IMG/VR virus record: IMGVR_UViG_3300046028_002904
Span: 1-29,391 of that record
Reading direction: 5' to 3' (one strand)
Length of the DNA: 29,391 bases
From: a virus
Part shown: positions 1-29,391 of the stretch, one piece after another
Position numbering within the stretch: position 1 is the first letter of the stretch
How the letters are laid out: the number at the start of each line of letters is the position of its first letter
Position numbers and translations under genes: made by a program
The notes under the pieces: generated by a model
Database searches by the model: none
What the model saw: only the letters and a program-made list of their open reading frames with translations
Told to the model about the DNA's origin: nothing

Positions 1-594
1 GAAGCTATTTGGTTCGTCAATGATTTCAACATCAATGGCATCACTCTTGATCTTACTGGCAATCCGAGCCTTTGCATCAAAAATCATTTTAGCCGCATCG
101 TCAATACTAGCCCCCTTGCGATGTTCCACGATTGAGGATGCCATTCCGGTAAGTTGCGCCGCCTTGTCGGTAAGGATACCCACCGTCACAGCCAGCTTGT
201 CCGGGCTAATCTTGGCAAGCTCCTCTGGATTATCAAATAGTTGCTGGGAACGCTCAAAGAGCAAATCGGTGTAATCTTGCGCCGCAATCGCGTATCGCAT
301 CGAGAATTCCTTGCGCTTTGTCTCCAGCGTATCGTTGTGCCGCCATTGCAGCCCCCTAATGGTCTCTCTGCCAAGCCCTGTCTTCTTTTGGATGTCGGTT
401 ATCCTCGCGCCTTGTGCGGCCAGCCATAGGGCCATTGCGGCCTTGTTTGGGGCATAGTGTTCGACGCAGTTTGAAGGGTTCAGCTTCGCACGTTCCTTGA
501 CTTCAAGAAACCACGCGGACTTGTCTTCTCGCTCGTCAACATATTCGGCCTTGAGCTTCTCGTTGGGATCAATTGGTGTTGGTTCCGAAGTCAC
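1..594 (-). CDS. Probable terminase small subunit (3' end cut by window edge)
   Basis: An open minus-strand frame of 198 codons starts with GTG at 594 and runs off the left edge without a stop. An in-frame TAA lies four codons upstream, and no ATG is available near it. Around residues 50-82 is a helix-turn-helix (NKAAMALWLA, then ITDIQKKTGLGRETIRGL). A helical region follows (residues 95-150) with the phrase KLAVTVGILTDKAAQL, typical of small phage DNA-binding proteins that act as terminase small subunits, which recognise the packaging site and form a ring that feeds the large subunit. It is the last visible gene of late block B, 35 nt after the 1153-aa ejection-type protein, so the large terminase would be expected just beyond the edge. 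The role is inferred; another HTH regulator is possible. Confidence 0.6.
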   Translation of the reverse strand, partial: MTSEPTPIDPNEKLKAEYVDEREDKSAWFLEVKERAKLNPSNCVEHYAPNKAAMALWLAAQGARITDIQKKTGLGRETIRGLQWRHNDTLETKRKEFSMRYAIAAQDYTDLLFERSQQLFDNPEELAKISPDKLAVTVGILTDKAAQLTGMASSIVEHRKGASIDDAAKMIFDAKARIASKIKSDAIDVEIIDEPNSF

Positions 595-629
595 TTGGAG
601 TTCTTAGCCTTTCTTTTCAAGAAATGCAA

Positions 630-3600
630 TCATTTTTGGGATTTGACTCCAGATGCTTCAGGAACTAGTTCACCATTACGATTAAACCTTGGCGATTGAG
701 GCATGAGGTTATCACGAATGCTGTAATAGGAGCTTGGGCCAAACGGAATCACAACGTCGCCGCTGGTCTTGATTGCGCTTTGAATTCGGTCAAATGCGAA
801 CGTCCTGAAGATTCCAGTAACCTTGTCTGGAGAAACCTGCGACATGAGCGGGTTGGTTTTTAGCTGCCTTTTTGTCTGCAACCCAAGAACAGAGTTAATG
901 AAGTTTTTACGCCGCTCCCAATTTTTAGGATCAACGCTTTGATAATACGCGTCGGTTGACTTACCCGAGTTCTGAATCTCGACGGACTTTTCAATATCCT
1001 CCAAGATAGATTTACGAGTCAGCCCAAGTTCTTTTGAAATGTCGTTTTTCAATGCCCTCGTGACATTCTTCTCAAGCTGGCGAAGATCCATTGACTCAAG
1101 ATATAAACGCCCTTTCTTCAGAACCCACTTAGTAGGAACAACATACCCTTCAGCAATTCCTTCAACTTGAACAGAACGACCTTGTCTGAATGGTTTGTTT
1201 GTAACAAGAAGTCCGTGTTTTTGTGACGCGTCTAGTGCGTCTTGCAAAAACAATGCTTCTCCAAACCTGCCATCATCAATTACACCAGATTCTTCCAACG
1301 ATTTAAGGTGATCCGCCGTAAGAACACCTTCTCCATTTCCATTTTTATCTGGAATCAAAACGCCATCTGGCAGTTTCTCGCCACGGTCAACAAAACCTTT
1401 ATTGACCTGCTCAATAACAGCATTTGCTTTGTAGTGACTTAGGTTGTCGGATTTGACATCAACAATCTCCTGCGGTCTTGCGGCCCTTGGCTTTCCAGAT
1501 GTTTCCCGATACATCTGGCGAACCATAGACTTCACTTCTGGAATTTCACGAAATCCTTCCGCAAGCAATCCAGTTCCCATTACCATGCGTCCGGTTGCAT
1601 CGGTTGCCCCACCCAGCTTAAAGTGCAAACCCTTAACAATGGGTGTGACATTAAAGATGGTCCTGAAGGTGCTTTCTACATTTCGCCGCAATGGCGTTTT
1701 TCTAGATTCTTTGTAAAGATTGCCCTTCAACGTGTCTTCAAGAAGAGTCTTTACACCTTGATCCGTGAAATATTCAACGGCTAGTTCGCTCAAGTCGGAT
1801 GGAGCAAGACCGTTTTGTTCTCGCAGACTGTTGTATTCTTTCGACCATGCGTTAAATTCCGCGTCAAGGGTTCCGTCAACATTGCGAACCAACCCAGACC
1901 TTGTTTCGTCTCCAAGCATTCTTGATACGATAGCAGCGTCATTTTGCCAAACGTGCTGAATCATGTGTCCCGCTTCGTGCATAGCTACTTCCTTGAGGAA
2001 TCCAACTTTGTCATTGATGTTCACAACCGCCCTGCGACTTGCCGGATCAAAGAAGTTATTGCCTGATTCTGTAATATCCCACTTGAACATTCCGGGATAC
2101 GCGGCATCAATTCCAGAAATAGCATACCTGAAATCACGGTCTTTGAGCTTGTCAAAAGCAGCAACTTGATCCACGTCTAGTTTCTTGCGGTAATTGAACA
2201 TCTGATCAGCATTCACCTGATCCATGTTTTTCTTGCCGCCAATCAACCTTCCAAGAGAACCAAAGATAAGCGCATCACGTCCAGCCCGCTTAACAGTGGT
2301 TTCATCAACGCCTTGATCGTTGATCGCATTGTAAATAAGAGTCGCGGGAGCCGCTTGAGCAATGCCCTTTGACGCATTCACGACACCTCTTGCAAGGGGA
2401 GACGAGTAGTCACCAAGTGTTGCAACAGCGCGGCCCAGTCCACCAACGCTCTCATTTGCGGCAACACGCCTAAAGAAAGGAGTTGAGCTAGTCCGTTCAA
2501 GCATTTCTTCGCTCATAACGCGGCCAAAATTTCCAAGTTTACGCAAAATCTTTGGCGCAACAACAGTCCCCACTTTGATTCCTGCATAAGTTGCAAACGC
2601 AACTGGGTTTGTCAAAAAAGTAGCGGCTTGAATAATTCTTGGAATGCTGCTGTAACCCCCAAATTTTTCTGCTTTTCTAATGAATCTATTTACTCCCGCT
2701 ATCCCTGCACCAAGTTTTTCAGCCCCAATTGCAATACCTTTTGTTGCACCGGATGCAACTTGGCGAGTCATGTCCCCAGCAGTTTTGATTGAATCAATCC
2801 CGATTTCGGTCTTGTTTGCAAAATCGCTGATGTTTTTTATGCCGTCATCAATTTTGCCGATTTGAGAAGCGATTTCATCAGATTGCGAGGTAAGGACATT
2901 GAGCTTGTTGGTTAACTCTAGAGACTTTGCCTGATCGCCTACTTTGACGGCATCATCAAGTTGACCTGAAACCAACAATGCATCATCGGAAATCTTCTGT
3001 GCCGCAGCAGTTGCCACGCTCTTTGCATTAGTCAACCTCCGTCCTTGAGCGACAGCAACAAGCCCTTGTTCTGCTTTTCTTGTGGCGTCGGCAATGCGGA
3101 TCATCTTGAAACCAGTAGCCAACCCAGCAGTTGCTAGTCCCACGGCCAATCCCGGAACATCGCCACCAGCCTGCCCTACTGATTCGTAGTTATTCATTGC
3201 CTCCGTGAATTTCTTGTCGCCACCTTCGTTACCGTATTGAGTGACGTAGTTTTGCCGAGTCTGCTCAACAACATTTGCCACTTCTTCGCCAGCACCAACA
3301 ATTCCAGCAAGTTCGGCAGCACTTGTGTTGCGAAGGGTTCGGTCAAGCATTTCTTTTTGATACCGCTCCTGATTGTCTCTGCGATCTACCTCTTCTTTTG
3401 ATATCAAGCCAATTGTTTCAAGAATCGGCAGCAGTCCAACATCTTGTCCAAAAACATTTGTCTTTGCAATTGCGGTAGCTGTTTTTTGCATGCTCAAGCC
3501 CGCACCTTTAACAAGCCCACTTACCGCTTGTGCTTGAGCCGCCTTGACCTCTTCTATTGGCTTGCCGGAAAACGTTCCTCTGAGCAAAACGTCAGCACCT

Positions 3601-4091
3601 GCACCGAATCCTTTCAAGCCCTTCCATAGTTCTGTGAAAAGTCCATCCTCAGATTCCTCTGGTTTATCAAGGCCAGCTTTGCGCCGAATTGCGTAAATTT
3701 TTTCTTTTTCAGGATTCTCGCCCAAAGTCATCCCGTTATCAACCCACTCTGCCGTATTAAATAGCTCTTCGTCTGGAGTGGTGAAAGCAAATCCTTTTTC
3801 AGTAAGTAACCCATCTTTGATTAAGCCACGTTCCTCCAGCATGAGGTAGTTCTCGCCAAATAAAGTCGCGTCACCTTTTTCGTCAAGGATGCCGCGAATT
3901 TTCATTCCATCTTCAGTGTTGAATTCAGGAACAACGAATTCCTTACCAATCCGAGGGTCGTTTAACTGAAGGTTATACCAATTAGGTGTCCGAGAAGACA
4001 TTTCCGCCTTCTTGATATTCTCAACTTCTTCTGCAAGATACTCCTTAGTAGCCTCGGATTCAAGCGTTGCAATATCAGATTCTGGCTCCAT
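630..4091 (-). CDS. Large internal virion (ejection) protein with embedded zincin-like peptidase motif
   Basis: This is a 1153-aa, mostly helical protein rich in Ala, Lys, Glu and Asp, like the big internal virion proteins that podoviruses inject with their DNA. Residues from about 310 to 700 hold several Gly/Ala-rich hydrophobic stretches (for example GLAVGLATAGLATGF and AATFLTNPVAFATYAG), possibly membrane-interacting, and a coiled-coil-like segment near 365-430. A zinc-peptidase signature HEAGH is at residues 705-709 in the context FLKEVAMHEAGHMIQHV, and a candidate third ligand lies in SELAVEYF (Glu 769 or 773). Its ATG shares one base with the TAA of the preceding gene (TAATG), so the two are translationally coupled. 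The ejection role is inferred from size, composition and position between other ejection-type proteins and terminase; the zincin is inferred from motif spacing. Whether it cuts capsid proteins, peptidoglycan or host proteins cannot be told. Confidence 0.7.
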   Translation of the reverse strand: MEPESDIATLESEATKEYLAEEVENIKKAEMSSRTPNWYNLQLNDPRIGKEFVVPEFNTEDGMKIRGILDEKGDATLFGENYLMLEERGLIKDGLLTEKGFAFTTPDEELFNTAEWVDNGMTLGENPEKEKIYAIRRKAGLDKPEESEDGLFTELWKGLKGFGAGADVLLRGTFSGKPIEEVKAAQAQAVSGLVKGAGLSMQKTATAIAKTNVFGQDVGLLPILETIGLISKEEVDRRDNQERYQKEMLDRTLRNTSAAELAGIVGAGEEVANVVEQTRQNYVTQYGNEGGDKKFTEAMNNYESVGQAGGDVPGLAVGLATAGLATGFKMIRIADATRKAEQGLVAVAQGRRLTNAKSVATAAAQKISDDALLVSGQLDDAVKVGDQAKSLELTNKLNVLTSQSDEIASQIGKIDDGIKNISDFANKTEIGIDSIKTAGDMTRQVASGATKGIAIGAEKLGAGIAGVNRFIRKAEKFGGYSSIPRIIQAATFLTNPVAFATYAGIKVGTVVAPKILRKLGNFGRVMSEEMLERTSSTPFFRRVAANESVGGLGRAVATLGDYSSPLARGVVNASKGIAQAAPATLIYNAINDQGVDETTVKRAGRDALIFGSLGRLIGGKKNMDQVNADQMFNYRKKLDVDQVAAFDKLKDRDFRYAISGIDAAYPGMFKWDITESGNNFFDPASRRAVVNINDKVGFLKEVAMHEAGHMIQHVWQNDAAIVSRMLGDETRSGLVRNVDGTLDAEFNAWSKEYNSLREQNGLAPSDLSELAVEYFTDQGVKTLLEDTLKGNLYKESRKTPLRRNVESTFRTIFNVTPIVKGLHFKLGGATDATGRMVMGTGLLAEGFREIPEVKSMVRQMYRETSGKPRAARPQEIVDVKSDNLSHYKANAVIEQVNKGFVDRGEKLPDGVLIPDKNGNGEGVLTADHLKSLEESGVIDDGRFGEALFLQDALDASQKHGLLVTNKPFRQGRSVQVEGIAEGYVVPTKWVLKKGRLYLESMDLRQLEKNVTRALKNDISKELGLTRKSILEDIEKSVEIQNSGKSTDAYYQSVDPKNWERRKNFINSVLGLQTKRQLKTNPLMSQVSPDKVTGIFRTFAFDRIQSAIKTSGDVVIPFGPSSYYSIRDNLMPQSPRFNRNGELVPEASGVKSQK

Positions 4092-5068
4092 TAGCGATTT
4101 CCTTGTGGCTTTATTTTAGCTCGGAGCCTGTCATTTGCAGTCAATGGTCTTTCTGGTGCTGGCTCCGTCTCTGTTTTTCCTTTAATTGTTGCGTCAAACG
4201 CATTGCGGGTTTTTTTAAGCTGATCAAGCTCTTCTTTTAAGTAACTTTCCCAAATTAACGGACTGTCTGTTTCTTCAGGCGCAGTTCTTGCCGTGAGGAA
4301 TCTAAGGTCAGTATCGGTCACTGGAGCTACTGCCCTTGCTCGTTCTAAAACGTCATCGGTTGTTAACGAAACAAGATCTTTTATTAGCTTTTGATTTTTT
4401 TCTGCCCACTCAGCCCCTAACTCTGAAAAGATTGCGCGTCCAAATCTAGCTGCTGGTTCAGTTGCACCAACAACATCGCTAATGTCTTGACTCATCACCC
4501 TTTCAATTTTTGCAATTTTGCTCTCAGCTTCTTGCTTGAGTTTTGATGATTCTGACAAAGCTAGTTTGCTTTTGCGTTCTTCATCTTTTCTAGCTAGATC
4601 CATATCTAGTTTTGCTTTTTCCTCTTGAACTGACACAGCTGGCTTGATAACTGTTGACAAAATTTTACCAGCTCCTTCTGGATCTCCCGCTTTGGTCAAA
4701 TCAAAAATAGACTGCACAATTTTGGGATCAACTGTAACACCTCTGTTTTCAGCGTCAGCCAATTGTGATTGAAATGCCATTAAAGACGCTTCTATTCGTT
4801 TGGCCTTTATGTTTTCTTCTGCTGCGACAGGAGCCGCTGAAGCCCCTTCTCTTTTGAGGTTAGCTCCATAAAACTGCCCCAGATTCTCGAAATCTGCTAA
4901 AATAGACGGGTCTTTACTTTGGATTTTGCGTAAAATGGTTTGTTCAAAAACGTCTGCTTGTTGATTAAATCTTCCGGCACGAAGTAGGTCAATTTTTTGT
5001 TTTGCGTCGTTTACGGCCCCCCTAATACTTGAGTTAGGAGAAAGCAAAGTTGTGAAGTCAGTAGCCAT
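4091..5068 (-). CDS. Putative internal virion protein, coiled-coil
   Basis: A 325-aa protein with no signal peptide. It is strongly helical and charged; residues about 150-190 (EEKAKLDMDLARKDEERKSK and on) form a clear coiled coil. The C-terminus is Pro/Lys rich (EPAPERPLTANDRLRAKIKP). It sits between two other ejection-type proteins and overlaps the next gene by one base (TAATG). No enzyme motif is seen. The start ATG at 5068 follows an AT-rich leader without a Shine-Dalgarno sequence. The family is not recognised; the internal virion role rests on composition and neighbours. Confidence 0.6.
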   Translation of the reverse strand: MATDFTTLLSPNSSIRGAVNDAKQKIDLLRAGRFNQQADVFEQTILRKIQSKDPSILADFENLGQFYGANLKREGASAAPVAAEENIKAKRIEASLMAFQSQLADAENRGVTVDPKIVQSIFDLTKAGDPEGAGKILSTVIKPAVSVQEEKAKLDMDLARKDEERKSKLALSESSKLKQEAESKIAKIERVMSQDISDVVGATEPAARFGRAIFSELGAEWAEKNQKLIKDLVSLTTDDVLERARAVAPVTDTDLRFLTARTAPEETDSPLIWESYLKEELDQLKKTRNAFDATIKGKTETEPAPERPLTANDRLRAKIKPQGNR

Positions 5069-5086
5069 TATGAATAAATTTAATTG

Positions 5087-5557
5087 TTACCACACGATAG
5101 GCTTGTTGGCAGGTGTGGGTGTTCCAGCAGATGCTGGCGCAGCACTCGCGCCCATGCGAGCTTCGCGTTCGCGAGCCAGTTCCATTGCTGACTTCATTTT
5201 CATCATGTTTAGCGAATTCGTAATAAAGTCTCCAGTTTGGCCCGCAATAAACGACCTTTCATCCAATGAGACATTCTCATCGCGGATTTGATCTTTGTAT
5301 GGCTGAAGCACACTGGCCATTTCAGGAAACAACTTCAAAGCTGCATCAATCTGAACGTCGCTTTGCTTGATTAGCTTTTTCTTCTCGCCTTGTTGCTTGA
5401 AGTAGTCGCCTACTTGAGTTACTCCTTGTGCAATTGTAGCGCCAAGGTCCCGTGTCCCCTGTGCTTTTAATTCATTAGCTTTATTTAATGTGGAAAAGTC
5501 ATGAATAAACAAACGAGGGTCTATTGTTGATCCAACAAGTGGTGCTTGGCCATACAT
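5087..5557 (-). CDS. Putative internal virion / structural protein
   Basis: A 156-aa protein. The N-terminus (MYGQAPLVGSTIDPRLFIHD) followed by a helical segment with QGTRDLGATIAQGVTQVG resembles a class of small proteins encoded beside the internal core proteins of podovirus-like phages. A Met/Lys-rich amphipathic helix is near residues 115-135, and the tail is Ala/Pro rich (ASAAPASAGTPTPANKP). It is 18 nt from the downstream coiled-coil gene and 12 nt from the upstream S74-tailed gene. The leader is AT-rich, with no Shine-Dalgarno sequence. Function is inferred from context only. Confidence 0.55.
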   Translation of the reverse strand: MYGQAPLVGSTIDPRLFIHDFSTLNKANELKAQGTRDLGATIAQGVTQVGDYFKQQGEKKKLIKQSDVQIDAALKLFPEMASVLQPYKDQIRDENVSLDERSFIAGQTGDFITNSLNMMKMKSAMELAREREARMGASAAPASAGTPTPANKPIVW

Positions 5558-5569
5558 AATTATTTATTT

Positions 5570-6589
5570 TTATTTGATTTTTGAGTAATCAACCATCTTA
5601 ATCCCAGATGGTGCTGTTGCAGCGGCTTTGGGTTGTTTTTTCTCAACATCTTGAGCCATGACGCCCATTTGCGTTTTATCTTCTCCCTTGTATTTGAATG
5701 TGTAAATTGGAAGACCTCCATCAGTTTTGCCAATTTTTTCAATGTCTTTCTTAACCCTTTTATCAGAAAAGGACAGAGCAGCCATCCCAAGGGCTGCGGC
5801 TGTTGATGCCGCTGCTTGCGTATTAGCATTCCTAGTTTGAATATCAGCAGCATATTTAGATTGAGCTGCTTGGAATTGATTTTGTCTTTCTGACGCTCCC
5901 AAATTAAATGGTGTTCCAATATCAATCATTTGCGGACGACCCGATCCAATGGCTTCAAGCCCAAGGCCCATCATTTGTTGCCCAGACTGGTAGGATAATG
6001 GTTGGCTATTAAGAATCTGTAGTCCCGGCTGCGTGTAAAACTGCCCTGCCATTTTGTATGCGCTTTCGCCAGCCCGTGCTGCTTCTGCCCGCTTTTGAGC
6101 CATAACATCTTCACGCCCCATTGCTTCGCTGACGATACCTAGGTTGCCACCAAGTCGCCCAGATGCTTGAAATGCCTCTCGCGCTTGTTGCTCGTATCCA
6201 CGACGCTCTTCTGGAGTCACGCCTTGTGCTGACGCCCTAGCTCGTTCCGCCTCTTGGGAAGACGCCTGAACTGCGGCGGCTTGTTCTGGCGAAAGAGCTT
6301 GCATCAAGCCTCGCGTCATTCCAGCCTGTTCCGTCGTTTGACCAAGTTCGGCCTTCCGAGCCGCACCAAGTTGTCCTAATGCTTTTTCGGTAAATTGTGG
6401 AGCTAGACCCATTGCTCCAAGTCCAAACTTAGAAACATCAAGTAGGTTTAGATCTTGCCATTTTGGTCTGTATTCAGATTCCAGCTCGTAAATACTAGGA
6501 AATCCTTTTGTCAATCCACCTACATAAGATAAAATATCTTTTTCGTAGTTTGCTTTTGGTGTTTCTGGCGTCTTAGGAGAGCTTCCCAT
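5570..6589 (-). CDS. Virion protein with C-terminal Peptidase S74 intramolecular chaperone domain
   Basis: A 339-aa protein in two parts. Residues 1-270 are Ala/Gln/Glu-rich and helical, with repeated short patterns (AAAVQASSQEAERARASAQG, QAREAFQASGRLGG), unlike a beta-stranded fibre. Residues about 273-338 match the S74/endosialidase-type intramolecular chaperone: SDKRVKKDI, GLPIYTFKY, MGVMAQDVE, MVDYSKI. In this family the chaperone trimerises the protein and cuts itself off just before the Ser of the SDxR motif, here Ser275, after a hydrophobic Ala-rich stretch. Phage databases usually call such proteins 'tail fiber domain-containing'. It lies within the ejection-protein cluster, so it may be a tail needle or internal protein and not a side fibre. 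The domain call is firm; the role is not. Confidence 0.75.
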   Translation of the reverse strand: MGSSPKTPETPKANYEKDILSYVGGLTKGFPSIYELESEYRPKWQDLNLLDVSKFGLGAMGLAPQFTEKALGQLGAARKAELGQTTEQAGMTRGLMQALSPEQAAAVQASSQEAERARASAQGVTPEERRGYEQQAREAFQASGRLGGNLGIVSEAMGREDVMAQKRAEAARAGESAYKMAGQFYTQPGLQILNSQPLSYQSGQQMMGLGLEAIGSGRPQMIDIGTPFNLGASERQNQFQAAQSKYAADIQTRNANTQAAASTAAALGMAALSFSDKRVKKDIEKIGKTDGGLPIYTFKYKGEDKTQMGVMAQDVEKKQPKAAATAPSGIKMVDYSKIK

Positions 6590-6598
6590 ATTCTTGTA

Positions 6599-6922
6599 TT
6601 ATTTGAGTTTTGAGTAAAATTGTTGTATATTGTGAACCCTCACGCGAGGAGAATTCTTAAATTCACGCCGGAATGCGATGTATTCAAAGTCATCGCTGAA
6701 CTTTCTAAGAGCTTTTCGCATGTCACCAACGCATATGGTGACAAAGAGTGTGTTGGAATGGTGAATTTCACATGCCTGCTCTGGAGATTCTTCTTGCGAG
6801 TAGAAGCCAAGACAAAAAGATTCATCGTCAGAAACGACAACGCCAAAGCATAAATGCCAATACAAAAGTTTGTGAAAGTCTTCGCCATATATTTTTAATG
6901 CGTCTTCAAGGTGCGGGTTCAT
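6599..6922 (-). CDS. Conserved phage protein of unknown function
   Basis: A 107-aa soluble protein with three Cys and several His (YWHLCFGVVVSDDESFCLGF, LFVTICVGDMRKAL, IAFRREFKNSPRVRVHNI). The pattern looks like a compact alpha/beta fold. I recall similar proteins as conserved unknowns in podovirus-like structural clusters, but I cannot name a family. Its ATG overlaps the stop of the upstream fibre gene by 4 nt (ATGA), which indicates coupling, and a 9-nt gap separates it from the S74-tailed gene. It may be a virion or chaperone protein for the neighbouring fibre; that is a guess from position. Confidence 0.6.
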   Translation of the reverse strand: MNPHLEDALKIYGEDFHKLLYWHLCFGVVVSDDESFCLGFYSQEESPEQACEIHHSNTLFVTICVGDMRKALRKFSDDFEYIAFRREFKNSPRVRVHNIQQFYSKLK

Positions 6923-7617
6923 CCGATAACAATAAAGGTAGTTTCTCTACCAACTGTCTCTGTATTATGTGCAATATCAAAACCCGTAATAGTCAAGTTC
7001 TTCGCGGCTGGCGGTGCGCCAGCTATACCTGCCGTCCCCGCATACCCGCAACTAACAATGTAATTGTTGTCTGGCATGGCAGTGCTAAAAACAATACTAG
7101 TTGAAGAGCTATCGGGTCTTACAGCACTCGCTACGTTAAAACCTTTTCGGATAACCCTCGGGTTGCCTTGCGTAATTGACCCTGATGATCTCACCCCATA
7201 AATTGGAGCAGTCCCAGTTTGTGATCCATTCAGCTTTTCTGCAGTAATGTTGGCGTCAAGTATTTTTGCCGTGGTCACGTTTGCGTCAAGTATTTTTGCC
7301 GTGGTCACGTTTGCGTCAAGTATCTTTGCGGTGGTTACATTAGAATCTGCAATTTTCAAGGTGGTTACACTAGCATCGGCAATCTTGGTAGTAGTCACGT
7401 TTGCATCTAGAATCGCAGTTGTCGTAACTGCATTTGCAGCCAACTCGTTTGCTTTAATCCCCCCGGCAGCAACGGAAAGTTTGCCAGCAGAAACAGCAAG
7501 AGTAGTGCCAATAATAGCAGTAGCTGTAATCGTGCTTTGATCGAGGATGTTGTTCATCTTCGTGCTAGTGATTACGTCAGTAGCTGTAAAAGTATAACTT
7601 GTATTAATTGCTCCCAT
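6919..7617 (-). CDS. Tail fibre-like protein with tandem 10-residue repeats
   Basis: A 232-aa protein in three parts. Residues 1-60 are a Thr/Ile-rich head (MGAINTSYTFTATDVITSTK). Residues about 60-130 are tandem 10-residue repeats of the type ILDANVTTAK, six to seven copies. Residues 135-232 form a beta-rich C-terminal domain (SIVFSTAMPDNNYIVSCGY, ETTFIVIG). Repeats with regularly spaced Val/Ile and Asn/Thr are typical of trimeric beta-helical phage fibre or spike stalks, and the tail domain resembles fibre knobs of the 'MPDxNYxV' type. The gene follows the nozzle after 3 nt and overlaps the next gene by 4 nt. Most likely it is a trimeric fibre or needle attached near the tail; receptor binding is inferred. 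Confidence 0.7.
   Translation of the reverse strand: MGAINTSYTFTATDVITSTKMNNILDQSTITATAIIGTTLAVSAGKLSVAAGGIKANELAANAVTTTAILDANVTTTKIADASVTTLKIADSNVTTAKILDANVTTAKILDANVTTAKILDANITAEKLNGSQTGTAPIYGVRSSGSITQGNPRVIRKGFNVASAVRPDSSSTSIVFSTAMPDNNYIVSCGYAGTAGIAGAPPAAKNLTITGFDIAHNTETVGRETTFIVIG
7247..7450. repeat. 30-bp tandem repeat array inside the fibre gene
   Basis: Units of 30 bp in frame with the fibre gene. The copies at 7261-7290 and 7291-7320 are identical (starting TATTTTTGCC, ending TTTGCGTCAAG), and the next four copies toward 7450 are degenerate. Each unit encodes ten residues. Two perfect neighbours beside decayed ones point to a recent duplication by slippage or unequal recombination. 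Confidence 0.9.
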
Positions 7618-7620
7618 ACT

Positions 7621-10392
7621 TTATCTTTGTGAAATGATTTGTCTATTGGTGACAGAACCAGCCACCTTAATAGAATTGATCTTTGGTGATCCCACGGTCC
7701 TTGTCAAGATCATTGTTCCAGTAAAACCCCTGATACCACCAAGCCTACACCGGATACTTGCTGTTTCCGCTTCGTTAGGGGTGTCGGGTGACGGTCCCAA
7801 AATCACGCCGCCAAGGAACTTTGTTGTGGTTCCTATTTCTAAAGCTGATTTACGAAGACCCGTTGTTTCGTCCACGATTTGCTCGTAGGTATCTGGATCT
7901 TCCGTAGTAAAGAAAATATTATATTCTCCATTCCCACCGGGAAGATTCTGAATGTTGATCTGCGCGTCCGTGAATCTTTTGCGCTCCATTGTGCTAAGGT
8001 CATATCCCCTAGTAATAAGAGAAGCACTAATTGACGGAGATACAACAGCCGTAGAGTTGTCCACGTTTAACATGTCATTGGAGCTTTCAGACGCTTCGAT
8101 TTGATGCAATCCACCATTGGAGGTTACGGCATAGATGTCGTTCCTCTCGTTAGCACTACCAATCACAAAGTCTTTGATTAAGAACCTATAATCACCAAAG
8201 GTATCTAGTGATTCCCACCCTTTATTAAGGAAGTTATACACCAAGATTGCGTTGTTCCCATAGGAATCCCCAGCCCCCGGAACAGAATCAAGTGGGACAG
8301 CAAGGTAATACCTGTTCTCAAACAGGACACCTACTGCCCTGTCTGAGTAATCAGCGTTTATCCGGTCAATGTATGGCTGAATATTCTTGGACAGTGGCTC
8401 TTCAGTCCCCCGCAGGTTGTAGTCGTTGAGGAATTCAACCCCATACACACCATCATCAGACAAAAACAGCATGGCATTGCCGCGCATCACCACAGACTTG
8501 CGGGCTAGGCATCCAATCTCAGAGGTGAGTTCCTTGACGGTGACGTCCAGAAGGCTTCCCAGCGTCCCTTTGACAAGGTGCAAGCTGTTCCTATTCAAGA
8601 CAACCAAAGCGTCGTCATAAAACCCGTGCATCCCCACCACATAGTCAGCAGTTCCACCACTGATACGGAATTGATTCTCAATTTGGTCGAATGTAGTCGT
8701 ATCTAGAATGTCAGATACGGATATTTCATCAGCAATCTTCCGACTTGTGTATGTTGGCGTATTAAATGTTCCTGATTGATCGTAGTAAAACGGAACCCAT
8801 AATCTACGCTGGAAATGGATGCCCCAAGGTGCGCCGGGTTGGTGCATGAACCCACCACCTACGCTGAACCTGCCTCCAAACTCAATCTGCCCGGTAGAAC
8901 CAATGCCAGTTAAGTTTGCAACAGGTGCAAAAAACTTAATGTTTGTTGTGGTTGCCGAAGATACTTGGAATTCTTTTCCAACAATGGCAGTAAATTCTGG
9001 AATTGTGGTTTCATAAACCACAATAATGTCCCCAGAATTAATGGTGACATTTCCGGCAACATCCAATGAAACCTCCCCATTAAGAACATCAACTTGCAGC
9101 CCAGACGAAACAAACGTTTGTGGCTGTGTGTAAGCCCCACCCGGAGACAAGGTGAATCCGTCAGTGGCGGTAGCAACTGTAGTAACAAACGTTGTGCCAG
9201 TCGAAATGCTTGCAGCCACAAACGTGAACGTGTCTTGGTCAACTACCGTGGCAACCGGATACGTTCCGTTGGGAGGAGTTCCACCAGTAAGACCTGCAAC
9301 CGTAATTGAGGTTCCTACTACTAGTCCATGTTCGCGTAGATTTACGGTAACAACCGTATTTGGACTGGCGGTGGCATCGGAACTTGCAGATAGAATTGGC
9401 CTTCCATTTGGATACCACTCAAATGCTTGCTGCCCATCACGGAATAGCATCACTTTGTCGAACAACTGAATCATGTCAGTGTCGCTACCAAGGGCTTCTC
9501 CAGCAGGATACGGAATGTCAGTAATCACATACCCATCCAAGTCGATCTTCTTAGCGACGGTATCCAGAGCAATAATCACATACTCCTTATTGCTGTTGTT
9601 TGGATCGCTGAACAAGCAGGATGCTCGAACATTGGCCGAAGCGTCATCATTAATTGGAACCTGAGACAACGTGCCAGCACCAGAAACAGCCGTAGTTGTA
9701 GCCGTGACTGGAAATGTCATGGTTGTTGCAGAGACGTAGGTCAAAAGCCTAACCCCATTTTGGTTTGTCCCAGTAAAGGTTAGCCCAGCGATTAGTCCGT
9801 AGCCAACAGAGGTAGCGGGAAATCCATGCCCAGCCGCAATCGTGATTGTAACGATGCTTGTGGTGACATTGATAGAGGACGATGTAATTACCTTTGAGGT
9901 GGACGTAATCACCTCAGAGATTGGTGTAATAGCAGAAACAGTGTATGTTCCAGATCCACCAACAAGTGAATACGTTATTGTCGATCCGGTTGTTCCAGTG
10001 GTCGCAGTAAACACACCGTTGGGATCGCTTCCAGTTGTGTAGCCGATCCCAGCAATGTTTAGCGTTGCCCCCGGAGCAAGCCCATGAGCAGAAACGGTTG
10101 TCAATGTGACAACCCCAGCAGATACGGAAGCGGCAGTAATTCTGACACTTGTTCCAGTCAGCAGGAAGGGCAACTGCAATGTAGAACCATTCGTAGTTAA
10201 GGCTCCAGTCCTACTCACTACGTTCTTCCGTGGCTTCCAATACCCTTCCATGCGCCCGTTCAATGACTCCCTTACCTCACCCTCTTGGAGCTGGTTAAGT
10301 TGAAGCCTTTGGTTCACGCGATCAAAGAAACGATCAGCAACCTCGCCAATCGCAGAATCCATCGCGCTACCACTCTGGGCAAACTGGGACAT
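7621..10392 (-). CDS. Tail nozzle / tubular protein B-like protein with inserted beta modules
   Basis: A 923-aa protein. The central and C-terminal half carries features of the nozzle proteins of short-tailed phages: DKVMLFRDGQQAFEWYPNG, WGIHFQRRLWVPFYYD, DEISVSDILDTTTFDQI, DDALVVLNRNSLHLVKG, MLFLSDDGVYGVEFL, then NNAILVYNFLNKGWESLDTF, a beta-propeller-like succession. At least three beta-sandwich-like modules are inserted, at residues about 86-155, 165-230 and 335-415, each with the signature HGL/HGF-x-G...GxxxNGxY/V...TF. Such modules are common decorations on phage virion proteins. The N-terminus (AIGEVADRFFDRVNQRLQLN) is helical. Its ATG shares a base with the upstream stop (TAATG). The likely role is to close the tail tube and hold fibres; a stabilisation protein of the same fold is the alternative name. 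Confidence 0.7.
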   Translation of the reverse strand: MSQFAQSGSAMDSAIGEVADRFFDRVNQRLQLNQLQEGEVRESLNGRMEGYWKPRKNVVSRTGALTTNGSTLQLPFLLTGTSVRITAASVSAGVVTLTTVSAHGLAPGATLNIAGIGYTTGSDPNGVFTATTGTTGSTITYSLVGGSGTYTVSAITPISEVITSTSKVITSSSINVTTSIVTITIAAGHGFPATSVGYGLIAGLTFTGTNQNGVRLLTYVSATTMTFPVTATTTAVSGAGTLSQVPINDDASANVRASCLFSDPNNSNKEYVIIALDTVAKKIDLDGYVITDIPYPAGEALGSDTDMIQLFDKVMLFRDGQQAFEWYPNGRPILSASSDATASPNTVVTVNLREHGLVVGTSITVAGLTGGTPPNGTYPVATVVDQDTFTFVAASISTGTTFVTTVATATDGFTLSPGGAYTQPQTFVSSGLQVDVLNGEVSLDVAGNVTINSGDIIVVYETTIPEFTAIVGKEFQVSSATTTNIKFFAPVANLTGIGSTGQIEFGGRFSVGGGFMHQPGAPWGIHFQRRLWVPFYYDQSGTFNTPTYTSRKIADEISVSDILDTTTFDQIENQFRISGGTADYVVGMHGFYDDALVVLNRNSLHLVKGTLGSLLDVTVKELTSEIGCLARKSVVMRGNAMLFLSDDGVYGVEFLNDYNLRGTEEPLSKNIQPYIDRINADYSDRAVGVLFENRYYLAVPLDSVPGAGDSYGNNAILVYNFLNKGWESLDTFGDYRFLIKDFVIGSANERNDIYAVTSNGGLHQIEASESSNDMLNVDNSTAVVSPSISASLITRGYDLSTMERKRFTDAQINIQNLPGGNGEYNIFFTTEDPDTYEQIVDETTGLRKSALEIGTTTKFLGGVILGPSPDTPNEAETASIRCRLGGIRGFTGTMILTRTVGSPKINSIKVAGSVTNRQIISQR

Positions 10393-10652
10393 TAGGCGTA
10401 GTAAACGATCACCACACCGGATGTCAGGATCACTTGGCTGAAGTCACCACCAATGCCCAAACCCGCAGGAAGCGTAATGGCAGTCAATCGCGTTGCACCA
10501 GTGATGCTCCCAGACGCACTTGCCACAGTAGCCAGCACAGCGTCATTAACAACCTGAATCCAACGGATCTTGCCTGTATAAGTGGTAGCAGCAGTGGAAA
10601 GCACAATGCCTCCACCTTGGCCTTGCAGGTCGTAACTTACTGGACTAGACAT
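10392..10652 (-). CDS. Small structural protein, first gene of late block B
   Basis: An 86-aa protein rich in Gly, Ala, Thr, Val and Ile with alternating beta-strand patterns (GKIRWIQVVNDAVLATVA, FSQVILTSGVVIVYYA) and no Cys. The N-terminus is MSSPVSYDLQGQGGG. Proteins of this kind occur as head decoration or fibre-base proteins in phages, but no family is certain. It opens the minus-strand operon that continues through the nozzle, sharing one base with it (TAATG). The leader upstream is AT-rich (TTAATATATTTATG) without a Shine-Dalgarno sequence, and a promoter candidate lies about 50 bp upstream. Confidence 0.6.
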   Translation of the reverse strand: MSSPVSYDLQGQGGGIVLSTAATTYTGKIRWIQVVNDAVLATVASASGSITGATRLTAITLPAGLGIGGDFSQVILTSGVVIVYYA

Positions 10653-10698
10653 AAATATATTAAAGTGTCACCAACGCAACACGCATTGGCTCAAACGC

Positions 10699-10726
10699 AA
10701 ACTACCATATATCAACAACCTGTCAA
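10699..10726 (-). promoter_or_regulatory. Candidate sigma70-type promoter for late block B
   Basis: On the minus strand a perfect -35 TTGACA (10726-10721) is followed after 16 bp by TAGTTT (10704-10699), which matches the -10 consensus at only three positions. It sits about 47 bp before the first late gene. The -35 is good and the -10 poor, so an activator or a different consensus may be needed. Confidence 0.35.
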
Positions 10727-10732
10727 GCGTAT

Positions 10733-10745
10733 TCACAACGTGTGA
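10733..10745. promoter_or_regulatory. Dyad next to the late promoter candidate, possible operator
   Basis: The sequence TCACA-ACG-TGTGA has perfect 5-bp arms around 3 bp. It lies just upstream of the TTGACA box, where an activator or repressor could bind. The arms are short, so it may be chance. Confidence 0.25.
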
Positions 10746-11314
10746 TACCATACACATAAATGGACGCTTTATGTCATATCCTGCACACCATAGCACATGG
10801 CCCCCTTTAGCCATTTTTTCTCCGGCTGGTTTATCGCTCAGGTTTTTTAACGCACAAAACTTGCAGATGCCCCCCCCCTACTGCACATGGCTTGCATTAG
10901 CGCATTAATTGCGAATGAAACGCCCGTTTAAATTCATCGTTTTATTGAAGCAATCGCTTGCCCGTGAATCCTTAGCGCGCTGCTAATGTATCACGCTGCA
11001 ATGTTAAGCACTCGTTTGAATCACCCGCTTGTCTAGCTTGTCGCATGTAGCTTACACCTGCTTATTTGTTGCGCTTGTGAATCCGTGTGCCAAGCGACCT
11101 GATAGAGAGATGATAGATCAAAATCGCTCTGAATCGTTCGCCCTTGCCATAGTCCCATAATCACGCCTGACGCGCTGAGATGCATCCTCGTAAGATTCCC
11201 GTTTTCGGCGCTGTTTCATGTCCAAATCTAACCGAGCTTGACACGTTTTCGGATATCTGAGTATGATCCATCTGGAAGAGAGACTAAGAAGAGCGTTTCC
11301 TTCCACGTGACTAT

Positions 11315-11342
11315 CATACTGCGTAGCGTATAGCGGAGCAGG
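11315..11342. repeat. Imperfect direct repeat, copy 1
   Basis: CATACTGCGTAGCGTA followed by TAGCGGAGCAGG. It pairs with the copy at 11377, 62 bp away. The ends CTGC and GCAG are complementary, so each copy can also fold as a short hairpin. Confidence 0.6.
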
Positions 11343-11376
11343 AACAGCAATGACCCTAGTAACATCAGCGCATGCT

Positions 11377-11402
11377 CATACTGCGAAGCGTAGCGAAGCA
11401 GT
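11377..11402. repeat. Imperfect direct repeat, copy 2
   Basis: CATACTGCGAAGCGTA followed by GCGAAGCAGT. It differs from copy 1 by one substitution in the left half, a 2-bp gap and changes near the right end. ACTGC and GCAGT at its ends are complementary. Confidence 0.6.
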
Positions 11403-11418
11403 CACAGGACATGAAGCC

Positions 11419-11448
11419 TATTAATGGCAGCGGATGCTCCCATTAATA
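11419..11448. repeat. 9-bp perfect inverted repeat in the control region
   Basis: TATTAATGG (11419-11427) and CCATTAATA (11440-11448) are perfect complements around a 12-nt loop. No T-run follows on either strand, so it is not a terminator. An operator for a dimeric protein or a cruciform at an origin are both possible. Confidence 0.6.
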
Positions 11449-11853
11449 TCTATACGCGTTGGGAATATTCTATGGCAAGGGGAATGGATTTTGGCGTCCT
11501 CTGCTTCATTTTGGGGCTTTACCCTTCCTTCCTTGGCTTGTCCTTCCTTCCTCCTGAGATTACGACAATAACCCCATAAGCTAGCCATGATTGACCGCTG
11601 AGCTTGGATATCTTCTGCGTGGATAGTCGCTGCTAATGGGGCTGTGAGCCGCGTTATTTGCCCTGTGGGACGGCTCGTTTCCTTGTCATCCGAGCTTTTT
11701 TTGCCATCAGCAATCCCTTATGTTTCCTACGTTTGTGGCTTATCCTGAAACTATTTTCACTTTTTGTGAACATTTTCTTGTCAAATGGGATTCGGTGCTT
11801 TAGGTTCCTCTCAGTTGCGCGACGCAACGCTACACCACACCACACACGCCGCC

Positions 11854-11997
11854 ATGCAATCACTCTTTATCATTCCAATCACTTTCTTCGTCGCACTAGT
11901 CGCAATCTTCGGCATCCGCCAAGCACCCGGAATCTTCCTTGGAATCTCTGCCGCTTGTGCCGTGATTTACGCAACCGCCGCAATCATTCACGCCTGA
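11854..11997 (+). CDS. Small two-span membrane protein
   Basis: A 47-aa protein with two hydrophobic segments: LFIIPITFFVALVAIFGI (residues about 4-21) and IFLGISAACAVIYATAAIIH (about 27-46). The ATG at 11854 is the start nearest to the first membrane span; a longer version beginning at 11785 would add a leader that does not look like protein. The preceding DNA is CA-rich with no Shine-Dalgarno sequence. It would be the first gene of the early block, so it might act at the host membrane, for example in superinfection exclusion, but nothing shows that directly. No family recognised. Confidence 0.45.
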   Translation: MQSLFIIPITFFVALVAIFGIRQAPGIFLGISAACAVIYATAAIIHA

Positions 11998-12004
11998 AAA
12001 CAAT

Positions 12005-12070
12005 TAGAATTTAATTCTTGATTGTCGGCATTTAGTCGCCATTCTCTCCACAAGACAAGCGCGGCCCGCG
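12005..12070 (+). promoter_or_regulatory. Two short dyads ahead of the early operon
   Basis: AGAATT-T-AATTCT (12006-12018) and CGCGG-C-CCGCG (12060-12070) lie in the 113-bp gap before the 12111 gene. Both are compact, near-perfect palindromes suited to protein binding; the AT-rich one could overlap a promoter. No regulator can be assigned. Confidence 0.3.
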
Positions 12071-12110
12071 ATGCAGGGCAAACCTCACACCTAAAAAAGA
12101 AACAACTACG

Positions 12111-12455
12111 ATGAACGCAACCAATTCCGCCATTTCCGCCCGTATCCAAGCCACAAACCAACGCTCTGCATGGTCACGCGGCGTTAAGCTTTACGCTCTA
12201 GAGCTTTTGGAATCGCTCGAGTCGGACTATACGCCTGCCGCCTTGCTTAATGGCGCGGAAAACTGGCGGGCTTTCTCCTATGGCGGTTCCGCTCTTATTT
12301 ATGACGCGGACATTGCCGAACGTCTCGCAACTGCTTCCGAACTTAAGCGCAAGAAAGGCGGTGATCTTCCCCCGAACGCGCGCGAGACATGGCTAGACTG
12401 CCAAACACGCGCACTCAACCAAGCCTCCCGCCTGATCGCCAAGCTTTCCCGCTAA
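12111..12455 (+). CDS. Conserved small protein of mobile elements, unknown function
   Basis: A 114-aa soluble protein. It has a pattern I recognise from small proteins in phages and integrated elements: AWSRGVKLYALELLE, LLNGAENWRAFSYGGSALIY, DADIAERLATASELK, then ETWLDCQTRALNQA near the C-terminus. No name or activity is established to my knowledge. The ATG at 12111 follows an A-rich leader (AAAAAAGAAACAACTACG). A 20-nt gap with a leader element separates it from the next gene, which is often found beside it in such elements. Confidence 0.7.
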   Translation: MNATNSAISARIQATNQRSAWSRGVKLYALELLESLESDYTPAALLNGAENWRAFSYGGSALIYDADIAERLATASELKRKKGGDLPPNARETWLDCQTRALNQASRLIAKLSR

Positions 12456-12475
12456 ACCTCAAACAAAACGAAATC

Positions 12476-12676
12476 ATGACAAATCAAAAGCAAGTCCGCG
12501 CCTCATTCTGGCAATCATTCCCGCACTTTGAAGAGCAATGCCGAGAGGCTGGAATCTTAAGCAAGCGGCAGAATCACCACTGTGCGACGGTTCGCTGCTC
12601 ATTTGTGGATTTTGTGGATTCATTGCAAAAGTCCGGTGAGATATCCGAAAACCTCGCCAATCGCGTCACGCTTTAA
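12476..12676 (+). CDS. Conserved small protein of mobile elements, unknown function
   Basis: A 66-aa protein. The pattern VRASFWQSFPHFEEQ, KRQNHHCATVRCSFVDFVDS, SGEISENLANRVTL matches a small protein type I know from phages and integrated elements, usually encoded beside the 12111-type protein. Function unknown. The ATG at 12476 was chosen because it follows the leader AAACAAAACGAAA (12461-12473) that precedes several other genes here; a longer reading frame upstream overlaps the 12111 gene. Confidence 0.65.
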   Translation: MTNQKQVRASFWQSFPHFEEQCREAGILSKRQNHHCATVRCSFVDFVDSLQKSGEISENLANRVTL

Positions 12677-12725
12677 ATTCAATCCGGCAAGGTCCGATCC
12701 CTTGCCAATCCAAACAATCAAAAAA

Positions 12726-12908
12726 ATGACAATCCAAGGAGAATTCAAAAAAGGCATGGCAAGCGGCAAGTTTCCGCATCCAGAAAACACGATTAAAGCA
12801 ATTCGGGCTGTAACCAGAAAAGACACGGAGCCTTTAATCCGAGCTTATTGGAGCGGCTATCTTTGCCAGCTGACGTTTCGCCAGATTGACAATGCTTGCT
12901 TCCTTTAA
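12726..12908 (+). CDS. Small protein, unknown
   Basis: A 60-aa basic protein (EFKKGMASGKFPHPENTIKA, IRAYWSGYLCQLTFRQID). It starts at the ATG in an A-rich leader (CAATCAAAAAAATG) and is followed by a 72-nt gap. No motif or family recognised. Its place in the early block suggests a host-interaction or DNA-related role, without direct support. Confidence 0.5.
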   Translation: MTIQGEFKKGMASGKFPHPENTIKAIRAVTRKDTEPLIRAYWSGYLCQLTFRQIDNACFL

Positions 12909-12980
12909 TTCCGAAACGCCTTTCGGGGCGTCTGGCGGTCACTCCGTCACTGATGAGGAAAACAAAACAAATAAAACAAA

Positions 12981-13202
12981 ATGAACACGTTGACCACCAT
13001 TACCTACATCGCAGGAAACACCGAATGCAAAAAATCGTTCATCCGCGCATACTCCGCCAAAAAGCCAACCTACTCAGGTGCGGCCCGCATGATCGCAGCA
13101 AAACTCAATGCTGACAACGATTCGTGCGGAGAGTATCCAATGCTCAAACCGTCCGATATTAGCGTCTCGCGCATCGAGTATTGCGATTATCAGACCCGCT
13201 AA
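12981..13202 (+). CDS. Small protein, unknown
   Basis: A 73-aa protein with three Cys (TECKKSFI, NDSCGEYPM, EYCDYQTR) and a basic middle part (RAYSAKKPTYSGAARMI). The ATG at 12981 follows the leader AACAAATAAAACAAA. The neighbours on both sides are also short unknown genes preceded by A-rich leaders. No family recognised. Confidence 0.5.
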   Translation: MNTLTTITYIAGNTECKKSFIRAYSAKKPTYSGAARMIAAKLNADNDSCGEYPMLKPSDISVSRIEYCDYQTR

Positions 13203-13234
13203 TCCACCGCACTAAACATAAACAAAACGAAACA

Positions 13235-13429
13235 ATGACACATTCCGTAGAGATCACAAAAGAAGCCGCATTCGCGCTCATTGGAAACGATGAAAAGACA
13301 TGGAACGATTACCAGCAAAACGAGCTTTCCGAAACGTCATTTTATCTGGCGCATGGCGTGAGGATCGCAGTAATTCACAATTACCTTTCCAACGTGACGC
13401 AGTATTACATCCAAGACGTGAACGCATGA
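13235..13429 (+). CDS. Small protein, unknown
   Basis: A 64-aa acidic-to-neutral protein (EAAFALIGNDEKTWNDYQQN, HGVRIAVIHNYLSNVTQYYI). It looks like a compact alpha/beta fold. The ATG at 13235 was chosen over an upstream in-frame ATG because it directly follows the recurrent leader AAACAAAACGAAAC (13220-13233). No family recognised. Confidence 0.55.
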   Translation: MTHSVEITKEAAFALIGNDEKTWNDYQQNELSETSFYLAHGVRIAVIHNYLSNVTQYYIQDVNA

Positions 13430-13449
13430 ACCACAAGCAAAACGAAACG

Positions 13450-13752
13450 ATGACACACACACACACACACGGTCCTTGGCATATCGCTGACGAGGGAAGT
13501 CAGATTGTCATTCAAACATTTTCAAATCACCCGACTGGCACTTTGGCAAGAATCTACAGAACGGATGAATTGGCAAATTCTGACGCTCGCCTTATTTCCT
13601 CCGCGCCTGAGTTGCTGGCAGCATTGGAAGATGCGGAGTTTCTGCTAAGGAAAGCGGGACTAATGGCGGGACCGATGCGGGACAGTTTCAATCGCTCAGC
13701 AAGTGACGCTCGCGCCGCAATCGCCAAGGCAACGGGAAAGGGGGCGGCATGA
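13450..13752 (+). CDS. Conserved small phage protein with 'ARLISSAPELLAAL' motif
   Basis: A 100-aa protein. After an N-terminal THTHTH stretch comes GPWHIADEGSQIVIQ, a beta-rich part, and the helix DARLISSAPELLAALEDAE, a signature found in many unnamed phage proteins of about 80-100 aa. Function unknown. The start ATG at 13450 follows the leader CAAAACGAAACG. The codons right after the start form an (AC)9 dinucleotide tract (13453-13470), where slippage would shift the frame. It overlaps the next gene by 4 nt (ATGA), giving coupling. Confidence 0.65.
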   Translation: MTHTHTHGPWHIADEGSQIVIQTFSNHPTGTLARIYRTDELANSDARLISSAPELLAALEDAEFLLRKAGLMAGPMRDSFNRSASDARAAIAKATGKGAA

Positions 13753-13946
13753 AAGCAAGAATTACGTTCCCGACAATAGAGCAAGCAAACGCATTGGCTA
13801 CGGCATGGACACGCTCAACACTTACGGGACACACTAAGGGACCGGACGGCAACGGCGGTTTCTATGTAGATCTTTACAACGTGACAGAGGAGCGCGAAAA
13901 ATGGATAAATGAACAGGTTGCAAAACTAAACAATCAAAACCAATGA
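13749..13946 (+). CDS. Small protein, unknown
   Basis: A 65-aa protein (KARITFPTIEQANALATAWT, GPDGNGGFYVDLYNVTEER). It has a beta-alpha pattern with a helical C-terminus. It overlaps both neighbours by 4 nt (ATGA). Unlike many genes here it has a purine-rich Shine-Dalgarno-like stretch (AAAGGGGGCGGC) ahead of its ATG, lying inside the preceding gene. No family recognised. Confidence 0.55.
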   Translation: MKARITFPTIEQANALATAWTRSTLTGHTKGPDGNGGFYVDLYNVTEEREKWINEQVAKLNNQNQ

Positions 13947-14323
13947 AATTTGCTTGCTCACGATGCGGAAGCCGTCACTGGCCCGATCCTGACAGTTCAT
14001 GCCCTTTGTGCCGGGATGATAGGGATGAACCCGCCGAAGCCCTTGGCGACCCTCTGGAGGCTCAAGAACAGGCCATTGAGAGGTTTACCCGTGAGGGATG
14101 CCGCTATGAATCCGCCGCTTTATGGTGGGATCAAATAGACAAACAAACGGACAAAGCACAAACGCCGGAAACGATGGCCGAAAGGCTGGCTTGGCTGCAT
14201 AGCGAGGCTTGCCGGGACGCATGGCAAGACATGGAACAATCCCCGTCAAGTTTTGCGTGGAATGACGTTTGCGCTCTTGCTGGATTTGATCTTGCAAGGA
14301 ATTACAGAAAAACAAACCAATAG
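13943..14323 (+). CDS. Zinc-ribbon protein, unknown function
   Basis: A 126-aa protein. The N-terminus has two Cys pairs, CSRC (residues 5-8) and CPLC (about 20-23), with a His between them, consistent with a zinc ribbon. The rest is helical, rich in Glu, Ala and Trp (ERLAWLHSEACRDAWQDMEQ). Zinc ribbons in phage early proteins often bind nucleic acid or the host RNA polymerase; that is only a possibility here. It starts inside the preceding gene (ATGA) and is followed by a gap of 12 nt. Confidence 0.55.
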   Translation: MKFACSRCGSRHWPDPDSSCPLCRDDRDEPAEALGDPLEAQEQAIERFTREGCRYESAALWWDQIDKQTDKAQTPETMAERLAWLHSEACRDAWQDMEQSPSSFAWNDVCALAGFDLARNYRKTNQ

Positions 14324-14335
14324 AAAGCGAACAAA

Positions 14336-14548
14336 ATGAGAACACACAAAAGCGACAGCGTTAACCAATACGGGCAGGGAGACTCAACTATCTGCGTGAC
14401 CCGTGCAGCATGGCGAAGGGAACACGGCGTTACGAAAAAGGACGTCACCCTGTTTATCGGATCGGCATATGGGGAAGTTTCCCGGAAGTTTGCCGCTGGC
14501 ATCATGCGCCAGTTCCGCAAGGACAAGGAAGAGAGGGGGACGAAATGA
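14336..14548 (+). CDS. Small basic protein, unknown
   Basis: A 70-aa protein rich in Arg and Lys (RAAWRREHGVTKKDVTLFIG, GIMRQFRKDKEERG). The middle may be a small nucleic-acid-binding helix pair, but no motif is clear. The ATG at 14336 follows AAGCGAACAAA, and the stop overlaps the start of the DnaA-like gene (ATGA), so the two are likely co-translated. Confidence 0.55.
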   Translation: MRTHKSDSVNQYGQGDSTICVTRAAWRREHGVTKKDVTLFIGSAYGEVSRKFAAGIMRQFRKDKEERGTK

Positions 14549-14874
14549 TCGTGGATTTTGACTTGCTAGTAAGGGAAACGGCGGACGTTTTCGGGGTTTC
14601 AACCGAGGACATCTTAGGACCGAAACGGACGAAACTCGCATCATTAGCTCGTCATGTTGTAATGGCTTGCTGGGCGGATCACCATCCTTACCAAGACACG
14701 GCGAACCGCTGTAATCGGACCTGTCACAGCACCGTTATTTGGGCGCGGCAGAGGGTCTTGAACGAGGCCGAAATGGATGTTTCCTTCGCAGTCATGCTCA
14801 ACGCCATTTCCCGCCGCTGCCAATACGGGGCGGAACCCGAAGAAAAAGAAAAAGAAATTGAAATTTACGCTTGA
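14545..14874 (+). CDS. Stand-alone DnaA domain IV-like DNA-binding protein
   Basis: A 109-aa protein. Residues about 5-75 match the C-terminal DNA-binding domain of the replication initiator DnaA: ETADVFGVSTEDILGPKR, LASLARHVVMACWAD, then HSTVIWARQRV, where HSTV (61-64) corresponds to the DnaA signature D-H-T/S-T-V. The AAA+ domain is absent, so it cannot form an ATP-driven initiator by itself; in phages such proteins may mark an origin, bind DnaA boxes or act as regulators. A strongly acidic tail (EPEEKEKEIEI) follows. The ATG at 14545 overlaps the preceding stop (ATGA) and is preceded by GAGAGGGGG, a Shine-Dalgarno-like stretch. A longer upstream frame lacks the domain and is out of frame with the preceding gene. 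Confidence 0.75.
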   Translation: MIVDFDLLVRETADVFGVSTEDILGPKRTKLASLARHVVMACWADHHPYQDTANRCNRTCHSTVIWARQRVLNEAEMDVSFAVMLNAISRRCQYGAEPEEKEKEIEIYA

Positions 14875-14931
14875 ATCCGGCTTGAACCCGGCTAAAACGA
14901 ACACGCATTCAGCACCAAACAAACCAAAAAC

Positions 14932-15114
14932 ATGAAAATTACGATTGAACCGACAGAAAACCACGGACGCAAAATCGAAAGGCAAAACCCCAAGGTTGAA
15001 ATCTGGATTCCGGGAGACGATCACACGCTGGAAGAAGCCCTTGAGTATCTCGTTGTTCCTGCCTTGCGGGCTTTTGGATACGGCGTTTCAGAAGGCCAAA
15101 TTACAGTGGGGTGA
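14932..15114 (+). CDS. Small protein, unknown
   Basis: A 60-aa protein (MKITIEPTENHGRKIERQNP, VEIWIPGDDHTLEEALEYLV). The beta-alpha pattern suggests a compact fold. Its start follows the A-rich leader ACCAAACAAACCAAAAAC in a 57-nt gap after the DnaA-like gene. No family recognised. Confidence 0.55.
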   Translation: MKITIEPTENHGRKIERQNPKVEIWIPGDDHTLEEALEYLVVPALRAFGYGVSEGQITVG

Positions 15115-15118
15115 TACG

Positions 15119-15328
15119 ATGAAACTCAGCCGGAAATCCAAACCAAAGCCGCCTCACAGAGTGGACGAAAAGCTCGGATTCTGTGACCATCTTCAATACA
15201 TCATTGGGCTGGATTCAGAATTCTCAGAATCATACGGGCGAGACTTTGACAAGATGAGGATTGGGCGAATCGAGAATAGCAAGCGATACCTTGGCGGCGG
15301 ATGCTGGCAAAGGATCGAGATGAGATAA
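15119..15328 (+). CDS. Small basic protein, unknown
   Basis: A 69-aa protein with a basic N-terminus (MKLSRKSKPKPPHRVDEKLG) and the stretch YIIGLDSEFSESYGRDFDKM. The ATG at 15119 is 4 nt after the previous stop and has GTGGGGTG upstream as a weak Shine-Dalgarno sequence. No motif recognised. It lies just before the recT-like gene. Confidence 0.5.
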   Translation: MKLSRKSKPKPPHRVDEKLGFCDHLQYIIGLDSEFSESYGRDFDKMRIGRIENSKRYLGGGCWQRIEMR

Positions 15329-15348
15329 GACACAAAGAAAACAAAAAC

Positions 15349-16125
15349 ATGACAACAATAACGAAAACAAACGAGGCGATTGCGGCGCACGAACCGCAAA
15401 ACATGGCACTGGCACAGGTCAGTGCGGAGACTCAGGCATTCGAGCTAATCCAACGCCAAGCGATGATGCTTTCCAAATCCACGCTAGTCCCCAAGGACTT
15501 CGCCGGAAACGTCGCTAACTGCGCAATCGCCTTGAACGTAGCAAAGCGAACCCGCCTTGACCCATTGATGGTCACGCAAAACCTCGCCATCATCCACGGA
15601 CGGCCATCATGGAGCGCGACGGCACTGATCGGAATGATTAACGCATCCGGCAAGTTCTCGCCACTTCGATTTGTCATGGACGACGATGACGCTCCTTCCT
15701 CTTGCTACGCTGTTGCAAAGGACAAAGACAGCGGCGAGGAGCTAAAAGGCGAGAAAATCACCCTTGAAATGGCCAAGAAAGAAGGCTGGTCAACTAAGAA
15801 CGGGAGCAAGTGGCTCACGATGCCGGGGCAGATGCTCCGATACCGTGCAGCGAGCTTCTGGAGCCGTGCATACGCTTCAGACATGAGCTTGGGCATGTAC
15901 ACTCAAGACGAGGTGCGGGACTTCGCGGAACCGCCGCGCAACGTCACTCCGGCAAAGGTCAACCCGTTCATCGAGGAACCCGTCGAAACGATGGAAATCG
16001 AGGCGGAAATCGTCCAGCCTGTCGAGGTCGAGGTTGTCCCGGAAGCTCCGGCAAAGAAGGTCAAGACGACAACAGAAACTCTAAACGATGCCTTTGAGGC
16101 GATGGCAAAGGAGGCAGCACAATGA
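15349..16125 (+). CDS. recT: RecT-family single-strand annealing recombinase
   Basis: A 258-aa protein. Residues about 25-205 carry the RecT pattern: ETQAFELIQRQAMMLSKSTL, VPKDFAGNVANCAIALNVAK, LMVTQNLAIIHGRPSWSATA, GWSTKNGSKWLTMPGQMLRY, RAASFWSRAYASDMSLGM. RecT proteins coat single-stranded DNA and anneal it to complementary strands, working with an exonuclease. The tail (about 210-258) is Glu/Val/Pro-rich and probably flexible. The ATG at 15349 follows AAAGAAAACAAAAAC; an upstream ATG in the same frame overlaps the previous gene. The partner nuclease lies 0.6 kb downstream. The stop overlaps the next gene by 4 nt, with AAAGGAGG inside the recT end serving as its ribosome site. Confidence 0.85.
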   Translation: MTTITKTNEAIAAHEPQNMALAQVSAETQAFELIQRQAMMLSKSTLVPKDFAGNVANCAIALNVAKRTRLDPLMVTQNLAIIHGRPSWSATALIGMINASGKFSPLRFVMDDDDAPSSCYAVAKDKDSGEELKGEKITLEMAKKEGWSTKNGSKWLTMPGQMLRYRAASFWSRAYASDMSLGMYTQDEVRDFAEPPRNVTPAKVNPFIEEPVETMEIEAEIVQPVEVEVVPEAPAKKVKTTTETLNDAFEAMAKEAAQ

Positions 16126-16373
16126 GTCTGTTTGACGATATCCCGCTACCTATCGGAACTGTTTACTACGACAAGGCGGTTGATGAGTTCGACGCTAAAG
16201 AGCAAAAATATCTGATCTCTTGCGCAGGGAACGCCTTTAAACATTACCCAAGATGGTTATCCCGCGAACTCGTGGAACGCCAGCACGGGCAATCGCTGAT
16301 GAGCGGAGTCGAGACACGCGAAGCGTCACCCGGAACCTCCTATAACACCAGATTTTTCAGGTCTAAAGCCTGA
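16122..16373 (+). CDS. Small protein coupled to recT, unknown
   Basis: An 83-aa protein (SLFDDIPLPIGTVYYDKAVD, NAFKHYPRWLSRELVERQHG). A perfect Shine-Dalgarno sequence AAAGGAGG lies 7 nt before its ATG inside the recT-like gene, and the two overlap by 4 nt, so expression is tied to RecT. The gene lies between the recombinase and the nuclease; a recombination accessory role is possible. No family recognised. Confidence 0.55.
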   Translation: MSLFDDIPLPIGTVYYDKAVDEFDAKEQKYLISCAGNAFKHYPRWLSRELVERQHGQSLMSGVETREASPGTSYNTRFFRSKA

Positions 16374-16396
16374 ACGAAAACAACAAAACGAAACAA

Positions 16397-16555
16397 ATGA
16401 GAGTTACACACACACCGTTCAAGACAAGAACCCGCGCAATCGGAAGCGATCTTGAAATGACAATCGCATTGTTGGGCGCACTGAAGAACTCGAACAAAAG
16501 CGCGTTCAGCAAAATAGGCAAGATCGCCACAACCATCACAAAGCTGTTTAAATGA
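16397..16555 (+). CDS. Small basic protein, unknown
   Basis: A 52-aa protein with high Lys/Thr content (MRVTHTPFKTRTRAIGSDLE, IGKIATTITKLFK). The middle forms an amphipathic helix. It was found by reading the gap between two larger genes: the ATG follows the recurrent leader CAACAAAACGAAACAA (16381-16396) and the stop overlaps the next start (ATGA). No family recognised. Confidence 0.5.
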   Translation: MRVTHTPFKTRTRAIGSDLEMTIALLGALKNSNKSAFSKIGKIATTITKLFK

Positions 16556-16740
16556 AAGTGTATGCCGCGCATTACGAGTCACCTTGCAATTTATTCAAGG
16601 GGACTCTTCACATCAAAGCCGAAGACCACAAGGAAGCAATGTCTAAATTCTTTAAGTGGATTCAGACAAAGGAAGTTTGGGGGCATTTATGGAAAATCAA
16701 CGTCAGCATTCAAGAAGTAGAACAAATTGAAACAATATGA
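16552..16740 (+). CDS. Small protein, unknown
   Basis: A 62-aa protein (MKVYAAHYESPCNLFKGTLH, KEAMSKFFKWIQTKEVWGHL). The pattern beta-strand, helix with Trp, beta-strand resembles a small alpha/beta adaptor. It is linked by ATGA overlaps to the gene before and to the RecE-like nuclease after. No family recognised. Confidence 0.55.
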   Translation: MKVYAAHYESPCNLFKGTLHIKAEDHKEAMSKFFKWIQTKEVWGHLWKINVSIQEVEQIETI

Positions 16741-17540
16741 AAATCGAACAAGGACTAGGCAAAACGTATTACGAGCGGTCAGCGACCCCTTCAGACCCCA
16801 AAGCGGGGCCAGTGTCGAAGTCTCTTCTCTGGGATTTCAACACCAGCCCTTTCAAGTGGCGGCACAGCAAACCAAGAGAGGCATCGAAGGCAATGGATCT
16901 TGGGACGCTGATTCATGCCGCGACTCTGGAGCCGGAGACGGTAGAGCAAATCATTGCCATCTCTCCATACGCAGACTTCCGCACAAAAGAAGCCCGCGAG
17001 TGGAAAGCCGCACAAGCCGAGTCTGGCAAAATTATAACGTCACAAGACGAAATCGACAAAGCGATCACAATCGCAGAAACGGTTACGGATGACTACCTTG
17101 CCAGTTTTAGCGCAAAATACAAAACCGAGGTTGCTGTTTTCGGCAAGATCGGGGCAACGGAAATCAAAGGACTTATCGACATCGTGCCGGATTGTTTAGA
17201 CTGTCTGGTGGATCTCAAGACCACTGGGGACATTGGGAGCCTTGAAGCCATCCAGCGGACCATTGTGAACCGGGGCTACCATTGGCAAGCGGCCCTCTAC
17301 CTAGACCTCTGGAACGCGGCGAGCGGCGAAAAACGCACCCGGTTCGTGTTCTGCTTCGTAGAGGTCGATTCCCCGCATGAAACGGCATGGGTGGAATTAT
17401 CTGAGAATTTGCTTGATCTTGGTCGAGCGGGATATATGAACGCCTTAGCCAAGTGGCAAACCTGCGTTGCAACGAACCACTGGCCAAAGAGAATCGAAAA
17501 AATCGCACTAATCGAAACACCAAAATACATCCAACAATGA
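16737..17540 (+). CDS. RecE-like PD-(D/E)XK exonuclease (exodeoxyribonuclease VIII family, putative)
   Basis: A 267-aa protein. Motifs in order: GTLIHAATLEPE with His60, the family hallmark; acidic residues in KTEVAVFGK and EIKGLIDIVP (Asp148); the core DLK at 159-161 (LVDLKTTGD); and the trailing QxxxY, Gln184-AAL-Tyr188, in YHWQAALYLDLW. These fit the PD-(D/E)XK nucleases that resect double-stranded ends 5' to 3' and load a RecT partner. The N-terminus (LLWDFNTSPFKWRH) is typical of the same family. It overlaps neighbours by ATGA on both sides and lies downstream of the RecT-like gene, forming a recombination module with the SSB-like protein. Confidence 0.85.
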   Translation: MKIEQGLGKTYYERSATPSDPKAGPVSKSLLWDFNTSPFKWRHSKPREASKAMDLGTLIHAATLEPETVEQIIAISPYADFRTKEAREWKAAQAESGKIITSQDEIDKAITIAETVTDDYLASFSAKYKTEVAVFGKIGATEIKGLIDIVPDCLDCLVDLKTTGDIGSLEAIQRTIVNRGYHWQAALYLDLWNAASGEKRTRFVFCFVEVDSPHETAWVELSENLLDLGRAGYMNALAKWQTCVATNHWPKRIEKIALIETPKYIQQ

Positions 17541-17857
17541 AACAAACAATTGATATCAGCATTGACGTTAGTAAGATCGACAAGACGGCTCTTTACGAGT
17601 CGCCAAAAACAGGGAAGAAATATCTCAGTATGTCGCTCCTAATTCGTGAGGAGAAAGACAAATACGGTAACGACGGATTCATCGTCCAGAAAATCAGCCA
17701 AGCACGAAAAGCGGCTGGCGAGCGTGGACCGATCCTTGGCAACGGAAAGATCATGGATTGGGATGCACCAAAGCAAAGCCAGCACGGCGAGGCGAAGGCT
17801 AACGGGTATGCCCCACAAGCTCAGGACGATGACGATTCGGATTGTATCCCTTTTTGA
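17537..17857 (+). CDS. Putative single-stranded DNA-binding protein with SSB-type acidic tip
   Basis: A 106-aa protein. Residues 1-70 look like a beta-rich OB-type fold (IDISIDVSKIDKTALYESPK, KYLSMSLLIREEKDKYGNDG). The last residues, DDDDSDCIPF, mirror the C-terminal tip of bacterial SSB (acidic run ending in IPF), the part that recruits partner proteins. The linker is Gln/Ala-rich (QSQHGEAKANGYAPQAQ). It overlaps the RecE-like gene by 4 nt, the right place for a recombination SSB. It is shorter than a normal SSB, and sequence alone cannot prove DNA binding. Confidence 0.65.
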   Translation: MKQTIDISIDVSKIDKTALYESPKTGKKYLSMSLLIREEKDKYGNDGFIVQKISQARKAAGERGPILGNGKIMDWDAPKQSQHGEAKANGYAPQAQDDDDSDCIPF

Positions 17858-17881
17858 TGTTAGATCAACAAATCACACGAA

Positions 17882-18094
17882 ATGGAAATTGAACTCCTAA
17901 CGCCAGTTGACGCGCACAAAAGCGGATACCTATCGCTGACCCGCCCATACGATCAAGCTAAGCCCCATGAGGTCGAATGGATGAAGACCGTCCTCCGCGA
18001 CCTCACTGGGTGCAACGCCGTCCTTGTCGAAGTCACCGGGGGATACGAAGTGGCTCGTCACAAATCCGAACTAATCCTAGCTGAACCACGATGA
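17882..18094 (+). CDS. Small protein, unknown
   Basis: A 70-aa protein (MEIELLTPVDAHKSGYLSLT, AVLVEVTGGYEVARHKSELI). Beta-alpha-beta pattern with a His-rich end. The start follows a short A-rich leader in a 24-nt gap (CAAATCACACGAA). It overlaps the next gene by 4 nt (ATGA). No family recognised. Confidence 0.5.
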   Translation: MEIELLTPVDAHKSGYLSLTRPYDQAKPHEVEWMKTVLRDLTGCNAVLVEVTGGYEVARHKSELILAEPR

Positions 18095-18297
18095 GTGACC
18101 TATTCCCAGAAACAGGAGGCGACCTATCTCCCCGGCTTAAATGGCAGGAAGTCAAGCGCATCAAAACGCTACGGAGAGAAGACGGTAAATGGGTAGCATT
18201 CAAGTCTGAGACTAGCCACAGTTACACCGATGAGGTTGAGCTAGACGCTGTTATCGGACTCGCTAAAAAACTAAAACTCAAGTTGTGGAACCAATGA
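18091..18297 (+). CDS. Small basic protein, unknown
   Basis: A 68-aa protein (LSPRLKWQEVKRIKTLRRED, ELDAVIGLAKKLKLKLWNQ). It is Lys-rich with a helical C-terminus and overlaps both neighbours by 4 nt. It lies directly before the RuvC-like resolvase, so it may be an accessory of that step; there is no direct support. Confidence 0.5.
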   Translation: MSDLFPETGGDLSPRLKWQEVKRIKTLRREDGKWVAFKSETSHSYTDEVELDAVIGLAKKLKLKLWNQ

Positions 18298-18737
18298 CAA
18301 CAATCGGAATAGACCCCGGAACCAACGGAGGGATCGCATGGATCACGGACGGAAAACCCTGCGTTGAGAAGATGCCGGGATCTCTGCGGGATTTATGGGA
18401 TTTGATCTGCGACATTACGAATCACCCAAGATCCACTGTTGACGGGAGGAAATACAAAGCCTATCTGGAACAAGTCCATTCCTCACCTCAGATGGGCGTT
18501 AAAAGTGCGTTCACCTTTGGGAATGGATTCGGGCATCTTGAGATGGCACTCACGGCAGCAGGAATCCCCTTTGAGCGCGTCCGTCCGCAAGTCTGGCAAA
18601 AGGCAATGGGGTGCATGACGAAGGGGGACAAGAACGTCAGCAAAAGACGCTCGCAAGAACTATTCCCAAGCATCAAGGTGAATCATGCAATCGCAGATGC
18701 ACTACTAATCGCCGCATACGGGGCAAAACAGCCATGA
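18294..18737 (+). CDS. RuvC-like Holliday junction resolvase
   Basis: A 147-aa protein with an RNase H-like fold and resolvase motifs: GIDPGTNGG with Asp7, KAYLEQV with Glu59, and VNHAIADALLIAA with His131 and Asp135 at the C-terminus. E. coli RuvC uses Asp7, Glu66, Asp138 and Asp141; here the third position is His, as in many phage members. It would resolve recombination branches before packaging. The ATG at 18294 overlaps the previous stop by 4 nt (ATGA); a GTG or ATG further up was rejected because it would only add three residues. It overlaps the following gene in the same way. Confidence 0.85.
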   Translation: MTTIGIDPGTNGGIAWITDGKPCVEKMPGSLRDLWDLICDITNHPRSTVDGRKYKAYLEQVHSSPQMGVKSAFTFGNGFGHLEMALTAAGIPFERVRPQVWQKAMGCMTKGDKNVSKRRSQELFPSIKVNHAIADALLIAAYGAKQP

Positions 18738-19096
18738 GACAAATCAACCCAACCGGATTCGCATACAAGGAAGCTGAAACTCGTCTTAGCGGGCGGGAAT
18801 ACGCACAGGCACTTGATCGCAGAAAACAAAAGGAGATCGACTCTTGGGCGGCTGAATCGCATACTGTCATGGAGCTTGTAGGGGGCGAACCAACCGGACT
18901 CATCAAAGAGATGCTTGGGACGGTTATGTTCGACCAGAACGCAAACGCACTGGCGATCTACCTGCAAGAAATGGGCAACTGGGATGCTCTTGGGAACGAA
19001 CCAAAACCAAGGCTGCGCGAGTTTGTGACCTCCAGCAAATTCAAAAAACTTGTTTACAGGGAGAAGAAACAAAACAATAAACAACAAACGAAATGA
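18734..19096 (+). CDS. Hypothetical protein, helical and basic
   Basis: A 120-aa protein. The start includes RQINPTGFAYKEAETRLSGR and ALDRRKQKEIDSW; the middle contains LIKEMLGTVMFDQNANALAI; the end is very Lys/Gln-rich (FKKLVYREKKQNNKQQTK). It overlaps the RuvC-like gene before and the MazG-like gene after by 4 nt (ATGA). The basic tail would suit nucleic-acid binding. No family recognised. Confidence 0.55.
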   Translation: MRQINPTGFAYKEAETRLSGREYAQALDRRKQKEIDSWAAESHTVMELVGGEPTGLIKEMLGTVMFDQNANALAIYLQEMGNWDALGNEPKPRLREFVTSSKFKKLVYREKKQNNKQQTK

Positions 19097-19443
19097 ACGA
19101 ATTGATTGGACAAATTAAGCAATGGGGTATTGACAAGGGTATTACCGGACCTAATGGAAAGGGAACGCTACTTGGCCAGCTATCCAAGACGCAAGAAGAG
19201 CTTACCGAAACGCGTGATGCCGCAGTTGAGTGGATGCTTACTGATCCAGACGCGGTATATGTGCTAGGCGTCAATTCATTAGCTCAAATCAAGGACGGAA
19301 TCGGAGACTGCACCGTAACGCTAATCCTTGCCGCCGAACTCGCGGGATTGGATTTCGAGCAATGCCTTGAATACGCATACGACGAGATCAAGGGAAGGAC
19401 CGGGCGAATGGAAAATGGAACCTTTGTTAAGAACAACAAGTAA
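19093..19443 (+). CDS. MazG-like nucleotide pyrophosphohydrolase
   Basis: A 116-aa protein with the helical-bundle pattern of phage MazG-like enzymes, which hydrolyse nucleoside triphosphates to monophosphates. Metal-binding motifs are seen as EELTE (35-39) and KDGIGDCTVTLILAAEL, where Asp68 and Asp72 supply the second acidic motif. The C-terminus (YAYDEIKGRTGRMENGTFVK) is the typical ending of the phage subgroup. Roles proposed for such enzymes are to clear damaged nucleotides or to lower the alarmone ppGpp; the substrate cannot be told here. It overlaps the previous gene (ATGA) and is followed by a gap holding AACAAAAACAAAAACAAA. Confidence 0.8.
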   Translation: MNELIGQIKQWGIDKGITGPNGKGTLLGQLSKTQEELTETRDAAVEWMLTDPDAVYVLGVNSLAQIKDGIGDCTVTLILAAELAGLDFEQCLEYAYDEIKGRTGRMENGTFVKNNK

Positions 19444-19462
19444 CAACAAAAACAAAAACAAA

Positions 19463-19741
19463 ATGACAACAATTGACAGAAATCCAGACATCCTATTTAA
19501 CGATGAGGAACCCTACACGGCCCAGATACCAATGGGCTACAAGGTCATCGAGGGAAAGAATCTTATGCACACAGCGAGATCAGCAAAGATCCCGTTCGGC
19601 GTTGCCAGCATTATCAATAAAGTGACTCACAACTCAAGACCGCAAACCGTTGGGCTTGTGATCCGAGACGCTGACATTGAGCGATTCGATGCAGCGATTA
19701 AAAAGAAGCTCGCAAGAAAACTAGCCGAAAGCAAATCATGA
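19463..19741 (+). CDS. Small protein, unknown
   Basis: A 92-aa protein. The middle (KNLMHTARSAKIPFGVASII, NSRPQTVGLVIRDADIERF) is followed by a Lys/Arg-rich amphipathic helix (KKKLARKLAESKS). The ATG at 19463 follows the A-rich leader in the MazG-like gene's gap; the longer frame upstream is out of frame with that gene. It overlaps the next small membrane protein by 4 nt. No family recognised. Confidence 0.5.
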   Translation: MTTIDRNPDILFNDEEPYTAQIPMGYKVIEGKNLMHTARSAKIPFGVASIINKVTHNSRPQTVGLVIRDADIERFDAAIKKKLARKLAESKS

Positions 19742-19854
19742 GCGCAATAAGCATTGTGACACTACTGTTGATCTGGATCTTTGTAGGATTGATCCTCGCT
19801 GCCCTATGGCATGCAATCGTCAGCGGAAACGACGATAACTACCCAAAACCATGA
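19738..19854 (+). CDS. Tiny single-span membrane protein
   Basis: A 38-aa protein with one clear membrane segment, SIVTLLLIWIFVGLILAALW (residues about 5-24), and a short polar tail (SGNDDNYPKP). It starts inside the preceding gene (ATGA) and its stop overlaps the next start. Reading frame, overlap and hydrophobicity support it. It is placed in the early block, away from the lysis cassette, so a membrane-targeted host takeover role is more likely than holin function, but this is a guess. Confidence 0.55.
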   Translation: MSAISIVTLLLIWIFVGLILAALWHAIVSGNDDNYPKP

Positions 19855-20210
19855 TGAACGAAGAAATTAAAATTAACGGACGCAACGGAACACACACAGT
19901 AACCGCGATCAAAGTCTTGGATGGGGTTTATCGTCTGGCGTTAGTTAACAACTCTTGCAGATTTGGTGGGTTTGCGGACGGCATCTCAGAGGGCTTGAGC
20001 TTTATCGACCCGTCCGGTGGACCCTTCATCGCCCACGGATCTATCGCCCGTGAGTATCATCCCGATCTTCCAAACTTGAGGATCAAGAAACTGGAGAGCC
20101 GGATGGACGGTGGTTTGACGATGCATCTGGAATCAATTGACGACGATCTCGATGAGCCGTTGGGCGTAGCCTGTAAGCTGGATGCACCCGAATGCGAAAG
20201 CTGCCAATGA
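19851..20210 (+). CDS. Hypothetical protein
   Basis: A 119-aa protein (EEIKINGRNGTHTVTAIKVL, GISEGLSFIDPSGGPFIAHG, ESIDDDLDEPLGVACKL). It has an acidic second half and a C-terminal Cys pair (PECESCQ). The start could be 19851 (ATGA overlap with the upstream gene) or the adjacent ATG at 19854. No family recognised. Confidence 0.5.
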   Translation: MMNEEIKINGRNGTHTVTAIKVLDGVYRLALVNNSCRFGGFADGISEGLSFIDPSGGPFIAHGSIAREYHPDLPNLRIKKLESRMDGGLTMHLESIDDDLDEPLGVACKLDAPECESCQ

Positions 20211-20214
20211 AACC

Positions 20215-20586
20215 ATGAAACTGACATTCCACAAATCATCTGATATTCGATACTGCTTTGCATTCTGGGACAGAATCCGCCAACGCGACGGGACGACCAT
20301 TCGGCAAATTCGGTGGGGGCGATACATTCTGAATTTTGTGTTCTCTCCACGGCTCAAGACGCCGACTGACGAATCAACCTCGGCCTACCTCGACATGGAG
20401 ATGGCTGGCCGACAAATCGCGGAAGCCAAGGAATCATGGAGAGAGGACTCGATGGAATGGGTATTCCTGACACTGTGCGATGTTGAAAATACGATCCAGT
20501 CGGCAAAAGCAAAAGTCGGGAGAGTTCTTCAATATCAGCATAACGAAACAGGTCCATTCGTGGACGCAACTGAGATGAAGCCATGA
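20215..20586 (+). CDS. Hypothetical protein
   Basis: A 123-aa protein (LTFHKSSDIRYCFAFWDRIR, RQIRWGRYILNFVFSPRLK, LCDVENTIQSAKAKVGR). The first part is beta-rich and Arg-rich, and the second half is helical and acidic. The ATG at 20215 is 4 nt after the previous stop; a longer frame beginning at 20182 overlaps the previous gene and was not chosen. It overlaps the next gene by 4 nt (ATGA). No family recognised. Confidence 0.5.
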   Translation: MKLTFHKSSDIRYCFAFWDRIRQRDGTTIRQIRWGRYILNFVFSPRLKTPTDESTSAYLDMEMAGRQIAEAKESWREDSMEWVFLTLCDVENTIQSAKAKVGRVLQYQHNETGPFVDATEMKP

Positions 20587-20870
20587 GCGGACTAGATGGC
20601 CTCGGGTGGCCTAACCCTGAAGATGAACCGAAATCAAAGAAAACCATGAACTCGCAACTCAAAATCAAACTCGCGCCTACACCAGAGACAGACGCTATGG
20701 AATACTGCGACTCAATGTGCGATCCAGATCGGGTCGTTGAAGCAGACTTCGCACGAAAGCTAGAACGCGAGCGCGATGAGTTAATCCATGCCGTCCATGC
20801 TCTAAAAGCCGCAAAAGGACGATACCACACACAACAAGCTGCAACCAATCTTTTTAATTTACTCCCATGA
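20583..20870 (+). CDS. Conserved small phage protein with 'TPETDA...ARKLERERDE' motif
   Basis: A 95-aa protein. The segment APTPETDAMEYCDSMCDPD and the helix DFARKLERERDELIHAVHAL form a pattern I know from many unnamed phage proteins. The helix is strongly charged and could form a coiled coil. The N-terminus is Pro/Glu-rich. It overlaps both neighbours by 4 nt. Function unknown. Confidence 0.6.
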   Translation: MSGLDGLGWPNPEDEPKSKKTMNSQLKIKLAPTPETDAMEYCDSMCDPDRVVEADFARKLERERDELIHAVHALKAAKGRYHTQQAATNLFNLLP

Positions 20871-21130
20871 ACACACCACACGACCACGACCACAATGATA
20901 TGACACCACTAGACCACGCACTAGCACACAATAAGCAGCTAACCCAGCAACTTGAAGAAGTAACCAAGGACCGAGATCTTTGGAAAGCTGAGACTAAACG
21001 CTGGCGCGATATGTATATCGAGTATGACGAAATGCTTGAGGGCGACCTTGAGAAAGCGAAGAAGCGCATCGTGAACGTCATCTCTAAAATCAAATCTCTG
21101 GAGAAACAAATGAACGACGAAAAATACTAA
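20867..21130 (+). CDS. Coiled-coil protein, unknown
   Basis: An 87-aa protein. A His/Asp-rich start (MNTPHDHDHNDMTPLDHALA) is followed by a long charged coiled coil (QQLEEVTKDRDLWKAETKRW, LEKAKKRIVNVISKIKSLEK). It overlaps the previous gene by 4 nt. The His-rich start could bind metal. No family recognised; a scaffold or partner-binding role is possible. Confidence 0.55.
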   Translation: MNTPHDHDHNDMTPLDHALAHNKQLTQQLEEVTKDRDLWKAETKRWRDMYIEYDEMLEGDLEKAKKRIVNVISKIKSLEKQMNDEKY

Positions 21131-21133
21131 AAT

Positions 21134-21334
21134 ATGAAGCCTAATTACTATCAAATCATCAAGGAATGCGTTGAAACAGGAACGCGCCACGGAGTGTCCC
21201 GAGCGCACAAGCACACGGATGATCCACCGTATGACGTTATTGAAACCTGCGTCGAGGACGCTATCATGCTTGAACTAACCAACAAATTTAACTTCGCCGC
21301 TAGCGAGGACCAACTTAACTACCAAAAATTATGA
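21134..21334 (+). CDS. Small protein, unknown
   Basis: A 66-aa protein (YYQIIKECVETGTRHGVSRA, DVIETCVEDAIMLELTNKFN). It is mixed helical and has two Cys. It follows the previous gene after 3 nt and overlaps the next HTH gene by 4 nt (ATGA). No family recognised. Confidence 0.5.
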   Translation: MKPNYYQIIKECVETGTRHGVSRAHKHTDDPPYDVIETCVEDAIMLELTNKFNFAASEDQLNYQKL

Positions 21335-21546
21335 AAAAGAGTGTAATCGAAAAACTAGAATCATGGCTGCTGCGAGGATATGGAATCACTCAGCTTCAAG
21401 CCCTTGAGAAATGGGGATGCATGAGGTTGTCTGCGCGGATCAATGAGCTTCGCAAGATAGGCGTCCCTGTCATCACGCACACCATTAAGCAAAACGGAAA
21501 GAGTTTCGCTAAATACCAAATCATTAAACTCCACAACTCGCAATGA
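21331..21546 (+). CDS. Helix-turn-helix DNA-binding protein (HTH_39-like)
   Basis: A 71-aa protein. The segment LLRGYGITQLQALEKWGCMR, LSARINELRKIGVPVITHTI, then KQNGKSFAKYQI matches the small HTH_39 type found in phages: a first helix, turn, recognition helix (ARINELRK) and a beta wing. It would bind DNA as a transcriptional regulator. Being coupled by ATGA to neighbours on both sides, it is made with the early set; its target is unknown. Confidence 0.7.
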   Translation: MKKSVIEKLESWLLRGYGITQLQALEKWGCMRLSARINELRKIGVPVITHTIKQNGKSFAKYQIIKLHNSQ

Positions 21547-21719
21547 GCGCAGGAAAAGGTGACACGCCAAGACCCGTTGATGCGAAAAGCTACGGGGAAA
21601 ACTACGACAACATATTTAGAAAGTGGCAAACTACACCAAAGACAACGGATTCCGAATTATCGCAGGAAGACCAAGACACAAGCCTTGGGAGCAACGAGTT
21701 ACCGCAACATTTCGACTGA
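21543..21719 (+). CDS. Small conserved phage protein with 'GKGDTPRPVD' motif
   Basis: A 58-aa protein found by reading the gap. Its start, MSAGKGDTPRPVDAKSYGEN followed by YDNIF, is a pattern I recognise from small unnamed phage proteins (KGDxPRPV...Y..N.D.IF). The rest is polar. It overlaps the HTH gene by 4 nt (ATGA), and its last 97 nt overlap, in another frame, the start of the 21623 gene. Function unknown. Confidence 0.6.
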   Translation: MSAGKGDTPRPVDAKSYGENYDNIFRKWQTTPKTTDSELSQEDQDTSLGSNELPQHFD

Positions 21720-21913
21720 CCTACGAAACCTACCAGCGAATCCAGAGGCTTGCCAAGAGGGAGGGGATTATTTCCTCAAAAGCACTGGAAAAGCTGGTAA
21801 GGACCGCTGAATCAGAGAAGATCGAGCCGACGAAGGTTGTTGACTACACCAAGATCCATCACAAAAGCAGCTATTCCTGCTCAAACATACTAGACAAGCA
21901 CTTCAAGGACTAA
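21623..21913 (+). CDS. Ribbon-helix-helix-like DNA-binding protein
   Basis: A 96-aa protein. Residues about 25-63 read RVTATFRLTYETYQRIQRLA then KREGIISSKALEKLVRTA, with a beta strand followed by two helices, as in ribbon-helix-helix regulators. The only start available is GTG at 21623, because a TAG lies two codons upstream and no ATG occurs before residue 30. This makes a 97-nt out-of-frame overlap with the preceding gene, which is unusual. The C-terminus has a Ser-rich tail with a lone Cys (SSYSCSNIL). It lies just before the DnaC-like gene. Confidence 0.6.
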   Translation: MANYTKDNGFRIIAGRPRHKPWEQRVTATFRLTYETYQRIQRLAKREGIISSKALEKLVRTAESEKIEPTKVVDYTKIHHKSSYSCSNILDKHFKD

Positions 21914-21918
21914 AAACG

Positions 21919-22506
21919 ATGAAACTACTAAAAGGATTCCCAACTAGGTATCAGGATGCCCCAGAAGCCACTGGAGACGCTTGGCTGGCACATTGCCGCT
22001 TAGCCCTCGCTACGGTCGATTCTGGGGGCATTGTGGTCATGTATGGGGCGCATGGGACGGGAAAGACTCGCATGGCGTGGGAGGTCGCCCGCAAATGCAC
22101 TCCTAAAGACGCAATGGTCAGCGTTGGAGGCGTTGGATGGACGACCAGCAAGCGTGACAGGCCCGCGATCTACACCACCGCTGTTGGGCTATTCCGTGAC
22201 ATTCGCGGGACATACTCGAAAGACTCTGATTCTTCAGAGGCGCAGGTCATCAAGAGAAACACGGATGCCGGGTTGCTAGTCATCGACGAGATGCAGGAGC
22301 GCGGCAAGACGGAGTTTGAGGACCGGGAGTTGACCTCGATCATTGACGAGAGATACGCCCATGAAAGGCCGACGATCCTGATTACGAACTATACCAGAGA
22401 AAAGCTAGCTGCGTCCCTGTCACCTGCCGTGTTGGATCGAATCCGTGAGAATGGTTGCGGACTGAACTTCAACTGGACAAGTTTCAGAAAGCAGAGTAGC
22501 ATCTAG
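21919..22506 (+). CDS. DnaC/IstB-like AAA+ ATPase, putative helicase loader
   Basis: A 195-aa protein. Walker A is GAHGTGKT (43-50), Walker B is LLVIDEMQ (119-126), sensor 1 is at ITNYTREKL (Asn157), and a possible arginine finger is Arg174 in LDRIRENG. The order and spacing fit the DnaC family, which opens and loads the replicative helicase onto DNA. Nothing resembling a transposase is beside it, so a replication role is favoured over IstB. It is the last gene of the plus-strand block. No helicase is in the window, so it probably uses the host's or one encoded outside. Confidence 0.8.
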   Translation: MKLLKGFPTRYQDAPEATGDAWLAHCRLALATVDSGGIVVMYGAHGTGKTRMAWEVARKCTPKDAMVSVGGVGWTTSKRDRPAIYTTAVGLFRDIRGTYSKDSDSSEAQVIKRNTDAGLLVIDEMQERGKTEFEDRELTSIIDERYAHERPTILITNYTREKLAASLSPAVLDRIRENGCGLNFNWTSFRKQSSI

Positions 22507-22607
22507 CTTCTTTCAGGCTGCTCTTGGCCCCACGCTTGGCCCGTCGTGGATAGCTTCAGCCGAAACGGATCAGAGTCCAAACCCGATCCGAGTTAACGGG
22601 CCTTCAC
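22507..22607. terminator. Convergent gene junction with weak hairpins
   Basis: Early genes from the left and late genes from the right end here. CGGATC (22566-22571) and GATCCG (22585-22590) can pair around 13 nt, and read on the minus strand the stem is followed by TTTC. CCACG (22530-22534) and CGTGG (22545-22549) form another weak stem. No strong intrinsic terminator is seen. Confidence 0.3.
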
Positions 22608-22844
22608 TTACGCCTTCCGATACAAGGTGTAGCTGCTGCCGTCCATGCTAAATGGCCTTTTTGTCAGCATCCCGTCAGTAACCATCCTGTTTAGTCTGGA
22701 CGCTGCCGCCGCCCTTGAGTTTCCACCACCAGCCGTCATAAATTCAGCGCAGGTAAACTCATCAACGTGACGAGGCTCGCCAACAGTTTGCGCGATTGCC
22801 CAGTCAAGAGAGGAGAGTGCTTTTTCCGTTTTTGCGTTTTTCAT
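22608..22844 (-). CDS. Small winged-helix-like protein
   Basis: A 78-aa protein. The segment VDEFTCAEFMTAGG, AAAASRLNRMVTDGMLTKRP and SYTLYRKA has the helix, recognition helix and wing pattern of winged-helix DNA-binding domains. The ATG at 22844 is favoured because it overlaps the metallophosphoesterase stop by 4 nt (ATGA); a longer upstream start would read deep into that gene. It is the last gene of late block A. It may regulate the late or early operon, but the target is unknown. Confidence 0.6.
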   Translation of the reverse strand: MKNAKTEKALSSLDWAIAQTVGEPRHVDEFTCAEFMTAGGGNSRAAAASRLNRMVTDGMLTKRPFSMDGSSYTLYRKA

Positions 22845-23575
22845 AAGATTCCCATTGGTGATATCCAATCGCCACCTTCCTTGATGACGTGCCAAGCATG
22901 CCAAGATCCAGTCTTGTCATTGATCAGTCCGTAAATAAATCCTTGCCTCCAGCCCATCTTTGAAGAGTAACGGTCAGCGTAGTGCATTTTCTCGATGTCA
23001 CCGATACACCCAGAAGACATGCTGAGTCCACCGTCAGCGTGAGTCGCCACATATGTGTCTGGCTTGTGAACGTGACCGTGGATGCAGCTTCCCCAGTCAG
23101 CATGGTGCAGCTTGGCTGGACTCACGTTAGACGAGCGGAACCCGTGGATGAACTTGGGGCCACCTTCAGGCAGCTTCAGGTATTTGCCAATGACGTATGG
23201 AACCCAAGTGATCTTGCGGCGTTTGAACTCGATCTCCGTAGCTTTGACCAAATCGGCGCAATGCTCGCGGAGGACTCCGTTGTTATTGTCCCGTGCGATC
23301 TGCCAGATCCGGTCATCATGGTTGCCCAACGTCAGCAGGTTTGGCTTATACTCATCCAAGAATCGAATCCCGGCATTGTAGTCCTCAGAGATGCCACCAG
23401 CCTTGTCCTCTGGACTAGCCCCGCCACGCAGCGGAGAGAAGTCCCATAGATCGCCGCCATGAATGCGGTAGTGCGGCTTGAAGTCGTCAGCGAACTTGAG
23501 CAACTTCTTTGCGGACTCGTTATGAATCAAATCGCCGTGTGAGTCAGCACAGTAGAGGAATCTTTTGAATGCCAT
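22841..23575 (-). CDS. Calcineurin-like metallophosphoesterase
   Basis: A 244-aa protein with the metal-binding signatures of the family: DSH (Asp11-His13), GGDLWD (Asp42), GNHDDR (Asn85, His86), and a late GHVHKP. These coordinate two metal ions and hydrolyse phosphoesters. Small phage members may be nucleases or phosphatases acting on nucleotides or tRNA; the substrate cannot be read from the sequence. It follows the endolysin after 11 nt, an unusual place for such an enzyme, and overlaps the winged-helix-like gene. Confidence 0.85.
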   Translation of the reverse strand: MAFKRFLYCADSHGDLIHNESAKKLLKFADDFKPHYRIHGGDLWDFSPLRGGASPEDKAGGISEDYNAGIRFLDEYKPNLLTLGNHDDRIWQIARDNNNGVLREHCADLVKATEIEFKRRKITWVPYVIGKYLKLPEGGPKFIHGFRSSNVSPAKLHHADWGSCIHGHVHKPDTYVATHADGGLSMSSGCIGDIEKMHYADRYSSKMGWRQGFIYGLINDKTGSWHAWHVIKEGGDWISPMGIL

Positions 23576-23586
23576 GTTTTCTTGAG

Positions 23587-24159
23587 TTAGTCTAAGTAGC
23601 CCATGACTCCGTGAGCGATAGCCCTAGCAATGTCAAGTTTTTTGCTCGTCATCAACGCCCAGTCTTTCGGGCTGCTGCCAAAACCAACTTCGCAGATAAC
23701 CGCTGGACAATGCGTCCCAGACAAAAACTCAGAACCACGATCACCCTGAAAGCGGGGCTTTGCGCCTCTAGCTTTTATCTCGCCAACTCCCAAGCACATC
23801 TCATCGTGGATGCTTTTAGCCAACGCCTTTCCGTTGCTGCTGGCACTCCAATACAACCACTCATGCCCATTGGCCTTGGGGTCATCAGAGGAGTTGAAGT
23901 GTAGCTCGATTGCGAGAGTTGCCCCGTAGTCCTTGAGCGTCTTGGCCAGCCATCTCTGAGCAGATCCGTAGCTCGTCCCGTTGTATTTGGATATCTCGAC
24001 AGTGTCGATGGCTCGTTCTCCAAGCTCGTCCACGATCATCTCGCCTAGTTGACGATTGTAGCTCCACTCAGACTCACTACCAACGGATACAGCCCCTCCT
24101 TCGATGCGCCCCTTCACGCTGCGAGAGTGACCAATGCAAATAGCTACGAGTTGTCCCAT
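23587..24159 (-). CDS. N-acetylmuramoyl-L-alanine amidase, endolysin (Amidase_3)
   Basis: A 190-aa zinc amidase that cuts the bond between muramic acid and L-alanine in peptidoglycan. Candidate ligands are His11 (CIGHSR), Glu31 (SESEWSYN) and His87 (IELHFNSS); the catalytic Glu is Glu157 (ICEVGFGS). The protein is about the length of a bare catalytic domain, without a cell-wall-binding domain and without a signal peptide, so it needs a holin to reach the wall. It sits next to four tiny membrane or lipoprotein genes, which fits a lysis cassette. Confidence 0.85.
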   Translation of the reverse strand: MGQLVAICIGHSRSVKGRIEGGAVSVGSESEWSYNRQLGEMIVDELGERAIDTVEISKYNGTSYGSAQRWLAKTLKDYGATLAIELHFNSSDDPKANGHEWLYWSASSNGKALAKSIHDEMCLGVGEIKARGAKPRFQGDRGSEFLSGTHCPAVICEVGFGSSPKDWALMTSKKLDIARAIAHGVMGYLD

Positions 24160-24160
24160 G

Positions 24161-24256
24161 TCAGTGTCGCGTCAGAATGTAAATAACCCAAACCAGCGTA
24201 AGGGCTAATAAGGCAAGAAGCCCAGACCAGCATGAAGGAGTGCGAGACGGCTCCAT
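24161..24256 (-). CDS. Tiny single-span membrane protein in the lysis cassette
   Basis: A 31-aa protein: MEPSRTPSCWSGL, then LALLALTLVWVIYILTRH, one membrane span ending in a basic His/Arg. It ends 1 nt before the endolysin start. It might be part of a holin or spanin system; it is too small to decide. Codon order, tight spacing and hydrophobicity are the support. Confidence 0.5.
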   Translation of the reverse strand: MEPSRTPSCWSGLLALLALTLVWVIYILTRH

Positions 24257-24269
24257 GCTAGTAAGGAGG

Positions 24270-24416
24270 TTACTTGGATGAGTGGATCGTGATGGCCCTC
24301 ACTGCGTCTTTCGCACTCAGGGCAAAAGTCTTTGTTCCGTCTGGCAAGATGCTCATCGAGCAACCAGTAAGGAGACATGCGGAGATAAAGATTACAATAG
24401 TAGCAATGGATTTCAT
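24270..24416 (-). CDS. Small lipoprotein, candidate outer-membrane spanin subunit
   Basis: A 48-aa protein with a basic start and hydrophobic core (MKSIATIVIFISACLLTGC) ending in a lipobox LLTGC, so cleavage and lipidation at Cys19 are predicted. The mature part is about 30 residues, ends HSSK, and has no coiled coil. Small lipoproteins beside a holin and endolysin are usually outer spanin subunits in Gram-negative hosts, which would imply an outer membrane. It is not proline-rich like lambda Rz1, so the role is tentative. Confidence 0.6.
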   Translation of the reverse strand: MKSIATIVIFISACLLTGCSMSILPDGTKTFALSAKDAVRAITIHSSK

Positions 24417-24432
24417 ATGTTGATATTTGCGT

Positions 24433-24609
24433 TCACCGCTTTTTAACCAATTTCAGCAAGGAAAGCAAGCCCACAATTATACCCAAGGAAAGCGATGTCA
24501 TTCGCATCCCGAACTCTAATTGGTCTTGGAACGATGTGACAAACCCCAAAGCTGGGGCAGCAGTGCCAACGATGCCGTGCAGGAAGTCCCTGCATTGGTC
24601 CGCTGTCAC
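24433..24609 (-). CDS. Putative holin, two-span, GTG start
   Basis: A 58-aa protein: a first, weaker hydrophobic part HGIVGTAAPALGFVTSF, a short loop DQLEFGMRM, and a second span TSLSLGIIVGLLSLLKLV ending with the basic KKR. This is the shape of a small holin, which permeabilises the inner membrane at a set time. The GTG start overlaps the stop of the upstream 50-aa gene (GTGA), which supports the unusual start. It was found by reading the 24.4-24.6 kb gap. Confidence 0.55.
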   Translation of the reverse strand: MTADQCRDFLHGIVGTAAPALGFVTSFQDQLEFGMRMTSLSLGIIVGLLSLLKLVKKR

Positions 24610-24758
24610 TTGCTATCCCCAGCTTTGATTAAGCCAACTCCTGCGGTGACGGCAGCAAATGCGCCAATAAAGTCAGGTGCGCCACCGTTGAGTAGCTGAA
24701 TGCCAACATTGGACAATGTGGCGACGATAGTAAGGATTCCTAGTGCGGTAGTTTTCAT
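24606..24758 (-). CDS. Small two-span membrane protein, lysis cassette (holin-like)
   Basis: A 50-aa protein: MKTTALGILTIVATLSNVGI and a second hydrophobic stretch PDFIGAFAAVTAGVGLI, ending KAGDSK. The ATG at 24758 is taken as the start because a longer frame upstream reads across the preceding gene and lacks coding character. The leader is AT-rich. It overlaps the 58-aa holin-like gene by 4 nt (GTGA), so the two are likely made together, possibly as a holin and antiholin pair. Confidence 0.55.
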   Translation of the reverse strand: MKTTALGILTIVATLSNVGIQLLNGGAPDFIGAFAAVTAGVGLIKAGDSK

Positions 24759-24777
24759 AATATATATTCGTGTGAAA

Positions 24778-25104
24778 TTATGCCCACCAGACGCTTGGAA
24801 CGTCAGGGTTGAACTCAGGGCGGGGGACTTGTATTTCGCTGCCAGCATCGTCCTCGACAGTCCAGTCGGATGCCCAGAAGATGAACTGCTCGCCACCTGC
24901 GGGAATCGGGATGCCTACAAGGTCGCGGAATAGAACCCAGTATTGCCCGTCGCCGTTATGTTCGCCAATGACGCAGAGAGCATGGGTGTGGGACGCAAGA
25001 GACGATTGCACCTCGCCGTTCTCATCCGCCGCAGCAAAACCATTGGCGATACCGAATTGTTCTGCGACCTGCTTGGATGCAAAACGTAAAAGATAGTCGA
25101 TCAT
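24778..25104 (-). CDS. Conserved phage tail-accessory-like protein, unknown
   Basis: A 108-aa protein (SHTHALCVIGEHNGDGQYWV, LFRDLVGIPIPAGGEQFIFW, PEFNPDVPSVWWA at the end). It is aromatic-rich and compact. I recall similar proteins as conserved unknowns next to fibre genes of phages. It overlaps the fibre gene by 4 nt (ATGA) and precedes the lysis cassette, so a fibre chaperone or tail-tip role is possible. No family name is available. Confidence 0.6.
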   Translation of the reverse strand: MIDYLLRFASKQVAEQFGIANGFAAADENGEVQSSLASHTHALCVIGEHNGDGQYWVLFRDLVGIPIPAGGEQFIFWASDWTVEDDAGSEIQVPRPEFNPDVPSVWWA

Positions 25105-26132
25105 GTGGAGAGGGTTTGGAGTTTTGCGTTGGGGAGGCGTTTCTTGAAGTAGCGGAAAGATGCAAATGTTCCATTTAACTGCCCTCCACCACCAGAAGTC
25201 GGACTAATACTGCCAATATACAAAGCGTTCAAAGAAGCTGGAATTGAGCAAAGCGTATCAATCCCGATCTCAGCATTATTTGAATAAAATGCAAAATTAT
25301 TGGCAATAAAACCAAAGGATTGCTTTATTTGTTGAGATGGTGGGATAACGGTTGTATCAAAACTTACATCAGTTACTGACGAGGATGTGCTTCTAAATCC
25401 AACACCTCCACTAACTGTCGACCTAAACGCCCTTGATGAATTTACTACGGTTGCGCTTGACAACTCCCAAATTCTTTGCGCGGAACCAATCAAAGGAGGC
25501 ACATTAAAAATAGTGTTAGTGAACAACGATCCCTCAAGCGGATTATAAAACCCACTGAAATCACTTCCAGTAATGCTGCACACATCGGCACTACGGGCTA
25601 AACTTGCGGTGGTCGTCGGGATGTAGCTGGTGGGGAAAGCCCCTGCTTCTAGTTGTGCTTGCGTTACCGATCCTGTGACCGTCATAATAAGACTACCCGC
25701 AGTTGGCGTAAACGTAAGCGTGGTGCGTGTTGGGTAAGCTCCTGTTCCAGTAACCGTTGCTGTGGCTGCACCAGATAATACAACTGTTCCCGCTCCGTAG
25801 AAAGAAAGTGTGTGGGCGACTGCTGTAACCGTGCGCGTTTGAGTGGTTAACGTATCGCTTGGGAACACCAAGTTAGTCCTGCCCTCCTCAATGAGCAGCC
25901 CCTTGCAAACCAGCGTGACCGGATCGTGGTCGAAGCGGGCAGCGTTAATAGCAGCAGATTGGATCAAGCCGTTACTCCCAACAAAAGTGGCCGTAGATGC
26001 ACGGGTGAACACCGGAGTCGGCCCTTTGCGAGCCGTGAGCGTCTTGTCAGTGGCGAACTGGAGGTCGAGGGAAAGCTGGTCAGCATTTAGACCACCAGCA
26101 CCATTAAGCATATTTCCAAGAGCGTATTTCAT
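25101..26132 (-). CDS. Tail fibre/spike-like receptor-binding protein
   Basis: A 343-aa beta-rich protein. The first 180 residues have the pattern FTRASTATFVGSNGLIQSA, FDHDPVTLVCKGLLIEEGRT and LEAGAFPTSYIPTTTAS, the signature of phage fibre/head-spike proteins with a concanavalin-like sugar-binding fold. The second part (about 200-340) is a similar beta sandwich (FGFIANNFAFYSNNAEIGID, FRYFKKRLPNAKLQTLST). It probably binds a host surface glycan. The ATG shares one base with the upstream adaptor's stop (TGATG). Confidence 0.75.
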   Translation of the reverse strand: MKYALGNMLNGAGGLNADQLSLDLQFATDKTLTARKGPTPVFTRASTATFVGSNGLIQSAAINAARFDHDPVTLVCKGLLIEEGRTNLVFPSDTLTTQTRTVTAVAHTLSFYGAGTVVLSGAATATVTGTGAYPTRTTLTFTPTAGSLIMTVTGSVTQAQLEAGAFPTSYIPTTTASLARSADVCSITGSDFSGFYNPLEGSLFTNTIFNVPPLIGSAQRIWELSSATVVNSSRAFRSTVSGGVGFRSTSSSVTDVSFDTTVIPPSQQIKQSFGFIANNFAFYSNNAEIGIDTLCSIPASLNALYIGSISPTSGGGGQLNGTFASFRYFKKRLPNAKLQTLST

Positions 26133-27118
26133 CAGTAGCGCATTTGCATGTTCGCGTTAGTAAAGATGCGGTTTGAAACTAGTCCGCTTGTATGGTTCTC
26201 GTCAAGCCGGATCATTTCATCTTGCAGCACGGCTTCGGCTTCAGCGTCTGCCATTGCCGCCTTTTCCTGCTGCCCTTCGGACTTCAGCCAGTCGGCATAA
26301 GTGCCGTGAGCTAGATAGTGGAACCACTCAGCGGGAACGTCAGAGATTTCACTAGTGTTGTCTCCATAAATGTCAGTCAATTGCTTTTTGTATGTTACAA
26401 ATGCTGTTAGCGGGTTAAGACTGCCAGAAACCAACTCAGCACCATCTGATGTGGCATAGTAGTCAAACTCCTGAACTGACGAATTTCGGTATGGCTTTTG
26501 AACAAATATACGCATAAACGTATCAATAGAATTTTTTCCAGCTTCAACGTAAGGAATGGTTGAATCAGAAACCCTGACTGTTCCGTTTCCAGTGCCTGTC
26601 CCGCTAGCCAAGAAGTAACTATCTACGGAGAACGACTTGAACGTTCGAGATGTCAGTGTCGCCTGAGTCGGTGATATCGTGTAAGTCCCAATGCCACCAC
26701 GCCCTGTCCCAAGTGCTGTTACTTGAACGCCTCCAGTCGTAAGTCCAACCCCAGTAACGTAGTCTCCAACCTGTATCGTCCCAGATGTTACAACTGTAAC
26801 CGTAAGGACGGTTGTGGCGATGCTTGCCGTGAATACCGCATTAGGAGTAGCACCAATCAAGCTGTAATCCGTCGTCCCTACACTCGCAATAAAATAACCA
26901 TTGCCGGAAGTGGTGGTGGTTGCTGCTACCGGAGCTGGAGTGCAATACCGCTCTTCACCAACAACTAGGAATCTAGTCCAGTAATTGCTGGCGCGGAATA
27001 CTCTAGCGACTCGACGGTTAATCAAAGACTTTACTCTGATTGACTCAGCAATAGAGAAAGAGATGCCACACAGAGCTTGGATAAGTCCGTATAAATCAGA
27101 GTAAAGTCTAGTTTGCAT
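26132..27118 (-). CDS. Adaptor-like (gp11/tubular A type) protein, copy 2, with large insertion
   Basis: A 328-aa paralogue of the next gene. The common core is at residues 1-57 ([40 protein letters not shown]) and about 188-328 ([54 protein letters not shown]). Residues about 60-187 are an insertion of beta modules. Adaptor proteins of short-tailed phages bridge portal and nozzle, a role fitting the helical core. It overlaps both neighbours by one base. Two adaptor-like copies are unusual; one may serve as a fibre anchor. Confidence 0.65.
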
Positions 27119-27756
27119 TAACCTTGTGAAGTTCTTGGCACAGCATTCGCTGTTGCATTTCCACCTACGTTCGTCAGGAATCGTGTTCCAAATGTAACTC
27201 CTGCGCCTTGTTGTTCAATTTGAACAAGTTCATCATTAAGAATCATTGCGGACTCTTGATCGGCTAGTTGGGATTTTTCCTGTTGACCTTCGGCCCGCAA
27301 ATAGTCAGAATAAACTCCATGTGCCATATAATCAAACCATTCACTAGGAATCAGGGGTTGCATACCAGTTGTCTCACCATAAACGTCAGAGAGGACTTTT
27401 TTATATGTAACAAATGCCACAGTCGGGCTTGCGCTTGTTATCAATTTAGCTCCAGCAGAATCAACATAGAAATTGTAATCTTGTGAACTTGTGGTTGTAT
27501 ATGGAGCAACAGCTTGAATTTTTAAGAATGTCCCGATAGGATCAAGCACACCTTCAATGTAAGGAACATTTTTGGTCGCAACAGCACGGGATTGGCCAAC
27601 CGTAATAAATCGAGGCCAATTGTTTGAAGCACGATATGCACGTTTAGCACGACGATTTACAAGAGCGTTAATTCGAGGAAGCTCGATAGTAGCAAATTCA
27701 ACACCGCAAAGCGACTTGACTTGATCGAGCAATTCGGTATATGTTTTAGTAGTCAT
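27118..27756 (-). CDS. Adaptor-like (gp11/tubular A type) protein, copy 1
   Basis: A 212-aa, mostly helical protein. Core motifs: [93 protein letters not shown]. The same motifs in the same order appear in the gene after it. These proteins resemble the tail tubular A / adaptor type that docks on the portal and receives the nozzle. A Thr/Asn-rich tail ends the protein. The leader is AT-rich without a Shine-Dalgarno sequence. Confidence 0.65.
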
Positions 27757-27768
27757 GTTATTTTGATA

Positions 27769-28047
27769 TTAAATGCTTCCAGCTTTTAAGTGTGACTGGG
27801 ATTTGAAGAAGTCACGGACAAATGAACGGTCATCCCAGCATTCGGAACCGTATTTGGTTGCGATGTTTAGATACTCGTATTGAGGGATCGCCCCAATTGG
27901 TTTACCCAACGTGGACTTGGCTTCCCTCATGGCCCTTGCCTCAGCAGCCGCTTCGATCTCGCGCTTGTTCTGGAGTGCTTCTTTGAACTTTCGTCCAGAG
28001 CATAACTCTTTGACCAGAGCGTCAGTAATAGCATCGTCGCAAATCAT
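27769..28047 (-). CDS. Small conserved virion-region protein, unknown
   Basis: A 92-aa, helical and charged protein (DALVKELCSGRKFKEALQNK, EIEAAAEARAMREAKSTLG) with an aromatic end (YEYLNIATKYGSECWDDRSF). The ATG at 28047 is preferred over the TTG at 28053. It starts right in the T-rich tail of the 28052-28091 hairpin, so readthrough from the capsid operon may set its level. Its position before the adaptor genes suggests a head-completion or structural role, not shown by sequence. Confidence 0.6.
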   Translation of the reverse strand: MICDDAITDALVKELCSGRKFKEALQNKREIEAAAEARAMREAKSTLGKPIGAIPQYEYLNIATKYGSECWDDRSFVRDFFKSQSHLKAGSI

Positions 28048-28051
28048 TGGC

Positions 28052-28091
28052 AAGAAAAGGGAAGAGGCGACGTTTTAAGCCGCCCCTTCCC
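28052..28091 (-). terminator. Intrinsic terminator/attenuator downstream of the capsid genes
   Basis: Read on the minus strand, GGGAAGGGGCG and CGCCTCTTCCC pair with one G-U wobble, and two further pairs extend the stem to 13 with a 7-nt loop; TTTTCTT follows. This is a classic rho-independent terminator, just after the decoration gene and before the next structural genes, and would let capsid proteins be made in excess over adaptor and tail proteins. Confidence 0.75.
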
Positions 28092-28100
28092 GATTAGGAT

Positions 28101-28523
28101 TTAGGCATTCAATGCGATGGCAAACGGATCAAGGATGGTAAGACCCAAGATGATTTCACCAGCAGTGATGCTAGCCACCGTCCCGCCAAGGGTAGCAATA
28201 ATGCTGACTGGCGAGGTGGTGTTGTTGACATAACCCGGCTCAGTGTCGAGCAACGTCCCGCTGTTGTAGGCAGTTGCCACAAGAGCATCAAGGTCAGTTG
28301 ACGCAACAAAACCAGCGGCAGTTCCCGTGACACCAAGGGTGATGGTAATGTCAGATGCACCTGCGATAGCCGTAAGGACAGTTACTGCTGCGTTGGTGAC
28401 GACACCACCGCGAGGAACCAAGCCAATAACTTTGGCAGACGTTCCAGCAGCAACGAGGTCGGTAGCATTCAGGCGGAAATAGTGAGTAAACCCACGCGAT
28501 TCTTGATTAGATAGTTGAGGCAT
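28101..28523 (-). CDS. Putative capsid decoration protein
   Basis: A 140-aa beta-rich protein high in Ala, Thr, Gly, Val and Ile with no Cys (MPQLSNQESRGFTHYFRLNA, ASDITITLGVTGTAAGF, ITAGEIILGLTILDPFAIAL). It directly follows the major capsid gene and is closed by a strong terminator, as expected for an abundant head protein. The leader is AT-rich (AAGAAAGAAATAATAAT). A minor head or fibre-base protein is the alternative. Confidence 0.55.
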   Translation of the reverse strand: MPQLSNQESRGFTHYFRLNATDLVAAGTSAKVIGLVPRGGVVTNAAVTVLTAIAGASDITITLGVTGTAAGFVASTDLDALVATAYNSGTLLDTEPGYVNNTTSPVSIIATLGGTVASITAGEIILGLTILDPFAIALNA

Positions 28524-28551
28524 ATTATTATTTCTTTCTTATTTAATTTGA

Positions 28552-29391
28552 TTAGTAAGCAATCTTGCCGTGCGCTTGCGGATGCTTGACACAGAGAGTG
28601 CCAGCAACGTCAACATAGCCACGTTCGCCACCACCTTGGTTCTCAAGACGAGTGCCGCCCATTGGGATCAGGGTATTAAAACCAAGATACTTAGGGTTGA
28701 GGACATAACCGACGTTGGTCGATGCGGTTGGCATACAGCTTGGGTTGCCGTTGACGATTTTCACGATACCGAAGTCGGAATCATAGAGGTTGACCGAAAG
28801 CGTGATCGCCTTGCTGGTCGCGTCTTGATTGACATGATAGGTGACGCCAGCATTCGTAGGTTGAGCGCGGGTGAAGCCGCTGATAACTTGGCGAAGAGCC
28901 GTGTTAGCAACAAGCGTCAGGCTGTTCATTTCACCATTCTTGCTGAAGATCGAACCCAACATGGTGTTAAAGGTCGATTCAGTAACAGTGGTGGCAAGGA
29001 TCGAACCGGAAGGGGTGCGATAGTCAACAGGGACAGCGTTGGTAGCTTGAGCAGTGGCTTGAATCCACTTGCCAAGGCCGCGCATACCGTAAGGAGTGCC
29101 AGCACCGTTTTCGACGGTCATTTCGTTGTCGGAAGCGATGGTAGCCTCGATGTCACGCTTGATTTCACGCATACTCTTGGCCTCCGCCTGAGCTACGTTT
29201 GCAGGTCCAACGCTGGTAACAGCTTGTTGCAGGTTCGACACAAGGTAATCGCGGCGCATCAGTTGGATGTAGTTACCCAGACGAGCGCGATCAGCAAACT
29301 TGTCGCTGAACGAGGTAACGTCGGAACCTTCGGAAATACCAGTCGTAACTGGGGATGCGAGGGAATCAACGGTCCACTCGGTGAACGTCGA
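28552..29391 (-). CDS. Major capsid protein, SU10 type (5' end cut by window edge)
   Basis: The frame stays open to the right edge, giving 279 visible residues (29391 down to 28555) before the stop; the methionine at 29259 is internal, because the coding pattern continues upstream of it (TFTEWTVDSLASPVTTG). The segment NYIQLMRRDYLVSNLQQAV, KSMREIKRDIEATI and MRGLGKWIQATAQA matches the SU10 major capsid family (DUF5309), HK97-fold shells of podovirus-like phages. The beta-rich remainder (LVANTALRQVISGFTRAQPT, LGFNTLIPMGGTRLENQG) also fits. It is expected to be the most abundant virion protein. The N-terminus is missing. Confidence 0.8.
   Translation of the reverse strand, partial: STFTEWTVDSLASPVTTGISEGSDVTSFSDKFADRARLGNYIQLMRRDYLVSNLQQAVTSVGPANVAQAEAKSMREIKRDIEATIASDNEMTVENGAGTPYGMRGLGKWIQATAQATNAVPVDYRTPSGSILATTVTESTFNTMLGSIFSKNGEMNSLTLVANTALRQVISGFTRAQPTNAGVTYHVNQDATSKAITLSVNLYDSDFGIVKIVNGNPSCMPTASTNVGYVLNPKYLGFNTLIPMGGTRLENQGGGERGYVDVAGTLCVKHPQAHGKIAY

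Follow-up and report, generated by a model that had tools for sequence, protein, structure and literature searches.

The 1153-residue protein P0001, encoded by an ejection-type gene at 630..4091 on the minus strand of the window (the whole 29,391-nucleotide stretch of viral DNA analyzed here), very likely contains a zincin-type domain, and belongs to a new family, common in IMG/VR, of a known class, phage polyvalent proteins that carry a zincin metallopeptidase (Iyer et al. 2017, PMC5512222). The domain is predicted by structure modeling; zinc binding, ligand geometry and proteolysis are inferred. P0001 is a module-less member of this family. Where relatives carry C-terminal modules, the peptides at the two junctions of a module resemble each other within one protein, differ among lineages, and track the lineage rather than the module. 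Lineage-specific junction peptides of this kind are undescribed within the literature that we searched, and no junction peptide or cutting site was named in the text searched of PMC5512222, PMC7824862 and PMC9503650.

The reading frame of P0001 opens with an ATG, and stops are abundant on the plus strand across 630-4091. A prior sequence-only reading had proposed a metallopeptidase embedded in a large ejection-type protein, with HEAGH at residues 705-709 of 1153, and had named absence of conservation in homologues as grounds for refutation. The motif, the predicted zinc-binding and catalytic site, lies exactly there (1965..1979, minus strand), and its conservation was confirmed. HExxH was retained in 23/23 relatives covering the site in the first IMG/VR search, down to 37-38% identity, and was complete in 107/109 sequences of a homologue alignment, in which H705 and E706 were each present in 109/109 and H709 in 107/109. 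Judged by this conservation across relatives, HEAGH in P0001 stands far above chance. For the third ligand the same reading had offered Glu769 or Glu773, and only the second candidate held: position 773, within AxEY[FY] (1773..1775, minus strand), is Glu in 109/109 sequences, versus 16/109 for position 769, which is ruled out. We therefore assign E773 as the third zinc ligand, an assignment based on conservation, with zinc binding itself inferred. The two sequences departing from the motif (L148 and L151) carry HELLE in place of HExxH; these natural HExxE variants retain the remainder of the domain as well as RYMPE junctions. Their existence lends some support to the view that the zincin fold is inactive and kept for structure as part of an ejection conduit, but with the motif's two His and its Glu, as well as the distant Glu, intact in 107/109 sequences we consider this very unlikely.

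The fold was examined in a focused AlphaFold2 model of residues 628-800 (1692..2210, minus strand), which was built from a 41-sequence alignment reaching down to 22% identity and returned a pLDDT of 88.3 and a pTM of 0.81. An earlier AlphaFold model of 281 aa, based on 27 close homologues, had reached a pLDDT of 62 and gave Foldseek matches that were noise, a problem that the deeper, focused alignment resolved. The modeled order is a helix, a three-stranded sheet, the HExxH helix (motif at model positions 78-82, inside helix 69-87), an insertion, and a later helix (140-151) bearing E773 at model position 146, which is the topology described by Iyer et al. for polyvalent-protein metallopeptidases (PMC5512222). 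The best PDB matches found by Foldseek were ArdC of R388, IrrE/PprI, selecase, abylysin and jannalysin, minigluzincins among them, and polyvalent, IrrE-like and SprT-like proteins were among the matches in a viral structure library. All of the top 13 PDB matches are zincin-fold entries, with a best E-value of 0.075 and none below 0.05; the comparison thus backs the predicted fold through its consistency and not through statistical significance. The closest match, ArdC of plasmid R388 (PDB 6SNA), is itself a metallopeptidase of the type seen in polyvalent proteins. It is limited as a parallel, as no ArdC-N domain is recognized in P0001, the Foldseek score is weak (E 0.075, prob 0.77), and the setting is a phage and not a conjugative element. 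The check proposed by the sequence-only reading, structure prediction followed by a structural search, has accordingly returned a predicted zincin topology with zincins as nearest structural neighbors, albeit at weak E-values, and the embedded metallopeptidase is supported, while its substrate is unproven.

Neither Pfam nor PHROG assigned a family to P0001, and no match was obtained by tblastn against 50,697 annotated phage records or by a sequence search of the PDB; a scan of genome contigs found no relatives in bacteria or archaea. Weak Pfam matches (Senescence, syntaxin) and T4 lysozyme profile matches at E 0.02-0.2 were dismissed as chance. The first search of IMG/VR recovered 24 close relatives, and later scans yielded 33 and then 56 related loci, together with 158 stretches related to the zincin region. 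Every member of the P0001 family with a complete ORF has the zincin-bearing core. A second core family, in which the motif reads HETLH, HEINH or HEFMH, is homologous to the first in the zincin domain (22-31% identity, active site conserved across both) and shares modules with it. Like the MPTase domains of known polyvalent proteins (PMC5512222), P0001 combines HExxH with a Glu on a later helix and occupies a late-gene location, and its relatives are fused to ART-PolyVal and other domains. It differs in having no Pfam or PHROG match, in its new core family, and in that Pfam recognizes no second domain in P0001 itself, unlike relatives with several.

P0001 sits in a late minus-strand block, and the window also has tail genes and an amidase; the criterion of a late gene adjoining virion genes, used for polyvalent proteins, is satisfied. 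The downstream gene (1..603, minus strand) adjoins the large terminase gene in relatives and is a putative small terminase by position only; its counterpart in the 42.8-kb relative G001, G001_13499_14062, shares 95% identity with it and is a direct neighbor of TerL, which in that genome lies two genes away from the zincin gene. Directly upstream, with a one-base overlap, is a 325-aa gene (4091..5068, minus strand) placed in the ejection cluster by position, and in G001 the same upstream position is occupied by a 292-aa gene with a match (E=4.8e-12) to phrog_2534, annotated 'released from the phage upon host infection'. The major capsid protein, truncated by the window end (28552..29391, minus strand), matches phrog_1328 (E=4.6e-31), and its 97% identical G001 orthologue is SU10_MCP PF17236 (E=3e-50). 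SU10 gp20-24 leave the virion upon genome release (PMC9509320). Gene position, the SU10-type capsid and the phrog_2534-matching neighbor support well, in the absence of virion data, that P0001 is likely ejected, with packaging and delivery into the host inferred.

The ejection-type, internal-virion-like character assigned by the sequence-only reading thus has contextual support, whereas its T7-like comparison is not the best fit, the nearest capsid being SU10-type; no lytic transglycosylase domain, a feature of the T7 gp16 type, was matched by Pfam in P0001. By analogy, P0001 may work like an ejection protein of the kuravirus SU10 without being a detectable homologue: the capsid type of a relative and the phrog_2534-matching neighbor are alike, but SU10 gp20 is a transglycosylase, none is recognized in P0001, and no P0001 relative was found in isolated phages. 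The C1 domain of the phage N4 virion RNA polymerase (PMC12633501) is likewise an HExxH domain within a giant ejected podovirus protein, although the P0001 family has no recognized RNA polymerase module.

Several further features of these genomes were recorded. The adjacent minus-strand genes at 26132-27118 and 27118-27756 apparently arose by tandem duplication, as both match one and the same gene in each of G001, G002 and G006, and the first copy has an insert resembling tail-fibre sequence (phrog_38233). A tail-fibre-like protein at 6919-7617 (minus strand) has decapeptide-type repeats (ANVTTAKILD), and an ejection-cluster protein at 5570-6589 (minus strand) ends in a Peptidase_S74 chaperone domain, similarly placed in phiGT1 (L049). 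G002 (13378-13761, minus strand; L202) and G006 (33756-34115, minus strand; L205) encode a small second HExxH protein, with RHE[ML]MHAAF conserved in both genomes.

Relative to G001, the window has a capsid protein at 97% and a downstream gene at 95% identity, against only 42% for the zincin protein. DNA breakpoints fall inside P0001 at about residues 50-90 (L010, L004) and near residue 1046 (L038), and in L038 a DNA identity of 86% runs on from near residue 1046 through the downstream gene; the P0001 gene is mosaic at the DNA level. The breakpoints differ among L004, L010 and G001, which ruled out that P0001 and the upstream gene are exchanged together as one unit. The conserved core ends at residue 1142, beyond which relatives extend by 8 to ~680 residues. 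In P0001 only the tail VPEASGVKSQK follows (residues 1143-1153; 633..665, minus strand), where relatives have SGVKLMPQ or SVKFMPE and then modules. The sole junction-like peptide left in P0001 is NLMPQ at the core end (residues 1128-1132; 696..710, minus strand), whose N1128, L1129, P1131 and Q1132 are invariant in the first core family and which resembles the NYMPE that ends the core of the second.

The recognized C-terminal modules of relatives are ART-PolyVal (ADP-ribosyltransferase), E3_binding and YkuD; matches to ParB_N and to GNAT are weak, several further modules have no recognized identity, and the phrog_7348 'endolysin' match of the L012-type module was not accepted as a function. 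The same module can occur on cores that are just ~40-44% identical (L004 versus L032 and L039). The E3_binding domain, the peripheral subunit-binding domain of 2-oxoacid dehydrogenases, occurs in C-terminal modules of L005, L008 and L065-L081, above the Pfam cut-off in L008, L073 and L075; conceivably, this module docks on a host dehydrogenase complex, its carrier protein probably being injected. A YkuD L,D-transpeptidase domain lies at the C-terminus in L032 (8736-10613; above cut-off), L034 and L043, and might be a wall-acting part.

An intact HExxH is retained in 19 module-less loci, as it is in P0001, and module release therefore cannot be the sole role of the zincin. This retention, in members with little of their own to release, speaks for a rival explanation in which the zincin is an effector that cuts a host protein after ejection, the junction peptides being unrelated to it. 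The fast divergence of the gene compared with the capsid (42% versus 97% identity when the window is compared with G001) is typical of conflict proteins and points the same way, and host targeting is given by Iyer et al. as an alternative for such domains (PMC5512222). Against it, strong conservation extends over the active site and the entire C-terminal half of the core, a better fit to a fixed internal role than to a changing host target, and the lineage-specific junction peptides are left unexplained. We regard the effector reading as possible.

Most modules in both core families are flanked by [RKS][FYL][MLVIT]P[EQKT], chiefly RFMPE or R[LY]MPQ, although a few added modules (e.g. L061, L063, L080) show no such peptide. 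Single proteins contain up to 6 copies of the motif, versus 0.18 expected. Copies concentrate at the edges of modules, with 79/94 lying no more than 15 aa from a module boundary and 58 boundaries having a copy within 6 aa (14.5 +/- 3.6 expected). The stricter form R[FYL]MP[EQK] was absent from all other proteins of the three relative genomes examined.

A module that also occurs in unrelated phages is flanked there by other pairs, namely FSIG/FSIG, FMAGP/FMAGP, FSPAD/FSPAD and QFExK/QFExK. To quantify the resemblance, the best 6-mer was picked for each pair of flanks, with shuffled pairs given equal freedom and lineages thinned by shared 6-mers, without a tree. Flank similarity over 34 lineages was 723, compared with 499.8 +/- 22.0 for shuffled pairs (z about 10; maximum 593 in 20,000 shuffles). 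An independent test with the ART module, over 52 lineages, gave 1093 versus 679.2 +/- 26.5 (shuffled maximum 836; z 15.3), with pairs such as QYSDRD/RYSDRD, RYSLKD/RFSLKD and RFALTD/RYALTD. Control positions 60-120 aa away or within the module gave z between -1.4 and 2.4, as against 15.3 at the junctions. Conversely, two different modules in one protein carry the same peptide (6 lineages, p=0.009).

Since the gene is clearly mosaic, the junction peptides could be leftovers of DNA-level module shuffling, that is, short repeats that recombination has exploited or copied and that have no role in the protein. Consistent with this, paired copies share codons somewhat more often than codon usage predicts, matching at 73/134 identical residues (49.8 expected) and at 47/81 (35.0 expected). 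The excess is modest, and ~44% of the codons for identical residues differ between paired copies; because many of these codons have diverged, the peptide is apparently maintained mainly at the protein level, by selection on the peptide, and pure DNA duplication was judged insufficient as its origin. Shuffling also fits poorly with one module having different peptides across lineages and different modules having the same peptide in one lineage, and we consider this explanation unlikely.

Repeated, lineage-specific peptides between the modules of a protease-bearing protein resemble, by analogy, the cleavage sites of self-processing polyproteins, processing itself being inferred. In the model that we propose, P0001 would correspond to the core of a 'polyvalent' protein that is packaged in the virion and ejected, and would include a zinc metallopeptidase domain of the gluzincin type (H705, E706, H709, E773). 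Site-specific processing is the mechanism that we favor most: the zincin would cleave the polypeptide of which it is part, and perhaps other ejection proteins acting as partners, at short junction peptides (R[FYL]MP[EQK] in this phage family), separating the core from any attached effector modules during assembly or after entry. P0001 would be a natural module-less form that has kept the enzyme together with a single site at the core end (NLMPQ, 1128-1132). Autoproteolysis of polyvalent proteins into working units by their zincin domains was already proposed by Iyer et al. (PMC5512222), and phage P1 DdrB, a virion protein with an MPTase, is processed prior to packaging (PMC5512222), although its architecture differs and the likeness is without a tested sequence link. 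Conversely, the N4 virion RNA polymerase is packaged uncleaved with its HExxH domain present (PMC5512222), and the HExxE variants L148 and L151 keep RYMPE junctions. With packaging, zinc binding, catalysis and junction cleavage all inferred, and without proteomic data, we find autoprocessing at the junction peptides evenly poised between acceptance and rejection.

A strict link of the junction peptides to an HExxH in cis was looked for across lineages and not found. In the ART-module test, 18/52 lineages had no HExxH in the available ORF, many of them with paired junction peptides, and several had no HExxH nearby; the cutting enzyme, if any, is not always a cis zincin. These lineages, together with the RYMPE kept by the HExxE variants, favor a further rival, in which another phage or host protease cuts the junctions, or the junctions are docking or translocation tags guiding modules through the tail. 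Against this stand the zincin-bearing core in every complete-ORF member of the P0001 family and the absence of any protease gene recognized by Pfam or PHROGs in the scanned G001 late genes, several of which are unidentified. This rival cannot be excluded. Returning to autoprocessing, a bolder reading would treat polyvalent ejection proteins as injected self-processing polyproteins, in which a cleavage peptide particular to each lineage flanks the effector modules and co-evolves with the protease, so that a newly captured module would need to gain the site used locally; here we lean slightly toward doubt.

Injected phage proteins that contain a metallopeptidase were already known as a kind (PMC5512222); the family reported here is new. 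The junction peptides provide, for dozens of phage lineages, explicit and testable candidate cutting sites; one of these phages, Dolichospermum phage Dfl-JY45 with FSR-type junction peptides, has been isolated. The peptides also offer a practical means to locate module boundaries in giant phage proteins and, through them, injected effectors that are as yet unknown, while module-less members such as P0001 are natural controls for roles of the zincin other than module release.
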